NCBI GenBank assembly: GCA_001560895.1
Contig: CP014326.1
Coordinates: 1,252,001 to 1,316,000, forward strand
Length of the DNA stretch: 64,000 bases
Reading direction: 5' to 3'
Source: Streptococcus mitis
GTDB taxonomy: Bacteria; Bacillota; Bacilli; Lactobacillales; Streptococcaceae
The notes beneath the pieces were generated by a model that was not told the origin of the DNA, ran no database searches, and saw only the letters and a list, made by a program, of their open reading frames with translations. Each line of letters opens with the position of its first letter. Position 1 is the first letter of the stretch. The translations under genes were made by a program, and so were the position numbers. Of the stretch, positions 1 to 64,000 are shown one piece after another.

Positions 1-413
1 TCAAATTAATTATTCGTGATGAGTCTGTTCACGGAACCTACATCGGTTACAAATTCCAACTTGGTTTCAATGAATTGCCTGAAGAAGAGCAAGAAAAACT
101 CAAAGAATGGATGTACGACCTGCTCTACACTCTTTACGAGAACGAAGAAGGTTATACAGAGAGCCTCTATGATGGTGTTGGTTGGACGGAAGAAGTCAAA
201 ACCTTCCTTCGCTACAATGCTAACAAGGCACTCATGAACCTGGGGCAAGATCCACTCTTCCCAGATTCAGCAGATGATGTGAACCCAATCGTTATGAACG
301 GTATTTCAACAGGGACATCTAACCACGACTTCTTCTCTCAAGTCGGAAATGGTTACCTTCTTGGTGAAGTTGAAGCCATGCAAGACGATGACTACAACTA
401 CGGTTTAGACTAA
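1..413 (+). CDS. nrdF: Ribonucleotide reductase class Ib small subunit, C-terminal part (5' truncated by window)
   Basis: The open frame enters from the left edge in frame 3 and ends at a TAA at 411-413, giving about 136 C-terminal residues. The sequence begins K-L-I-I-R-D-E-S-V-H-G-T-Y-I-G-Y-K-F, the conserved NrdF helix in which His and Glu coordinate the di-metal centre, and ends in the acidic, aromatic tail DDDYNYGLD that docks into NrdE. The protein makes deoxyribonucleotides with NrdE. The rest of the gene, and presumably nrdE/nrdH, lie outside the window. An intrinsic terminator follows directly, so this is the last gene of its transcript. Identification rests on family knowledge plus the conserved tail. 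Confidence 0.93.
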   Translation, partial: KLIIRDESVHGTYIGYKFQLGFNELPEEEQEKLKEWMYDLLYTLYENEEGYTESLYDGVGWTEEVKTFLRYNANKALMNLGQDPLFPDSADDVNPIVMNGISTGTSNHDFFSQVGNGYLLGEVEAMQDDDYNYGLD

Positions 414-436
414 GTCAACAATTTCAGAAGTGATAT

Positions 437-480
437 AAATATCATGGTTTGTTTAAAACAACCATGATATTTTTGTTTTT
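437..480 (+). terminator. Intrinsic terminator after nrdF
   Basis: An 11-bp perfect stem (439-449 with 460-470, arm ATATCATGGTT) and a 10-nt loop are followed by a T-rich tail at 471-480. It sits 26 bases after the nrdF stop and before the lacR promoter. Confidence 0.9.
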
Positions 481-500
481 GTTTTCTTTTGTTTTTTAAA

Positions 501-529
501 TTGATTGATTTAATACTTTATGATAAAAT
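501..529 (+). promoter_or_regulatory. Probable sigma-A promoter of lacR
   Basis: TTGATT (501-506), a 17-bp spacer and TAAAAT (524-529) preceded by TGA (extended -10). It lies 25 bases before the lacR start codon. Inferred by inspection only. Confidence 0.6.
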
Positions 530-554
530 AGTAATAGAAATAGAGGTGATAACG

Positions 555-1322
555 ATGCTAAAGCAGGAAAAACTAGATAATATTCTAGAAACAGTAAATA
601 CAAAGGGAACTATTACTGTAAAAGAAATCATGACTCGCTTGGATGTATCAGATATGACTGCTAGACGCTACTTGCAAGAGTTGGCAGACAAGGATCTACT
701 TGTTCGAGTACACGGGGGAGCTGAGAAAATTCGCACAGGTTCTATTTTGAATAATGAACGTTCCAATATTGAAAAACAAAGCTTACAAATCGCAGAAAAA
801 CAAGAAATTAGCCGTTTTGCAGGCCATTTAATTGATGAGGGTGAAACTATTTTTATCGGCCCTGGTACGACCTTAGAATCTTTTGCCCGTGAACTTCCAA
901 TTGATAATATTCGTGTTGTAACAAACAGTTTACCAGTCTTTCTCATTCTAAACGAACGAAAACTAACAGATTTGATTTTAATCGGTGGAAACTATCGCTC
1001 TATCACTGGAGCTTTTGTGGGAACACTAACCTTGCAAAACTTAGCCAATCTCCAATTTTCTAAAGCTTTCGTGAGCTGTAATGGTATTAAGGACAATGCG
1101 ATTGCGACCTTTAGTGAAGAGGAAGGTGAATCCCAACGCATCGCCCTCAATAATTCCAATAAAAAATACTTACTAGCTGACAATAGTAAGTTCAATAAGT
1201 TTGATTTTTACACCTTCTACAATATCTCAGATATTGATACCATCGTTTCAGACTCTAAACTGAGCAAAGAAACCTTTGAACAACTTTCAAAACAAACAAA
1301 AATTATTCTTTCTAAACCATAA
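555..1322 (+). CDS. lacR: Lactose phosphotransferase system repressor, DeoR family
   Basis: A 255-residue transcriptional regulator. An N-terminal DeoR-type helix-turn-helix (about residues 18-40, V-K-E-I-M-T-R-L-D-V-S-D-M-T-A-R-R) is followed by the V-H-G-G-A-E-K hinge. The C-terminal DeoR sugar-phosphate-binding domain carries GPGTTLESFA and A-D-N-S-K-F. LacR proteins repress the tagatose-6-phosphate pathway and lactose PTS genes, with tagatose-6-phosphate as inducer. The ATG at 555 has GAGGTGAT six bases upstream, so the longer frame beginning at 489 is rejected. The gene lies downstream of lacG on the opposite strand, within the sugar cluster it probably controls. Candidate operators are the TGTTTGT-type repeats near 9678-9706 and 13234-13254. 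Confidence 0.9.
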   Translation: MLKQEKLDNILETVNTKGTITVKEIMTRLDVSDMTARRYLQELADKDLLVRVHGGAEKIRTGSILNNERSNIEKQSLQIAEKQEISRFAGHLIDEGETIFIGPGTTLESFARELPIDNIRVVTNSLPVFLILNERKLTDLILIGGNYRSITGAFVGTLTLQNLANLQFSKAFVSCNGIKDNAIATFSEEEGESQRIALNNSNKKYLLADNSKFNKFDFYTFYNISDIDTIVSDSKLSKETFEQLSKQTKIILSKP

Positions 1323-1344
1323 AAATGAGGATTAATAAAAATAT

Positions 1345-1393
1345 AAAATGCGTCACATCAAGAAAATAAGAATCTTGATATGACGCATTTTTT
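1345..1393. terminator. Bidirectional terminator between lacR and the small ORF downstream of lacG
   Basis: Long, almost perfect stem: 1345-1362 (AAAATGCGTCACATCAAG) pairs with 1374-1391, with one mismatch region, a short loop, and T-runs on both strands. It ends lacR on the plus strand and the lac operon tail on the minus strand. Confidence 0.88.
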
Positions 1394-1427
1394 GATGAAG
1401 ATTTTTACAAAGAGTTTCCTAGATTCT

Positions 1428-1685
1428 TTATGATTGTTGAAACGGCATAAAATCTGAATCAAAGGAGATATTATCCCGTTCTTCAGGACTGATAAAATTT
1501 AAAAAGATATTTTTAAATTCTTCCAGCTCATAGTCTGAATGGCAAATCCATTCTTTACCGGTAGAGACATACCATTTCCCAAGTTTTTTCAGCTCCTCAT
1601 TAGTCAAACAAGGTATTTGAGAACATTTATCAAAATTGATAATATAAACTTTTTCATAAATAGATTGGATAAAATCTTTGAACAT
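1428..1685 (-). CDS. Small hypothetical protein downstream of lacG
   Basis: 85 residues, not recognised as a family. The composition is ordinary for a soluble protein: aromatic-rich, acidic C-terminus, no membrane segment or signal peptide. It has three cysteines (in C-S-Q-I-P-C and W-I-C-H), but no clear metal-binding pattern. The ATG at 1685 is preceded by ATGAGGTAAAAAG, a fair ribosome-binding site, which supports real translation. It is co-directional with lacG (42 bases downstream of it) and ends just before a strong bidirectional terminator, so it is probably the last gene of the lac transcript. No function is assigned. It could be a conserved lac-linked small protein or a chance frame, but the RBS and position favour a gene. 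Confidence 0.6.
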   Translation of the reverse strand: MFKDFIQSIYEKVYIINFDKCSQIPCLTNEELKKLGKWYVSTGKEWICHSDYELEEFKNIFLNFISPEERDNISFDSDFMPFQQS

Positions 1686-1727
1686 CTTTTTACCTCATTA
1701 GAATTCTATATCTAATTACTCATTCTA

Positions 1728-3143
<1,416 letters not shown>

Positions 3144-3171
3144 CTATTTCTTGATTTAAAATAAAGTAAAA

Positions 3172-3213
3172 GTGAGAGGAGAGGAGTCAGTGAGCCATCC
3201 TTCTCCATCTCAC
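3172..3213 (-). other. Imperfect hairpin in the lacE-lacG intergenic region
   Basis: On the minus strand, GTGAGATGGAGAAGGA (3198-3213) pairs imperfectly with TCCTCTCCTCTCAC (3172-3185) and is followed by a weak T-rich stretch. It lies 37 bases before the lacG start. It could be a weak terminator, a 3'-end stabiliser of the lacE message, or an RNA processing site. Confidence 0.45.
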
Positions 3214-3230
3214 TTCTTGTACCAAGTCAC

Positions 3231-3478
3231 CGAATTGTGACATGAGGAGGTAAAAACGATATCTTTTTACCGACGAATTAACAAGGCGATTAGGAAATTC
3301 GCTATAGCGATTTCCGTAACGATAGGAGACTGTTTTATAGTCCCTATTATTAATCGAATTGTGACATGAGGAGGTAAAAACGATATCTTTTTACCGACGA
3401 ATTAACAAGGCGATTAGGAAAGTCGCCATAGCGATTTCCGTAACGAGAGGAGACTGTTTCACAGTCCCTATCGTTAAT
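3231..3478. repeat. Two tandem copies of a 124-bp repeat between lacE and lacG
   Basis: Copy 1 is 3231-3354 and copy 2 is 3355-3478; each starts with CGAATTGTGACATGAGGAGG. The first 70 or so bases are identical and about 7 substitutions lie in the rest. The repeat boundary coincides with the lacE 3' end: CGAATT recurs a third time at 3479, inside the last lacE codons. Each unit holds short inverted repeats: GGTAAAAA/TTTTTACC, a palindrome around CGCTATAGCG, and GACTGT/ACAGTC. It does not look like BOX and I do not recognise the family. Confidence 0.9.
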
Positions 3479-5165
3479 CGAATTGAGCTTGTACAAATGC
3501 AAGAGCACCTTTTCCATCACGGGTTAATTTGATGTATTGAGCGCCTTCTGTCTTGGCAAGTTTAATACCGAGTTTATCTGTTTCTGCTTTCATATCTTCA
3601 AAGTTTGAGGCAACTTGAGGGGCAAGGATAACTAAATCAAACTCTGGCAACATTTCACGGTGAGCTCCATAGCCACCTGCTGCTGCTTTCACAGGAACAT
3701 TGTACTCTGCAGCTGCCTTGTTCAAAGCATTTGCAAGAAGTCCACTTGTCCCTCCACCTGCACAGAGAACGAGGACATTTGTTTCTTTTGTAATTGTATT
3801 TTGAGCTGCTTCTACACCCGCTTTTTCAAGAATAGCATCTGCTTTTGCAGTGTTGAAGTTTGCAGCAACTTTGTCTTTCAATTCATCATTAGACTTATCT
3901 AAACGTTCTTCTTCAAGAATTTGTTCATCATAAACTTTAAGGAATGGATAGTAAATGACTACGTCAACCACGATTAGAAGGGCAGCAAGAATGAATGATA
4001 GAACTTGGAAGTTCGTACCAAGAACTAGACCTAGTGGAGCTGGGGTTGTCCATGGTAGATTAGCAGTAAATGAATTCATTCCAAGAGTTTCAATGAAGAA
4101 TTTAAAGATCCAAACGTTTGCGATAGGAGCAAAGATAAATGGAATGAAGAAGATTGGATTTAATACCAATGGAGCACCGAACAAGATAGGCTCATTTACA
4201 CCAAAGAAAGTTGGAACTACTGAAGCACGTCCGATTGCACGGTTACGTTTTGATTTTGTTAACCACATGAACATGAATGGAACAACCAGTGTCGCACCAG
4301 TACCACCCATGGTAACGATAAACATTTGTGTACCAGAAGTAAGAATCTTGTCAGCGTGCATACCTTGTTGGAGAAGGTTCAAGTTGACTTCGGCATTGGC
4401 ATAGGTAATAGCTGCGATAGCAGGTTCAACAATAGATGGACCGTGAATCCCAACAAACCAGAAGAAGGCAAAGGCACCAAAGATAATGGTAATACCAAGA
4501 TAGCCATCAGCTGCAGAGAATAATGGTGCAAAGAATTTACCGATTGATTCAGCTACGCTTGTACCCACAAAATGACGAGCTAATAAATCAAGAGCATAAA
4601 GTGAAACAACTGAGAGAGTGAATGGAATCACATCTTTAAAGACTTGTGAGATATTTGGTGGAACTTCGTCAGGCATACGAATAGTGACGTTGTTCTTAAC
4701 ACAAACCTTATAGATGGCTACAGTAACAAAGGCAGCAAGGAAGGCTGAAAGCAAACCTTTTGTTCCAAGGAATCCTGTTGCAAAGCCACCTTCAATCGGA
4801 TCAGCTGCCAACATTAACAAAGCAACAATCGCTGCTAACAGTGTTGACATATAGTTGATTTGATTTGTTTTCTCCATGCTACGGTTTACTGAGTCGGTCA
4901 ATGACTTAGCCGTTGTACCAGCTACCAAGAGAGCCAGAATCCCCATTGAATAGCTGTAAGGTTTCATCAGAAAGGCTACAACTTCATCAGACCATTTAAA
5001 GCCCCATGAGTTTGGTACAAAGGCAATCAAGATAAAAATACTTGAGAAGAGAATAACAGGCATACCTGCAATGAAACCATCACGAATAGCACGAAGATAG
5101 ATATTACGAGATAGTTTCTCAAAGAAAGGCTTTCCTTTCTCAATAAATGCAATTAATTTATTCAT
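3474..5165 (-). CDS. lacE: Lactose-specific PTS enzyme IICB
   Basis: 563-residue membrane permease and phosphotransferase that imports lactose as lactose-6-phosphate. The IIC domain (about residues 1-410) has many hydrophobic segments and the lactose/cellobiose-family motifs [10 protein letters not shown] (239-248) and [10 protein letters not shown] (321-330). A charged linker leads to the IIB domain, whose phosphorylated cysteine is Cys468 in [11 protein letters not shown]. The start codon overlaps the lacF stop (TAATG, one shared base), so the two are translationally coupled. The final codons coincide with the boundary of the tandem repeat downstream, suggesting the repeat arose by duplication reaching into the gene end. 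Confidence 0.96.
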
Positions 5166-5482
5166 TATTTAACTCCTCTCTTGTAGAGTTCGATTAAGTG
5201 GTGCATCAAATCTTTTAACAAGATAGTTGTCATCAAGTGGTCTTGGCCATGCATCATAGTCACACTATAAGCTAAGTCCTCACCAGAAGCTTCCTTAGTC
5301 AATAGACTTGTTTGCGCGTGGTGAGCCTCTGCAATACAGCTACCAGCTTCCTCTACCAGAGCGTCCGCTTTTTCAAAATCACCAGCCTCAGCAGCCTTCA
5401 AGGCTTCCAATAGTTTTGAACGAGCATCGCCAGCATAGGCTACGATTTCAAAACCTAACAATGTTACTTCTTCTCTATTCAT
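5165..5482 (-). CDS. lacF: Lactose-specific PTS enzyme IIA
   Basis: 105-residue, all-helical cytoplasmic phosphocarrier that takes phosphate from HPr and passes it to LacE. The active-site motif M-H-G-Q-D places His78 and Asp81 at the positions known for the L. lactis and S. aureus IIA-Lac proteins. Length matches the family. It sits between lacT (35 bases upstream) and lacE (one-base overlap), the usual lacTFEG order. Confidence 0.96.
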
Positions 5483-5517
5483 GATAGAATTCTCCTTATG
5501 TATTTTTAATTAAATTT

Positions 5518-6354
5518 TTATGACAATAAACGTTGGATATGTAGAACTAGATAAACTCGTTCACTTTTATACAAATCAAGACCCGTATGTTGCGTAATCA
5601 CATCATAGATCTTGGAACCAATCTCGAACGCTTTTGGATAGGATTGTTTAATATGATCTTCCATATCCAGAAGTGATTGGTTATCATCTCTAGATCTGTC
5701 TAAATAATCCAAGAAATAATTCAAATGTATCATAAAGCGATCATAGAAATGGTTATTCTTTTTAGTTCGTTGAATTGCATAGTCCGTTAAAACTTCTTCA
5801 ACATTCCTGAGAATTTCTTTCCTCTTATCAATCGACTCCACAAGTTCCACTTCATTTTCACCTTCGGCATTAATGAAATGATAAGCAATCCGAATAATTT
5901 CATCCTCAGGAAAATGATCTGCTAGCTTCTGACGGTAAATTTCAAATGCTTCATTTGCGATTTGAAAAGCGACAGGATACTTAGTGGAAATATCTGGCAG
6001 ATTACTATCCTTGTACCTTCCTTGTGCTAGAGCTTGGTAAGAACAGTAAATATGATCTGTCAAGGTTACGTAGAGATACTCTTGAATCGGATAATGATAT
6101 TTCTTTGATAGCTTATCAATGATTTCATAGGTCACTGTGATAAAATCAAGCGGAACATCTTTGAGAAGAGCCATAAAGTTTTCTCTGGACTCTTCGGTCT
6201 TCATCCGAAAAATTTTCTCAACCTGATGTTCAGCAATCAAATCCCCCTTCTTCTTTCCAAATGCAATCCCCTTACCAATTACAATCACCTCTTCTCCTTT
6301 ATCATTTCTGACAAGCGAGACATTGTGATTCATTGGATTTAGAATTCGATACAT
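5518..6354 (-). CDS. lacT: BglG/SacY-family transcriptional antiterminator
   Basis: 278 residues: an N-terminal CAT RNA-binding domain (about 1-55, with M-N-H-N-V-S-L-V and I-G-K-G-I-A-F-G-K) and two PTS regulation domains (about 65-170 and 175-278) containing conserved histidines. Such proteins bind a RAT hairpin in nascent RNA and prevent formation of an overlapping terminator; the PRDs sense PTS phosphorylation. A RAT-like sequence and a terminator lie directly upstream (6392-6475), so lacT, lacF, lacE and lacG are likely under its own control. First gene of the lacTFEG segment. Confidence 0.94.
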   Translation of the reverse strand: MYRILNPMNHNVSLVRNDKGEEVIVIGKGIAFGKKKGDLIAEHQVEKIFRMKTEESRENFMALLKDVPLDFITVTYEIIDKLSKKYHYPIQEYLYVTLTDHIYCSYQALAQGRYKDSNLPDISTKYPVAFQIANEAFEIYRQKLADHFPEDEIIRIAYHFINAEGENEVELVESIDKRKEILRNVEEVLTDYAIQRTKKNNHFYDRFMIHLNYFLDYLDRSRDDNQSLLDMEDHIKQSYPKAFEIGSKIYDVITQHTGLDLYKSERVYLVLHIQRLLS

Positions 6355-6391
6355 GTCAACCTCCTTTTATATTTTAAAGGTATATGAGTAT

Positions 6392-6475
6392 AAAAAATGA
6401 CCACAAATGAACTAGAAAATCAGCCGATTTCTAATTCACCTGTGATCATGCCTAATATTACTTAGTAACACTCAC
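6392..6475 (-). promoter_or_regulatory. LacT-responsive RAT site overlapping a terminator (leader of lacTFEG)
   Basis: On the minus strand the leader reads GTGTTACTAAGTAATATTAG followed by GCATGATCACA (within 6443-6475), closely resembling BglG-family RAT sites. Its end is shared with the left arm of a long imperfect hairpin (TGATCACAGGTGAATTAGAA... pairing with ...TTCATTTGTGGTCA, 6398-6447). The hairpin is followed by a T-run at 6392-6397. Mutually exclusive folding is the classic antitermination arrangement. Confidence 0.88.
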
Positions 6476-6496
6476 CTTGTATTAACTTGTGATTTA

Positions 6497-6533
6497 AGTA
6501 TAGCACAAGTAAGTTTTTTTGTAAACCTTTACA
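6497..6533 (-). promoter_or_regulatory. Promoter with overlapping cre site for lacTFEG
   Basis: Minus-strand -35 TTTACA (6520-6525), 17-bp spacer and -10 TATACT (6497-6502) with upstream TGC. The perfect palindrome TGTAAAGGTTTACA (6520-6533) overlaps the -35 and resembles a CcpA cre site, although its centre is GG instead of CG. The operon can thus be transcribed separately from lacABCD and is probably catabolite-repressed. Confidence 0.75.
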
Positions 6534-6587
6534 TACAACTTTTTTTAAAAATTTTTAGATTCATGTTCCTAAACTAGGAGGACTTTC

Positions 6588-7568
6588 TTACACGCGTTCT
6601 TTCCATGAAGTCGCTGTTGTTTGAAGAACTTTATTGAGCTCATCAATGTTTTCAAATCCAGTTGTGCGAAGCCAGTCGCGAGCTGCTGCTTCACCATCTT
6701 TGATATATGCTTCAACTGATCCAGCCCATGTAGCACGGCCACAAAGAACTCCGTTAAAGTTTGCACCTGATTCATGAGCAAATACAAGAGTATCTTGGAA
6801 AAGTTTAGCTGATACACCAGCACTCAAGTAGATATATGGCAAGTTAGTTGCTTCATCTTGGGCTTTGAAGAAAGCTGCTGCTTCTTCACGTGTGTAAACC
6901 ACTTCACCCTCAGCGAATCCTTCAACATATTTAATGTTAACAGGAACTTCTACTTTCAAGACATCAATGTTAAAGCGTGGGTCTGAGAAGACTTTCATAG
7001 CACCAATAACTTTGTGTGGTTTTACTTTAGCGTATTCTACAGAACCAGCGTCAGCAATTTTTTCATCGTAAGCAAGGATTTCAAGGAAGAATGGGATATC
7101 TTCAGCCACACATTCAGAACCGATACGTTCGATGTAAGCTTGTTTTTCTTGGTTGAGTTCGTCTGAGCTATCTACGTCATAGTAAAGCAAGAATTTAACT
7201 GCATCTGCACCTTCTTCTTTAATACGTTTTGCAGACCAAACATCCAAGCAGTCTGGCAAGCGTTTTGTACTTGTTGTGTCATAACCTGTTTTTTCATAAG
7301 CAAGGAGAAGACCAGCTTTTTCATCAAGAGCTTTAGTTGCTGGAAGTCCATACTCAGGGTCAAGAAGCATAGATGAAGCGTATTTGGTCAATTCATCTGC
7401 TACCAAGACTTTAAGTTCTTCCATTTGAGCCACTGTTGGTTCTTCTGTTTGGTGTTGAGCCATAAGGCGTTTCAAAGCACCACGTTGGTCAAATGCAAGA
7501 GCTGAGATGATACCATTTTCATCAGAAAGTTTTTCTAAGCGTGCACGTTTTTGTTCTGTTAAAGCCAT
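6588..7568 (-). CDS. lacD: Tagatose 1,6-bisphosphate aldolase
   Basis: 326-residue class I (Schiff-base) aldolase that cleaves tagatose-1,6-bisphosphate to dihydroxyacetone phosphate and glyceraldehyde-3-phosphate, the last step of the pathway. Family hallmarks are the N-terminal [24 protein letters not shown], and V-L-K-V-E-V-P-V-N with the catalytic lysine region. Length equals the streptococcal LacD norm. Only one base separates it from lacC. It is the last gene of lacABCD, followed after about 55 bases by the separate lacTFEG promoter. Confidence 0.96.
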
Positions 7569-7569
7569 T

Positions 7570-8499
7570 TTATACCTCTTTTACTATTAATTGATCATAT
7601 AGAGCTTGATAGTTGGCCATGTTGACATGACCAGTCATTTTTTCTTGAGCATTGAGCATACCAAGGACATTTGCCTTGATGAGTAATGCTGCATCCGATT
7701 CTTTGTGAAGCAGTCCTGAAGAAATTCCTGCCACAGTAGAGTCTCCAGATCCGACAGGGTTGACCACCTGAATTCTAGGAATATCTACCTTGTAGAAAGT
7801 GTCACCATGTTTGGCAAAAGCACCGTTGGCACCAAGTGAAACGATAATCCATTCAATACCTGCAAACAAAGGTTCTTGAAGGACTTCTTTTAATTCATCC
7901 AAATCCTCAGAAACTTCTCTTCCTAGAAGTTGAGACAATTCTTCATTATTTGGTTTGATGACTGTTGGTTTATGTGGTGATTCAAGAACCGCCTGAAGTG
8001 CTGCACCAGAGCAGTCCAAGACAACAGGCTTGCCAGCTTGATTAGCAAGTTCTACCAAGCTCGCATAGTAATCAACTGGAAGGCCAGCTGGCAGACTACC
8101 TGAGATAGCGACTACTTCAACTGACTCCAAGAGTTTTTTGAAATGTTCCAAAAAGTCTTGACCTTCCTGTTCCAATACTTCAGGACCTTTTTCAAGAACT
8201 TCTGTTTGGTTATCTCCATGAAGAATAGCGATACAGTTACGAGTTTCCCCCTGAATTGAGAAGAAATCTTTTTTTACTTGATTATCGATATTTTCAACCA
8301 AAAACTCACCAAGTTTACCACCCACTAAACCAGTAGCAAGAACAGAATCCCCAAATTCTGAAAGTACTCGGGTAACATTGAGTCCTTTACCACCAGCCGT
8401 TTTGGTTACATCCACCACACGATTGACAGTATCAATCTTCAACTCATCCAAGGGATAGGAAATATCGATGGATGGGTTCATTGTGACTGTTAAAATCAT
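7570..8499 (-). CDS. lacC: Tagatose-6-phosphate kinase (PfkB family)
   Basis: 309-residue sugar-phosphate kinase that makes tagatose-1,6-bisphosphate from tagatose-6-phosphate and ATP. PfkB signatures are [12 protein letters not shown] (about residues 35-46) and the anion-hole/catalytic motif [12 protein letters not shown] near residue 250, with the catalytic Asp. The protein is similar to FruK encoded at 47287, but its position between lacB and lacD identifies the substrate. Ten bases downstream of lacB. Confidence 0.95.
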
Positions 8500-8509
8500 A
8501 GGTCACCTC

Positions 8510-9025
8510 TTAGTCGTGGTATTCTCCGCGATCCCATTTTTCAAGGAATTCAGTGAAGAAGTTTGCGTCTGTTTGTTGAGCATTGTGACTTTCAACGTGT
8601 TCAATTTTCGCAATCAATTTCTTGTTTTCTTCAGATGGTTTGTATTCAGCATGGATGAAAGCTTCAATGATATCACACATGAGCAATTCTCCAGTAATCT
8701 TACCACCAAAACCGATAACGTTAGCATTCAATTGTTCTTTAGCATAAAGTGCTGTTGTCATATCACGAACCAAGGCAGAACGAACACCTGGAACTTTATT
8801 TACAGCGTTGTTAATACCAACACCAGTACCACAGATACATACTCCAAGATCAGCTTGACCGCTAGTTACAGCTTCCCCTACTTTTTTACCAAAGATTGGG
8901 TAGTGAGTACGTGTATGGTCATATGTACCAAAGTCAATGACTTCATATCCTTTTGATTTCAAAAATTCTGAAACCGCCATTTTTTCATCTGTTACGATGT
9001 GATCACATCCAATTGCAATTCTCAT
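8510..9025 (-). CDS. lacB: Galactose-6-phosphate isomerase subunit LacB
   Basis: 171-residue RpiB/LacAB-fold subunit. With LacA it converts galactose-6-phosphate to tagatose-6-phosphate. It shows the family motif [17 protein letters not shown] (catalytic Cys and phosphate-binding loop) and the N-terminal [10 protein letters not shown]. Length is typical of LacB (171). Lies 30 bases after lacA and 10 before lacC. Confidence 0.96.
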
Positions 9026-9055
9026 TTTTAACTTACCTTTCTTACTGTAATCTAA

Positions 9056-9481
9056 TTAGCACATTTTGTTCAACATATCAACACGAATTTGGTGACGTCC
9101 ACCATCGTATTTACCGTTAACAAATCCTTTAGCGATGTTTTTAGCTAATTCATCACCAACAAGTTGTGCACCCATAGTGATCATACGTGAGTTGTTGTGA
9201 CCACGAGTCATATAAGCTGAACGTTCGTCAGATACTTCTGCAGCGACCATTCCTTTGATCTTAGTTGCAACCATAAATGGACCAGCTCCATAAGCATCAA
9301 TCACGATACCAAGGTTTTGTTCTTCTTTGTTTACTTCTGCAGCAACAGCAAGAGTCACATCGACAAAGTCTTGACCTTCAGCTGTAACATCCACAACGTG
9401 GAAGTTTTCTTTTTCCAAGAAGTCTTTCACAACTTCTTTCAATCTCAAACCTGCAGCATCTGCACCGATAACAATAGACAT
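9056..9481 (-). CDS. lacA: Galactose-6-phosphate isomerase subunit LacA
   Basis: 141-residue partner of LacB, same RpiB-like fold: N-terminal [13 protein letters not shown] and central [10 protein letters not shown], where the catalytic Cys of LacB is replaced, as is usual for LacA. First gene of lacABCD. Preceded by an RBS (AAAGGAG) and a roughly 220-nt untranslated leader behind a sigma-A promoter with operator-like repeats. Confidence 0.95.
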
Positions 9482-9677
9482 ATTGTATACTCCTTTTTAT
9501 TTTTCTAGGCTAGTAAAACCTCTTATAGTTAGCAGTTTACCTACAAAAGCTTTCTAGCAGTTTATTGACAAATTGGATTGAATGAGATGAATGACACCTT
9601 ATTCAAGTTTAGGAAACCAGTTCCCTAGAAATAATCTTTCTCCACGCAAGAGAATATAACAAGTGATTGTTTGTTTG

Positions 9678-9736
9678 TTACAAACATCATTTGTTGCTTA
9701 CAAACATAATATACTCCTATTTCCTGAAAAAGTCAA
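9678..9736 (-). promoter_or_regulatory. lacABCD promoter with LacR-operator-like repeats
   Basis: Minus-strand -35 TTGACT (9731-9736), 17-bp spacer, -10 TATATT (9708-9713). Just downstream of the -10 lie two direct repeats reading TGTTTGTAA on the minus strand (9698-9706 and 9678-9686), 20 bp apart, where a repressor would block transcription. LacR is the likely ligand because similar TGTTTGT repeats precede the other operon of the cluster. A further TGTTTGT lies upstream at about 9744-9750. Confidence 0.75.
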
Positions 9737-9765
9737 CAGTTAATGTTTGTTTTTGTGTTTTTTAA

Positions 9766-10662
9766 CTAAAAAATTTCGATATCAAAACCAATTTGATCTA
9801 CTTGACCAGGTTCTAGGAGACGAACATTCTTCTTATCTTCTAGATGATCTCCTTCTTCAAGAGATGTTGACAAGCCTGACCATGGTTCAAAAGCAATGAA
9901 AGGTCCCTTGTTCAAAGTTGACCAGACAATGAGGTTTGGAAACTCTGCAAAGTGCACTTTCAACCCTTTATCATATTTACGAGAACGAAGGGCAATTGTT
10001 CTAGATTGTAATTCATCTAAAGTAACTGCATCTGTGCTAAACAAATCATAGCTGAGGTCTACTTCTTTTTGACCTTCTAGCCATGGACTTCTGTCTTGGA
10101 AATCCAACATACCTGTTTCTGGGAAAGGACGTGGAACAGAACAAGTTTCTGCTTTCTCAAACTCTAAATAGTAATCTTCATAGTCTTCATCATCAAGTAG
10201 AGGACAATTAAAGCCTGGGTGCCCACCAATAAAGTAAGGCATGACCTTGCTACTTTCTTTGTTGAAAATCTTGTATTGAGTTCGTACTGTCTTACCAGTA
10301 AGAATATAAATGATTTCTAGGCGGAAATGATAAGGATAGTTTTGATAGCTATTCTCATCGTCTTCAATTGCAAAAGTTACACTCTTGTCTGTCTGTTCAA
10401 CTAAGTCAAATTCTTTCTTGCGAACCAAACCATGACGAGGAATCTTTCCTTTACTTTCTGGCCCTTTCTCATCTATATAGAGGGCTGTATCCTCTCTCAA
10501 AGAACCACAAATGGGGAAGAGAACAGGAGCTTGTCCACTCCAATAAGTAGCATCTCCTTGCCACAAATACTCCAGACCTTCAGCATCTTTTATAGAAGAA
10601 AGAGCCCCGCCAAAACTGTTAAATTGAACACTTAATTGTTCTGATTTTAATTCAATTACCAT
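9766..10662 (-). CDS. lacX: Aldose 1-epimerase family protein (LacX-like mutarotase)
   Basis: 298 residues of the galactose-mutarotase superfamily: N-terminal F-N-S-F-G-G-A-L-S-S-I, P-I-C-G-S-L-R, R-H-G-L-V-R-K-K-E-F and the catalytic-type G-G-H-P-G-F-N. LacX proteins are linked to lac operons in lactococci and streptococci and probably interconvert sugar or sugar-phosphate anomers; the exact substrate is not shown by sequence. It lies between the galactitol-type PTS genes and lacA. A terminator-shaped hairpin separates it from the PTS IIC gene, and the lacA promoter lies just downstream, so expression probably depends on read-through. Confidence 0.85.
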   Translation of the reverse strand: MVIELKSEQLSVQFNSFGGALSSIKDAEGLEYLWQGDATYWSGQAPVLFPICGSLREDTALYIDEKGPESKGKIPRHGLVRKKEFDLVEQTDKSVTFAIEDDENSYQNYPYHFRLEIIYILTGKTVRTQYKIFNKESSKVMPYFIGGHPGFNCPLLDDEDYEDYYLEFEKAETCSVPRPFPETGMLDFQDRSPWLEGQKEVDLSYDLFSTDAVTLDELQSRTIALRSRKYDKGLKVHFAEFPNLIVWSTLNKGPFIAFEPWSGLSTSLEEGDHLEDKKNVRLLEPGQVDQIGFDIEIF

Positions 10663-10690
10663 TATTTTCTCCGATTTCTTGATAGTTTAT

Positions 10691-10733
10691 AAAAAACTAG
10701 GCTGTCACTCCTAATGGTATGACAACCTAGTTT
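10691..10733 (-). terminator. Intrinsic terminator between PTS IIC gene and lacX
   Basis: On the minus strand AAACTAGGTTGTCA pairs with TGACAGCCTAGTTT (one G-U), and a T-run follows at 10691-10696. It lies inside the apparent operon, 29 bases upstream of lacX. Confidence 0.85.
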
Positions 10734-10760
10734 CAACAATTTACATTTTATAGGAGCGCA

Positions 10761-12236
10761 TTATTTTGCTTTTGCTGCGTACTCTTCGTTACGTTTAATC
10801 ATTTGTTTTCTGTACCAAGCAAAGATACCGATATAGAATACAAGGAAGACTACAGCACCAAGGATTGCTTTGATATCACCTGTTGTAGTGTTACCAATTG
10901 TCCAACCAAGAAGTTTTTCGATTGGTCCTTCAAGAGTTGAGTGAGTAATCAATTGAGTTTGGCTCACACCTTCTGGGAAGGCACCTACACCTTTAGCAAG
11001 TTCTGTTGCAAATGGTGCAATAAGTGTACCTGAAAGAAGGAAGAGTGGCAACAAGAGAGTTCCGAAGATAATCATACGGAGCAATTTACCACGTGTTACA
11101 ACCAAGAGAGCTGGAGTAACACCCATAGCGATGATACCTGCAAGTGGCAAGATACCATTTCCGACTTTTGAAAGAAGTACTGCTTCAACCAACATGATTG
11201 GTGCAAGTACGTTGGCACAAGCCCAGATTTCAGCACGACCAGCGATGAATGGCCAGTCAAGACCGATGTTGAATTTACGTCCTTCCAAACGTTTAGTAGC
11301 GACGTTTGTAATACCTTGTGAAAGTGGTTCTACGGCAGCGATGAACCAAGAACCGATTAGTGAGAAGAGTTCCAAAGCTACACCGGCTGTCAAACCAAGA
11401 GACAACCAACCTTTGATAACTTCTTGCCAGTTTGCAGCATCTTTAAGTCCTTCAACAGGATGTGGAGTCCCCATCAAACCGATGACGATACCAAGGATGA
11501 AACCGATGAAGAATTTAGATCCCCAGAAACCGATTTTCTTGTTCAATTTAGCAGCATCAAAGTCATATTTATCAAGACCTGGGAAGAATTTTTCAAAAAT
11601 CTTATCCAAAACCATGATAACTGGGTTCATCATGTAGTTCATGTGAGTTGAAGTCATTGGTGATGAACTTGGTGCGTTAAGAAGATCGTCGAATGTAGGT
11701 TTCATCAAGTCAGAGTTGATAATTTTAAGAACCCCAACAAGAACAACTGCTGCAGTCGCAATGAAGAGTGAAACTCCTTGGCTAACGCCATTGTTGTCTG
11801 CATACCATTTAATCAAAAGACCTGTGATAGACAAGTGCCAGATATCGAAGATATCAACGTCAAGTGTATCAGTTTTCTTCATAGCAAGCATCACTACGTT
11901 GACAATCAACATGATGAGCAAGAAGTAAAGTGTCCAAGCAGAGCCCCAAGTGATTGTAGCAAGTGGTGCCCAACCAACGTCGGTGATGTTCAATTGAATA
12001 CCAGTATTTTCAACGAATTTTGCAAGTGATGCTGAGAAAGCACCATTTAGCATACCGATGATAGCACCGATACCAGTAAGAGCGATGGCAAGTTTGATAC
12101 CACCTTCAAGCGCTTTGGAGAATTTCACTCCAAAAAGTAGAGCCAATACTGTCAAAATGATCAGCATGATGATTGGTCCACCCATGTCCAAGATAGGTTT
12201 GAACAGCTTATTGGCTAGTTCGATAATGACATCCAT
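10761..12236 (-). CDS. PTS galactitol-family enzyme IIC (probable galactose permease)
   Basis: 491-residue polytopic membrane protein of the GatC family: about ten hydrophobic segments, D-M-G-G-P-I-I-M-L-I-I-L-T near the N-terminus and the conserved G-L-D-W-P-F-I-A-G-R-A-E-I-W around residue 325. It forms the membrane pore of a three-gene PTS (IIA 12627, IIB 12283, IIC). Because it is embedded in the tagatose pathway cluster, galactose (entering as galactose-6-phosphate) is the likely substrate, as reported for comparable oral-streptococcal clusters; galactitol is the alternative. The ATG follows GGGAGG with good spacing. Confidence 0.85.
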   Translation of the reverse strand: MDVIIELANKLFKPILDMGGPIIMLIILTVLALLFGVKFSKALEGGIKLAIALTGIGAIIGMLNGAFSASLAKFVENTGIQLNITDVGWAPLATITWGSAWTLYFLLIMLIVNVVMLAMKKTDTLDVDIFDIWHLSITGLLIKWYADNNGVSQGVSLFIATAAVVLVGVLKIINSDLMKPTFDDLLNAPSSSPMTSTHMNYMMNPVIMVLDKIFEKFFPGLDKYDFDAAKLNKKIGFWGSKFFIGFILGIVIGLMGTPHPVEGLKDAANWQEVIKGWLSLGLTAGVALELFSLIGSWFIAAVEPLSQGITNVATKRLEGRKFNIGLDWPFIAGRAEIWACANVLAPIMLVEAVLLSKVGNGILPLAGIIAMGVTPALLVVTRGKLLRMIIFGTLLLPLFLLSGTLIAPFATELAKGVGAFPEGVSQTQLITHSTLEGPIEKLLGWTIGNTTTGDIKAILGAVVFLVFYIGIFAWYRKQMIKRNEEYAAKAK

Positions 12237-12282
12237 AATAGTTCCTCCCTTTTTATATTATATGAATGTTAACAAATTAGAA

Positions 12283-12588
12283 TTAGCTTAACCCGTGTTC
12301 TTTAATGGCTGCTTCAATATTGTCAAATACTGGAGCACTCATAGCTGGGATACGGAATAAGATTGGTCCAGCTTCGATAACTGGAATACCTGGATCAAAA
12401 CCAAGATCTGTAGCAGCAATTGGTGTGAAGATGTCATAACCTTTGATAAGATCTTCATTAACGTCTTTGACCATGACCGCATCACAGTGAACATCAAAAC
12501 CGCGGTTTGAAAGTTCTTCTTCAAGAGCACTTTTAATTTGATGGCTTGAGTTAACACCTGCACCGCAGGCAGCAAGAATTTTAATCAT
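12283..12588 (-). CDS. PTS galactitol-family enzyme IIB
   Basis: 101-residue cytoplasmic phosphotransfer protein. The start is the ATG at 12588, which has GGAGG seven bases upstream; a longer frame starting at 12624 lacks an RBS. The phosphocysteine is Cys8 in I-L-A-A-C-G-A-G-V-N-S-S-H, the GatB-type P-loop. It receives phosphate from the IIA protein and passes it to the incoming sugar held by IIC. 46 bases upstream of the IIC gene. Confidence 0.88.
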   Translation of the reverse strand: MIKILAACGAGVNSSHQIKSALEEELSNRGFDVHCDAVMVKDVNEDLIKGYDIFTPIAATDLGFDPGIPVIEAGPILFRIPAMSAPVFDNIEAAIKEHGLS

Positions 12589-12626
12589 ATGGATTTCCTC
12601 CGATTTAATATTTTTAATAGACAAGA

Positions 12627-13103
12627 TTAAGCGGTTGCTTCAGCTATATAAGCATAGAGAGCTTCTGGTTCTGAAATTTTTGATAGGTCTTCAAGATGAC
12701 CATTTCCAGTAAAGAAGTCCATCAACTGAGCAAGAATGTTGGTTTGACTTGAACTTGAGTTATTAATGATAAAGAAGAGCAAGGATACCTCTACTTCCTT
12801 ATCTGGTGCAATCATATTGTGGAAAGTCACCGGTTTCTCTAATCGAACAACCACAACTTTTTCGGCTAGGTTATGAACAATATCTGTGTGAGGAATAGCC
12901 ACATTCGGCAAATCCTTACCCAAAAATTCCATATCTAAGCCAGTTGGAAATGACTTTTCACGCGTGATCAAGGCTTCACGATAGGTTGGAGTTACGATTT
13001 CTCGTTCTTCCAATAAGGTAGCTACCTGATCAAAGAGATGTTCTTGATTATCCGCTTCTAAGCAAAACACAAGGTTTTTGTCAAAGAAATGATCTAATCC
13101 CAT
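12627..13103 (-). CDS. PTS enzyme IIA, mannitol/fructose/galactitol type
   Basis: 158-residue IIA (PTS_EIIA_2 fold) with the phosphohistidine His72 in N-V-A-I-P-H-T-D. The start chosen is the ATG at 13103, preceded by AGGGAGA; the ATG seven codons earlier has no RBS. First gene of the IIA-IIB-IIC operon; 38 bases separate it from the IIB gene. Transcription is governed by a cre-containing promoter just upstream (13140-13168). Confidence 0.88.
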   Translation of the reverse strand: MGLDHFFDKNLVFCLEADNQEHLFDQVATLLEEREIVTPTYREALITREKSFPTGLDMEFLGKDLPNVAIPHTDIVHNLAEKVVVVRLEKPVTFHNMIAPDKEVEVSLLFFIINNSSSSQTNILAQLMDFFTGNGHLEDLSKISEPEALYAYIAEATA

Positions 13104-13139
13104 AAGGTTCTCCCTTCTTTCCATTAACTTTATGCTATA

Positions 13140-13254
13140 AGTATAACACTATATGAAATCGTTGTCAATATTTTTCTGTTCTTTTTTTGTCTCTTTTTAT
13201 ATATTTTTGTTGTTTTTATAGTTTGTTATATAAAAACAAACATATAAACAAACA
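13140..13254 (-). promoter_or_regulatory. Promoter, cre site and operator-like repeats of the galactose-type PTS operon
   Basis: Minus-strand -35 TTGACA (13163-13168), 17-bp spacer, -10 TATACT (13140-13145) with TGT before it. TGACAACGATTTCA (13154-13167) matches the CcpA cre consensus at every defined position and sits in the spacer. Upstream are two TGTTTGTTT repeats (13246-13254 and 13234-13242), 12 bp apart, plus further TTTGTT-like tracts; they resemble the repeats at the lacA promoter and probably bind LacR or an activator. Confidence 0.78.
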
Positions 13255-13282
13255 TCCAAAACATTTCTTATGTGCCAGAATC

Positions 13283-13310
13283 GAAAAAAGCAGACCATTT
13301 TAGTCTGCTT
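13283..13310 (-). terminator. Intrinsic terminator of lepA
   Basis: Minus-strand stem AAGCAGAC/GTCTGCTT (13303-13310 with 13288-13295) with a 7-nt loop followed by T6. It lies about 55 bases after the lepA stop codon. Confidence 0.88.
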
Positions 13311-13365
13311 TACTATTGATTCTTATATAAATTTCCTGTAAACAAGGAAAAGTAATTATGATAAC

Positions 13366-15189
13366 TTATTCTTCATCCATACTCAAGACGCTAAGGAAGG
13401 CTTCTTGTGGTACTTCAACTGAACCGATAGCTTTCATGCGTTTCTTACCAGCTTTTTGTTTTTCAAGGAGTTTGCGTTTACGAGAAACGTCACCACCGTA
13501 ACACTTGGCAAGTACATTCTTACGAAGGGCCTTGATATCAGTACGAGCCACGATCTTGTGTCCAATTGCTGCTTGAATTGGCACCTCAAATTGTTGACGA
13601 GGGATGATTTTCTTGAGCTTATCAACGATGAGTTTCCCACGTTCGTAGGCAAAGTCCTTGTGAACGATAAAGCTGAGGGCATCAACCTTGTCTCCATTGA
13701 GAAGGATATCCATTTTGACTAGTTTAGATGGGCGGTACTCTGACAATTCATAGTCAAAGCTTGCATAACCACGTGTCGAAGATTTAAGTTTATCAAAGAA
13801 GTCAAAGACGATTTCAGCAAGAGGAATTTGATAGATAACATTAACACGATTGTCATCAATATAATCCATAGTCACAAAGTCCCCACGCTTGCGCTGAGCC
13901 AATTCCATTACTGCTCCGACAAACTCCTGCGGTACCATGATTTGAGCTTTAACATAAGGCTCTTCAATGGTTGCAATCTTAGTTGGGTCTGGAAATTCAG
14001 ATGGGTTAGAGACGTCCATAGACTCCCCGTCGGTCAAATTAACTTTGTAAATAACAGACGGAGCTGTCATGATGAGGTCGATGTTGAACTCACGCTCCAA
14101 ACGTTCTTGAATTACATCCATATGGAGAAGCCCAAGGAAACCACAACGGAAACCAAATCCAAGTGCCTGAGATGTTTCTGGTTCAAACTGCAAGCTGGCA
14201 TCATTCAGTTGCAATTTTTCAAGTGCTTCACGAAGGTCATTATACTTGTTTGATTCGATTGGGTAGAGACCCGCAAAGACCATAGGATTCATCTGCTTGT
14301 AACCATGTAATGGTTCTGCCGCAGGGTTGGTCGCCAAGGTAACGGTATCCCCCACACGAGTGTCCTGAACCGTCTTGATAGAAGCCGCAATATAACCAAC
14401 GTCACCAGTCGCAAGGAAATCACGACCAACTGCTTTTGGTGTGAAAATACCAACTTCCGTAACATCAAAAGTCTTGCCATTGCTCATAAGCTGAATCTTA
14501 TCACCAGGTTTAACCACTCCATCCATAACACGCACTTGGAGGATAACCCCACGGTAGGCATCGTAAACAGAGTCAAAAATCAAGGCTTTGAGTGGTGCCG
14601 TCACATCACCTGTTGGCGCTGGCACTTTTTCTACGATTTGCTCAAGAATTTCTTCGATACCGATACCAGCTTTTGCTGATGCTAAGACTGCTTCGCTGGC
14701 ATCTAGACCAATGACATCTTCAATCTCTGTACGCACGCGCTCAGGATCCGCTGCTGGCAGGTCAATTTTATTAATGACTGGCATGATTTCCAAATCATTG
14801 TCCAAGGCTAGATAAACGTTGGCAAGGGTTTGAGCCTCAATTCCTTGGGCAGCATCAACCACCAAAATAGCACCCTCGCAGGCAGCTAGCGAACGTGAAA
14901 CTTCATAGGTAAAGTCAACGTGCCCTGGCGTGTCAATCAAGTGGAAAATATAAGTTTCTCCATCTTTTGCAGTATAATTGAGCTCAATGGCATTGAGTTT
15001 AATGGTAATCCCACGTTCTCGCTCTAGATCCATGCTATCTAAAAGCTGGGCCTGCATTTCACGACTGGAGACTGTCTCTGTCTTTTCCAAAATGCGGTCT
15101 GCTAGAGTTGATTTCCCGTGGTCAATATGAGCGATAATAGAGAAGTTACGAATCTTCTCCTGTCGTTTTTTTAATTCTTCTAAGTTCAT
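13366..15189 (-). CDS. lepA: Elongation factor 4 (back-translocating ribosomal GTPase)
   Basis: 607 residues from the ATG at 15189, which has GAAAGGAAG upstream; the frame extends further but without an RBS. The GTPase domain has G1 A-H-I-D-H-G-K-S-T (20-28), G3 D-T-P-G-H and G4 N-K-I-D. EF-G-like domains follow, then the LepA-specific C-terminal domain with [10 protein letters not shown] and the basic segment [17 protein letters not shown]. LepA acts on stalled ribosomes. Ends at its own terminator; preceded by a phosphatase gene on the same strand. Confidence 0.97.
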
Positions 15190-15267
15190 GATTCTCTTCC
15201 TTTCAGGGTATTTATTTATTATAAATTGTTTTTGATATTTTGACAAGACCATACCCTGCTAGGAGTA

Positions 15268-15996
15268 CTAATCTTCAGCGACAAAGCCGTCATTTTCAAT
15301 AAAGTGATGTTCTGTCATTCCTTGGTCAGTAAAGACAATCCCATGAAGGGCACCACCATAGACAGCTCCTCCGTCCATGCCAATCTTGCCATCTTCTGTA
15401 GTCCAAAGCTCAGCTGTACCACGCTCTTGCTTTAACAAACTATAGACTGGTGTATGACCAAAGACAATGATTTTTCCAGTATGATTTTCGGCTTCGTGGA
15501 ATGGTTTTCTAAGCCATACTTTTTTATAATCTGTGGTTTCATGCCAGTCATCCAAGGTCAAGTCAATACCTGCGTGAACAAAGATATACTTATCTGTCTC
15601 TACCACAAATGGCATTTGACGAATAAATTCGACCAAATCTGCTGCTTCAGTGGCAACACGCTTGGCATCTTCTACTCCATCAACTGGGGCATCCAAGGGA
15701 CGACCTAGGATAGAGTTAATAGTTGTATCTCCACCATTGCGACGATAGTGGTCATAGCTTTCTTCTGGGTCATCGAGCCAAGTCAAAAACATATACTCGT
15801 GATTTCCTGACAAACAGATTGCCCCTTTATTATCAACTAAGTCCTTAACCATCTCTAGAACACGGCGACTATCCTCACCTCGGTCAATCAAATCCCCTAG
15901 AAAGAGCAACTGAGTCTGACCGTCCCATGTTTTGAGAAGGTTTTCTAGCATCCCAGCTTTTCCATGAACATCTCCAATTACATAATAGTCTGTCAT
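15268..15996 (-). CDS. Calcineurin-like metallophosphoesterase (serine/threonine phosphatase type)
   Basis: 242 residues with the full PPP-family metal-binding signature: G-D-V-H-G (8-12), G-D-L-I-D-R-G (34-40), G-N-H-E (64-67), plus a later H-A-G-I-D and F-G-H-T-P-V. No membrane segment is seen, so it is cytoplasmic. The family includes protein phosphatases and Ap4A-type nucleotide hydrolases; the target is not evident here. It starts one base after the recN stop and so probably belongs to the same transcript. Confidence 0.85.
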   Translation of the reverse strand: MTDYYVIGDVHGKAGMLENLLKTWDGQTQLLFLGDLIDRGEDSRRVLEMVKDLVDNKGAICLSGNHEYMFLTWLDDPEESYDHYRRNGGDTTINSILGRPLDAPVDGVEDAKRVATEAADLVEFIRQMPFVVETDKYIFVHAGIDLTLDDWHETTDYKKVWLRKPFHEAENHTGKIIVFGHTPVYSLLKQERGTAELWTTEDGKIGMDGGAVYGGALHGIVFTDQGMTEHHFIENDGFVAED

Positions 15997-15997
15997 C

Positions 15998-17665
15998 TTA
16001 TTTCTCCCTGTTTCTCAACAATTCTCTGGCTTGCGTTAGGGCTGCTTCCGTCACATCATCACCTGCCAACATCTTGGCAACTTCCTCCACTCGCTCTTCA
16101 ACCGTCAAGAGTCGAACAGTCGAAACCGTTGAATGCTCATTGCTAATCTTCTCAATAAAGAATTGATAATCCGCAATCGCAATCACTTGTGGCAAATGGG
16201 AAATAGCAAGGACCTGGCCATGCTGGCCAATCTTGTGAATCTTCTGCGCAATAGCCTGAGCTACACGACCTGAAACTCCCGTATCCACCTCATCAAAGAC
16301 AATGCTAGTCTTACCTTCTTTACGTGAAAAGGCAGATTTAATGGCTAGCATGAGACGAGATAATTCCCCACCAGATGCAACCTTGACCAAGGGTTTAAAG
16401 TCTTCGCCAGGGTTGGTTGAAATGTAAAACTCAACCGTTTCATTGCCCTCACGACTGAATTTGCTCTTGCTAAAACGAACCTGAAACTGGGCTTTTTCCA
16501 TATAAAGGTCTTGCAGTTCTTGCTTAATCTCAGCTTCGAGTTGTTGGGCCAAATCATGACGAGCAGATGCAAGCTGACCTGCCAAGTCGACAAGATTGAC
16601 TTCCAATTTCTTAAGCTCTGCTTCCATGTCTTCAGACGAAAGGTTATTGCCTGTCAAGAGATTGTATTCATCCGTAATCTTGGCAAAATACAGCAAAACA
16701 TCATCTACAGTCCCACCATACTTACGGGTAATAGTATGAAGGAGATCCAAACGATTCTCGACCTGCATAAGGCGATTACCATCAAAATCAAGATCCTCAA
16801 TAATAGTTTCCAAACGTTTGCTAATGTCTTCTAAGACATAGTAAGTCTCAGATAGAGAGCTTGAAATTTCACGGTATTCAGGGTCATACTCTTCAACACT
16901 TTCCATGTCATTCATAGCCGAACGAACATTGGCCAAACTTGAAAAGTCTTCATTGTCCAACATACTGTAGGCATTGGTCAGCGTATCTGCAATATTTTTA
17001 TGGTTAAGGAGTTTATCTCGCTCTTGATTGAGAGCCAAGTCTTCTCCAGCCTGCAAGTTTGCTGCCTCAATCTCTGCCATTTGAAATTCCAACATTTCAA
17101 TACGAGCCTTGTGTTCCTGTTGGTTTTTCTTGACTTCCAGAACCTGCTTGCGCATTTTTCGATAGGCATCAAAACTCGTCTGGTAGGTTTCTTTCAAGTC
17201 CCAAAAAGCTGCATCGCCAAATTCATCCAACATCTGGATGTGCAGTTGAGGACGCATTAATTCTTCTTGGTCATGCTGACCATGAATATCTACAAGATGT
17301 TGCCCAATAGCACGCAAAACCGACAGATTAACCATCTGACCATTCACACGGCTGATACTACGACCATTTTGCAGAATTTCCCGACGGATGATAATCTCAT
17401 CACCCAATTCTAAACCTTGCTCATCAAAAATTTCCTGTAAAAGGCGACTATTTTCAACTGAGAAAAGCCCTTCAATCTCTGCCTTTGGTGCACCATGACG
17501 AATAACATCTGTCGTCGCACGAGCTCCCAACATCATATTCATGGCATCAATGATAATCGACTTCCCTGCGCCTGTTTCACCAGTCAGGACAGTCATTCCC
17601 TTTTCAAAATTGAGGGAAATAGCCTCAATAATGGCAAAGTTTTTTATCGAAATTTCAAGTAACAT
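15998..17665 (-). CDS. recN: DNA repair protein RecN (SMC-like ATPase)
   Basis: 555 residues. Walker A is G-E-T-G-A-G-K-S-I-I-I-D (29-40); a long coiled-coil region spans about 150-370 with many Gln/Glu/Leu heptads; the ABC signature is V-A-S-G-G-E-L-S-R-L, Walker B S-I-V-F-D-E-V-D-T-G-V-S-G. It acts in double-strand break repair and, in streptococci, in transformation. Length is close to that of other RecNs. Six bases downstream of argR, within a tight gene string (xseA to the phosphatase). Confidence 0.97.
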   Translation of the reverse strand: MLLEISIKNFAIIEAISLNFEKGMTVLTGETGAGKSIIIDAMNMMLGARATTDVIRHGAPKAEIEGLFSVENSRLLQEIFDEQGLELGDEIIIRREILQNGRSISRVNGQMVNLSVLRAIGQHLVDIHGQHDQEELMRPQLHIQMLDEFGDAAFWDLKETYQTSFDAYRKMRKQVLEVKKNQQEHKARIEMLEFQMAEIEAANLQAGEDLALNQERDKLLNHKNIADTLTNAYSMLDNEDFSSLANVRSAMNDMESVEEYDPEYREISSSLSETYYVLEDISKRLETIIEDLDFDGNRLMQVENRLDLLHTITRKYGGTVDDVLLYFAKITDEYNLLTGNNLSSEDMEAELKKLEVNLVDLAGQLASARHDLAQQLEAEIKQELQDLYMEKAQFQVRFSKSKFSREGNETVEFYISTNPGEDFKPLVKVASGGELSRLMLAIKSAFSRKEGKTSIVFDEVDTGVSGRVAQAIAQKIHKIGQHGQVLAISHLPQVIAIADYQFFIEKISNEHSTVSTVRLLTVEERVEEVAKMLAGDDVTEAALTQARELLRNREK

Positions 17666-17671
17666 ATAGAC

Positions 17672-18103
17672 CTACCAATTTTTTACTTGTTCAAAGATTT
17701 CCTCAGCTAGACTTTCACTTCTGGCAATGACTAAAATCGAGCTATCATCAGCCAAACAGCTGAAAATCTTGTCCGCAAAAGTCTCGATTAACTGAGCTTT
17801 TACAAAAGCAGTATTTCCTGGGATAACCTGGAGATTGATCATCTTTTCCATCAATTCAGCAGATTCGATATTGTCTTCAGCCAATTGCAAACTTTTTACG
17901 ATTGATTTAGGCAATTCATAGACATAAGTATTGTCTCTCAAAGGAATTTTGACAATACCTAGTTCTTTGATATCTCGTGATACCGTTGCCTGAGTGGCAG
18001 TGATGCCTGCCTCTTTCAAATGTTCTACGATTTCTTCCTGCGTACCGATTTGATAATCTGTCACAAATCGTCTAATGTTTTCAAGTCTCTCTTTTTTATT
18101 CAT
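17672..18103 (-). CDS. argR: Arginine repressor ArgR/AhrC family
   Basis: 143 residues with an N-terminal winged helix (G-T-Q-E-E-I-V-E-H-L through A-T-Q-A-T-V-S-R-D-I-K-E-L-G) and a C-terminal domain that in family members binds arginine and forms hexamers. It is slightly short and the usual G-T-I-A-G-D-D-T ligand motif is replaced by C-L-A-D-D-S-S-I, so arginine sensing may be altered or shared with the second paralog at 41849. Location between tlyA and recN is the standard Firmicute ahrC position. Overlaps tlyA by 8 bases. Confidence 0.92.
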   Translation of the reverse strand: MNKKERLENIRRFVTDYQIGTQEEIVEHLKEAGITATQATVSRDIKELGIVKIPLRDNTYVYELPKSIVKSLQLAEDNIESAELMEKMINLQVIPGNTAFVKAQLIETFADKIFSCLADDSSILVIARSESLAEEIFEQVKNW

Positions 18104-18911
18104 TTTTAAATTGACTATGCGCCCTCTCTACTACTTCTTCAATCTCAGCAAGAACCTGATTACTTGCTGACTCTTCTTTTTTCAAATACGCTAAAAACTC
18201 AATATTTCCATGACCTCCTTGGATAGGAGAAAAGTCCAAACCAAGGACTGCAAAACCTTCCTCTACTGCCATAGATGTGACAGATTCAAGGACATTCTGA
18301 TGAACCTTAGCATCTCGAATAATTCCATTTTTTCCAATCTGCTCACGTCCTGCTTCAAACTGAGGCTTAACTAGAGCCACGACCTGACCTTGATCTGCCA
18401 AGACTCGATGCAAGACTGGCAGAATCAAACTGAGGGAAATGAAACTCACATCAATACTGGCAAAGCTCGGTTCCTTTTCGAAATCAGTCTTTTCGGCATA
18501 GCGGAAATTAAACTGCTCCATGCTGACCACTCGTGGGTCTTGGCGTAGTTTCCAAGCCAACTGATTGGTGCCGACATCGACTGCAAATACTAACTCAGCA
18601 CCATTCTGCAACATGACATCGGTAAAGCCTCCAGTAGAGGCACCGATATCAATCGTTGTTGCCCCTTCTACTGACAAATCAAAGACCTGCAAGGCCTTTT
18701 CCAATTTCAAGCCACCACGGCTGACATACTTGAGTTTTTCACCCTTAAGTTTTAGCTCGGTATCGTCTGGGATTTTCTCTCCTGGTTTGTCAAACCGTTC
18801 TCCATTCAGGACTGCTACTACTAGTCCAGCCATGACACCGCGCTTGGCCTGTTCTCGCGTTTCAAACAAGCCCTGTTTATAAGCTAGTACATCCACTCTT
18901 TCCTTAGCCAT
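18096..18911 (-). CDS. tlyA: TlyA-family rRNA 2'-O-methyltransferase (hemolysin A homolog)
   Basis: 271 residues: an N-terminal S4 RNA-binding domain (about 4-65, R-V-D-V-L-A-Y-K-Q-G-L-F) and an FtsJ-like methyltransferase domain with SAM motif D-I-G-A-S-T-G-G-F-T-D-V and later V-A-L-V-K-P-Q-F-E-A-G-R. TlyA proteins methylate rRNA; the hemolysin name is historical. It overlaps the prenyl synthase gene upstream and argR downstream by 8 bases each, indicating one operon. Confidence 0.92.
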   Translation of the reverse strand: MAKERVDVLAYKQGLFETREQAKRGVMAGLVVAVLNGERFDKPGEKIPDDTELKLKGEKLKYVSRGGLKLEKALQVFDLSVEGATTIDIGASTGGFTDVMLQNGAELVFAVDVGTNQLAWKLRQDPRVVSMEQFNFRYAEKTDFEKEPSFASIDVSFISLSLILPVLHRVLADQGQVVALVKPQFEAGREQIGKNGIIRDAKVHQNVLESVTSMAVEEGFAVLGLDFSPIQGGHGNIEFLAYLKKEESASNQVLAEIEEVVERAHSQFKNE

Positions 18912-19779
18912 TAATTCTCAAACTTTCTACTACACTTACAATCGATTCTATCTCAAAAGGAACCTGCTGGGCAATTTCTTCTAATTTGGCATTAGCTTGA
19001 TCCAGAGTTTGGTTACAAAAGGCAACAGCCTCTTCCAAGCCCAACAAGGCTGGGTAGGTTGACTTTTCTGCCTGCAAGTCCTTTTGCGGTGTCTTGCCTA
19101 TTTCCTCAAAACTAGCTGTCACATCTAGCACATCGTCTCTAACTTGAAAAGCCAGTCCAATCAATTCGCCAACAGTTTTCAGTTTTGCCTGTATTTCAGG
19201 AGCCAATTCAGCTATAATAGCAGCTGCTTGGAAAGGAAAGGCTAGTAATTTTCCAGTCTTATTGGCATGAATGGTCTGAAGTTCTTTCAAGGACAAATGT
19301 TGGTGTTCGCCTTCCATATCCAAAACCTGCCCTGCCACCATACCCAGACTACCTGAAGCAAGGGATAAGTTGGCAATCAAGTCCACCTTGATCTGACTTA
19401 GCAAATCTGCCTGCGCTATCAAGGCATAGGGATCTAGGAACAAGGCATCTCCAGCCAAAATCGCCATAGCTTCACCGAACTTCTTATGATTGGTCAAACG
19501 TCCCCGACGATAATCATCATCATCCATGGCAGGAAGGTCATCGTGAATCAAGCTCCCTGTATGAATCATTTCCAAGGCCGCAGCCACCTGCGCGTGAGCA
19601 GGTTTGATGGCAACTTGCAAGGCTTCCAAAACTTCCAACAAGAGAAAAGGGCGAATACGCTTACCACCAGCATGAATGGAATAGAGAACAGACTCTCGCA
19701 AACTAGAGGCAAATTGCTGGTCTCCATAAAAGTCTTCCAAAGCCGACTCAACAAGAGCTAATTTTTCTTGCTTCTTCAT
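18904..19779 (-). CDS. ispA: Short-chain polyprenyl diphosphate synthase (probable farnesyl diphosphate synthase)
   Basis: 291 residues with both aspartate-rich motifs: first [10 protein letters not shown] (DDxxxxD type) and second [19 protein letters not shown] near the N-terminus is the usual G-K-R substrate loop. It makes farnesyl (or geranyl) diphosphate from IPP and DMAPP for undecaprenyl and quinone-like lipids. The xseB-ispA pair with 4-base overlap is a common bacterial arrangement. Confidence 0.92.
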
Positions 19780-19988
19780 TCAAAATCACTTTCTGTTCCG
19801 TCTTCTTGCATGACCTTGACCAAGGTCTTTTCAGCCTTGTCCAGCGTCGCTTGGAGCTCCTTTGACAAGACCATTCCCTTTTGAAAGGCCGCAATCGCAT
19901 CTTCCAAAGCAATTTCACCATTTTCCAAACTTTGGACAATGGTCTCCAGTTCTGCTAGATTTTCCTCAAATTTCTTTTGTTTTGACAT
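19776..19988 (-). CDS. xseB: Exodeoxyribonuclease VII small subunit
   Basis: 70 residues, the normal XseB size: [13 protein letters not shown] followed by the highly conserved [18 protein letters not shown]. Helical hairpin partner of XseA. Overlaps xseA by 23 bases and ispA by 4. Confidence 0.95.
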
Positions 19989-21306
19989 CTTTAACCTCTA
20001 ATTCTACTTGACCATCTCGCATCAAAAGCGTTACTTGGTCTTTCTTCTTCAAATTCTCAACCGAATCGACTACTGACTCTTCTTTTTTGACAATTGCATA
20101 ACCACGCGCCACGATTCGACTGGTATCCAGCATCAGCAGGGCTTCTGAAAGTCGCTTAACCTCAGAAACCTTGGCATCATAAACCAGCGCCATTTGGCTA
20201 CGTAAGAGCTTGTCCAACTGACCTAGGCGGTCTTGATAACGCTGGATTTTGGTAACAGGTGATAATTGGACCAGTTGATGCGTCCTTGATTGAACTAGTT
20301 GGTTGCTATCAAAAATCCGTGTTCGCAAACTTTGTTTTAAGCGCAGTTGTAGTTGGTCCAAACATTGCAAATAGCCATCATACAAGCGCTCTGGCTGTCT
20401 AAAGATGACTGACTGACTGCATTTTTTCAAAGCTTCTTGTTTCTTAGATAGGACATTTCGGACTGCTGTTGCCATCCGTTTTTCTTGATTTTGCAAATGG
20501 GCTAATAGATCCAACTTGGTCACTGGTGTTGCTAGTTCAGCTGCAGCTGTCGGCGTTGCAGCCCGTCTATCTGCCACAAAATCCGCCAAGGTCACATCCG
20601 TCTCATGCCCCACACTAGAAATAACTGACAGACGAGATTCAAAAATAGCTCGTACCACAATTTCTTCGTTAAAGGCCCAGAGATCCTCGATGGAACCACC
20701 ACCACGACCAATAATCAGCAAATCCAAATCGTCACGTTGATTAGCACGCGCGATATTTCGAGCAATTTCCTCCGCAGAACCATCACCTTGCACCTTAGTC
20801 GGATAGAGGAGAATATCAACACCAGGAAAACGTCTGCTGACGGTCGTGATAATATCTCGAATAACGGCTCCACTACGACTTGTCACTACACCAATTCGCT
20901 TAGAAAATTGGGGAAGAGGTTGCTTGAAGCGTTCTTGAAACAGACCTTCTTCCGTCAATTTTTTCTTGAGTTGTTCAAACTGAATCGCAAGCGCCCCAAC
21001 CCCATCAGGCTCAGCCTTTTCAATGATAATGGAGTAGCTACCACTTGGTTCATAGACCTGTACACGCCCAATCACATTGATCTTCATTCCTTCTTCAAGG
21101 TCAAACCCTAATTTCTGATAAATCCCAGACCAAATAGTCGCTTGAATGACTGCATGGTCATCCTTTAGGGAGAAATATTGGTGAGTAGGTCGTTTACGAA
21201 AGTTGGAAACTTGACCAGTTAAATAGACCCGTTCCAAGTAAGGGTCTTTATCGAATTTCATTTTCAGATACTTGGTCAAAGTTGTTACCGATAAATACTT
21301 TTCCAT
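19966..21306 (-). CDS. xseA: Exodeoxyribonuclease VII large subunit
   Basis: 446 residues. N-terminal OB fold (about 5-100, [10 protein letters not shown]), catalytic region with [13 protein letters not shown] and [26 protein letters not shown], then coiled coil and a C-terminal R-G-Y-A-I-V. The ATG at 21306 is chosen because it gives the usual product; a GTG two codons upstream is possible, and AGGTGGAG lies very close to both. Start of the xseA-xseB-ispA-tlyA-argR-recN string. Confidence 0.94.
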
Positions 21307-21399
21307 CTCCACCTACTACTCATTTCCTTGCTCTTTCATGGGTATTATTATACCAAAAATATGCCTAAAAATCTCCATTTATGTACCATTATGAGGGAA

Positions 21400-21428
21400 A
21401 AATAGAAAAAGGAGGCAAGACCTCCTCA
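21400..21428 (-). terminator. Intrinsic terminator of udk
   Basis: Minus-strand AGGAGG/CCTCCT stem with a short loop and a TTTTTCTATTTTT tail, beginning about 8 bases after the udk stop codon. Confidence 0.8.
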
Positions 21429-21433
21429 TCTGA

Positions 21434-22072
21434 TTATTTGCTGTTTCGAGCTTCTTCCAAAATCTTTGCAATCTTGGTCGTCAAAAGGTCAATAGCAACT
21501 GTATTGCTGACTCCCTCAGGAATGACGATATCAGCATAACGCTTGGTTGGCTCGATAAACTGGTGATACATAGGTTTAACTACACCTAAGTACTGGTCAA
21601 TAACGCTATCAAGGCTACGGCCACGCTCCTCCATATCACGCTTGATACGACGAATAATGCGCACATCATCATCCGTATCCACAAAAATCTTGATATCCAT
21701 CAAATCGCGCAGGCGCTTGTCCTCTAAGACCAAAATCCCCTCAACGATAAAGACATCTTGAGGTTCCTGACGATAGGTCTTGCTGCTTCGTGTATGCTCT
21801 GTATAGTCATAAGTCGGAATATCCACCGGGCGCCCTGCCAACAATTCCTTAATTTGCTCAATCATTAAGTCTGTATCAAAGGCAAAAGGATGGTCGTAGT
21901 TGGTTTTGACACGCTCTTCAAAAGTCAAATGAGACTGATCCTTGTAGTATGAATCATGCTCAATCATGGAAATCTTTTCATCAGGGAAATGCGATAAAAT
22001 GGCTCTTGAAACACTGGTTTTTCCTCCACCAGAACCACCTGTCACTCCGATAATGATTGGTCTATTTTGCAT
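21434..22072 (-). CDS. udk: Uridine/cytidine kinase
   Basis: 212 residues, full length for Udk. P-loop [13 protein letters not shown] (about 9-21), H-D-S-Y-Y-K-D-Q and N-Y-D-H-P-F-A-F-D motifs that bind the nucleoside, and [13 protein letters not shown] lid. It phosphorylates uridine and cytidine for pyrimidine salvage. Appears to be a single-gene unit between truB and xseA with its own terminator. Confidence 0.96.
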
Positions 22073-22182
22073 GCTATCCTCCGTTTTTTTATCCTCGTCT
22101 ATTCTATCACAATTTTTGGGAAATTTATAGTCTGATTTGGATAGTCTAAGGAAAACATTTCCAATCCCTACACCCAGTTAGA

Positions 22183-23061
22183 CTAGCTAAAAACCTTTCT
22201 TGGCTTATAGAGATTGTCCCGTTTTTCTAAAATTGCTAACAATTTATCGCCTTCAAAAGCAGCCAGTTCTTTGTCTGTTTTGTCTAGCTCTATAAAACGA
22301 CCAAAGCGCACTTCTGTAGCCTCTTCTGGACTTAGGAAAACTTTGACAAGATCCCCCGTCCCAATCTCTAGAGGATGGAGAAAGTCAAGTTGACCATCCT
22401 CCACTTTTGAAGCAATTTCTTCCAATGTAAGAGCATCCTCTAGCTGTAAACCGGCTGCACTAGTACGAGTCAGATGTGACATATGAGCTGCATAACCAAG
22501 TTTCTCTCCCAAGTCAACTGACAAGGTACGAATATAAGTTCCTTTGCTACATTTCACACGAAAAGTGAAGCGTGCAAGATGGCTATCATAAGAAATCGGA
22601 CTTGTTCGATCAAATTGATAAATGGTCACCTGACGTTCTGGACGCTCCACTTCCTGACCAGCACGCGCATACTCATAGAGCTTGCGACCATTGACCTTAA
22701 CAGCCGAATACATAGGCGGAATCTGTTTGATAAGCCCAGTCAAGCTAGCAATCGCTTCATCGACAAGCCTTTCATCCAAGGGCGACAAAACAGGGGTCTC
22801 TGCGACCACTTCTCCACTGGCATCCTCAGTCGTTGTTGAATAGCCGAGAGTAATCTCCCCCTCATAGACCTTGCCCTCATCCTGCATAAACTCTACCATA
22901 CGGGTCGCCTTGCCAACCGCAATGGGCAAAACACCCACTACAACCGGATCCAAGGTCCCACCATGTCCAATTTTCTTGGTTCCCAAAATCTTACGCAGTT
23001 TAAAAACCGCATCATGCGAGGTCATTCCCGCTTCTTTTTTTAAGTTAATAATACCGTTCAT
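22183..23061 (-). CDS. truB: tRNA pseudouridine-55 synthase
   Basis: 292 residues. The catalytic aspartate is Asp38 in [20 protein letters not shown] and [16 protein letters not shown] are typical of TruB, and S-K-G-T-Y-I-R-T-L lies in the core. It modifies U55 in the T-loop of tRNAs. Nine bases downstream of the DUF2130 gene, likely co-transcribed with it. Confidence 0.96.
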
Positions 23062-23070
23062 TCTTGCTTT

Positions 23071-24345
23071 CTACTCCCCCTTCAATGCTTCAAATTTTGC
23101 TTTCATGGTTGGATTTTTTCGGGTCAATTTTTTAACTGAAACATCTTCTAGTTTATTATTTGCAAGGCGAAGTTGGTTTTCGGATGTGGTTAGGAACTTT
23201 TTGACCTCTTCCATCCGTTTGATAGCCTTGTCAATTTCATCAATAGCTTTACCAAAGTTGGTCGAAGCTGAATTATAATTCTTAGCAAAGGCCTGTTTAA
23301 AGGCATCCAAATCTTCTTCAAAATGAGTGATATCAATATTTTGCTCCCGAACCAAGGCCAACTCCTGCTTATATTTTAGAGAATTAAGCGCGGCATTACG
23401 CAAGAGCCCGATCAACTGGATAAAGAACTGAGGGCGAACCACATACATCTTTTCATACTCGTGGCTGATGTCAACAATCCCTGTGTTAAAATAGTCGTTA
23501 TCAGCCTCAAGCATGGTCACTAAAACCGCATACTCACAGTTCTTTTCACGACGGTCCTTGTCCAATTCCTTGTAAAAATCCGCGTTCTTATGCTTCTTCT
23601 CTGTCCCGTCCGCTTCGTTTTTCATCTCAAACATGATAGAAATGATTTCTACTCCATTTTCATCATTCTCACGGAAGATAAAGTCCCCCTTAGATCCACG
23701 CGCAGAGACCTTGTTATCCTTCTCAAAGTAAGCATTTGGAAAGGCAAAACTACGGACCTTGTTAAACTCACTCTCTGCATACTGTTCCAGACTTTCCCCA
23801 ATCGCTTTTGTAGATTGTTGAGCCTTAAAGTTCTTGTAAAATTCGACTTGTTCACTGGCTGCTTTAAGTTGGGCTTCATAGTTTTGCTTAACAGAAGCTA
23901 AAGATAATTCATTTTCTTTTTCTTGCAAGAGGAGTTGATTTTTGACCTGATCTCGTTCTTTTTCAAGGTCAGAAAGGGTCTTTTGCAGTTGATTTTCATG
24001 TTCCAAACGCAAGGTCGCCAATTGGTTTTCCAAGGCCTGCACTTCCTTGTCCTTGGCCAAGAGAGCCTGATGGCTTGTCTGTTCAACTTCTTTCTTGGCC
24101 AATTCCTTCTCTGTATCAAAGTTTTGGATTTGACTCTGCAATTGCGCGATTTCTTGGTCTTTTTGAGCTAGTTTAGACTGTTGCTCATTCATAGCCTTTT
24201 GCTCAGCCAAGGCCAGTTCCTGCTTCATGCGGTCGTGTAATTCCTTGTCAAACTCTGCCGTTCTCACTTGGGACAAAAGTTCGGCATACTGGCTTTCATT
24301 TACTGTAAAGACTTCCCCACAATTGGGGCATTTGATTTCGTTCAT
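23071..24345 (-). CDS. DUF2130 domain protein with long coiled coil
   Basis: 424 residues. It begins with a Cys pair (I-K-C-P-N-C-G-E-V-F) resembling half a zinc ribbon. A strongly charged coiled coil with many Gln/Lys/Glu residues spans about 40-200. The DUF2130 region follows, with S-A-R-G-S-K-G-D-F-I-F-R-E-N, I-M-F-E-M-K-N-E-A-D and C-E-Y-A-V-L-V-T-M-L-E. That E-M-K core suggests a nuclease-like restriction-endonuclease fold, but this is inference. The biological role is unknown. Ordinary codon usage and chromosomal neighbours give no sign of transfer. Confidence 0.8.
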   Translation of the reverse strand: MNEIKCPNCGEVFTVNESQYAELLSQVRTAEFDKELHDRMKQELALAEQKAMNEQQSKLAQKDQEIAQLQSQIQNFDTEKELAKKEVEQTSHQALLAKDKEVQALENQLATLRLEHENQLQKTLSDLEKERDQVKNQLLLQEKENELSLASVKQNYEAQLKAASEQVEFYKNFKAQQSTKAIGESLEQYAESEFNKVRSFAFPNAYFEKDNKVSARGSKGDFIFRENDENGVEIISIMFEMKNEADGTEKKHKNADFYKELDKDRREKNCEYAVLVTMLEADNDYFNTGIVDISHEYEKMYVVRPQFFIQLIGLLRNAALNSLKYKQELALVREQNIDITHFEEDLDAFKQAFAKNYNSASTNFGKAIDEIDKAIKRMEEVKKFLTTSENQLRLANNKLEDVSVKKLTRKNPTMKAKFEALKGE

Positions 24346-24401
24346 ATCGTTCCTCTTTCTAGACTTCTTTAACCATTATATCATGCCTGAGGGAAAATCA
24401 A

Positions 24402-24427
24402 AAACAGTGAGTCAAAACCCACTGTTT
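24402..24427 (-). terminator. Intrinsic terminator of the Cys/Met-metabolism gene
   Basis: Minus-strand stem AAACAGTG/CACTGTTT (24420-24427 with 24402-24409) followed by T4-5, immediately after the gene at 24440. Confidence 0.82.
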
Positions 24428-24439
24428 ATATCTTTTACT

Positions 24440-25720
24440 TTAAATTTTTTCCAAGGCCAAGCGCAAGTCTTCAATCAAATCCTCTACATTTTCAAGACCG
24501 ATTGACAAACGGATTTGGTTTGGTGTGACACCTGCTGCTTCTAGGTCTTTTTCTGACAATTGACCGTGAGTGGTTGTAGCTGGATGAACAACCAGAGACT
24601 TAGCGTCTGCCACGTTTGCAAGGTCAGAGAAGATTTCTAAATTATCAATTACCTTGCGTGCTTCTGCCTCCCCACCTTTGACATGGAAGGTAAAGATTGA
24701 TCCCACACCTTTTGGTAAATATTTCTCAGCCAAGGCATGATAAGGACTATCAGCCAATTTTGGATAGTTAACTTTTTCTACCTTAGGATGATTTACAAGG
24801 AATTCAACAATTTTCTCTGCATTTTGTACATGACGTTCCACACGAAGTGAAAGGGTTTCCAGTCCTTGAAGCAAGAGGAAGGCATTAAATGGCGACAAGG
24901 CTGCACCTGTATCACGAAGCAATTGAACACGGACAGCGATAATAAAGGCTGCTGCCCCGACATCGCGAGTATAGCTCAAATTGTGGTAGCTTGGGTCTTC
25001 CTCAACAAATTGAGGGAATTTTCCTGAAGCCGCCCAGTCAAAACGACCGCTATCGACAATCACTCCACCAATAGTCGTACCATGCCCACCGATAAACTTA
25101 GTCGCAGAGTGAATAGCAATATCTACACCGTGAGAGAAGACGTTAATCAAGTATGGTGTAGCAAAAGTATTGTCAGAAACAAGTGGAATCTGGTGTTTAT
25201 GCGCAATCTCAGCCAATTTTTCCAAGTCAGGAATGTTAATCAGGGGATTCCCCAAGGTTTCAATCAAGACAAGCTTGGTATTGTCATTGATAGCTGCTTC
25301 TACTTCCTCCAAATTATCAACATCGACAAAGGTTGTTGTGATCCCATAACGAGGAAGGGTTTCTTTCAAGAGATTGAAAGTCCCACCGTAAATAGTTGAT
25401 GCTGCTACAACATGGTCACCTGCATGAGCAAGAGCCAAAATCGTATAAGTCACTGCTGCCATACCTGAGGCTGTTGCTAGCGCTCCGACACCACCTTCAA
25501 GAGCAGCGATTCTTTCTTCAAAGGCAGCCGTTGTAGGATTTGTAATACGAGTATAGATATTGCCTGGTTTTCTCAAGGCAAACAGATCAGCACCTTCCTG
25601 CGTATCGTCAAAAACGAAGGATGTTGTCTGATAAATTGGCACTGCACGAGACTTGGTAGCTGGATCCACAACTTGACCAGCATGTAGTTGCAAAGTTTCA
25701 AATTTAAAATCACGAGTCAT
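24440..25720 (-). CDS. O-acetylhomoserine/O-acetylserine sulfhydrylase-type PLP enzyme
   Basis: 426 residues from the ATG at 25720 (GGAGGT seven bases upstream; a start eight codons earlier has no RBS). Cys/Met metabolism PLP family: Y-T-R-I-T-N-P-T, A-T-A-S-G-M-A-A (PLP phosphate), D-N-T-F-A-T-P-Y and the Schiff-base lysine Lys208 in I-H-S-A-T-K-F-I-G-G-H-G. The long insertion-containing form of about 425 residues fits O-acetylhomoserine aminocarboxypropyltransferase (direct sulfhydrylation to homocysteine) better than the shorter cystathionine enzymes. Single-gene unit. Confidence 0.88.
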   Translation of the reverse strand: MTRDFKFETLQLHAGQVVDPATKSRAVPIYQTTSFVFDDTQEGADLFALRKPGNIYTRITNPTTAAFEERIAALEGGVGALATASGMAAVTYTILALAHAGDHVVAASTIYGGTFNLLKETLPRYGITTTFVDVDNLEEVEAAINDNTKLVLIETLGNPLINIPDLEKLAEIAHKHQIPLVSDNTFATPYLINVFSHGVDIAIHSATKFIGGHGTTIGGVIVDSGRFDWAASGKFPQFVEEDPSYHNLSYTRDVGAAAFIIAVRVQLLRDTGAALSPFNAFLLLQGLETLSLRVERHVQNAEKIVEFLVNHPKVEKVNYPKLADSPYHALAEKYLPKGVGSIFTFHVKGGEAEARKVIDNLEIFSDLANVADAKSLVVHPATTTHGQLSEKDLEAAGVTPNQIRLSIGLENVEDLIEDLRLALEKI

Positions 25721-25838
25721 AAGGCGACCTCCATATAGTTTCATTAAGGATATTGTAGCACTATCGACCTATCTTGACTAATACCTCTTTTCTATATTTT
25801 GATATAAGGAGTAGCTATTGCTTCTTACAAAACGAAAA

Positions 25839-25857
25839 AGCACGATTCAATCGTGCT
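25839..25857 (-). terminator. Intrinsic terminator of the downstream formate/nitrite channel gene
   Basis: Near-perfect inverted repeat AGCACGATT / AATCGTGCT around one central base, followed on the minus strand by T5 at 25834-25838. Seven bases after the stop codon of the gene at 25865. Confidence 0.85.
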
Positions 25858-25864
25858 CATTTCC

Positions 25865-26662
25865 TTAATCTACATAAGTATCTTCGTTTTTATTGAGGAA
25901 GGCATATGGAAGACCCATCAAGAGACCTCCTCCGATAAAGTTTCCGATAAAGGTTACTCCCCAATGACGAAGCATATTTCCAACACCGAAGTTAGCAATT
26001 GAATCAGCAGCAACACTGAATTTCACAATCGCGAAAGAAGCAAAGTTCGCCGCAATGTGCTCGTTTGTTAAGAATACAAACATGTAAATTGCTGACAACA
26101 CAAGCCATAGTTTGGCACTACCATCTTTGACCAAAACAAATGAAAGAATCGCAATATTTACGAAAATATTTGCCAAAATAGCCTCAAGCAAGACTAATTC
26201 ATTTGAACGGCCTAACTTCATCTCAACAACCCCTGAAATGAAACTATCGTGAGTCAGATGTGCATAGGCTGCCGAATGAGCAAAGCCCCAACCTGCTATC
26301 AAAGCCCCGATAAGGTTGAACAAGGTACAGTAAAGTAAAATCTCAGCCGTTTTTCTCCAAGAGATTTTTTTCAAGAAACTACCAGCAGTCAAGAACATCA
26401 TGTTTGATGTTACCAACTCGGCATTCAAGAAAACAATGTAGGCCAAGCCCCAAGCAAAGACAAATGGGAAGAGGAAGCGTCCACTACCTGGTGCAATTTT
26501 ATTAATCAAGTCAGCCCCAACTGCACCAGCAGCTGTACTGAAGGTTAAAAATGCACCTGCAAACATAGAACGAATCGCATACTTGAACTTACTTTGATTG
26601 AAAAGACTTTCTTTCTTCTTGCAAGCAAATTCAATCTTTGAGATAAATTCTGAAGAAATCAT
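25865..26662 (-). CDS. Formate/nitrite transporter (FNT) family channel, copy 1
   Basis: 265-residue membrane protein with six hydrophobic segments. FNT features are F-A-G-A-F-L-T-F-S-T-A-A-G-A near residue 35, L-F-N-L-I-G-A-L-I-A-G-W (about 118-129), N-E-H-I-A-A-N-F (the N-E-H-I-x-A-N motif) and a late N-F-I-G-G-G-L-L. The family conducts small anions such as formate, nitrite, lactate or hydrosulfide, so the substrate here is open; formate is plausible in a mixed-acid fermenter. It has an extended -10 (TGTTATAAT, 26693-26698 core). Tandem paralog of the next gene. Confidence 0.87.
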   Translation of the reverse strand: MISSEFISKIEFACKKKESLFNQSKFKYAIRSMFAGAFLTFSTAAGAVGADLINKIAPGSGRFLFPFVFAWGLAYIVFLNAELVTSNMMFLTAGSFLKKISWRKTAEILLYCTLFNLIGALIAGWGFAHSAAYAHLTHDSFISGVVEMKLGRSNELVLLEAILANIFVNIAILSFVLVKDGSAKLWLVLSAIYMFVFLTNEHIAANFASFAIVKFSVAADSIANFGVGNMLRHWGVTFIGNFIGGGLLMGLPYAFLNKNEDTYVD

Positions 26663-26909
26663 AATAAACTCCTAAAACTTTTATTTGTGATAATTATAAC
26701 ATAAAATAGATATAATGAAAAGCCTTTCCTAATTGTATTTTTTCTAAATTTTAAAATTTGAGAAATCGTTTACATTACTTTAATAACAAACTTTTAGAAT
26801 TTTTAATTATCAGAATCTAGAGATTGAGTGGAATAACTTTTATCCTATTTAATATATTTTATTGTTACAATTTAAAAACGATTTTCTCTGCAAGCCTATT
26901 TTGTAAAAG

Positions 26910-26935
26910 AAAAAGAGAGAATTGTTCTGATTCTC
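26910..26935 (-). terminator. Probable terminator between the two FNT genes
   Basis: Minus-strand stem GAGAAT/ATTCTC (26930-26935 with 26917-26922) followed by a TTTTTCTTTT tail at 26905-26914, about 20 bases after the stop of the gene at 26955. Confidence 0.6.
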
Positions 26936-26954
26936 CCTGATACACTAACTCTTC

Positions 26955-27752
26955 TTAATCAACATATGTATCTTCATTCTTATTTAGAAAGGCATATGGT
27001 AAACCAATCAGAAGTCCTCCACCTATAAAGTTAGCAATGAAGGTTACTCCCCAATGTCTAAGTATATTTACCAAATCAAAATGAGGTACTTGATCAGCAA
27101 TCATGCTGAATTTCATAATACTAAAGGAAGCAAAATTGGCAGCGATATGCTCATTGGACAGGAAGACAAACATGGAAATAGCTGATAAAATAATCCATAG
27201 TTTGGCGGCACCATCTTTAACTAGTATAGATGAAAGAATGGCAATATTTACAAATACATTGGCAAGAATTCCCTCAATCAGGACTAAATCACTTGGACGC
27301 GCCAATTTCTTGGCTACAAGCTTAGGAAGGAAACTATCATGGGTCAGATGGGAAAAGGCTGACGAGTTGGCAAAGGCCCATCCAGCTACCAAGGCACCAA
27401 TTAGATTAAATAGAGTACAGTATAGTAAAATGATTACTGCCTTTTTCCAATCCATCTTTTTTAAAAATGCGCCTGCTGTTAGGTACATCATGTTGGATGT
27501 AACTAACTCAGCATTTAGAAAAACGATATAAACAAGTCCCCAAGCAAAAACAAATGGGAAAAGAAAATACCCACTACTTGGAATAATACTGTTTAATAAA
27601 TCCGCACCAATAGCTCCAGCTGCTGTACTAAAGGTTAAAAAAGCACCTGCAAACATGGAACGAATCGCATACTTGAACTTACTTTGATTGAAAAGACTTT
27701 CTTTCTTATGACAATAATAATCTATCTTCGAAATAAACTCTGAAGAACTCAT
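26955..27752 (-). CDS. Formate/nitrite transporter (FNT) family channel, copy 2
   Basis: 265 residues from the ATG at 27752 (AGGGG upstream; an ATG two codons earlier overlaps the RBS). Same length and fold as copy 1, with roughly four fifths of residues shared and the same N-E-H-I-A-A-N-F motif and D-T-Y-V-D C-terminus. Substitutions concentrate in loops (for example M-K-L-G-R-S-N-E versus K-K-L-A-R-P-S-D), so the channels may differ in gating or selectivity. A 47-base block near the 5' end is identical in both genes. It has its own extended -10 (27781-27786), so the copies are independently transcribed. Confidence 0.86.
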   Translation of the reverse strand: MSSSEFISKIDYYCHKKESLFNQSKFKYAIRSMFAGAFLTFSTAAGAIGADLLNSIIPSSGYFLFPFVFAWGLVYIVFLNAELVTSNMMYLTAGAFLKKMDWKKAVIILLYCTLFNLIGALVAGWAFANSSAFSHLTHDSFLPKLVAKKLARPSDLVLIEGILANVFVNIAILSSILVKDGAAKLWIILSAISMFVFLSNEHIAANFASFSIMKFSMIADQVPHFDLVNILRHWGVTFIANFIGGGLLIGLPYAFLNKNEDTYVD

Positions 27753-28237
27753 AAACATCCCCTAACTCTTTATATTTGTTATTATAACATAAAAAGTAAA
27801 GAAATAATAATTTTTTTAAAATTTAACTATTTATATCTACTTTAAGATTACACACTTTGTATTATTAGTTATGGTATAAAAAGAGTCAACAACCTCCACC
27901 TTTGTTTCAATCTATCTTTAAAACATTTCTTAAGGATAAAGCTAAAATCATCACCATCCCTCAATGAGAGTATTCCAAAACCCAAGTAAGATTACTAGTA
28001 ACATCATTAAACTTAATATTTTTGATTTTCAGAATATTATATTATATCGAATCTAGAATCGCACAATATCTCTTCTAAAATATTTATAGAAATTGCTTTA
28101 AATTCCTTAATCAATTTGTTCAGATTCTATTTCAATATACTATAACAACTGCAATAAACAAATTTTCATAGCTCTAAATATAAAATGGAGAAGACATGGA
28201 TTATCCTCTCCAGATATTATCTTTTCACTGACTTATC
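27753..28237. other. AT-rich intergenic region, no intact gene
   Basis: About 485 bases. It contains the extended -10 of the FNT copy 2 gene (27781-27786) at one end and the srtA terminator at the other. In between, a short plus-strand frame around 27893-27963 reads protein-like (P-P-P-L-F-Q-S-I-F-K-T-F-L-K-D-K) to a TGA but has no start or RBS. It may be a decayed gene fragment. Confidence 0.5.
28186..28212 (-). terminator. Probable terminator of the gyrA-srtA unit
   Basis: Minus-strand stem TGGAGA/TCTCCA (28207-28212 with 28186-28191) with an interrupted loop and a TTTTATATTT tail, 25 bases downstream of the sortase stop codon. Confidence 0.55.
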
Positions 28238-28981
28238 TTAACTAAATTGTTTATATGGTTGATTGAAAGCTGTTAGAATTTCATCAGACGTTTGTGAATA
28301 ATCTTTTGTTTCTTTCAAATCACCTTTTACAATAATACGTTCTGTAGCGGCAAGGTCTTCACAGGTTACCAATGTAATCTCATTGACCCCTTCTCTGTCA
28401 TCAACCTCATCAACACGATCCGGTGTCACACGTTTGACTTCACGGATTTCATAGGTATAAACTTTATTTTTATCAGTTAGATAAATTTTCATACCATTTT
28501 TAGCGTTATCCAAAGGAGAGAATAACATTTTATTAGCATTATTAACACCAAAAATATGATGACTAGCTAGACTATAATTTCCTTCTCCCATCACTTGATC
28601 ACGCTTCATAGTACCAGCACCATAATATAGATTTACGTTATTCAATCCTTTAAAAATCGGAAGATTCATTTCTAATTCAGGAATAGCAATTCCGCCGATA
28701 ACTGGTAGTTTTTGAGCATCCCATTGAGAAGCTAGAACCGCTTCAGAAGAGATAGCTTTGACAGAATCAAAATCAAAATTTCCTTCTGTATCCTGATTTT
28801 CTTCTATTTTTTCTTTTGATACCTGGCTAACTTGGTACTTATTGGTATTCCAAACTATGAAAATATCACGAATTTTTGAATTGAAAATCAAAGCTACTGA
28901 CAAAATGATTAAGAATCCTGCCAAAATATTGATTAGTAAATTCTTACGACTTGTTTTCTTTTTGTTCTTTTTATGAGACAT
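28238..28981 (-). CDS. srtA: Class A sortase (LPXTG transpeptidase)
   Basis: 247 residues. A basic N-terminus and one membrane anchor (about 15-33, L-L-I-N-I-L-A-G-F-L-I-I-L) place the catalytic domain outside the cell. The catalytic triad is His141 in L-A-S-H-H-I-F-G, Cys207 in T-L-V-T-C and Arg215 in A-T-E-R-I-I-V. It covalently attaches LPXTG surface proteins to peptidoglycan. The start overlaps the gyrA stop by one base (TAATG), the conserved gyrA-srtA arrangement of streptococci, so it is expected to be expressed constitutively with gyrase. Confidence 0.96.
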   Translation of the reverse strand: MSHKKNKKKTSRKNLLINILAGFLIILSVALIFNSKIRDIFIVWNTNKYQVSQVSKEKIEENQDTEGNFDFDSVKAISSEAVLASQWDAQKLPVIGGIAIPELEMNLPIFKGLNNVNLYYGAGTMKRDQVMGEGNYSLASHHIFGVNNANKMLFSPLDNAKNGMKIYLTDKNKVYTYEIREVKRVTPDRVDEVDDREGVNEITLVTCEDLAATERIIVKGDLKETKDYSQTSDEILTAFNQPYKQFS

Positions 28982-31449
28982 TATGCTTCACCTTCTGTTT
29001 CGTTTTCTGTCCCAACTTCTTCTTTTTCTGCCGCTGCAACCGTTGTAAAGGTTACAATTTTGGCATCTTGATCCAGGCGCATCACTTTAACTCCCATAGT
29101 TGAGCGACCTGTTTGTGAAATATTGGCAACATTGGTTCGAATCATGACACCTGTATCAGTGATAATCATCAAATCTTCATCACCTTTAACTGTCAATAGA
29201 CCTGATAGAGGACCATTTTTCTCAGCAACATTGGCCGTCTTCATTCCTTTACCACCACGACCTTTTGTTGGGTATTCAGTAGCGACGGTACGCTTACCAA
29301 ATCCTTTTTCTGTGATGATAAGAACCTCATCTTGATCAGTAATTACGCTAGCACCAACTACTGTGTCTTCCTCACGGAGATTAACACCTTTCACACCAGT
29401 GGCGATACGACTCATGCCGCGAACGGCTGATTGATTAAAGCGAACTGCATAACCAAACTTGGTTCCAATGATAATATCCGTATCTTCTTCCGTCAACAAA
29501 ACATTAATCAACTCATCTTCATCCTTGAGGTTCAGTGCTTTAAGTCCATTTTGACGAATGTTAGCAAATTCCTTGACGCTGGTTCTCTTCACAATACCAT
29601 GACGGGTTGTGAAGAAGAGATAAGCATCATCACTACGTTCAGATTCAACATTGATGATAGTCTGAATACTTTCGCCTTCATCCAATTTCAAAAGATTGAC
29701 AATCGGCAATCCCTTGGCAGTACGACCATATTCAGGAATTTCATATCCTTTCAGGCGATAGACACGGCCTTTATTTGTAAAGAAGAGTAGGTGATCATGG
29801 GTGCTAGTTGACACTAACTCTCGGACAAAATCATCATCCTTAACGCCAGTTCCTTGAACACCACGACCCCCGCGTTTTTGAGCGGTAAATTCAGCTTGGT
29901 CCAGACGTTTGATGTAGCCTTTGTTTGACAGTGTAATCAAGACATCCGATTCTTCAATCAAGTCCTCATCTTCAAGACTCAAGACTTCACCGACCATCAA
30001 TTCCGTACGACGTTGGTCGCCAAACTTACGCTTAACTTCGTCCAATTCATCCTTGATGATTTGAGAAACACGCTCTGGCTTAGCAAGAATATCCGCCAAA
30101 TCTGCAATCAAAGCCAAGAGATCATCATACTCAGACTGAATCTTATCGCGTTCCAAACCTGTCAAACGACGAAGACGCATGTCTAGGATAGCCTGACTTT
30201 GACGTTCAGAAAGCTTAAACTTACTCATCAACTCGGCTTGCGCTTCCGCATCAGTTTCACTAGCACGGATGATACGAATCACTTCGTCGATATGGTCGAG
30301 TGCGATTAAGAGACCTTCTAAGATATGCGCACGCGCTTCCGCTTTTTCCTTATCAAAACGTGTCCGACGAATAACCACTTCTTTTTGGTGTTCAATATAA
30401 GCATCCAAAATCTGACGAAGAGATAAAATCTTCGGAACCCCATTTTGAATCGCCAACATATTAAAACCAAAATTGGTTTGCATCTGGGTCATCTTGAAGA
30501 GGTTGTTAAGGATAACATTTGCTGAAGCATCTCGTTTAACTTCAATAACGAATCGAACACCTTCACGGTTGGACTCATCACGTACTGCTGTAATCCCCTC
30601 AATGCGTTTTTCCTGAACTAAGCGAACAATATGCTCATGCACCTTGGTTTTATTGACCATATAAGGAAATTCCGTTACAACAATGCGCTCACGTCCCGTC
30701 TTGGTCATTTCAATCTCTGTACGAGAACGGAGGACAATAGAACCTTTACCTGTTTCATAAGCCTTATGAATGCCTGATTTCCCCATGACAAGGGCACCTG
30801 TTGGAAAATCTGGACCAGGCAAGACTTCCATCAAGTCCTTGGTAGTCACTTCAGGATTGTCCATGACGAGCTTGACCGCATCAATGGTCTCACCTAGATT
30901 GTGAGGAGGAATGTTGGTAGCCATCCCAACGGCAATACCAGTTGCTCCATTGACCAAAAGATTTGGAAAACGTGCAGGCAAGACCAAGGGTTCACGTTCA
31001 TTGGCATCATAGTTATCAACGAAATCAACCGTATTCTTATTGATATCTCGAAGCATTTCCAGAGCAATCTTGCTCATGCGTGCCTCAGTATAACGCTGGG
31101 CAGCAGCACCATCACCATCCATAGAACCAAAGTTTCCATGCCCATCTACAAGCATGTAACGGTAGCTCCACCATTGAGCCATACGAACCATAGCTTCATA
31201 GATAGAGAAATCCCCGTGTGGGTGGTATTTACCCATGACATCCCCTGTAATACGAGCAGATTTTTTATGAGGTTTGTCTGGGGTAACACCTAATTCATTC
31301 ATTCCATAGAGAATCCGACGGTGAACAGGTTTCAAGCCATCTCGAACATCAGGAAGCGCCCGCGCCACGATAACACTCATGGCGTAATCGATAAAGCTCG
31401 TTTTCATCTCCTTTGTCAGATTGACATTCACTAAATTTTTATCCTGCAT
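28981..31449 (-). CDS. gyrA: DNA gyrase subunit A, with QRDR substitution Ser81Phe
   Basis: 822 residues. The active-site tyrosine is Tyr120 in Q-R-Y-T-E-A-R-M; the C-terminal half is the six-bladed beta-pinwheel for DNA wrapping (repeats such as K-G-Y-I-K-R-L and K-G-R-V-Y-R-L), with [10 protein letters not shown] as the GyrA box. The quinolone-resistance region reads [10 protein letters not shown]. Residue 81 is Phe (codon TTC, at 31207-31209), where sensitive streptococci have Ser; Glu85 is unchanged. This is a known fluoroquinolone-resistance substitution. The gene is divergent from ldh and translationally coupled to srtA. Confidence 0.97.
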
Positions 31450-31527
31450 TAATAAATGCCTCGTTTCACAATTAGTAATCAGTTATATTATACCATATTG
31501 TATCCTATATTTCAGCCTTCTACCCCA

Positions 31528-31592
31528 CTAAAACGTTTACATCAAGATCTGCAAGGCATATTCGTGACAAAGCTTTTTAAAAGTGATAGAAT
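31528..31592 (+). promoter_or_regulatory. ldh promoter with partial cre-like site
   Basis: GTGACA (31564-31569), 17-bp spacer and TAGAAT (31587-31592) with TGA before it. About 25 bp upstream, CTAAAACGTTTACA (31528-31541) matches the cre consensus except for the outer two bases of one half, a location compatible with CcpA activation. Confidence 0.6.
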
Positions 31593-31594
31593 GA

Positions 31595-32629
<1,035 letters not shown>

Positions 32630-32640
32630 TCTAGCTATAG

Positions 32641-32674
32641 ACAACTCCTTGAATCATCAGGGGGTTGTTTTTTC
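32641..32674 (+). terminator. Intrinsic terminator of ldh
   Basis: ACAACTCC pairs with GGGGTTGT (one wobble or mismatch) around a short loop, followed by T6, twelve bases after the ldh stop. Confidence 0.85.
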
Positions 32675-32850
32675 TGTATTTAAACTTAATATCTGTTTTA
32701 CGTTCGCTTCTACAAGACAGCGTATCTTGTGTAAGCCATAAAAAACAACTGTAATCTATACTCACATTACAAATGTCATGAAACAAGCAGTTATTGATTC
32801 ACTTGATACTGTCTCATTAAATATCAAGTAAAAAGTTGTGCCCCATAGAC

Positions 32851-32895
32851 AAAAAATAGCCCATCATACAGGCTATAAGCTTGATATGATAGGCT
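32851..32895 (-). terminator. Intrinsic terminator of pyk
   Basis: Minus-strand AGCCTATCATA (32885-32895) pairs with TATGATGGGCT (32858-32868, one G-U), followed by a T-run at 32851-32856; 14 bases after the pyk stop. The 180 bases between it and the ldh terminator hold no recognisable gene. Confidence 0.87.
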
Positions 32896-32908
32896 TTTTC
32901 AATTTTGA

Positions 32909-34414
32909 TTAGCGGACTGTACGGATACGCATTGTATTTGTACGAACAGCTTCTCCTACTGGTACACCAGCAACGATAACGATATCATCACCTGATTCAA
33001 CAAGACCTGCTTCTACCGCTTTACGTTCAGCAATTTCGAACATATCGTCAGTTGATGATGGAGCATCTGTCAACATTGGGATAACACCCCAGTTCAACAT
33101 CAAGCCACGTTCTGTCAATTCGTCGAATGTCAATGCCAAGATATCAGCATTTGGACGGTATTTAGAAATCAAACGTGCAGTGTGTCCAGTCTTAGTAAGA
33201 GTTACAACCAATTTAATGTCCATTGAGTTAGTAGCATCTTTAACAGCTGAAGCCATTACTTCTGTCTTAGAGTTACGTTCGAATGAATCTGAGTTCAAAC
33301 GTCCGTATTCGTTAAGAAGAGTTTGAGCATTCTTGTCGATAGTAGCCATTGTAGTTACTGACTCAAGTGGGTATTTACCGTTTGCAGACTCACCTGAAAG
33401 CATTGTAGCGTCAGTTCCATCGATAACAGCGTTAAATACGTCTGATACTTCTGAACGAGTTGCACGTGGTTTTTCAGTCATTGTTTCAAGCATGTTTGTT
33501 GCAGTGATAACAACTTTACCTGCAGCATTGACTTTCTTGATGATCATTTTTTGGTAAACTGGAACCATTTCAAATGGTACTTCGATACCCATGTCACCAC
33601 GAGCGATCATGATACCATCAGCAGCTTCGATGATTTCATCCAAGTTGTCGATACCTTGTTGGTTTTCGATTTTAGCGAACAATTGAACGTGTCCGTTACC
33701 AGTTTCTTTACAGATTGCACGAACTTCGTTAACGTCTTTTGCAGTACGTACGAATGAAATCGCGATGAAGTTGATACCTTGTTCAAGACCAAAGCGGATG
33801 TCATCGTTATCACGTTCAGCAAGAGCTGGGAAAGGAATTTTAGTGTTAGGAATGTTAACACCTTTTTGTTTAGCAATTACGCCATCGTTTTCAACTTCAA
33901 CTTCAAATTCACGAGCCGCATCATCTTTAGCAACCACACGAAGACCAAGTTTACCATCGTCAACCAAAACTTGACGCCCAACTTCAACATCATCATAGAT
34001 ATCAAGAGCACCAGCAACGTTCAATGCAATCACATCACGAGTTGATTTGATTCCTTGCTTAGTAGCAACACGGATTTTTTCACCAGTTGTGTAAGAGTAC
34101 TCTTTTGCATCTCCTTCAAACAATTCAGTACGGATTTCTGGTCCTTTTGTATCAAGAAGGAAACCAACTTTTTTACCTGCAAGTTTTTCAGCAAGTTTAA
34201 CAGTTGCCATACGGTCACCTTGCTCTTGGTGGTCACCGTGTGAGAAGTTGAAACGGAATGTGTTAGCACCAGCTTCAATCAATTTAGCAATGTTTTTAGC
34301 TGAAGCTTCAACATCAAGTTTTTCACCCCAGTATCCGTCATCACCGAATTTTTTACCACCACGGATTTCTACCGCAGGTCCCAAAGTTGCAACGATTTTT
34401 ACACGTTTGTTCAT
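32909..34414 (-). CDS. pyk: Pyruvate kinase
   Basis: 501 residues, the usual streptococcal length. Hallmarks: N-terminal V-A-T-L-G-P, F-R-F-N-F-S-H-G, D-T-K-G-P-E-I-R-T, active-site M-I-A-R-G-D-M-G-I-E-V-P, and S-G-E-S-A-N-G-K-Y-P. It converts PEP and ADP to pyruvate and ATP. It lies 58 bases downstream of pfkA on the same strand, the conserved pfkA-pyk glycolytic pair, and ends with its own terminator. Confidence 0.97.
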   Translation of the reverse strand: MNKRVKIVATLGPAVEIRGGKKFGDDGYWGEKLDVEASAKNIAKLIEAGANTFRFNFSHGDHQEQGDRMATVKLAEKLAGKKVGFLLDTKGPEIRTELFEGDAKEYSYTTGEKIRVATKQGIKSTRDVIALNVAGALDIYDDVEVGRQVLVDDGKLGLRVVAKDDAAREFEVEVENDGVIAKQKGVNIPNTKIPFPALAERDNDDIRFGLEQGINFIAISFVRTAKDVNEVRAICKETGNGHVQLFAKIENQQGIDNLDEIIEAADGIMIARGDMGIEVPFEMVPVYQKMIIKKVNAAGKVVITATNMLETMTEKPRATRSEVSDVFNAVIDGTDATMLSGESANGKYPLESVTTMATIDKNAQTLLNEYGRLNSDSFERNSKTEVMASAVKDATNSMDIKLVVTLTKTGHTARLISKYRPNADILALTFDELTERGLMLNWGVIPMLTDAPSSTDDMFEIAERKAVEAGLVESGDDIVIVAGVPVGEAVRTNTMRIRTVR

Positions 34415-34472
34415 GATTTTTGTGACTCCTTTATATATATGACCTTTTTGGTCTTATTAACTAAATTATAAA

Positions 34473-35480
<1,008 letters not shown>

Positions 35481-35561
35481 TTAGTTTATGCTCCTTTTTC
35501 TTTTAACATTCCTACTGATTATATCACATTTAAATGGAAAATTCTTCTATTTTCCGTAATT

Positions 35562-38500
35562 TTAGTGATAAATCGTTTTCATAGCAATTTTATCCAATTT
35601 CGCTTCTAATTCATTGGATTTAGTCACAAAATATTGGGAAGAAACAATTGTTTTCTGTTCCTCTTCATACCTTATGATGACTGGGATTGGGCCTTTATAC
35701 TGGTCTAAGATGTTTGAAATTTCTTTATCATATTCATGATTTTTAACCTGAATCCAAAATCGTTCAGCCACTGCTTCTTTCAAATCTTGTGCAATCATTT
35801 GCAGACGGCCATCACGTGACTGGATTTTTCCTTTTATATAGTAGAAGGCTCCCTCTTTTATTTCCTGCCCCACCTGACGATATAAGTCTGAAAAGAGAGT
35901 GACATCCAATTTTTTCTTACTATCATCCACCTGTAAGAAAGCCATATTTTCACCCTTTTTGGTACGAATTACTTTTATCTTCTGAACTTCAACCAAAATA
36001 ATAGCGTAGCTATTTTCTGACAAATTTCCGATTGGGGTAATCGGGTAAATAGCTTTACTTGCAATAGTTTGTAGGGGATGTTTGCTGACACCTATCCCTA
36101 AAAGCTCTTGTTCCATATAGAATTTTTCTTGTTCAGTCCAATCTTCCGATTCCTGCCAGCTATAAATTGTATCACCAAACAAGCTTCCCAACTCTTTCAC
36201 AAATTCAAATAGATTATCTAAATTATTGAATACTTTTTGACGATTTTTTTCAAATGAATCGAAAAGACCAACTTTTACCAAAGGTTCCAGCAAAGGAAGT
36301 TTCAGATAATTATCAGGTAATTTAGCTACAAAATCTTCAATGTTCGAATAGGGTCTATTTTCAATTATCCAAAGCGCCAAATCTTTGCTGACTCCCTTAA
36401 TCGATTTCAGACCTAGATAAATGGACTTATTCGCAATTTTATCGTGATAGGGAATAGTGTTGATGGACAGAGGAGCTACTTCAAAACCTGCTTCTAATGC
36501 ATCTGTTAGGTAATCACTATTGGCAGAATTCAACATGATCTGATAAAAGATAGCTGGATAATGCGTTTTGAAATAGGCCAACTGGAAGGCCAAGGCTGAG
36601 TAAGCATAGGCGTGTGACCTGTTAAAACCATAACCAGCAAACTTCTCCATAACATCAAAGACCTGCTCTGCTTTTTCCACAGTATGACCAGCTTCTAATG
36701 CCCCTTGAATAAAGGATTCCCTCATCTCATGCATGGCAGAGGCATCCTTTTTCCCCATAGCACGACGCAAAATATCGGCTTTCCCAAGACTAAATCCAGC
36801 AAAACGCTGGGCAACCTGCATAACCTGCTCCTGATAGAGCATAATGCCGTAGGTTGGAGCCAAAATATCCTCCAGTACTTGATCCAGAACAGTCACTTCT
36901 TCCTGACCATGCTTTCTTGCCACAAAATTATTGATATAGTCACTTGCACCTGGTCGATTTAGGGAAGTAGTCGCTACGACATCTTCAAAACAGACTGGCT
37001 GCACACGCTTAAGCAGGCGAATAGCGCCAGGTTGTTCAAATTGAAAGATACCTTTTGTATTACCAGATGCAAATAAAGCCAGCGTTTCTTTGTCTTCCAA
37101 ATCGATTTCTTCTATTTTCAGATGAATCCCTTCTGTTTCAGCAAGTAACTCTTGCATTTTTTGGACAAAGGTCAAATTTCGTAGTCCCAGAAAGTCCATT
37201 TTCAAAAGTCCACTAGCTTCAACTCCATGGGCATCATACTGAGTCAGTGGAATTTCATCACCATGCTTTAGAGGAATGTAGTCGGTCAAATCTTGGTCAC
37301 TGATCACAACACCAGCCGCATGGACAGATGTTTGTCTTGGATATCCCTCTATCTTGCAAGCAATTTCAAAGGCTTTTTGGTATTCCAACTTACTATTGAT
37401 TTGCTGACGAAACTGGAGGTTACCCTCATAGGCTGACTTGAGATTGTCCCGAAAACTGATTTTCTTAGTAATTGCGGATAATTCATACTCGGGCACACCA
37501 AAGCGTTTCAAAACATCACGCAGAGCCTGCTTGGCTCCAAAGGTTGAAAAAGTAACGATTTGAGCCGCATGTTTACTACCATATTTATTGCCAACATACC
37601 TGATAAAATCTGGACGATAAATATCAGGAATATCGATATCAATATCAGGCATGGTATAGCGTTCACGATTGAGGAAGCGTTCAAAAATCAGATTTTTCTC
37701 TACCGGGTCAATCCCTGTAATGTCTAAAGCATAGGAAACCAAGCTACCAACCGCGGAACCCCGTCCCATTCCCATATAGTAGCCATTCGAACGTCCGAAA
37801 CGCAGCAAATCCCAGACAACCAAGAAATAATCATCAAAGCCCATATCATGAATAACAGCCAATTCTTGGTCTAGACGATCTTGATATTCTTTACTAGTCA
37901 ACCCCTTCTGAGCAAGTCCCAGCTCAGCACGTTCTCTCAACTCTTCTACTGCTGGTCTCGCTGGATTAAAGCGAGGCAGTTTCAAACTAGTATCCAAATC
38001 ATAATAAATACCTGAAATAAGTTTTTCTAAATTGTCCAAGGCTTGCGGAAAACGTTCTTGGAATAGTTTCTCTAAAGAACTTGCTGATATAAGGACATCT
38101 TGTCGTGAGCGTAAGGGAACTTCTCTGAGTGGTAGATTTTCTTTAATCGCTGTTAACACTTGTAGAACTTCTCTATCCCTGCTTTCAAAAGCATTGACCC
38201 GATAAAGGGGCAAGATTGGATGATGAAATTCACTTGCTACTGTTTCTGGATAAACCCCAATATAGTAATCACAGCCTAGTTCCAACGACTCAAATCCATC
38301 GAAATAAGGTACAATAACCGCGATATCCTCTAGGTATTGGGACAGGACAGACCAAGTTTTCTCACCCTGCATCTTGGCTGTTGAAAGTTTCATCAACTGC
38401 TGATAGCCCACACTAGATAGAGCTAAAAAGCGCAAATTCACTTCCTGCTCATCCACTAAAAGAGTCATTTCAAGCCCTAATAAAGGATGAATGCCGTATT

Positions 38501-38663
38501 TTTTTGTAACCTCTAGAAAGTCGAAAGCCCCATAAAGATTGTCAATATCCATCATAGCCAAATGAGTGTAGCCATATTCTTTAGCTGCTCTCACATACTT
38601 GTCTATTGAAATAACACTCTCCATAAAACTATAGACTGTTTTTGTATCTAGTTGTGCGATCAA
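35562..38663 (-). CDS. dnaE: DNA polymerase III subunit alpha (DnaE type)
   Basis: 1033 residues when started at the TTG at 38663, which has AGGAG nine bases upstream; an upstream GTG overlaps that RBS. The PHP domain is N-terminal (about 1-200, H-L-A-M-M-D-I-D-N-L-Y-G-A-F). The polymerase core has G-M-G-R-G-S-A-V-G-S and the catalytic aspartates in P-D-I-D-I-D-I-P-D. G-F-N-R-S-H-A-Y-A-Y-S precedes a helix-hairpin-helix, and an OB fold follows near 900. DnaE works beside PolC in low-GC Firmicutes, extending primers on the lagging strand. Upstream of pfkA on the same strand. Confidence 0.96.
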   Translation of the reverse strand: MIAQLDTKTVYSFMESVISIDKYVRAAKEYGYTHLAMMDIDNLYGAFDFLEVTKKYGIHPLLGLEMTLLVDEQEVNLRFLALSSVGYQQLMKLSTAKMQGEKTWSVLSQYLEDIAVIVPYFDGFESLELGCDYYIGVYPETVASEFHHPILPLYRVNAFESRDREVLQVLTAIKENLPLREVPLRSRQDVLISASSLEKLFQERFPQALDNLEKLISGIYYDLDTSLKLPRFNPARPAVEELRERAELGLAQKGLTSKEYQDRLDQELAVIHDMGFDDYFLVVWDLLRFGRSNGYYMGMGRGSAVGSLVSYALDITGIDPVEKNLIFERFLNRERYTMPDIDIDIPDIYRPDFIRYVGNKYGSKHAAQIVTFSTFGAKQALRDVLKRFGVPEYELSAITKKISFRDNLKSAYEGNLQFRQQINSKLEYQKAFEIACKIEGYPRQTSVHAAGVVISDQDLTDYIPLKHGDEIPLTQYDAHGVEASGLLKMDFLGLRNLTFVQKMQELLAETEGIHLKIEEIDLEDKETLALFASGNTKGIFQFEQPGAIRLLKRVQPVCFEDVVATTSLNRPGASDYINNFVARKHGQEEVTVLDQVLEDILAPTYGIMLYQEQVMQVAQRFAGFSLGKADILRRAMGKKDASAMHEMRESFIQGALEAGHTVEKAEQVFDVMEKFAGYGFNRSHAYAYSALAFQLAYFKTHYPAIFYQIMLNSANSDYLTDALEAGFEVAPLSINTIPYHDKIANKSIYLGLKSIKGVSKDLALWIIENRPYSNIEDFVAKLPDNYLKLPLLEPLVKVGLFDSFEKNRQKVFNNLDNLFEFVKELGSLFGDTIYSWQESEDWTEQEKFYMEQELLGIGVSKHPLQTIASKAIYPITPIGNLSENSYAIILVEVQKIKVIRTKKGENMAFLQVDDSKKKLDVTLFSDLYRQVGQEIKEGAFYYIKGKIQSRDGRLQMIAQDLKEAVAERFWIQVKNHEYDKEISNILDQYKGPIPVIIRYEEEQKTIVSSQYFVTKSNELEAKLDKIAMKTIYH

Positions 38664-39043
38664 TTTACACTTCTCCTCTATCCTTCTCACTATATTATAC
38701 CATTTTTCAAAAAGAGAAAGACAAAAGCATTGAATCCTGTCTATATTTTATCCTTAAAGTAAAATTTTTTGAACGAAAAAAGTAAAAATACATTTAAAGA
38801 ATCAAATGCTCCGGTAATTTTTTTACTTTTTTATCCCAAGAAATGAATATATCTTTTAAAATAGAAATACATATCCAGTTAATCTATTCATTATGATAAC
38901 TTGTTTTAGGCTATAGAGTTGTACCTATTTTTCATATAAATCATATTCATTATTATTGAATTAATTTCTTTCTCATTTAACGATTCCCTTTATCCTATTT
39001 TTTTGATATAATAACCTTAATTATTGTTTTATAAGGAGGTTAT
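38664..39043. other. AT-rich divergent intergenic region between dnaE and pepX
   Basis: About 380 bases without a gene. It contains an extended -10 for dnaE on the minus strand (TGGTATAAT, core 38692-38697) and one for pepX on the plus strand (TGATATAAT, core 39007-39012). No convincing -35 boxes, hairpins or repeats were seen in the rest. Confidence 0.6.
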
Positions 39044-41326
39044 ATGCGCTTTAATCAATTCAGCTATTTAGCACTTCCAAGAAATACTATTTTATATGAA
39101 TTAAAAAAGTATGGATTTGATTTTCCATCTGATATGGCAGATAAAAAGATGTTAGAGGCTTTTTTAAGTCGTTTCTTTTTTACTTATAAAGATAGTACCT
39201 ATCCTCTATCCAGTTTGGCAGTTGATAAAAAAAATGACTTGCTAACATTTTTTCAATCAGAAGATGAACTGACAGCAGATATTTTTTATACTGTTGCTTT
39301 TCAACTTTTAGGCTTTTCTTATTTGGTTGATTTCGAAGATAGTGACGTTTTCCGTAAAGAAACTGGATTTCCCATTATATATGGTGACTTGATTGAAAAT
39401 CTCTATCAGTTACTCAATACTCGCACCAAAAAGGGAAATACTCTTATCGACCAACTAGTCAGTGACGGTCTTATTCCTGAGGATAATGACTATCACTACT
39501 TTAACGGCAAGAGTTTGGCTACTTTTTCTAGCCACGATGTCATTCGAGAAGTGGTCTACGTCGAGTCTCGTGTGGATACTGATCAAAAAGGGCTACCAGA
39601 CCTAGTCAAGGTCAACATTATTCGTCCTCGTTATAACGGACAAATCCCCGCTGTCATGACAGCCAGTCCCTATCATCAGGGAACCAATGACAGGGCTAGT
39701 GACAAGGCTCTCTACAAGATGGAGGGCAAACTTGAAATTAAACCTGCTCATAAGATTGATCTAGAAGAACCTCAACTCAATCTAGTCCAGCCTCAAGGTC
39801 AAGCTGAGCTTGTATCAGAAGCGGAGGAAAAGCTAACTCACATCAACGCTAGCTATAGTCTCAACGACTACTTCCTTCCACGAGGTTTTGCTAATCTCTA
39901 TGTTTCAGGTGTTGGTACCAAAAACTCTACTGGTTTCATGACTAATGGCGACTACCAACAAATTGAGGCTTATAAAAATGTCATCGATTGGCTTAATGGC
40001 CGTTGCCGTGCCTTTACCGACCATACGCGCCAGCGTCAAGTCAAGGCTGACTGGTCAAATGGAAAAGTAGCCACAACTGGACTTTCCTATCTAGGAACCA
40101 TGTCAAATGGTCTTGCTACTACAGGTGTCGATGGCTTAGAGGTTATCATCGCCGAAGCTGGTATCTCCTCATGGTACAACTACTATCGTGAAAACGGTCT
40201 GGTGACCAGTCCAGGTGGCTATCCAGGTGAGGACTTTGACTCCCTTGCTGAACTAACCTACTCACGAAATCTCTTGGCTGGCGACTATATCCGAGGTAAT
40301 GAAGCTCACCAAGCTGACTTAGAAAAAGTAAAGGAACAACTGGATCGCAAGACCGGCGACTATAACCAGTTTTGGCATGACCGCAACTATCTGCTCAATG
40401 CCCATAAAGTAAAGGCAGAGGTTGTCTTTACCCACGGTTCTCAGGATTGGAATGTCAAACCACTTCATGTTTACCAGATGTTCCATGCTCTTCCTACTCA
40501 TATCAACAAGCACCTCTTTTTCCATAATGGTGCCCATGTTTATATGAACAACTGGCAGTCCATTGACTTCCGTGAGTCCATGAATGCCTTATTGACTAAG
40601 AAATTACTGGGACAGGAAACAGATTTCCAACTTCCTACTGTCATTTGGCAGGACAATACAACCCCTCAGACTTGGTTATCACTTGATAACTTAGGTGGGC
40701 AAGAAAACTTTGAAACCTTCTCACTTGGTCAAGAAGAGCAAGTGATTCAAAACCAGTACTCAGATAAGGATTTTGAGCGTTATGGCAAGACCTACCAGAC
40801 CTTCAATACGGAACTTTATCAAGGAAAAGCCAATCAAATTACTATTGACCTTCCTGTGACCAAAGATCTCCACCTGAACGGTCGCGCTCTGCTCAATCTT
40901 CGTATCAAATCCAGTACAAACAAGGGGCTCTTATCTGCCCAACTGCTAGAATTTGGGCAAAAGAAATACCTACAACCTTATCCAGCTGTTTTAAGTGCTA
41001 GAACCATTGACAACGGTCGCTACCACATGTTGGAAAATCTCTGTGAACTGCCATTTAGACCAGATTCACAACGAGTCGTAACCAAGGGCTACCTCAATTT
41101 GCAAAATCGAAATAATTTGCTAATAGTTGAGAATATTAATGCAGATGAATGGATGGATATCCAGTTTGAACTGCAACCGACTATTTACAAGTTAAAAGAA
41201 GGAGATACTCTCCGTCTAGTCCTCTATACCACTGACTTTGAAATCACCATTCGTGACAATACCGCTTACCACCTGACTGTCGATCTTGAACAGTCTACAC
41301 TTATCCTACCTTGCCAAAAGGTATAG
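39044..41326 (+). CDS. pepX: Xaa-Pro dipeptidyl-peptidase
   Basis: 760-residue cytoplasmic serine peptidase (family S15) that releases X-Pro dipeptides from peptide N-termini. The catalytic serine is Ser348 in T-T-G-L-S-Y-L-G, the same position as in the lactococcal enzyme; the Asp ([10 protein letters not shown]) and His (F-H-N-G-A-H-V) follow. The N-terminal helical and C-terminal jelly-roll domains are complete. It starts after TAAGGAGG. The gene is intact, but a decayed extra copy of its last 500 or so bases follows, before argR. Confidence 0.96.
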
Positions 41327-41344
41327 GCTATCAGACTTTCAATA

Positions 41345-41835
41345 TTGAAATTTTCCAAGGAAGGCTTAATTACGTGACCATTTGCCTTCCTATAATCAAT
41401 CCCCTCACTTGAATAGACTAACGAAACATAAACTTGGTATCAAATCCTGTCCAAAGAACAGATTATTCTACCCCCGCTGCTGAACCTTGGACAAATGATA
41501 CTAACACCCCTAACCAACATGTGTGACCCTCTATTATACACGCTACCACACCACATGTTGGACAATTTCTGTGAATTGCCGTTTAGCGTACATTCACAAG
41601 AAGCCGTGACAAAATGCTACCATAATTAAATGATTCACTGTCAGTAAAGAACAGTGATGCAGATGAACGGATAGATATCCAAGTCATCTGAACCCAACTA
41701 GTGACAAGTTAAAAGAGGGAGACGCTCTCCATCTAGTTCTTTATACTACTGACTTTGAAATCATCATACGTGACAATACCGCTTACCGCCCGACTGACGA
41801 TTTCGATCAGTCCACGCTTTCTGTACTTTGTACAA
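41345..41835 (+). pseudogene. Decayed duplicate of the pepX 3' end
   Basis: Noncoding stretch clearly alignable with the last 500 or so bases of pepX. For example CACCACATGTTGGACAATTT (from 41550) mirrors CTACCACATGTTGGAAAATC. The interval from about 41709 (TTAAAAGAGGGAGACGCTCT) to 41825 mirrors pepX 41192-41312, including GTGACAATACCGCTTACC. Earlier blocks align more loosely (TATCAAATCC; GGACAAAT versus GGGCAAAAG). It has several stops and indels and no start, so it is not expressed as protein. Confidence 0.88.
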
Positions 41836-41848
41836 GGAGTAACATTTT

Positions 41849-42319
41849 ATGAATAAATCTGAACACCGACACCAACTCATACGAGCTCTTGTAACGAAAA
41901 ATAAGATTCACACACAAGCTGAATTACAAGCTCTTCTTGCTGACAATGACATTCAAGTTACACAAGCTACACTTTCGAGAGATATTAAAAGCATGAACCT
42001 TTCAAAAGTACGTGAAGAAGATAACTCTTACTACGTGCTCAATACAGGTTCTATCTCAAAATGGGAGAAACGTCTCGAAATCTACATGGAAGATGCTCTC
42101 GTCTTGATGCGTCCAGTTCAGAACCAAGTTCTACTAAAAACCCTTCCTGGACTGGCTCAATCATTTGGTTCTATCATCGATGCTTTGAGTTTCCCTGACG
42201 CTATTGCTACCCTATGTGGTGATGATGTCTGCCTTGTCATCTGTGAAGATGCAGAGGCTGCCCAACATTGCTTTGAAGAATTGAAAAAATTCGCCCCACC
42301 ATTTTTCTTTGGTGAGTAA
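41849..42319 (+). CDS. ArgR-family transcriptional regulator (second paralog)
   Basis: 156 residues: an N-terminal winged helix ([22 protein letters not shown]) and a C-terminal oligomerisation/ligand domain with [16 protein letters not shown] in place of the usual G-T-I-A-G-D-D. Such streptococcal paralogs act together with ArgR/AhrC on arginine genes, sometimes as heteromers. It is preceded by CAAGGAG and located just behind the pepX remnant. No arginine genes are nearby, so it acts in trans. Confidence 0.9.
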
Positions 42320-42475
42320 ACAGAAACTGAACTCAAAATCTGCAGAACTCTCAAATTTTTAAACAGCAGTATATTGATGTCGTACAATATCTGGCGAATA
42401 CAACGTCTGATTTTACTGAAAAAGTAAGCTATGCAGTTTAATAAAATAAAAAAGAAAAATCTAGCCCATAATGAG
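42320..42475 (+). other. Intergenic stretch with a possible C-terminal coding remnant
   Basis: A frame at about 42334-42441 is open after a TGA and translates to a protein-like tail (Q-I-F-K-Q-Q-Y-I-D-V-V-Q-Y-L then S-D-F-T-E-K-V-S-Y-A-V, stop), without a start codon or RBS. It may be the decayed end of a deleted gene. I cannot name the family. Confidence 0.3.
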
Positions 42476-42545
42476 TACAAAAACTCCCCTTATAGTGGAC
42501 AGTGAAAAACAAACATTCACTAGAAACTATAGGGGAGTTTTTGTA
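42476..42545. repeat. 70-bp inverted-repeat element with TA ends
   Basis: Left arm TACAAAAACTCCCCTTATAG (from 42476) is matched by a right arm (42526-42545) identical in reverse complement except for one extra T. The 30-base centre holds a weaker hairpin (AGTGAA/TTCACT). Both ends read TA, as for elements inserting at TA. It could equally act as a strong bidirectional terminator after argR. Confidence 0.75.
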
Positions 42546-42695
42546 TATCTAAAAGAAATTCTAAACCTGTTTTAGCTTGATATATAGCAGATTGAAATAA
42601 GATGTGAACAAATCTGTTGAGGAATCCAAATCCATGTCATGCTTTAAAAATCATTTTGTACTATTCTAGATTCAATTAATTATACATCATAGATA

Positions 42696-42818
42696 AATAC
42701 TCTTCAAACCGCGTCATCGTCGCCTTGCCGTACGTATGTTACTGACTTCGTCAGTTTTATCTGCAACCTCAAAGCTGTACTTTGAGCAACCTGCGACTAG
42801 TTTGCTATTTGATTTTTG
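42696..42818 (+). repeat. BOX element (boxA-B-C)
   Basis: Recognisable pneumococcal/mitis BOX repeat: boxA-like TACTCTTCAAACCGCGTCAT, boxB with the palindromic ACTGACTTCGTCAGT, and boxC-like TTTGAGCAACCTGCGACTAG. It is diverged at several positions. Lies in the gap before ftsK, whose remaining sequence shows no gene. Confidence 0.9.
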
Positions 42819-42945
42819 TGCAGCATCAATCATCAATTTTAGTATAGAAAAAAGCCATCAAATGATGACCTTATAAGTAAACTCCAACGATTGTCCTCTC
42901 CAAGTTTGTCTTTTATTAAACTCACTATAGGTGACAGAGAGAAAT

Positions 42946-45249
42946 TTATTGTTGTAACACTTTTCGAGGTTTGGTACCTTCAGCTGGACCGATGACACCT
43001 GCCATTTCCAGTTCTTCCATAAGGCGGGTCGCACGGTTAAAGCCAACTGATAAACGACGCTGAATCATGGACGCACTGGCTTTCTGGGTTTCGATAACCA
43101 AAGCCTTGGCTTCTTCAAAAAGCGGATCTCCACCAGATTCACCATCTGAAAATTCTCCGTCATTTTCAGAAACCTCACCTGGATCAAAACTCTCATCATA
43201 GTCCGCATCTGCCTGAGCCTTGATGAAGTTTACAATGCGTTCGACATCATCATCTGAGATAAAGGATCCTTGCAGACGAACTGGATGATTTTCATCAATC
43301 GGTTTAAAGAGCATATCCCCTCGGCCAAGCAGTTTTTCTGCTCCATTTTCATCCAAAATCGTACGAGAGTCTGTACCAGATGAAACTGCAAACGCCACAC
43401 GAGATGGGACATTGGCCTTGATCAGACCAGAGATGACATCAACGGATGGACGCTGGGTTGCAAGAATCATGTGGATCCCGGCAGCACGCGCCTTCTGTCC
43501 AAGACGGATAATAGCATCTTCCACTTCCTTACTGGCTACCATCATGAGGTCAGCCAACTCATCCACAATCACAACAATGAGTGGCAGTGGAACCTGCTTG
43601 TATTCGGACTGAGCATTGAACTCTTCTACCTTGGCATTAAAGCCTGCAATATTACGAACCCCCACCTTGGCAAAGAGTTCATAACGGTTTTCCATTTCAT
43701 CCACAACCTTTTGCAGAGCCTTGCTAGCCTTGCGTGGATTGGTCACAACTGGAATCAAGAGATGGGGAATATCATTGTAAACAGATAACTCAACCATCTT
43801 GGGATCGACCATCATAAATTTGACTTGATCTGGTCTCGCCTTCATGAGAATGCTAGCGATAATTCCGTTAACTGCTACTGACTTCCCTGAACCCGTTGAA
43901 CCTGCGACGAGCAAGTGAGGCATTTTAGAAAGGTCAAAAGCTCTTGCTGTGCCATTAACCGCCTTTCCTAAAGGAATTTCCAAGAGATTTTCTGCTTTCG
44001 TTTGAGACTGTTCCCATAGTTCGCGGAAGGACACAGTCGCAATTTCAGAGTTAGGAACCTCGATTCCAACGAGAGATTTCCCTGGGATTGGAGCTTCAAT
44101 CCGGACATCCTTAGCAGCCAAGGCTAGAGCGAGGTCATCTGCTAGATTGGAAATGCGGTTAACCCGTACACCAACTGCTGGCTTGACTTCATACTTGGTC
44201 ACTGATGGGCCAATTTCAGCCCGTTCAACTGTCACCTTGATACCAAAGCTGGCAAAAGTTTCTTCTAGGATTTTGATATTTTCCCGGACAATTTTCTTCT
44301 CTTTAGACTGGTCTTTGGGTTTATCAGGTGCAAAGAGTTGTAAACTTGGAAGTTTGTATTCAAGAGCCTCCTTAGCTGAAAAATCAACCTGTACCTCTTC
44401 ATCATCAGAGCTATCTTCCTGATTGGGGAATTCAAGTTCAGCTTGAGGCAGGATGATTTCTGGTTCCACCCACTCTTCTTCAGGCATAGGTGGAAAATCC
44501 TGAACGGCTTCCTCTATCAAAATTTCACCCGTTTCCATATCGACAGGAGGCAAATCGAGTAAGGTTTTCTCAGCGACTTCTTTTTCTAATCTAGCCTCTT
44601 CCTCAGCCTTTTGACGAGCTTTTTCTTCTTGTTTGACAAAGCGTTCCTCTTTTCGACGCTCATGCCCTTCCCGCCATTTGGCAAAGCCTCTACTGAAAAA
44701 TTCAGCAATATCGTAAACAGACCAAGGGCTAACTAGGAGAGCACCTGCTAAAATCAAGATAACACCAATAAAGTAAGTACCGATATTTGAAAAGAGAAAG
44801 GCTGTTGGCACATAGAGTCCAACACCAATCAAGCCTCCACCAGCAAAACTGGTCGTTCGAAAACCAGTCAAATCAGTCACAACCTGAGCCATGGTTCCTT
44901 GTAGAACGGACTTGTCCAAACCATATTTCCAAACTAAATAGGCCTCAAAAATCAAGAGCAAGCCAGCAAATATGGTGAAAAATCCAGATAAGAGTCCTTC
45001 CTGTTTTCGTATCCACTTGAAAAAGAAGAGGTAGAGCAGGATACCAAATATTGCCAGATAAGCTAGGCTACCCACCAGCAAGCGAATTAAATTGTAAAGG
45101 GTGATACCTGCAGCCCCTAATTTAAAGGCTGCGAAAATCAATAAAATCGTGATTCCAAGCGAAATCAACATTCGTTGAATCGCTTCTTTTCTTTCGAGTT
45201 CTGCTTTAGACGGTCTCCGTCTTGTTTTACTTGTATTCTTGTTTGCCAT
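42946..45249 (-). CDS. ftsK: DNA translocase FtsK/SpoIIIE
   Basis: 767 residues. Four to five N-terminal membrane helices (about 25-175), a charged, Glu/Lys-rich linker (about 190-300), then the motor domain with Walker [10 protein letters not shown] (449-457) and Walker [12 protein letters not shown]. The C-terminal winged-helix gamma domain (last 65 residues, [18 protein letters not shown]) recognises oriented KOPS-like sequences. It pumps chromosome ends across the closing septum. Appears to be a single-gene unit downstream of the fru operon. Confidence 0.96.
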
Positions 45250-45285
45250 TCTTCTATTATACCATATTTCAAATCCATTTCGGAA

Positions 45286-45313
45286 AGAGAAAAAGACTGC
45301 ACCGAACGGTACA
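45286..45313 (-). terminator. Intrinsic terminator of the fru operon
   Basis: Minus-strand TGTACC (45308-45313) pairs with GGTGCA (45298-45303) around a GTTC loop, followed by a GTCTTTTTCTC tail. It lies 25 bases after the fruA stop and before the ftsK start. Confidence 0.7.
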
Positions 45314-45337
45314 ATCTTTTCATTTTACATCTAATTT

Positions 45338-47290
45338 TTATGCTTGTGGTTTGCGTAGGTAACCATAAACCACACCACTTACAATTGCTCCTACCAAGAC
45401 AGAGGCAAGGTAAAGAAGGGCATTAGAAGTAAGGGCGATAACGAAGATTCCTCCGTGTGGAGCCATGAGTTTGATTCCAGTAAGACCAACGAGTCCGCCT
45501 GCTACTGCTGAACCAAGGATGAAGCTTGGAATCGCACGAGCTGGGTCAGCGGCACCAAATGGAATCGCTCCCTCAGTGATAAATGACAAGCCCATGATGA
45601 TATTTGTCAAACCAGAGTTGCGTTCTTCCTTAGTAAATTTATCTTTGAAAAGAAGCGTTGCGACAAAGATTGCAAGCGGTGGCACCATTCCTCCAGCCAT
45701 AACTGCTGCCATGGCTACAGAACCACCTGAAGAAACAGTCGCTGCAAGCGTACCTGTACCAAATACATAAGCCGCTTTGTTGACTGGTCCACCCATGTCA
45801 ACAGCCATCATTCCACCAAGGACGATACCGAGAAGGACAGCTGAACCGCCTCCAAGACCGCCTAGGAAGTCATTCATAGCAGTGTTGATTGCTGCCATTG
45901 GAATGTTGACAGCTAGCATGACAAATCCTGTCAAGATTGTTCCAAGAAGTGGCAAGAGAAGGATTGACTTAGCACCTTCAAGGGAACGAGGAACCTTAAC
46001 GTATTTCTTGATAGCAAGGATCAAGGCACCTGCGATAAATCCACCCACAAGGGCACCTAGGAAACCAGATGAGACACCTGCAAGAGTTGAAGTTGCTTCA
46101 CCACCTGCAGCATAAGGGATTTTACCAAAGGCAAAGCCTTCTTTTGCAATAGCACCAGCCACGAAACCTGCTACCAAACCTGGTTTTTCAGCGATAGAGT
46201 AAGCAACATAACCTGCAAAGACTGGAAGCATCAAACCAAAGGCTGCACCACCGATTTTCATGAACATAGAAGCTAGTTCATGGTAAGAACCAAGATTGCC
46301 AAGATTTTCATTTGGAACACCCAAAGCCCCATCAATCAAGAAAGCAAGGGCAATCATGATACCACCACCGATAACGAATGGCAACATTTGAGATACACCA
46401 CTCATCAAGTGTTTGTAGAAGGCACCACCAAGGCTTTGTTTTTCATTGCTTGCGGTTGTAGCTTTTGCTCCATTAGCAGCACGGTAAACTTCAGCATCCC
46501 CAGAAAGAGCCAAGTTGATCAACTCTTCTGTCTTACGGATACCATCAGCCACTGGACGATTGATCAATGGTTTGCCATCGAAGCGATCCATTTCAACAGC
46601 CTTGTCTGCTGCGATGATAACAGCTGTAGCCTTGCGGATATCTTCTGCTGTCAATTGGTTACCAACACCACTGGCACCGTTGGTTTCAACCTTGATCCCA
46701 ACACCCATTTCAGCAGCCACTTTTTGAAGGGCTTCTTGGGCCATGTAAGTGTGGGCAATACCTGTCGTACAAGCTGTAACAGCTACGATAAAGTCACCAG
46801 TTTCATTGGCAGGCGCTTGAACAGCCTCCCCAGCTTTTTCTGAAGCTTGGTCAAAAAGTTCGATGACTTGATCAGCTGATGTTGCTTGGCGAAGTTTGTC
46901 AGCAAAACCGTCTTTCATCAAGTATTGAGACAATTCTGCCAAGGCAGCCAAGTGAGTGTCATTGGCACCTTCTGGAGCTACAATCATAAAGAAGAGGTCA
47001 GTTGCTTGCCCATCCAAGCTCTCATAGTCAACACCCTTGTTTGACTTAGCAAAGAGAACAGTCGCATCTTTGACAGCAGCATTTTTGCTGTGGGGCATAG
47101 CGATTCCATCACCCAAACCTGTAGAAGTCAAAGCTTCACGTGCCAAAATACCTTCTTTAAATGTTTCAAAATCTGTCACATAACCGTGATCTACCAAGCT
47201 TTTAATCATCTCTTCGATAACAGCTGTTTTTTCAGTTGCTTGCAAATCCAGCAACATGACTTCTTTTCTCAATAGGTCTTGAATTTTCAT
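45338..47290 (-). CDS. fruA: Fructose-specific PTS enzyme IIABC
   Basis: 650 residues in one chain. The IIA domain (about 1-145) has phosphohistidine His67 in I-A-M-P-H-S-K-N; the IIB domain (about 168-265) has phosphocysteine Cys174 in V-T-A-C-T-T-G-I-A-H-T; the IIC domain (about 290-650) has about nine membrane segments with G-F-V-A-G-A-I-A and G-G-P-V-N-K-A-A. It imports fructose as fructose-1-phosphate. The start overlaps the fruK stop by 4 bases (ATGA), making it the last gene of fruR-fruK-fruA. Confidence 0.96.
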   Translation of the reverse strand: MKIQDLLRKEVMLLDLQATEKTAVIEEMIKSLVDHGYVTDFETFKEGILAREALTSTGLGDGIAMPHSKNAAVKDATVLFAKSNKGVDYESLDGQATDLFFMIVAPEGANDTHLAALAELSQYLMKDGFADKLRQATSADQVIELFDQASEKAGEAVQAPANETGDFIVAVTACTTGIAHTYMAQEALQKVAAEMGVGIKVETNGASGVGNQLTAEDIRKATAVIIAADKAVEMDRFDGKPLINRPVADGIRKTEELINLALSGDAEVYRAANGAKATTASNEKQSLGGAFYKHLMSGVSQMLPFVIGGGIMIALAFLIDGALGVPNENLGNLGSYHELASMFMKIGGAAFGLMLPVFAGYVAYSIAEKPGLVAGFVAGAIAKEGFAFGKIPYAAGGEATSTLAGVSSGFLGALVGGFIAGALILAIKKYVKVPRSLEGAKSILLLPLLGTILTGFVMLAVNIPMAAINTAMNDFLGGLGGGSAVLLGIVLGGMMAVDMGGPVNKAAYVFGTGTLAATVSSGGSVAMAAVMAGGMVPPLAIFVATLLFKDKFTKEERNSGLTNIIMGLSFITEGAIPFGAADPARAIPSFILGSAVAGGLVGLTGIKLMAPHGGIFVIALTSNALLYLASVLVGAIVSGVVYGYLRKPQA

Positions 47291-48198
47291 CGTTTTTCTA
47301 CCTCAACTTTTTCATATGTTTCTTTAATAAATTCTGCCGTTGCCAAGTCATCTGAGAATGTCGTTGCTGTTCCACAAGCAACTCCCCATTTGAAGGCTTC
47401 TACTGCATCTTTGGATTTGACAAATTCACCTGTAAATCCAGCGACCATAGAATCACCAGCCCCAACTGAATTTTTGACTGTTCCTTTGATTGGTTTAGCG
47501 AAGTAAGCTCCCTCAGATGTAACAAGAAGGGCACCGTCACCAGCCATAGAGATAATGACGTTTTGAGCACCTTTAGCCAGTAACTCACGAGCGTATTTCT
47601 CAATTTCATCTAAACTTTCAAGTTTAACCCCAAAAATCGCTCCAAGTTCATGATTGTTCGGCTTGACCAAAAGTGGCTGGTAGTCCAAACTATCAATTAA
47701 GGTCTGTCCTTCAAAGTCACAAACCACTTGCGCATCCGTTTGACGCGTCAAGGCAATCAAATCCTTATAGATGACATTGCCTAGATTTTTAGCACTCGAA
47801 CCCGCAAAGACAACTGTATCTTCTGCTGTTAAACTAGACAAAATAGCTTTCAACTCTTCTAACTGGGCTGGTTCGACATTTGGACCCGTTCCGTTGATCT
47901 CTGTTTCTTGGTTTGCTTTAATCTTGACATTGATGCGAGTATCTTCTGCTACTTGGACAAAACGTGTCTCGATTTCTTCCTCTGCCAGAGTATCTGTGAT
48001 AAATTTACCAGTAAAACCACCGATAAATCCAGTTGCTGTATTGGGAACATCTAAGCGTTTCAAGACACGACTGACATTGATTCCTTTCCCACCAGCAAAC
48101 TTATCATCACTATCCATTCGATTGACACTACCGACTTGGACTTGGTCCAAACGAACGATATAGTCAATGGATGGATTGAGTGTGACTGTATAAATCAT
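47287..48198 (-). CDS. fruK: 1-phosphofructokinase
   Basis: 303-residue PfkB-family kinase converting fructose-1-phosphate to fructose-1,6-bisphosphate. Motifs: L-N-P-S-I-D-Y near the N-terminus, F-A-G-G-K-G-I-N-V-S-R-V-L (about 33-45) and the catalytic N-S-V-G-A-G-D-S-M-V-A-G. It is related to LacC at 7570, but its location between the fructose regulator and the fructose PTS fixes the substrate. ATGA-type 4-base overlaps on both sides indicate translational coupling. Confidence 0.95.
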   Translation of the reverse strand: MIYTVTLNPSIDYIVRLDQVQVGSVNRMDSDDKFAGGKGINVSRVLKRLDVPNTATGFIGGFTGKFITDTLAEEEIETRFVQVAEDTRINVKIKANQETEINGTGPNVEPAQLEELKAILSSLTAEDTVVFAGSSAKNLGNVIYKDLIALTRQTDAQVVCDFEGQTLIDSLDYQPLLVKPNNHELGAIFGVKLESLDEIEKYARELLAKGAQNVIISMAGDGALLVTSEGAYFAKPIKGTVKNSVGAGDSMVAGFTGEFVKSKDAVEAFKWGVACGTATTFSDDLATAEFIKETYEKVEVEKR

Positions 48199-48935
48199 AC
48201 TTCTATTACCTCCGTTTTCTCCTTAATAACCTGCAAGAGCTCATGCCCTTGACTTGTGATAACAATAGCTCGTTTGAGTGGTGCCACCTTGGCAAAGCAA
48301 GTTTGTCCAATTTTAGACGAATCCACCAAGACATAGGTCTGTTTGGCATTCTCTAAAATAGCACGCTTAACAGCTCCCTCCTCCATATCAGGAGTCGTAT
48401 AATAACCATCGTCCACACCATTCATCCCGATAAAGGCACGGTCAAAGTGCAATTGATTAATCTGGTTGAGAGCAACGCCACCGATGCTCGCATCTGTCGC
48501 CATCTTGACACTTCCTCCAACCATGACAGTTGGAATCTGCTTTTCAACCAGCTGAACCGCATGGTGAATAGAGTTGGTCACAACTGTAACATTCTTATTA
48601 ACCAATTCATGAATCAAAAAAGCAGTCGTTGTTCCAGCATCGATAAAGATGACATCTTGTTCCTTGATGAGAGAGGCCGCCTTCTGAGCCAGCAACTTCT
48701 TCTCTTGAAGGTTTTTGACAGATTTTTCTTGAATGGTTTCTTCTTCCTGCAAAGAATGGGGTAATTCTGCTCCACCATGCACGCGACGAAGCTTGTTTTC
48801 TGCTTCCAACTCATCCAAGTCTCTTCGAACCGTTGATTCTGAGGTCTCTAGCAAACTAACTAATTTTTCTAGAGAAACTACATGATGTTGATTTAACTCC
48901 TCTAAAATCAGTTGCTTCCGCTCTGTTTTTAACAC
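48195..48935 (-). CDS. fruR: DeoR-family fructose operon repressor
   Basis: 246 residues. DeoR helix-turn-helix (L-E-K-L-V-S-L-L-E-T-S-E-S-T-V-R-R-D-L-D-E-L), R-V-H-G-G-A-E-L, and the ligand domain with I-F-I-D-A-G-T-T-T-A-F-L and V-D-S-S-K-I-G. FruR in Firmicutes is released from DNA by fructose-1-phosphate. Start is GTG after AGGAGGT. First gene of fruR-fruK-fruA, so it is autoregulated; candidate operator repeats and a cre site surround its promoter. Confidence 0.93.
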   Translation of the reverse strand: MLKTERKQLILEELNQHHVVSLEKLVSLLETSESTVRRDLDELEAENKLRRVHGGAELPHSLQEEETIQEKSVKNLQEKKLLAQKAASLIKEQDVIFIDAGTTTAFLIHELVNKNVTVVTNSIHHAVQLVEKQIPTVMVGGSVKMATDASIGGVALNQINQLHFDRAFIGMNGVDDGYYTTPDMEEGAVKRAILENAKQTYVLVDSSKIGQTCFAKVAPLKRAIVITSQGHELLQVIKEKTEVIEV

Positions 48936-48947
48936 TGAATTACCTCC

Positions 48948-49022
48948 TGTTATCGTTTACACTATTCATTCTATCATACTTCCTTTCAAAGTCAAGCATT
49001 TTTTATCATTTTCTTTCAAAAT
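48948..49022 (-). promoter_or_regulatory. fru operon promoter, cre site and FruR-like direct repeats
   Basis: Minus-strand -35 TTGACT (48990-48995), 16-bp spacer, -10 TAGAAT (48968-48973) with TGA before it. TGTAAACGATAACA (48948-48961) matches the cre consensus fully and lies downstream of the -10. Two repeats of the form TTTGAAAG-NAA-N(2-3)-ATGAT (48973-48991 and 49005-49021) lie about 32 bp apart, covering the promoter and its upstream region; they are plausible FruR operators. Confidence 0.75.
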
Positions 49023-49052
49023 CTATCATTTTTCTTATTTCTAGAATTTTTA

Positions 49053-49081
49053 TTGCAAGATAAGAGCCTTTATGGTAGACT
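49053..49081 (+). promoter_or_regulatory. tRNA-Ser promoter
   Basis: TTGCAA (49053-49058), 17-bp spacer, TAGACT (49076-49081) with TGG before it, ending 15 bases before the mature tRNA. Confidence 0.7.
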
Positions 49082-49096
49082 ATTTGAGTAAGTATT

Positions 49097-49184
49097 GGAA
49101 GATTACTCAAGAGGCTTAAGAGGCCGTGTTGGAAACGCGGTAGGCGTGTAACAGCGTGCGTGGGTTCGAATCCCATGTCTTCCG
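49097..49184 (+). tRNA. tRNA-Ser (anticodon GGA)
   Basis: 88-nt class II tRNA. Acceptor arms GGAAGAT / GTCTTCC with discriminator G at 49184; anticodon stem CCGTG/CGCGG with loop TT-GGA-AA (anticodon 49131-49133); a long variable arm (GGCGTGTAACAGCGTGC region); T-arm TGGGTTCGAATCCCA. CCA is not encoded (TGG follows). It reads UCC and UCU codons. Its downstream terminator is interrupted by an IS. Confidence 0.96.
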
Positions 49185-49255
49185 TGGAAAATTACCAGAA
49201 ACTGGGCAAAAACTCAATTTCAGTAGAAACTGAAGTAAATCTTCCCACAAAAAAT

Positions 49256-49287
49256 GCATAGTATCAAGTTTTTTCAACACCTGATAC
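49256..49287 (+). terminator. Left part of the tRNA-Ser terminator, split by the IS
   Basis: Left arm GCATAGTATCAAG (49256-49268), T-rich loop, and the first half of the right arm, CTGATAC (49281-49287). The other half (TATGC, 50731-50735) and the T7 tail (50737-50743) lie on the far side of the IS. Removing the IS and one ATAC copy restores an 11-bp-plus stem. Confidence 0.88.
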
Positions 49288-49318
49288 TGTACTGACCCCC
49301 AAAAGTTAGACAATTAAT

Positions 49319-50158
49319 TTAAGCAAAGGATTTAGTTCTGTATTGGACAGGACTAAGTCCTTTTAGTTTTACCTTAATTCGTTTGTTGTTGTAGTAATCG
49401 ATATAGTCTATAATGGCTTGTTCCAATTGATTAAGTGATTTAAAGTTTTTCTCATGGCCATAAAACATTTCGGATTTTAAAATGCCAAAGAAAGATTCCA
49501 TCATACCGTTGTCTGGGCTGTTGCCCTTACGTGACATGGATGCTTGAATTCCCTTACTCTCTAGGAACCGATGATAAGAATCGTGTTGGTATTGCCAACC
49601 TTGATCACTATGGAGAATCGTATTCTCGTAGTATTTCTCTGTGAAGGCCTGTTCCAACATCGTTTTTACTTGTTCTAAATTAGGAGAACAAGAAAGATTA
49701 AAAGCAATAATTTCGCTGTTAAAGCCATCTAAAACAGGCGATAAATACAATTTCTGCGTGCTATTTGGAATGGCAAACTCTGTCACATCCGTATAACACT
49801 TTTCCATTGGTCTCGATGCTTCAAACTGGCGTTGAATGAGATTCTCTGCTTTCTTGCCAATCTCTCCTTGGTAGGAAGAATACTTTCGTTTACGGCGAAT
49901 TCGAGCACTTAAACCAAGGATTTTCATCAGACGTTGGACCTTCTTATGGTTTACTATATGACCACGATTCCTCAATTCAAGAGTTATTCGGCGATAGCCA
50001 TAATTTCCTTTGTGCTCAGTAAAAATAGCTTGAATTTCAGCTTTAAGATCTTTATCTTTGTCAAGCCCATCTAGTTCCTTCAACTGATAATAGTAAGTTG
50101 AGCGAGGTAAACGAGCCACTTCAAGAAGTAAATCTAGTCGAAATCCTCCTGAAGCCAT
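49319..50158 (-). CDS. IS3-family transposase OrfB (DDE integrase domain)
   Basis: 279 residues from its ATG, but probably also made as the C-terminal part of an OrfAB fusion. The HTH_21-like N-terminal region ([17 protein letters not shown]) is followed by the rve integrase core. Catalytic residues visible are Asp in C-Y-T-D-V-T-E-F, Asp in L-H-S-D-Q-G-W-Q-Y and Glu in [15 protein letters not shown]-terminal [15 protein letters not shown] is typical. No stop or frameshift is seen, so the element may be active. Confidence 0.93.
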
Positions 50159-50670
50159 TTCTCTAATTGTCTCTGCCTTTCTCGCTGTATGGTTTCGTCC
50201 CTGTCTTCCAGCTCTTTTAACTTTTTTAAGTAAGCCACCTCAGTACGTAAGCGTTCATTCTCCTCTTGGAGTCGCTCTAGTTCTGTCATTTCATCCCAAG
50301 TTTTCTTCCGTTTACGTCCCATTTTAGTTGATCTCCCTCTTGTTTTCTCAACAATAGTATACCCGTTTTTCTTGTATTGTGCTAGCCAATTAAGAAGTAT
50401 CGTACGACTTGGGAGGCCGTATTCAAGAGAAACTCTATCTTTAGTCCAGCCTTCATGTAAGACTTTATGAATCATTTCTTGCTTTAAATCAGGAGAATAG
50501 TAACGATTTTTTCCTTTTTTGACGAACTCTATTCCGTAACGATCAATCAATTTAATCATGTACCTAATATTAGAATTGTTGATCCCAAATTTATTTGAAA
50601 GCTTCTCTATGCTATATCCTTGTTTTCTAAGTTCATAGATCTGAACTTTATCATCATAAGTTAATTTCAT
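50134..50670 (-). CDS. IS3-family transposase OrfA (helix-turn-helix and leucine zipper)
   Basis: 178 residues from the ATG at 50670, which has GGGGTG upstream and lies inside the IS; the open frame extends outside the IS to 50829 but that part is not IS sequence. Two helix-turn-helix units ([14 protein letters not shown] and [13 protein letters not shown]) recognise the ends. A coiled-coil zipper ([21 protein letters not shown]) follows. It overlaps orfB by 25 bases in the -1 frame. Confidence 0.92.
50221..50227 (-). promoter_or_regulatory. Programmed -1 frameshift heptamer A-AAA-AAG in the IS
   Basis: The orfA frame reads TTA-AAA-AAG-TTA, placing A AAA AAG in the zero frame. After a -1 slip the frame stays open through to the orfB ATG, so an OrfAB transposase can be produced, as in IS150. 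Confidence 0.85.
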
Positions 50671-50820
50671 AATAAAAACACCCCAAAAGTTAGATTTTTT
50701 CTGTCTAACTTTTGGGGTGCAGTTCAATACTATGCGTTTTTTTGATTTTAAAGACTTTTTCCAGCCCCGTTTTTTGCTATTTTCGAAGTGATCTTTTTGA
50801 CCAGTCCTATACATCATTTT

Positions 50821-50974
50821 TATACTCAACGAAAATCAAAGAGCAAACTAGGAAACTAACCGCAGGTTGCTCAAAACACTGTTTTGAGGTTGTAGATGAA
50901 ACTAACGAAGTCAGTAACCATACTTACGGCAAGGTGAAGCTGACGTGGTTTGAAGAGATTTTCTAAGAGTATTA
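50821..50974 (-). repeat. BOX element (boxA-B-C, reverse orientation)
   Basis: Full-length BOX read on the minus strand: boxA-like CTCTTCAAACCACGTCAGCT... in the last third (about 50925-50965), boxB around ACTGACTTCGTTAGT, and boxC ending ATTTTCGTTGAGTATA at 50821. It lies between the IS and pdxT. The remaining bases up to 51188 hold no gene or clear hairpin. Confidence 0.93.
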
Positions 50975-51188
50975 AGGAGGATAGAATAGTATTTTAACTC
51001 CATCCTCTAAAGTGCCTTTCAATAAAAGACACTTGAACACCATATTCAGTATATAAGCTTTATACCCTAAGTCAAAACGATCATTCTTTTCTAATTTATC
51101 GTAAATAAATATAAATTCACAGAATGCTGTCAGATGACTTAAAAATGATTTTTTGGAAAAAGCGAATCGAAACTTGATTTATCACTTT

Positions 51189-51776
51189 TTATTCCACTAT
51201 CTTTTCTTTACACATATTGATAAAGTACTGGTGCAAACGCACATCATCAGTCAATTCTGGATGAAAAGAAGTTACCAACATATTTTTTTCTTGGGCTGCA
51301 ACGATTTGATCTTCAACTGTTGCTAGAATTTCTACACCCTCTCCAACACTGCTGATAATCGGACCACGAATAAAAGTCATTGGAATCTTACCAACTCCCT
51401 TACATTCTGCTTCCGTATAGAAACTCCCTAGTTGGCGCCCATAGGCATTGCGCTCGACCACCATATCCATAGTTCCAAGATGACTTTCTTTCTGAGAAAT
51501 GATTTCCTTAGCCAGCAAAATCAAGCCAGCACAGGTTCCAAACACTGGTAAGCCAGATAGAATTTCTTCTCGGATAGGAATCAACATGTTCTGGTCACGT
51601 AAGAGCTTGCCCATGGTTGTAGATTCCCCACCAGGTAATATCAAACCCGACAAGTCACTCTGATCTTGCTGAAAATCATCTAGATTTCTGATTTCAACAC
51701 TCTCGACACCTAATTGATCTAGTACTTTTGCATGTTCTGCAAAGGCACCTTGCAAAGCCAATATTCCGATTTTCAT
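51189..51776 (-). CDS. pdxT: Pyridoxal 5'-phosphate synthase glutaminase subunit
   Basis: 195-residue class I glutaminase. Nucleophile Cys82 in V-F-G-T-C-A-G-L; the late H-P-E-L gives the His/Glu of the triad; N-terminal [12 protein letters not shown] and L-P-G-G-E-S-T-T-M are typical PdxT motifs. It supplies ammonia to PdxS for direct PLP synthesis. Directly abuts pdxS (stop and start adjacent). Confidence 0.96.
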
Positions 51777-52652
51777 CTATTTTCCTCGCTCAGCCATGAG
51801 AATTTGGATTTCATTTTCATTGATACCAACCATGGCTTCTCCTAAATCTTCAGAGATTTGAGCTAGGATTTGAGGATTACGGAAGTTAGTCACAGCCTTA
51901 ACAATAGCACTCGCTCGTTTAACAGGATCTCCTGACTTGAAAATACCTGAACCGACAAATACACCTTCTGCCCCTAATTGCATCATTAGCGCAGCATCTG
52001 CTGGCGTTGCAACACCTCCAGCCGCAAAGTTTACAACTGGCAATTTTCCATGTTCATGAACATATTGAACCAATTCTACAGGAACTTGCAAGTCCTTAGC
52101 AGCAACATAAAGTTCGTCCTCACGTAGATTTTGAATGCGGCGAATTTCCTGATTCATCATTCGCATATGGCGAACAGCTTGGACGATATCTCCTGTACCT
52201 GGTTCTCCTTTTGTACGAATCATAGAAGCACCTTCAGCGATACGACGCAAGGCTTCACCCAAATCCTTAGCACCACAGACAAAAGGAACTTGGAATTCTT
52301 TCTTGTCCACATGGAAACGGTCATCAGCTGGAGATAGAACTTCACTCTCATCGATATAGTCAATTTCAATAGCCTCTAAAATCTGAGCTTCCACAAAATG
52401 CCCGATTCTGACCTTGGCCATTACTGGAATGCTAACCGCTTCTTGGATTTCCTTAATCATCTTTGGATCACTCATACGAGAAACACCACCAGCTGCACGA
52501 ATATCAGCCGGAATTCGTTCCAAGGCCATAACAGCTGCCGCACCAGCTGCCTCTGCAATACGGGCCTGTTCAGGATTTTGCACATCCATAATAACCCCGC
52601 CTTTAAGCATCTGTGCCAAGTTTTTATTTAGTTCATAACGATTTTCAGTCAT
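51777..52652 (-). CDS. pdxS: Pyridoxal 5'-phosphate synthase lyase subunit
   Basis: 291 residues from the ATG at 52652 (GAGGA eight bases upstream); a start six codons earlier has no better RBS. TIM-barrel synthase with [22 protein letters not shown], the catalytic lysine in V-M-A-K-V-R-I-G-H and [12 protein letters not shown]. It condenses ribose-5-phosphate, glyceraldehyde-3-phosphate and ammonia into PLP with PdxT. Confidence 0.97.
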
Positions 52653-52757
52653 TTGTTTTATCCTCATCATTTGTATTGGTAGCTACTATTTCATTTTAAG
52701 TCAGATTAGAAGGAATCACAAGATAAAAAAAGGATAATTGTGTGGGTACAGATTAGT

Positions 52758-52794
52758 TAAAAAACTATCTGACCGTTAATCAGGGCCAGATAGT
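52758..52794 (-). terminator. Intrinsic terminator of nox
   Basis: Minus-strand ACTATCTG (52787-52794) pairs with CAGATAGT (52764-52771), followed by T6. Nine bases after the nox stop. Confidence 0.88.
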
Positions 52795-52803
52795 TCATCA
52801 TTT

Positions 52804-54183
52804 TTATTTTTCAGCTGTGAGGGCAGCCATTGTGATGTAGTTGTATGGTTTGTTGAAGTGTGGCAAGAAGAATAGGTCTGTCAATGCCAATTTATCAATT
52901 GTTACATGCTCTTGGATAGCAAGTGAGAACATGTGGATTCCCATACTGATTGCAGAATCGTGTGAAACCATTTGTGCACCAAGAATTTCACGGCTATCTT
53001 TATCAAAGACAATCTTGATTGCTACTTCATGGTTATCATGTTTCATGAATTCTGGTTTTTGAAGATCGTTAAAGCCTGTTTCAGTTGCATTGTAACCTGC
53101 TGCTTTAGCTTTTTCAAGAGTCAAACCAGTTGAAACCATGTGAAGACCGTAGATAGAGATACCGTTTGAACCTTGAACACCGATTCCTTCCAATTCATGT
53201 CCACAAGCGTTGTATGCACCAACGATACCAGTACGAACAGCATTTGAAGCAAGAGCGATGTAGCTTGTGTCTTTACGAGCGTTGTCATAAACAGTCGCAC
53301 AGTCACCTACTGCGTAAACACCTGGGATAGATGTTTCTTGTTTCTTGTCTACAAGGAAGGCACCGTTACGGAAGAGTTCAATCTTACCATCAGCAAGGGC
53401 AGTGTTTGGACGGAAACCAACTGCAAGAACAACCATATCCACGTCAAAGCTTTCTTTGTCAGTAATCAAGCGTTCAACTTTACCGTCACCCTCGATTGCT
53501 TTAACAGTTTGACCAAGTGCCAAGCGGATGTTGTGGTCTTCCAAGTTCTTCGCCATCATTTGTGTGAAGTCTTTGTCATAGTAGCCGTTCAAGACAGTAT
53601 CAACGATATCAACAAGGACAACTTCTTTTCCAAGACGCTCAAAGGCTTCAGCAAGTTCAACACCGATGTAACCACCACCAACAACGGCGATACGGTCAAG
53701 GTGCTTGCTCTTGTCAGCAAGCTTATTGATAACTTCTTCAGCGTTTTGGTACAATTTAACGAATTGTACGTTTTCAAGAGTTGCTTTAAATTCGCGGTTC
53801 CCTTTAACAATTTCAACACCTTCGATTGGTGGCAAGATTGGTGTAGAACCTGTAGCGAAAATCAATTTCTCGTATGATTCTTTGTGCTCTTTTCCTTCAA
53901 CTTCTGCTGTAACTACTTTGTTATCGTAGTCGATTGAAAGAACAGGTGAGTTCATGTAAACTTTAGCACCTTTTGCTTCCAATTTTTCTTTATCAGAATA
54001 GAACAAGCCTTCAGCACCATCAATTTGTTCCCCAATCCAAAGGGCCATTCCACATCCTAGGAAAGAGATGTTAGAGTTTTGGTCAAATACAACGATTTCG
54101 TTCTCATTTCCAAAATTATCCAACATAGTATTAATACATGCTGTACCAGCGTGGTTAGCACCAACTACAACGATTTTACTCAT
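52804..54183 (-). CDS. nox: Water-forming NADH oxidase
   Basis: 459-residue flavoprotein that reduces oxygen to water with NADH, protecting a catalase-negative fermenter and regenerating NAD. The FAD motif is V-V-G-A-N-H-A-G-T (about 6-14), the redox-active cysteine is Cys44 in [10 protein letters not shown], and the NADH motif is [19 protein letters not shown] precedes the C-terminal dimerisation domain. Its promoter contains a perfect cre. Divergent from apbE across 308 bases. Confidence 0.96.
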
Positions 54184-54221
54184 AGAAAAATTCCTACCTT
54201 CAATTTTAAATTTACTCTTCT

Positions 54222-54250
54222 AGTATAACATTTACTGTTAGCGTTTACAA
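54222..54250 (-). promoter_or_regulatory. nox promoter with overlapping cre site
   Basis: Minus-strand -35 TTGTAA (54245-54250), 17-bp spacer, -10 TATACT (54222-54227) with TGT before it. TGTAAACGCTAACA (54236-54249) matches the cre consensus completely and overlaps the -35 and spacer, so CcpA should act on nox. Confidence 0.8.
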
Positions 54251-54372
54251 GAGTTTTGCTAATTTTCCCGATTTTTTTGTAAAAAAATGTAAATAATCTG
54301 TATTTTATCAGCCTTTCTTACAATTACTCTTTATTTTCTGAGCATATTTCTTGACATCTTTACAAATTTTAT

Positions 54373-54401
54373 TTGTGAAAACGCTGACTTTATGGTATGC
54401 T
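54373..54401 (+). promoter_or_regulatory. Promoter of the apbE-flavin reductase operon with cre-like site
   Basis: TTGTGA (54373-54378), 17-bp spacer, TATGCT (54396-54401) with TGG before it. TGAAAACGCTGACT (54376-54389) matches the cre consensus at all but the last position. About 90 bases of leader follow before apbE; no other gene or structure was seen in the gap to nox. Confidence 0.65.
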
Positions 54402-54491
54402 AGTATCATGGAAAGAAAATGTAAGGGGTTAAATGTAATATAAATTTACTATATTTCAGCCTTCTTTTCACAAGAGAAAGGAGTTGGTAGC

Positions 54492-55415
54492 TTGCCTCTT
54501 AGTTCACATTCCGAACGGCTAATGGGGACTACTATCACTATTTCATTAGTAGATGAGCAAGCAGATAGCTTGCTCCAAAAATCCTTTGATTTGCTCAAAG
54601 AGTTAGAATACCGCTTCAATGCCAATAGCCAAGAGTCTGAGTTGATGGAAATCAATCATCAAGCTGGAATAGCTCCAGTCAAAGTTCATCCTGATTTGTT
54701 TGAATTGATTTCACTTGGATTAGATCATAGCTTAGCGCCCTCTAGCCACCTAAACATCAGTATTGGTCCACTAATTCAAACTTGGCGCATCGGTTTTTCA
54801 GATGCCAAAGTTGCCCAACCTCAGGAAATCGAAGAGGTTCTCCCTTTAATCAATCCTCATTATATCGAGTTAGATTCTTCTACTTCTACTGTGTTTCTAA
54901 AACAGAAAGGAATGAAGATAGACCTAGGTTGTTTAGCCAAGGGTTATAGTGCCGATAAGGTTGCCCAATTTCTTAGAGAAGAGGGAGTAACATCTGCCTT
55001 GATTAATCTGGGAGGGAATATCCTGACCATTGGAAAAAATCAGGCAAGAGGAAATCAACCTTGGCAAATCGGGATTCAAGACCCAGCTAATCCGAGGGGA
55101 AATCACTTAATGACCATCCCTGTTGTCGATAAATCTGTCGTGACTTCAGGCATTTATGAACGTCACCTGACTGTCGATGGAAAAGACTACCATCACATTT
55201 TTGACAGCCAAACAGGCTATCCTGTTGAAACGGAACTTGCTAGTCTAACAATCATCTCTGATAAATCAGTCGATGGTGAAATCTGGACAACTCGTCTCTT
55301 TGGAGAAAGACCCGCTTCTATCCTCTGGCAAGTCGAAAGTTTGGAGGGTATCGAAGCTATCCTCATCGATAAAGAAGGTCACCTAAGCTGCTCTTCAGGA
55401 ATTCCTACTCTATAG
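54492..55415 (+). CDS. apbE: ApbE-family FAD:protein FMN transferase
   Basis: 307 residues with a TTG start at 54492 (AAAGGAG eight bases upstream). Characteristic motifs: M-G-T-T-I-T-I near the N-terminus, E-Y-R-F-N-A-N-S (F-x-x-x-x-x-S-E substrate region), D-L-G-C-L-A-K-G-Y-S-A-D, L-I-N-L-G-G-N-I, and H-H-I-F-D-S-Q-T-G-Y-P. ApbE proteins attach FMN through a phosphoester to Ser/Thr of partner proteins, using FAD and Mg. There is no signal peptide or lipobox, unlike most exported ApbEs, so a cytoplasmic target is expected. The likely target is the product of the third gene of this operon. Confidence 0.93.
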   Translation: MPLSSHSERLMGTTITISLVDEQADSLLQKSFDLLKELEYRFNANSQESELMEINHQAGIAPVKVHPDLFELISLGLDHSLAPSSHLNISIGPLIQTWRIGFSDAKVAQPQEIEEVLPLINPHYIELDSSTSTVFLKQKGMKIDLGCLAKGYSADKVAQFLREEGVTSALINLGGNILTIGKNQARGNQPWQIGIQDPANPRGNHLMTIPVVDKSVVTSGIYERHLTVDGKDYHHIFDSQTGYPVETELASLTIISDKSVDGEIWTTRLFGERPASILWQVESLEGIEAILIDKEGHLSCSSGIPTL

Positions 55416-55474
55416 AAACAAATATTTCAATGGAGTTTTAAAATCGTATTATGTAAAAAGAGAAAGGAAATCTC

Positions 55475-56080
55475 ATGTTAAAACTTATTGCTATTGTTGG
55501 AACAAATTCAAAACGTTCTACAAACCGTCAATTGCTTCAATACATGCAAAAACACTTTGCTGACAAAGCTGAAATTGAACTTGTTGAAATCAAGGACATT
55601 CCTGTCTTTAACAAGCCAGCTGACAAGCAAGTACCTGCTGAAATTCTGGAAATTGCTGCTAAAATTGAAGAGGCCGATGGCGTTATTATCGGTACTCCTG
55701 AGTACGACCACTCTATCCCAGCTGTTTTGATGAGCGCTCTTGCTTGGCTGTCATATGGTATTTACCCACTTTTGAACAAACCAATCATGATTACAGGTGC
55801 TTCTTACGGTACACTTGGTTCATCACGCGCCCAATTACAACTTCGTCAAATCTTAAACGCACCAGAAATCAAAGCAAGTGTCCTTCCTGATGAATTCTTG
55901 CTTTCACACTCTCTTCAAGCCTTTAATCCAAGTGGAGATCTAGTAGATCTTGATGTTATTAAAAAACTGGATGCCACTTTTGACGACTTCCGTATCTTTG
56001 TAAAAATTACAGAAAAATTGCGTAACGCACAAGCACTACTTCGCAAAGATGCTGAAGAATTTGACTGGGAAAATTTGTAA
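55475..56080 (+). CDS. NADPH-dependent FMN reductase family protein
   Basis: 201 residues, flavodoxin-like fold. I-V-G-T-N-S-K-R-S-T-N-R-Q-L-L near the N-terminus binds the FMN phosphate, and G-V-I-I-G-T-P-E-Y-D-H-S-I-P-A is the family signature (G-T-P-E-Y). It reduces FMN or small electron acceptors with NAD(P)H. It is 60 bases after apbE and 18 before a longer paralog, preceded by GAAAGGAAA. It probably feeds electrons to, or forms a dimer with, the fusion protein downstream. Confidence 0.88.
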   Translation: MLKLIAIVGTNSKRSTNRQLLQYMQKHFADKAEIELVEIKDIPVFNKPADKQVPAEILEIAAKIEEADGVIIGTPEYDHSIPAVLMSALAWLSYGIYPLLNKPIMITGASYGTLGSSRAQLQLRQILNAPEIKASVLPDEFLLSHSLQAFNPSGDLVDLDVIKKLDATFDDFRIFVKITEKLRNAQALLRKDAEEFDWENL

Positions 56081-56098
56081 GATAGGAGACCAAAAAGA

Positions 56099-57337
56099 AT
56101 GAAATTTGTTGGACTTGTAGGATCAAACTACGATCAATCATACAACCGTAAACTCTTGGAATTCATCCGCCGTCACTTCAAACTCAAATTTGAATTAGAA
56201 GTCCTCGAAATTGACGAAGTTCCAATGTTTAACCAAGACGAAAAATGGGATGAAAGCTTCCAATTGCGTCTCTTGTATAACAGAATTACACGTGCTGATG
56301 GTGTCATTATTGCGACTCCTGAGCACAACCACACAATCTCAGCTTCTCTTAAATCTGTTCTTGAATGGCTTTCATACGAAGTTCATCCATTTGAAAACAA
56401 ACCAGTCATGATTGTGGGTGCTTCTTACTACGACCAAGGTACTTCTCGTGCCCAAGTTCACCTTCGTAAGATTCTTGACGCTCCAGGTGTCAATGCCTAC
56501 ACTCTTCCAGGTAACGAATTCCTCCTTGGTAAAGCCAAAGAAGCTTTTGACGCTGAGGGCAATATCACAAATGAAGGAACTATTAATTTCCTTGAAACAT
56601 GTTTAGACAACTTTGTAAAATATGTGGGAGTCGTTTCAAAATTGAAAAAACCAAAACCAATCGCACCAGAAGATTTATATTGTACAAATCCAATCGCAAC
56701 TACCATTCAAGGAGTTGACCCTGATGATCCTGAATGGGTAGAAAAAGCAGCTGAGCTTGTTGGAGCTGTTTCCGGAGATACTTACGTTAAATTAGACCAC
56801 GGTATCTTGACAGTTAACCAAATTGATATGTTCTTGAAGGCAATGCCATTTGAGTTGACATTTGCAGATGATAATAACCAATTCTTGTACTTTAATAACG
56901 CACATCAAGATCCAAATACAATGTTTGGTAAACGTGTACGTGCTCAATCAGGAAACCGTTTAGGAACTGTACACGGTTCATTGCCAGACTCTAGAATGAA
57001 AAACGTTGAATGGGTTGTCGGCGTATTGCGTAACGGGGATCAAGAATATGTCCGTACAATTGTGCCAGGAACACCAGAAGGCGTTATTAATACCCATAAT
57101 TACCAAGCAATGTACTATCCAGATGGTTCATATGCCGGAATTAATGAAATCATCTTTAATTTCCAACCATGGCTTGACTGGTACCTCAATACAACTGGTC
57201 AACGTCTAGTTGGTGGAAATGCTGCAGCTCCTGCTGGAGGACATGGCGGAGCAGATGCTACATCTGGAGCTTCTGATGCAGGTGATGCTGGAAGTCACGG
57301 TGGTAGCGCAGACGCTACATCTGGAGCAAGTAACTAA
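56099..57337 (+). CDS. FMN reductase / PAS-like fusion with C-terminal ApbE flavinylation motifs
   Basis: 412 residues in three parts. Residues 1-185 are an FMN-reductase domain (V-G-L-V-G-S-N-Y-D-Q-S-Y-N-R, G-V-I-I-A-T-P-E-H-N-H-T-I). Residues about 215-365 look like a PAS_10/DUF438-type sensor or binding domain (P-F-E-L-T-F-A-D-D-N-N-Q-F-L-Y-F-N-N, F-G-K-R-V). Residues 372-412 are a flexible Gly/Ala/His tail with two copies of D-A-T-S-G-A-S (386-392 and 405-411). That repeat fits the Dxx(S/T)GA(S/T) consensus for covalent FMN attachment by ApbE. No signal peptide. An intrinsic terminator follows. The function is probably a soluble NAD(P)H-driven redox protein; the acceptor is unknown. Confidence 0.82.
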   Translation: MKFVGLVGSNYDQSYNRKLLEFIRRHFKLKFELEVLEIDEVPMFNQDEKWDESFQLRLLYNRITRADGVIIATPEHNHTISASLKSVLEWLSYEVHPFENKPVMIVGASYYDQGTSRAQVHLRKILDAPGVNAYTLPGNEFLLGKAKEAFDAEGNITNEGTINFLETCLDNFVKYVGVVSKLKKPKPIAPEDLYCTNPIATTIQGVDPDDPEWVEKAAELVGAVSGDTYVKLDHGILTVNQIDMFLKAMPFELTFADDNNQFLYFNNAHQDPNTMFGKRVRAQSGNRLGTVHGSLPDSRMKNVEWVVGVLRNGDQEYVRTIVPGTPEGVINTHNYQAMYYPDGSYAGINEIIFNFQPWLDWYLNTTGQRLVGGNAAAPAGGHGGADATSGASDAGDAGSHGGSADATSGASN

Positions 57338-57344
57338 TACTTTT

Positions 57345-57368
57345 AGGAACCATCTTGGTTCCTTTTTA
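57345..57368 (+). terminator. Intrinsic terminator of the apbE operon
   Basis: AGGAACCA (57345-57352) pairs with TGGTTCCT (57356-57363), three-base loop, then T4. Seven bases after the stop codon. Confidence 0.9.
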
Positions 57369-57374
57369 AGTGAC

Positions 57375-57407
57375 AAAAGACTAGCAATTTGTGTTTGCTA
57401 GTCTTTT
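57375..57407. other. Perfect 13-bp hairpin between converging genes
   Basis: AAAAGACTAGCAA (57375-57387) pairs perfectly with TTGCTAGTCTTTT (57395-57407). The arm itself ends in TTTT, so it may be a second, bidirectional terminator for the apbE operon and the minus-strand DUF896 gene. Confidence 0.65.
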
Positions 57408-57455
57408 GGTTATTATTTCATCTATCTTTATTAAAGTTAGATGCAGAAAATTATA

Positions 57456-57713
57456 TTATGAATTTGGGTCATCGAGACTACGACCGTGTAAACCTTTTTC
57501 ACGTTGGACTTGGCGTAGTTTTTCTGGTGTAACATCGTTTCCTTCTTCGTCCACAATTTTGATTCCCTCAATGTGGTGACGAACAGAGCGACGATAACCT
57601 TCGATGTACTCCTCACGTAGTTTAGCTTGTTCCACTTTTTCTTCTGGTGTCAAGCCTTCTGCTTTTTTCTTTTTAGCAAGCTCATTGATACGATCAATTT
57701 TTTTCTGATCCAT
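57456..57713 (-). CDS. DUF896 family small protein
   Basis: 85 residues, charged and helical: [13 protein letters not shown] followed by [16 protein letters not shown] and [12 protein letters not shown], the DUF896 (YnzC-like) signature. Members are small cytoplasmic proteins; YnzC has been linked to the SOS/LexA region in Bacillus, but the role is unclear. It lies downstream of glyS on the same strand, 41 bases away, and may share its transcript. Confidence 0.85.
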
Positions 57714-57754
57714 TTCTTCTCCTTTGTGATAAGATAAAGTCCGTTTATCAAATT

Positions 57755-59791
57755 TTATTTAGTGTTAATTTGGTTAAAACGTGCAAGTTTAGCTGCTTTT
57801 TGAGTTAAATGAGACAAGATAGCCAAGCGATTTTGACGAACAGCCTGATCTTCTGCCATTACCATGGTATTTTCAAAGAAAGCATCAATAATTGGGCTAA
57901 GCGCAAAGAGTTGTTCTAATTGCTGACTTACAGCACCTGACAAAACGAGTGATTCTACTGCTTCTGCCAAGGCTTTCTCTTCTTCATTTTCAAAGAGAGC
58001 TGGATCAACTGTAGCAACTCCTTCTGCCTTCTCAGCCAAATTAAAGGCACGAGAAAGTGATTCAACAGATGGTTTAAAGTCTGCTCCCTTGCTTGCTTCT
58101 ACGAGAGCACTTGCTGCTTCCAACATATCTGCCACAACAAAGTTTGATCCTGCAAGAACGGCTTCCTTAATATCTTTTGGAGTAGAACCCATCATCTTAT
58201 CAACACGAGCCTTGATAAAATCCATAACCTCTGCCTTATTTTCATAAGTCAAGCTGTCAAATTTCAATGCATAAAGGCTATCAATCAGCTCATCCATAGC
58301 AATATGCCAACCAAAGGCATCCAAGATACGAACTACACCTTGAGTTGCACGACGAAGGGCATAAGGGTCATTAGAACCTGATGGAATCAAACCTACTGAG
58401 AAGAAACTCAAAATCGTATCCAATTTATCTGCAATGGCAAGCACTGCACCGACCTTACTCTCTGGAAGTTCTCCTTCGGCTGATGTAGGCATGTAGTGTT
58501 CACGAATAGCAGTTGCCACCGCTGGAGTTTCACCAGCAAGAAGGGCATATTTTTCACCCATAATTCCTTGGAGTTCGTCAAACTCACCAACCATACCTGT
58601 CAACAAGTCAAACTTGTAAATAGCAGCTGCACGGGCTAGGTCAATCGTTTCATCAGCTGACAAACCAGCTTTTTCTGCCAAGAGAATAGCAATCTGACCC
58701 GTACGAATCATGTGTTCACGAAGGGAACCAATTTTCTCATGGAAGGTCACATTGTTTAATTTTTCAACAAGATCAGAAATAACTAATTTTTGATCTTCAC
58801 GCCAGAAGAATTCACCGTCTTCCAAACGAGCTACCAAAACTTTTTCATTTCCTTTAATGACATTTTCCAAATGCTCTGCATTTCCGTTACGAACAGAAAT
58901 GAAGTTTGGCAATAGTTTTCCATCTTGATCACGGACAACAAAGTAACGTTGGTGTTCTTTCATCGAAGTCACCAAGACTTCTTCTGGAACTTCAAGGTAT
59001 TTAGCATCAAAACTTCCCATAAAGGCAGTTGGATATTCAACCAAGTTCAAGACTTCATTAAGCAAATCAGCATCAATTTCGATACGTACACCATGTTCAG
59101 CTTCGATTGCTTTGATTTGGTCAACAATCATTTGCTCACGTTCACGTGGATCTGCAATTACAAACTGAGCACGAAGGTCTTCTTCATAGCTCAATGCTGA
59201 CTGAATCTTAGTTTCTTTCCCCAAGAAACGGTGACCACGGCTCACACGACCTCCCTTGATATCAAGGAAATCCAAATCAAACTCTTCTTCATCTAGAAGA
59301 ACAGTCAAAGTGTGAACAGGACGAATGTATTCAAAACTATTTCCAGCCCAGTGCATGCTGACAGGGAAAGTCAATGACTTCAAGACATCTACAACACCAG
59401 GAACAATGGCTTCAACTGCTTGACCAATTTCTTCCTTGGTAACATAGACATATTCTTCACCCTTGATTTCACGGAATTCGATATCTTCAACCGTCAAGCC
59501 TTTTCCACGGACAAATCCTTGAGCTGCTTTAGTGAAGTTTCCATCACTATCCAAGGCAATTTTCTTGGCTGGCCCCTTAAAATCTTCTGTCAAATCAGAC
59601 TGTTTGTCTGCAAGACCAGTTACACGAACAGCCAAACGACGTGGTGTTGAGAAGGTCTGAATAGCTTCAAAAGACAGGCGGTTTTCCTTGAGAAAGGCTG
59701 CCATTTTTTCGCCTAGTTGTTTTTCACTTGGTGTGACAACATAGGCTGGTAATTCTTCAAGACCGAGTTCTACTAATAAGTTTTTTGTCAT
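57755..59791 (-). CDS. glyS: Glycyl-tRNA synthetase beta subunit
   Basis: 678 residues. N-terminal [13 protein letters not shown] and [10 protein letters not shown] are the GlyS signature. A middle B3/B4-like and HD-type region includes [11 protein letters not shown] and [12 protein letters not shown]; the C-terminal part is a DALR-like anticodon-binding domain. With GlyQ it forms the alpha2-beta2 enzyme that charges tRNA-Gly. It follows glyQ on the same strand but after 365 bases holding a BOX element. Confidence 0.97.
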
Positions 59792-59954
59792 GTTTTTTCC
59801 TTTACATTTTCTTCAATCTTTTTTGATATGCACCTTAGGTACTGGGGACGTCGCTAACTAACTTTGTAAGTCTGTATGGAAATCTAATGCAAAATTGATC
59901 AAGATTTCCAACAGTCTCATCAAAGTGGATTTAGCTGACTAATTTTTGAACCTA

Positions 59955-60060
59955 ATGCTCAATGAAAATCAAAGAGCAAACTAGGAAGCTAGCCGCAGGC
60001 TGTACTTGAGTACGGCAAGGTGAAGCTGACGTGGTTTGAATTTGATTTTTGAAGAGTATA
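59955..60060 (-). repeat. BOX element lacking boxB (boxA-C) between glyQ and glyS
   Basis: On the minus strand TATACTCTTCAAAAATCAAA, CAAACCACGTCAGCTTCACC and TTGCCGTACTCAAGTACAGC (boxA) run directly into CTGCGGCTAGCTTCCTAGTT and ATTTTCATTGAGCAT (boxC). There is no boxB. The rest of the 365-base glyQ-glyS gap has no gene or clear terminator. Confidence 0.92.
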
Positions 60061-60156
60061 AGGTTTCAAAAATCCCCACATAACAGTACGGCGGTGCATA
60101 TCCCTCTAGCAAGTCTACGACTTGCCTCTAACGATTTTAGAGCACAGTATTACTCA

Positions 60157-61074
60157 CTATTCTGCGTCTTCTGCTAGGAGTTTAGCTCGTGTTGCTTCAT
60201 CCAAAAGTGGGTAACCTAGGCGTTTGCGTTCTGCAACAAAGGTTTTGGCTACGACACGGGCTAAGTTACGGATACGGGCGATATAGCCTGCGCGCTCTGT
60301 TACAGATACGGCACCACGCGCATCAAGTAGGTTAAAGGTATGTGAACATTTGAGAACATAGTCATAGGCAGGGTGTACCAAGCCTTCTTCTAATGCACGA
60401 CCAGCTTCTTTTTCAAACTTGTCAAAGTTTTCAAGCAACATTTCTTGGTCAGAAATTTCAAACGAATATTTTGAGTGTTCATACTCAGGCTGGATAAAGA
60501 TTTCTCCGTATTTTACACCATCAGCCCACTCAATATCATAGACAGAGTCTACTTCTTGGATATAAGAAGCCAAGCGCTCCAAACCATAGGTAACTTCCGC
60601 AGTCACAGGGCCAGTTGCCAATCCACCAACTTGTTGGAAATAAGTGAACTGAGTAATTTCCATCCCATCAAGCCAAACTTCCCAACCAAGACCAGCTGAA
60701 CCAGTTGATGGGTTTTCCCAGTTGTCCTCAACGAAACGAATATCGTGTTCCAAAGGATTGATTCCCAATTTTTCCAAAGACTCAAGGTAAAGTTCTTGGA
60801 TATTTGATGGAGAAGGTTTCATGACCACTTGGAATTGGTGGTGTTGGTAGAGACGGTTAGGGTTTTCCCCGTAACGACCATCAGCAGGACGACGTGATGG
60901 CTCTACATAAGCCGCATTCCATGGCTCAGGTCCGATAGCGCGAAGGAAAGTGTAAGGACTCATTGTCCCCGCACCTTTTTCATTGTCATAAGCCTGCATG
61001 AGCATACAACCTTGGTCATTCCAAAATTGTTGCAAAGTAAGGATGATTTCCTGGAAAGTCAATTTTTTAGACAT
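60157..61074 (-). CDS. glyQ: Glycyl-tRNA synthetase alpha subunit
   Basis: 305 residues. [13 protein letters not shown] near the N-terminus, [19 protein letters not shown] and [20 protein letters not shown] are the catalytic class II core of GlyQ. It activates glycine and transfers it to tRNA-Gly with GlyS. It sits 35 bases downstream of a GFA-family gene, both behind a glycine T-box. Confidence 0.97.
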
Positions 61075-61109
61075 TATTTACTCCTTTAATTTATATTATC
61101 TTCTTAGAT

Positions 61110-61481
61110 TTATTTATCAAGCAACCAAGAAAAGGCTGTGTCCTGAAAAATATGACGTTTGGGAACAGTTTGTAAATTCTGATCGCATTCATCTATTGTA
61201 CCTAATTTCAAAGCACAGACTTCTGGTATATTTTCTTGAATAGTGAAAATTTGACTATGGCAGTTCTGGCAGTAGTAGCGTTGTTTTCCTGGAGATGAAC
61301 TATAGGTAATCAACTGTTCTTTTCCATGCAATACTAGGTTTTTACTGCTAACTTTAGCATTAACTGTATAGGCAGACGCAGTTGCTTTCCGACAGAATGA
61401 GCAATGGCAAAACACTAATTCAGATAATTCCTCATCTAGAGTGTAGGTTATTGCTTTACATAAACAAGATCCTTTAAGCAT
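61110..61481 (-). CDS. GFA / CENP-V-like zinc-binding protein
   Basis: 123 residues with zinc-binding cysteines of the GFA (S-formylglutathione-forming) fold: G-S-C-L-C-K-A-I near the N-terminus, F-C-H-C-S-F-C-R-K-A-T-A in the middle and Y-Y-C-Q-N-C-H-S-Q-I-F late. Names based on formaldehyde activation are not well supported across the family, so no substrate is claimed. AGGAG-type RBS is present. It lies between the glycine T-box and glyQ, so its expression should follow tRNA-Gly charging, an unexpected link. Confidence 0.83.
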   Translation of the reverse strand: MLKGSCLCKAITYTLDEELSELVFCHCSFCRKATASAYTVNAKVSSKNLVLHGKEQLITYSSSPGKQRYYCQNCHSQIFTIQENIPEVCALKLGTIDECDQNLQTVPKRHIFQDTAFSWLLDK

Positions 61482-61516
61482 TAGGCTCCTTTCTACTTAG
61501 GCATTAGACGAAATTC

Positions 61517-61711
61517 AAAAAGAACCGAATTCCAACACCCAAGCCTTGCGACTAGGGGCGTCAGAAACGCGGTTCCACCCTAATTTATTACTTCATTGTT
61601 TTTGAAAATACTACAGAAAGCGCCAGTTCCTTATCTTGCCCTACTTGGCTCCCACTATCCCAAGCTCGCTTGAAGAACGCCATAAGACTTTCTTTCCTGC
61701 TGACTATTATA
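61517..61711 (-). promoter_or_regulatory. Glycine T-box riboswitch leader (GFA gene-glyQ-glyS)
   Basis: On the minus strand the invariant T-box AGGGTGGAACCGCG lies at 61568-61581. Stem I can be drawn from CAGGAAAG (61692-61699)/CTTTCTG (61614-61620) and TCTTAT (61682-61687)/ATAAGGA (61628-61634). The unpaired side between them holds ACTGGCG, giving GGC (Gly) at 61622-61624 as specifier. The terminator uses GAACCG of the T-box paired with CGGTTC (61522-61527), then T5. Promoter: TATAAT (61706-61711), 17-bp spacer, TTGTAC (61729-61734). Confidence 0.93.
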
Positions 61712-61750
61712 TCAAAAATTAGAACAATGTACAATTCTTTTTATGATTTT

Positions 61751-62593
61751 CTAAAAATCCATATCATCAACTCGTGGAGCACCAGACTGAACAGCAATCG
61801 TTTTTAGAGTTTCACGCTCCTCATGACTCAGTTCAATTCCGAAACAATCAAGATTAGCCTGAATACGAGATTCTGTGACAGATTTCGGCAGCGGTAAAAA
61901 TCCTTCTGCTAAACTCCAGGACAAGGCTATCTGAGCAACAGACTTTCCGTGATTTGTTGCGATTTCTTGGACTTGCTTACTATCAAATAGTTCTCCCTGA
62001 CCAAAAGGTCCCCAAGCTTCCAATAAAATTCCTTTTTCTCTACAGTAAGCTACGACTTCCTCTTGATACACACCTGGCGCCAAGCGAACTTGATTGACCG
62101 CAGGAACAATAGTTGCTGTTTCAAGCAAGGCATCCAAATGATGGGGAAGAAAATTACTAACCCCGATAGCACGTATTTTGCCTTCTTGATAAAGGTCCTC
62201 CATCGCTCTCCAGACTTCTGAATTTCGGACTTTCCATTGGTCATTTTCCCTAAGCGGTTTTGGATTTGGCCAATGAATCAAATACAAATCCAAATATTCC
62301 AAGCCCAGCTTCTCTAAAGACTCTTCAAAAGCCTGACGAGCTTGCTCATAGTTGTGGTTTGTATTCCAGAGTTTACTGGTAACAAAAATTTCCTCACGCG
62401 GAACGCCACTATCTTGAATAGCACAACCAACGCTTTCTTCATTTTTATAGATAGCTGCCGTATCGATATGGCGATAGCCTGCCTTTAAAGCCTCTAGGAC
62501 AGCTTGGTAAGCAATCTCCCCATTTTCAGCTTTCCAAGTTCCAAAACCCAGAACTGGAATCGTAATGCCATTATTTAAAGTATAAAATTTCAT
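61751..62593 (-). CDS. Aldo/keto reductase
   Basis: 280-residue TIM-barrel NADPH oxidoreductase. The tetrad is visible: Asp and Tyr in H-I-D-T-A-A-I-Y-K-N-E, Lys in V-T-S-K-L-W-N and His in Y-L-I-H-W-P. I-G-V-S-N-F-L and L-P-L-P-K-S-V-T (cofactor loop) are typical of the AKR5 branch (2,5-diketogluconate reductase/methylglyoxal reductase-like). Substrate not determinable. Stop lies just before the glycine T-box promoter; transcribed separately or with pgdA. Confidence 0.9.
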   Translation of the reverse strand: MKFYTLNNGITIPVLGFGTWKAENGEIAYQAVLEALKAGYRHIDTAAIYKNEESVGCAIQDSGVPREEIFVTSKLWNTNHNYEQARQAFEESLEKLGLEYLDLYLIHWPNPKPLRENDQWKVRNSEVWRAMEDLYQEGKIRAIGVSNFLPHHLDALLETATIVPAVNQVRLAPGVYQEEVVAYCREKGILLEAWGPFGQGELFDSKQVQEIATNHGKSVAQIALSWSLAEGFLPLPKSVTESRIQANLDCFGIELSHEERETLKTIAVQSGAPRVDDMDF

Positions 62594-62668
62594 TATTTTT
62601 CCTTTCTATGTGAAGAAAATCCAAAGAAACAAATTCTCAATGAAAACTTATCTCTTTAGATTTTTAAA

Positions 62669-64000
62669 TTATTGGTCACGGTCGTAGTAAAGCTGGTGAG
62701 CTTTAAGACGAGAATCTAACAAGTCTGGTACGGTTACAAAGTCATAACCTTGCCCTTTCAAATAGTCAATAACCTTCGGTAGAGCATTTACCGTCTCAGC
62801 ATGGATATCATGCATGAGAATAATAGAACCATTCTTAACTTCACGCTGAATTTCTGTCAAGATAGCTGCTTCATTATGACTCTTCCAGTCCAGACTGTCC
62901 ACATCCCACATAATAAAACTCAAGTCGAGGCTATTGCGAATGTCGTCTGTAATGGCCCCATAAGGCGGACGCATGAGTTTTGAACTAGAACCTAGCACTT
63001 TAGTTAGCGCATCCTCTGTATCAGTAATCTGTTTTTTAGCGTCATCAAGCGAAAGCTTTGAAAGAACGGGATGGCTCCAACTATGGTTTCCAATGACATG
63101 ACCATCTGCTTTCATGCGTTTCAAAATTTCTTCATTGCCAGAAACATTCTTACCTAAAACGAAGAAAGTTGCCTTAATACCATACTTAGAAAGTGTATCT
63201 AATGCTTGATTTGTAGTTGCAGGATTTGGTCCATCATCAAAAGTCAAGGCCACCACTTTACGATTTTTCTTTTCATAATAAGCCTTATATAGCTCGGCAT
63301 CCTTATCTAATAAATAAGAGGACTGAATAACTTCAAAGAAACTAGATACTGGCAAGGCAATCTCATCCAGATTTTCAACCGCCTGACTTGGGTATAGGAT
63401 AATTTGACTATCCTTGTAATCAAAGTTCCATGCAGACAAGTCTTGGTCAGACAAGCCTTTAACTATCTGATCAATCTTGTCTTGTTCTAATTTCTTATCT
63501 TGTAAGAAAGAGGTAATTTCTTTTAACAGCTTCTCTTTAGCCTTACTAGCATCTGAAAATAATTGATCGAGTGTAAAAGTTTTACCATCTTCTGTCAAAT
63601 GGACTTTTGCCAGATTAGTTTTTTCAGTCTCTTCAACTTTTGAAGAAGCTAAATCATAGACTTGTTTCACCACACTTCGGTTGACAATCCCTTTTAAAGT
63701 CGAATCCTGTTTCTCCGTATAATAAAAAACCAGATTTTCCTTATCCTCTAGATTGTCTTTAATATCCTGTGTCATGATTTCTTTTACAGACGAAATCACT
63801 TGCTCCCCTTGGAGAGGATAATAGGCAATCACTTCGGATTGTCCCTTACGAAAATTATCTTTCTTATTTCCCTCACTCAATTGATCATCTTTCTCTTTTT
63901 TGAGCGATTCAATCTTTTGTTCAAAACTTTGCTTTGTGTATATTTTGTATCCAATTATTGATCCAAGGACACAAATACTTACTGAAAAGATAGCTACTAG
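62669..64000 (-). CDS. pgdA: Peptidoglycan N-acetylglucosamine deacetylase (5' end outside window)
   Basis: The frame runs through to the right edge, giving at least 443 residues; the TTG-initiated 403-residue version is only part of it. Near the edge is a membrane anchor ([16 protein letters not shown]), then a charged stalk and the NodB/CE4 domain in the last 200 residues. CE4 motifs: T-F-D-D-G-P (catalytic and metal Asp), N-H-S-W-S-H-P (metal His pair), R-P-P-Y-G, D-V-D-S-L-D-W and L-M-H-D-I-H. It deacetylates cell-wall GlcNAc, conferring lysozyme resistance, as in pneumococcal PgdA. Confidence 0.94.

Follow-up and report, generated by a model that had tools for sequence, protein, structure and literature searches.

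A three-gene operon in a 64,000-nucleotide window of Streptococcus mitis (the window being the whole stretch of DNA analyzed) probably specifies a flavin oxidoreductase of the FRedA/FRedB/LjPAS type that works in the cytosol, is fed by NADH and carries FMNs tethered by ApbE, with O2, reduced to H2O2, as the likeliest acceptor. Open reading frames and Pfam matches define the operon as apbE, a small FMN_red gene and an FMN_red–PAS_10 fusion gene, transcribed divergently from nox, which encodes an H2O-forming NADH oxidase (52804..54183, reverse strand; NCBIfam NOXase_Strep, 763.8 bits with a cut-off of 600). On the forward strand, apbE (54492..55415; Pfam ApbE) encodes a predicted FAD:protein FMN transferase with no apparent export signal and starts with TTG, an AGGAG ending eight bases upstream of this start. 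It is followed by the small, FRedA-like FMN_red paralog (55475..56080; Pfam FMN_red, 3.5e-35) and by the Pfam-defined fusion of 412 residues (56099..57337). The FMN_red domain of the fusion spans residues 1-147 (56099..56539, forward strand; E 8.3e-34) and its PAS_10 domain residues 242-355 (56822..57163, forward strand; E 3.2e-21), for which 2qkp is the best solved chain. A motif scan located two DATSGAS motifs in the tail on the same strand, at residues 386-392 (57254..57274) and 405-411 (57311..57331), with Ser392 and Ser411 as the predicted acceptors. The gene order, the PAS-like domain and the flavinylation-type tail motifs described in an earlier, sequence-only reading of this DNA are thus confirmed.

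The ApbE protein is the sole ApbE match in the genome in our profile search, and the match (PF02424; 260 bits against a curated cut-off of 25.6) covers positions 1-266 of the 266 in the domain. It is predicted to be an FMN transferase, as SGIYER and HIFDSQTGYP are kept and DLGCLAKGY occupies the DLG site. A simple script detected no lipobox and a low hydropathy, in support of the cytosolic ApbE system that had been proposed. The profile search of the genome retrieved no FMN_bind match either, so that neither trait of Nqr, Rnf or extracellular electron transfer systems (an exported or lipidated ApbE, or an FMN_bind protein) was found in this genome. Because of the missing lipobox and FMN_bind protein, an exported electron-transfer system was rejected. 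Klebsiella pneumoniae has a cytoplasmic ApbE that, similarly, lacks a signal peptide and serves a soluble cytoplasmic enzyme; the target there is a fumarate reductase, in contrast to the S. mitis genome without FMN_bind (PMC12052999).

The fusion is the only credible motif-bearing protein of the genome and its gene shares an operon with the sole apbE, which at the sequence level supports the earlier suggestion that it is the ApbE target. The motif pattern matched the genomic DNA 14 times, including the two sites in the fusion. Three other matches read D-x-x-[ST]-G-A-[ST] and were rejected because their open frames span 17, 28 and 38 codons; the match reading DSVTGAC lies in a frame of 32 codons, and the remaining eight, decoded by eye, contain a stop codon or an amino acid that is neither Ser nor Thr.

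The tail motif is clearly under purifying selection within an otherwise variable tail, judging from sequence comparison, because the exact motif occurs in 100 of 103 distinct tails when about one would be expected by shuffling. These tails were drawn from 138 proteins, one being left out for want of an identifiable tail start, and together hold 201 motifs, against a mean of 1.07 and a maximum of 6 in 500 shuffles. The exact motif is missing from three tails, those of P0017, L143 and L148, where near-motifs like DATSSAS or DAVSSAS occur instead. Among the query and the best 120 of 1349 matches, 120 of the 121 long homologs contain one to three motifs, one of them often being degenerate (e.g., DATSSAS, DATAGAS), and up to six motifs occur elsewhere. 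Across 30 loci, none of the seven codons of motif 1 varies in its amino acid and four vary synonymously; in motif 2, Ser411 is kept in all 30, and Ser408 is replaced by Ala in three. The variation in motif codons is almost only synonymous, as opposed to the spacer, where 12 of 26 codons vary in amino acid.

The nearest characterized enzyme is FRedA/FRedB (LJ_0548/LJ_0549) of Lactobacillus johnsonii, a heterodimeric NADH:flavin/O2 oxidoreductase that uses NADH, not NADPH, and produces H2O2 (PMC4500961). The streptococcal operon likewise contains two consecutive FMN_red paralogs and a PAS_10 partner, and the LjPAS orthologs also bear a motif tail. It differs in that the second FMN_red and the PAS domain form one protein and that apbE lies inside the operon. 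The FMN pocket of FRedA/FRedB comprises Thr9/Ser9, Ser14, Phe44, Glu73 and Asp75/Gln75 (PMC4500961); by eye, the small FMN_red has Thr, Ser, Phe, Glu and Asp at the matching places, with numbers shifted by one or two, and the fusion has Ser9, Ser14, Phe44, Glu and an Asn where FRedB has Gln. Through these homologs, the previously suggested role in NADH or oxygen balance gains support. Of the soluble electron "shuttle" also suggested, the soluble and cytosolic nature stands, but the term is too vague for a system whose nearest enzyme is NADH-specific and makes H2O2.

The novelty implied by the sequence-only reading did not hold, since both halves of the system had been described separately. In Lactococcus lactis and L. 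taiwanensis, FMN_red proteins encoded beside apbE were shown experimentally to be flavinylated at their C-terminal tail (PMC11334425), and the fusion shares with this class an FMN_red that is extended at its C-terminus by a tail with one or two ApbE motifs, as well as an adjoining apbE. A locus of this FMN_red-tail build is present in L. taiwanensis (L161, on the same contig stretch as L125); its protein differs from the fusion in having no PAS domain in the chain. That study frames its topic as extracytosolic and mentions neither streptococci, lactobacilli, L. johnsonii nor H2O2. Conversely, the FMN_red pair with its PAS protein is known from L. johnsonii, and a figure legend of that work notes PAS fusions in other species (Lp2732, EF1227), while the paper never uses the terms ApbE, covalent or flavinyl (PMC4500961). 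What is new here is the link between LjPAS orthologs and predicted ApbE motifs, unmentioned in that paper. We found no paper joining ApbE with an FMN reductase and PAS system in the openly licensed literature, which does not prove its absence in print, and the accessible parts of PMC8238504 and PMC7074142 do not cover the operon. Pneumococcal FlaR was rejected as the same protein, being of 17.2 kDa and having another locus tag in the part of the source available (PMC5762878).

Of 197 Streptococcus genomes, 193 have ApbE and 158 the fusion, the latter never without ApbE; a full fusion is also missing from the four genomes that lack an ApbE match. The sequence-only reading had named as counter-evidence an apbE that is widespread in streptococci without this partner. 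A full fusion is missing from 35 of the ApbE-positive genomes: 27 of these encode an FMN_bind protein, and among the other eight, three have the genes broken or incomplete, two have a diverged PAS protein with the motif, and three are unexplained. No recognizable target was found in Streptococcus genomes G044, G088 and G160, whose apbE is cytosolic: the motif-reading matches there were, by eye, transport-binding proteins, PurR, PheT, glutamate synthase and a LysM lysin, or were rejected as frames no longer than 81 codons. The 158 fusions include at least four that are truncated or interrupted (G014, G015, G064 and G077).

The small FMN_red is present in all 30 best-matching Streptococcus loci, with apbE co-located with the fusion in each of them (own genome included), and immediately precedes the fusion in all 22 loci from other genera, where apbE is nearby in 17 and absent nearby in five. 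In a genus read as Lactobacillus (g9), PAS stands alone as a protein of its own. It bears two or three motifs in 10 of the 12 loci, and all 12 genomes have ApbE; one such PAS (L208) has lost its motifs, and another (L209) keeps a single motif followed by a changed tail. In Lactococcus and its kin, 11 loci have an FMN_red beside apbE with no PAS in the chain, the exact motif being present in 10, and three of these loci have a separate PAS_10 gene beside apbE. The motif is carried by FMN_red in lactococci and by PAS in lactobacilli, so that the tail has no single fixed place. Another streptococcus encodes an 803-residue FMN_red–FMN_bind–FAD_binding_2 protein with a small FMN_red upstream and a head 53% identical to that of the fusion; similar long frames are listed in other streptococci.

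From these data, we infer flavinylation of Ser392 and Ser411, a heterodimer, a swinging-flavin mechanism, its acceptor, a role of PAS and control by CcpA. An obligate heterodimer would be built from the small FMN_red and the fusion's own FMN_red domain, and its interface would hold two FMN sites. ApbE would transfer FMN from FAD to Ser392 and Ser411 of a flexible tail, and these tethered FMNs could stand in for free FMN as substrate or cofactor, dipping into the dimer sites to accept electrons from NADH and passing them on, most likely to O2 with formation of H2O2. The near-motif tails, the three genomes whose apbE has no recognizable target, the truncated fusions, the loci lacking apbE nearby, the shifting place of the tail and the activity of FRedA/FRedB with free FMN weigh against this model. 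The PAS_10 domain may dock or gate the tail flavin, depending on a ligand or on the redox state; the available part of PMC10101095 does not settle what PAS_10 binds. More tentatively, and with our confidence falling slightly short of even, the H2O2-generating enzyme of the Lactobacillus acidophilus group might constitute, with the streptococcal and enterococcal fusions, one ApbE-dependent cytosolic "swinging-flavin" class, in which one to six FMNs on a disordered tail carry electrons from an NADH-fed FMN_red heterodimer to O2 or to a PAS-bound acceptor, in the manner of lipoyl or biotin arms.

Alternatively, the tethered flavins might serve a terminal acceptor other than O2, with which the 803-residue protein and its related head would be compatible. 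Electrons would then leave through PAS_10 or the tail for iron, a partner protein or a small organic substrate, a part that FMN_bind and FAD_binding_2 may play in larger reductases with this FMN_red head. No catalytic PAS_10 domain is known to us, and no substrate gene linked to the operon was found among the window genes with Pfam and NCBIfam. HcrAB of L. plantarum, a reductase of hydroxycinnamates that uses NADH and FMN, is described as a similar pair, made of a small COG0431 protein and a larger COG0431-containing one; the larger protein differs in having further flavin-binding parts and this substrate, and the paper does not use the word covalent (PMC10295242). Nevertheless, FRedA/FRedB already reduces O2 without any terminal domain (PMC4500961), and we consider a non-O2 acceptor less likely, if worth retaining.

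Lower still in our estimate, with perhaps a minor chance of being correct, is a regulatory system, in which PAS would sense redox state or a ligand and slow the assembly of the FMN_red dimer, the covalent FMN being a sensing cofactor instead of a carrier. Flavin binding is common among PAS folds, and the motif comes after PAS in the split and repeated forms. Preincubation of LjPAS with FRedB indeed halved the initial rate, but the formed enzyme was unaffected, although this LjPAS had been produced in Escherichia coli with no co-expression of ApbE (PMC4500961). Against a sensor also speak the lactococcal relatives, with the motif on FMN_red away from PAS, and the one to six tandem motifs, which fit carriers better. 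Finally, the motif could be a decoration of low importance, flavinylated by ApbE with no bearing on function: FRedA/FRedB is active with free FMN and without ApbE (PMC4500961), and therefore the tether is unneeded for basic activity there, and one motif is often degenerate. The selection on the motif, the retention of at least one in 120 of 121 proteins (query and best 120 of 1349 matches) and of ApbE in all 158 fusion-bearing genomes make this very improbable.

If the tethered-flavin oxidoreductase is correct, covalent flavins would be a regular part of cytosolic O2 and NADH handling in lactic acid bacteria, beyond export systems, and the purpose of most streptococcal ApbE proteins would be explained. 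FRedA/FRedB and LjPAS would have been characterized lacking their covalent cofactor, and the unsettled role of PAS would therefore be directly testable.

Regarding expression, the single promoter proposed before apbE stands as a hand call (TTGTGA-17-TATGCT with a TG before the -10; 54373..54401, forward strand), though with 8 of 12 matches it fell below the threshold of 9 of 12 of the promoter scan, which did not list it; predicted promoters in the region number 9, against a shuffle mean of 9.2. Downstream of the operon lie two terminator-like stem-loops on the forward strand (57345..57363 and 57374..57408), among four sites found against a shuffle mean of 2.7. No RNA element reached the Rfam gathering thresholds in 52000-58000. 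Sites matching what we take to be the cre consensus occur on the nox side (54236..54249, reverse strand), overlapping the -35 of the predicted nox promoter (54250-54222), and on the apbE side (54376..54389, forward strand), overlapping the hand-called -35, and are two of eight such matches in the 64 kb window. CcpA acting at these common sites could link the expression of nox and of the operon to sugar supply. Of 20 loci fetched, four without a nox match were left out, two of them also lacking an apbE match; in the remaining 16, all with nox beside apbE, the cre-like sites are kept on both sides, in agreement with the shared control suggested earlier.

In the window, apbE (54492-55415, +) is followed by genes encoding a small FMN_red protein of 201 residues (55475-56080, +) and a 412-residue fusion (56099-57337, +), with terminator-like stems downstream of the series. 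The genome is a single 2.17 Mb contig of Streptococcus, and the closest homologue of the fusion, 98% identical, is labelled S. mitis (among the matches listed, 120 of 1349). The fusion consists of an FMN_red domain (residues 1-147), a PAS_10 domain (242-355) and a Gly/Ala/Asp/Ser-rich tail presenting DATSGAS twice. The gene order, the PAS_10 match and the stems bear out the sequence-only reading, which had placed apbE ahead of two FMN_red genes, the second with a PAS-like domain and a motif-bearing tail, before a terminator. That this ApbE is cytoplasmic is likewise supported by the low N-terminal hydropathy and the absence of a lipobox in a scripted test. The same script, which reported on loci with an ApbE frame matching its pattern, gave a clear lipobox and high hydropathy for six longer ApbE proteins of other streptococci, and it therefore separates lipobox-bearing from lipobox-free forms. 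The active-site region of the window ApbE reads DLGCLAKGY, and that of many relatives DLGALAKGY.

The flavinylation motif D-x-x-[ST]-G-A-[ST] is present one to three times in 120 of 121 proteins (the query and 120 listed of the 1349 homologues found), and the 103 distinct tails contain 201 motifs against a shuffled mean of 1.07 and maximum of 6 (500 shuffles per tail). In a comparison of the 30 Streptococcus loci that match best, with our genome among them, motif 1 (residues 386-392) has synonymous variation at four of seven codons and no amino-acid change; the sole variable residue of motif 2 (405-411) is Ser408, replaced by Ala in 3/30, and its acceptor serine never changes. In the spacers of the tail, the amino acid differs at 12 of 26 codons. 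Across Lactobacillales (27-sequence alignment), Asp386, Asp405 and Ala410 are invariant and the remaining tail is gapped. The exact motif is absent from 3/103 distinct tails, and near-motifs such as DATSSAS and DAVSSAS occur in the fusion homologue P0017 and at loci L143 and L148. Judged from these sequences, the predicted cytosolic flavinylation system is real, widespread and under selection.

The fusion is also the only credible ApbE target in its own genome, where we found one ApbE match and a search for FMN_bind gave none. The degenerate motif has 14 matches in the DNA of this genome: two lie inside the fusion, nine do not decode to the motif, and the other three do, but their open reading frames are 17, 28 and 38 codons long. 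Among 197 Streptococcus genomes, the fusion was found in 158 (E ≤ 1e-168; three genomes were assigned by elimination), at least four of them with a shortened or interrupted appearance (G014, G015, G064 and G077). The proposed co-occurrence was recovered, with ApbE in 158/158 fusion-positive genomes, counts that are not probabilities because related genomes are not independent; ApbE was not found in four of the 197, none of which has the full fusion. As for apbE without this partner, the full fusion is missing in 35 ApbE-positive genomes, of which 27 have an FMN_bind match (one under the curated cut-off). Among the remaining eight, G109 and G134 have interrupted or incomplete genes, and in G155 apbE is split into two pieces. 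G156 and G159 have cytosolic apbE and a diverged PAS-only protein ending in D[TV]TSGAS (L258:2318-3010, -; L270:1256-1897, +), 22% identical to the PAS part of the fusion and barely or not detected as PAS_10 by Pfam. No explanation emerged for the last three (G044, G088 and G160): after all pattern matches were decoded by eye and the motif-reading ones, other than copies of the DPKSGAS match of our genome, were looked up, no flavinylation target could be recognised. Their apbE (L136, L137, L140) is cytosolic and adjoins genes resembling tdk-prfA-prmC in size and order.

Across Lactobacillales, the fusion is matched in 120/295 genomes and 40/74 genera (E ≤ 1e-70). In the 22 non-Streptococcus loci fetched, the small FMN_red always lies immediately 5' of the fusion, and apbE is inside the stretch in 17. 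Tail motifs reach six (L153), and two relatives of 882-894 aa (L210:4497-7145, -; L211:5317-8001, +) join one FMN_red to three PAS_10 units, with motifs before and between the units in both and also after them in L210. According to the sequences, the module splits in two ways. Genus g9 is read as Lactobacillus, since primers published for L. johnsonii find their matches in it; here PAS is encoded on its own, as a protein of ~245 residues. Two or three motifs are present in this protein in 10/12 loci, the exceptions having changed tails with one motif (L209) or none (L208); ApbE is present in 12/12 genomes. In Lactococcus and close kin, the motif is on FMN_red itself in 10/11 loci, apbE adjoins this FMN_red type in 11/11, and a separate PAS_10 gene adjoins apbE in three (L116, L124, L129). 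Given these split forms, PAS_10 and a tethered flavin tend to accompany the FMN_red core, regardless of which chain bears the motif. Genomes already encoding a fusion or an LjPAS-type protein can have an additional freestanding PAS protein that bears ApbE motifs itself (L214:7473-8165, -; L200:5735-6271, +).

The components are already known, separately. FMN_red proteins with motif tails adjoining apbE have been described, mostly in Firmicutes, and those of L. lactis and L. taiwanensis are flavinylated, according to UV gels and alanine mutants (PMC11334425); streptococci, lactobacilli, L. johnsonii and hydrogen peroxide gave no hits in a word search of that main text. In L. johnsonii, the FMN_red proteins FRedA and FRedB combine as an obligate heterodimer, which has two FMN sites. 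It oxidises NADH and not NADPH, the electrons go to FMN or FAD and to O2, and the yield is 0.56 H2O2 per NADH (PMC4500961). Preincubating its PAS protein, LjPAS, with FRedB halved the initial rate, while adding LjPAS after dimer formation with FMN had no significant effect; PAS fusions in other species were pointed out, and abstract and results disagree on ljpas expression versus oxygen (PMC4500961). The words "ApbE", "covalent" and "flavinyl" are absent from the text searched. The LjPAS primers (PMC4500961) specify a protein that begins with MAEPKWL and finishes with SGASEY; at L201, three of the four primer sequences are exact and the fourth has one mismatch, and the protein contains DATTGAT, DTATGAS and DTSSGAS. 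LjPAS is therefore a predicted ApbE substrate, as far as we found previously unrecognised, and no paper joining ApbE with an FMN reductase and PAS system was found in the openly licensed literature. What is new is the joining of these two lines of work, the streptococcal form with its PAS domain and predicted multiple flavins, and the predicted dependence of the lactobacillar H2O2 system on ApbE. Precedents include a cytoplasmic ApbE whose target in Klebsiella is a soluble fumarate reductase (PMC12052999), the successful use of the motif as a tag at either terminus (PMC10722498) and the ability of a protein bearing three covalent FMNs to transfer electrons to O2 (PMC10339131).

By homology, the small FMN_red and the FMN_red part of the fusion would form a heterodimer binding FMN weakly and using it as substrate; for FRedA/FRedB, the FMN KD is ~2 uM and the Km for FMN as substrate ~20 uM (PMC4500961). 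Since FMN bound to the tail would be locally concentrated and not lost, the simplest interpretation has ApbE supplying the flavin reduced by the dimer and the tail carrying electrons onward to O2 or another acceptor. PAS may act as a gate or docking site for the tail. The same head occurs on an 803-aa FMN_red-FMN_bind-FAD_binding_2 protein in another streptococcus (L132:4401-6812, +; small FMN_red partner L132:3767-4375, +), which suggests that the FMN_red unit also feeds other domains.

Shared cre-like control with the divergent nox, also proposed from the sequence, is found at the level of sites: one cre-consensus site overlaps the predicted nox promoter and another the hand-called apbE promoter, both being conserved in 16/16 loci with nox. 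CcpA may therefore co-ordinate this enzyme with Nox. Elsewhere in the window, two overlapping ORFs (49319-50829, -) adjoining pdxT resemble, by eye, an IS3-type transposase pair.
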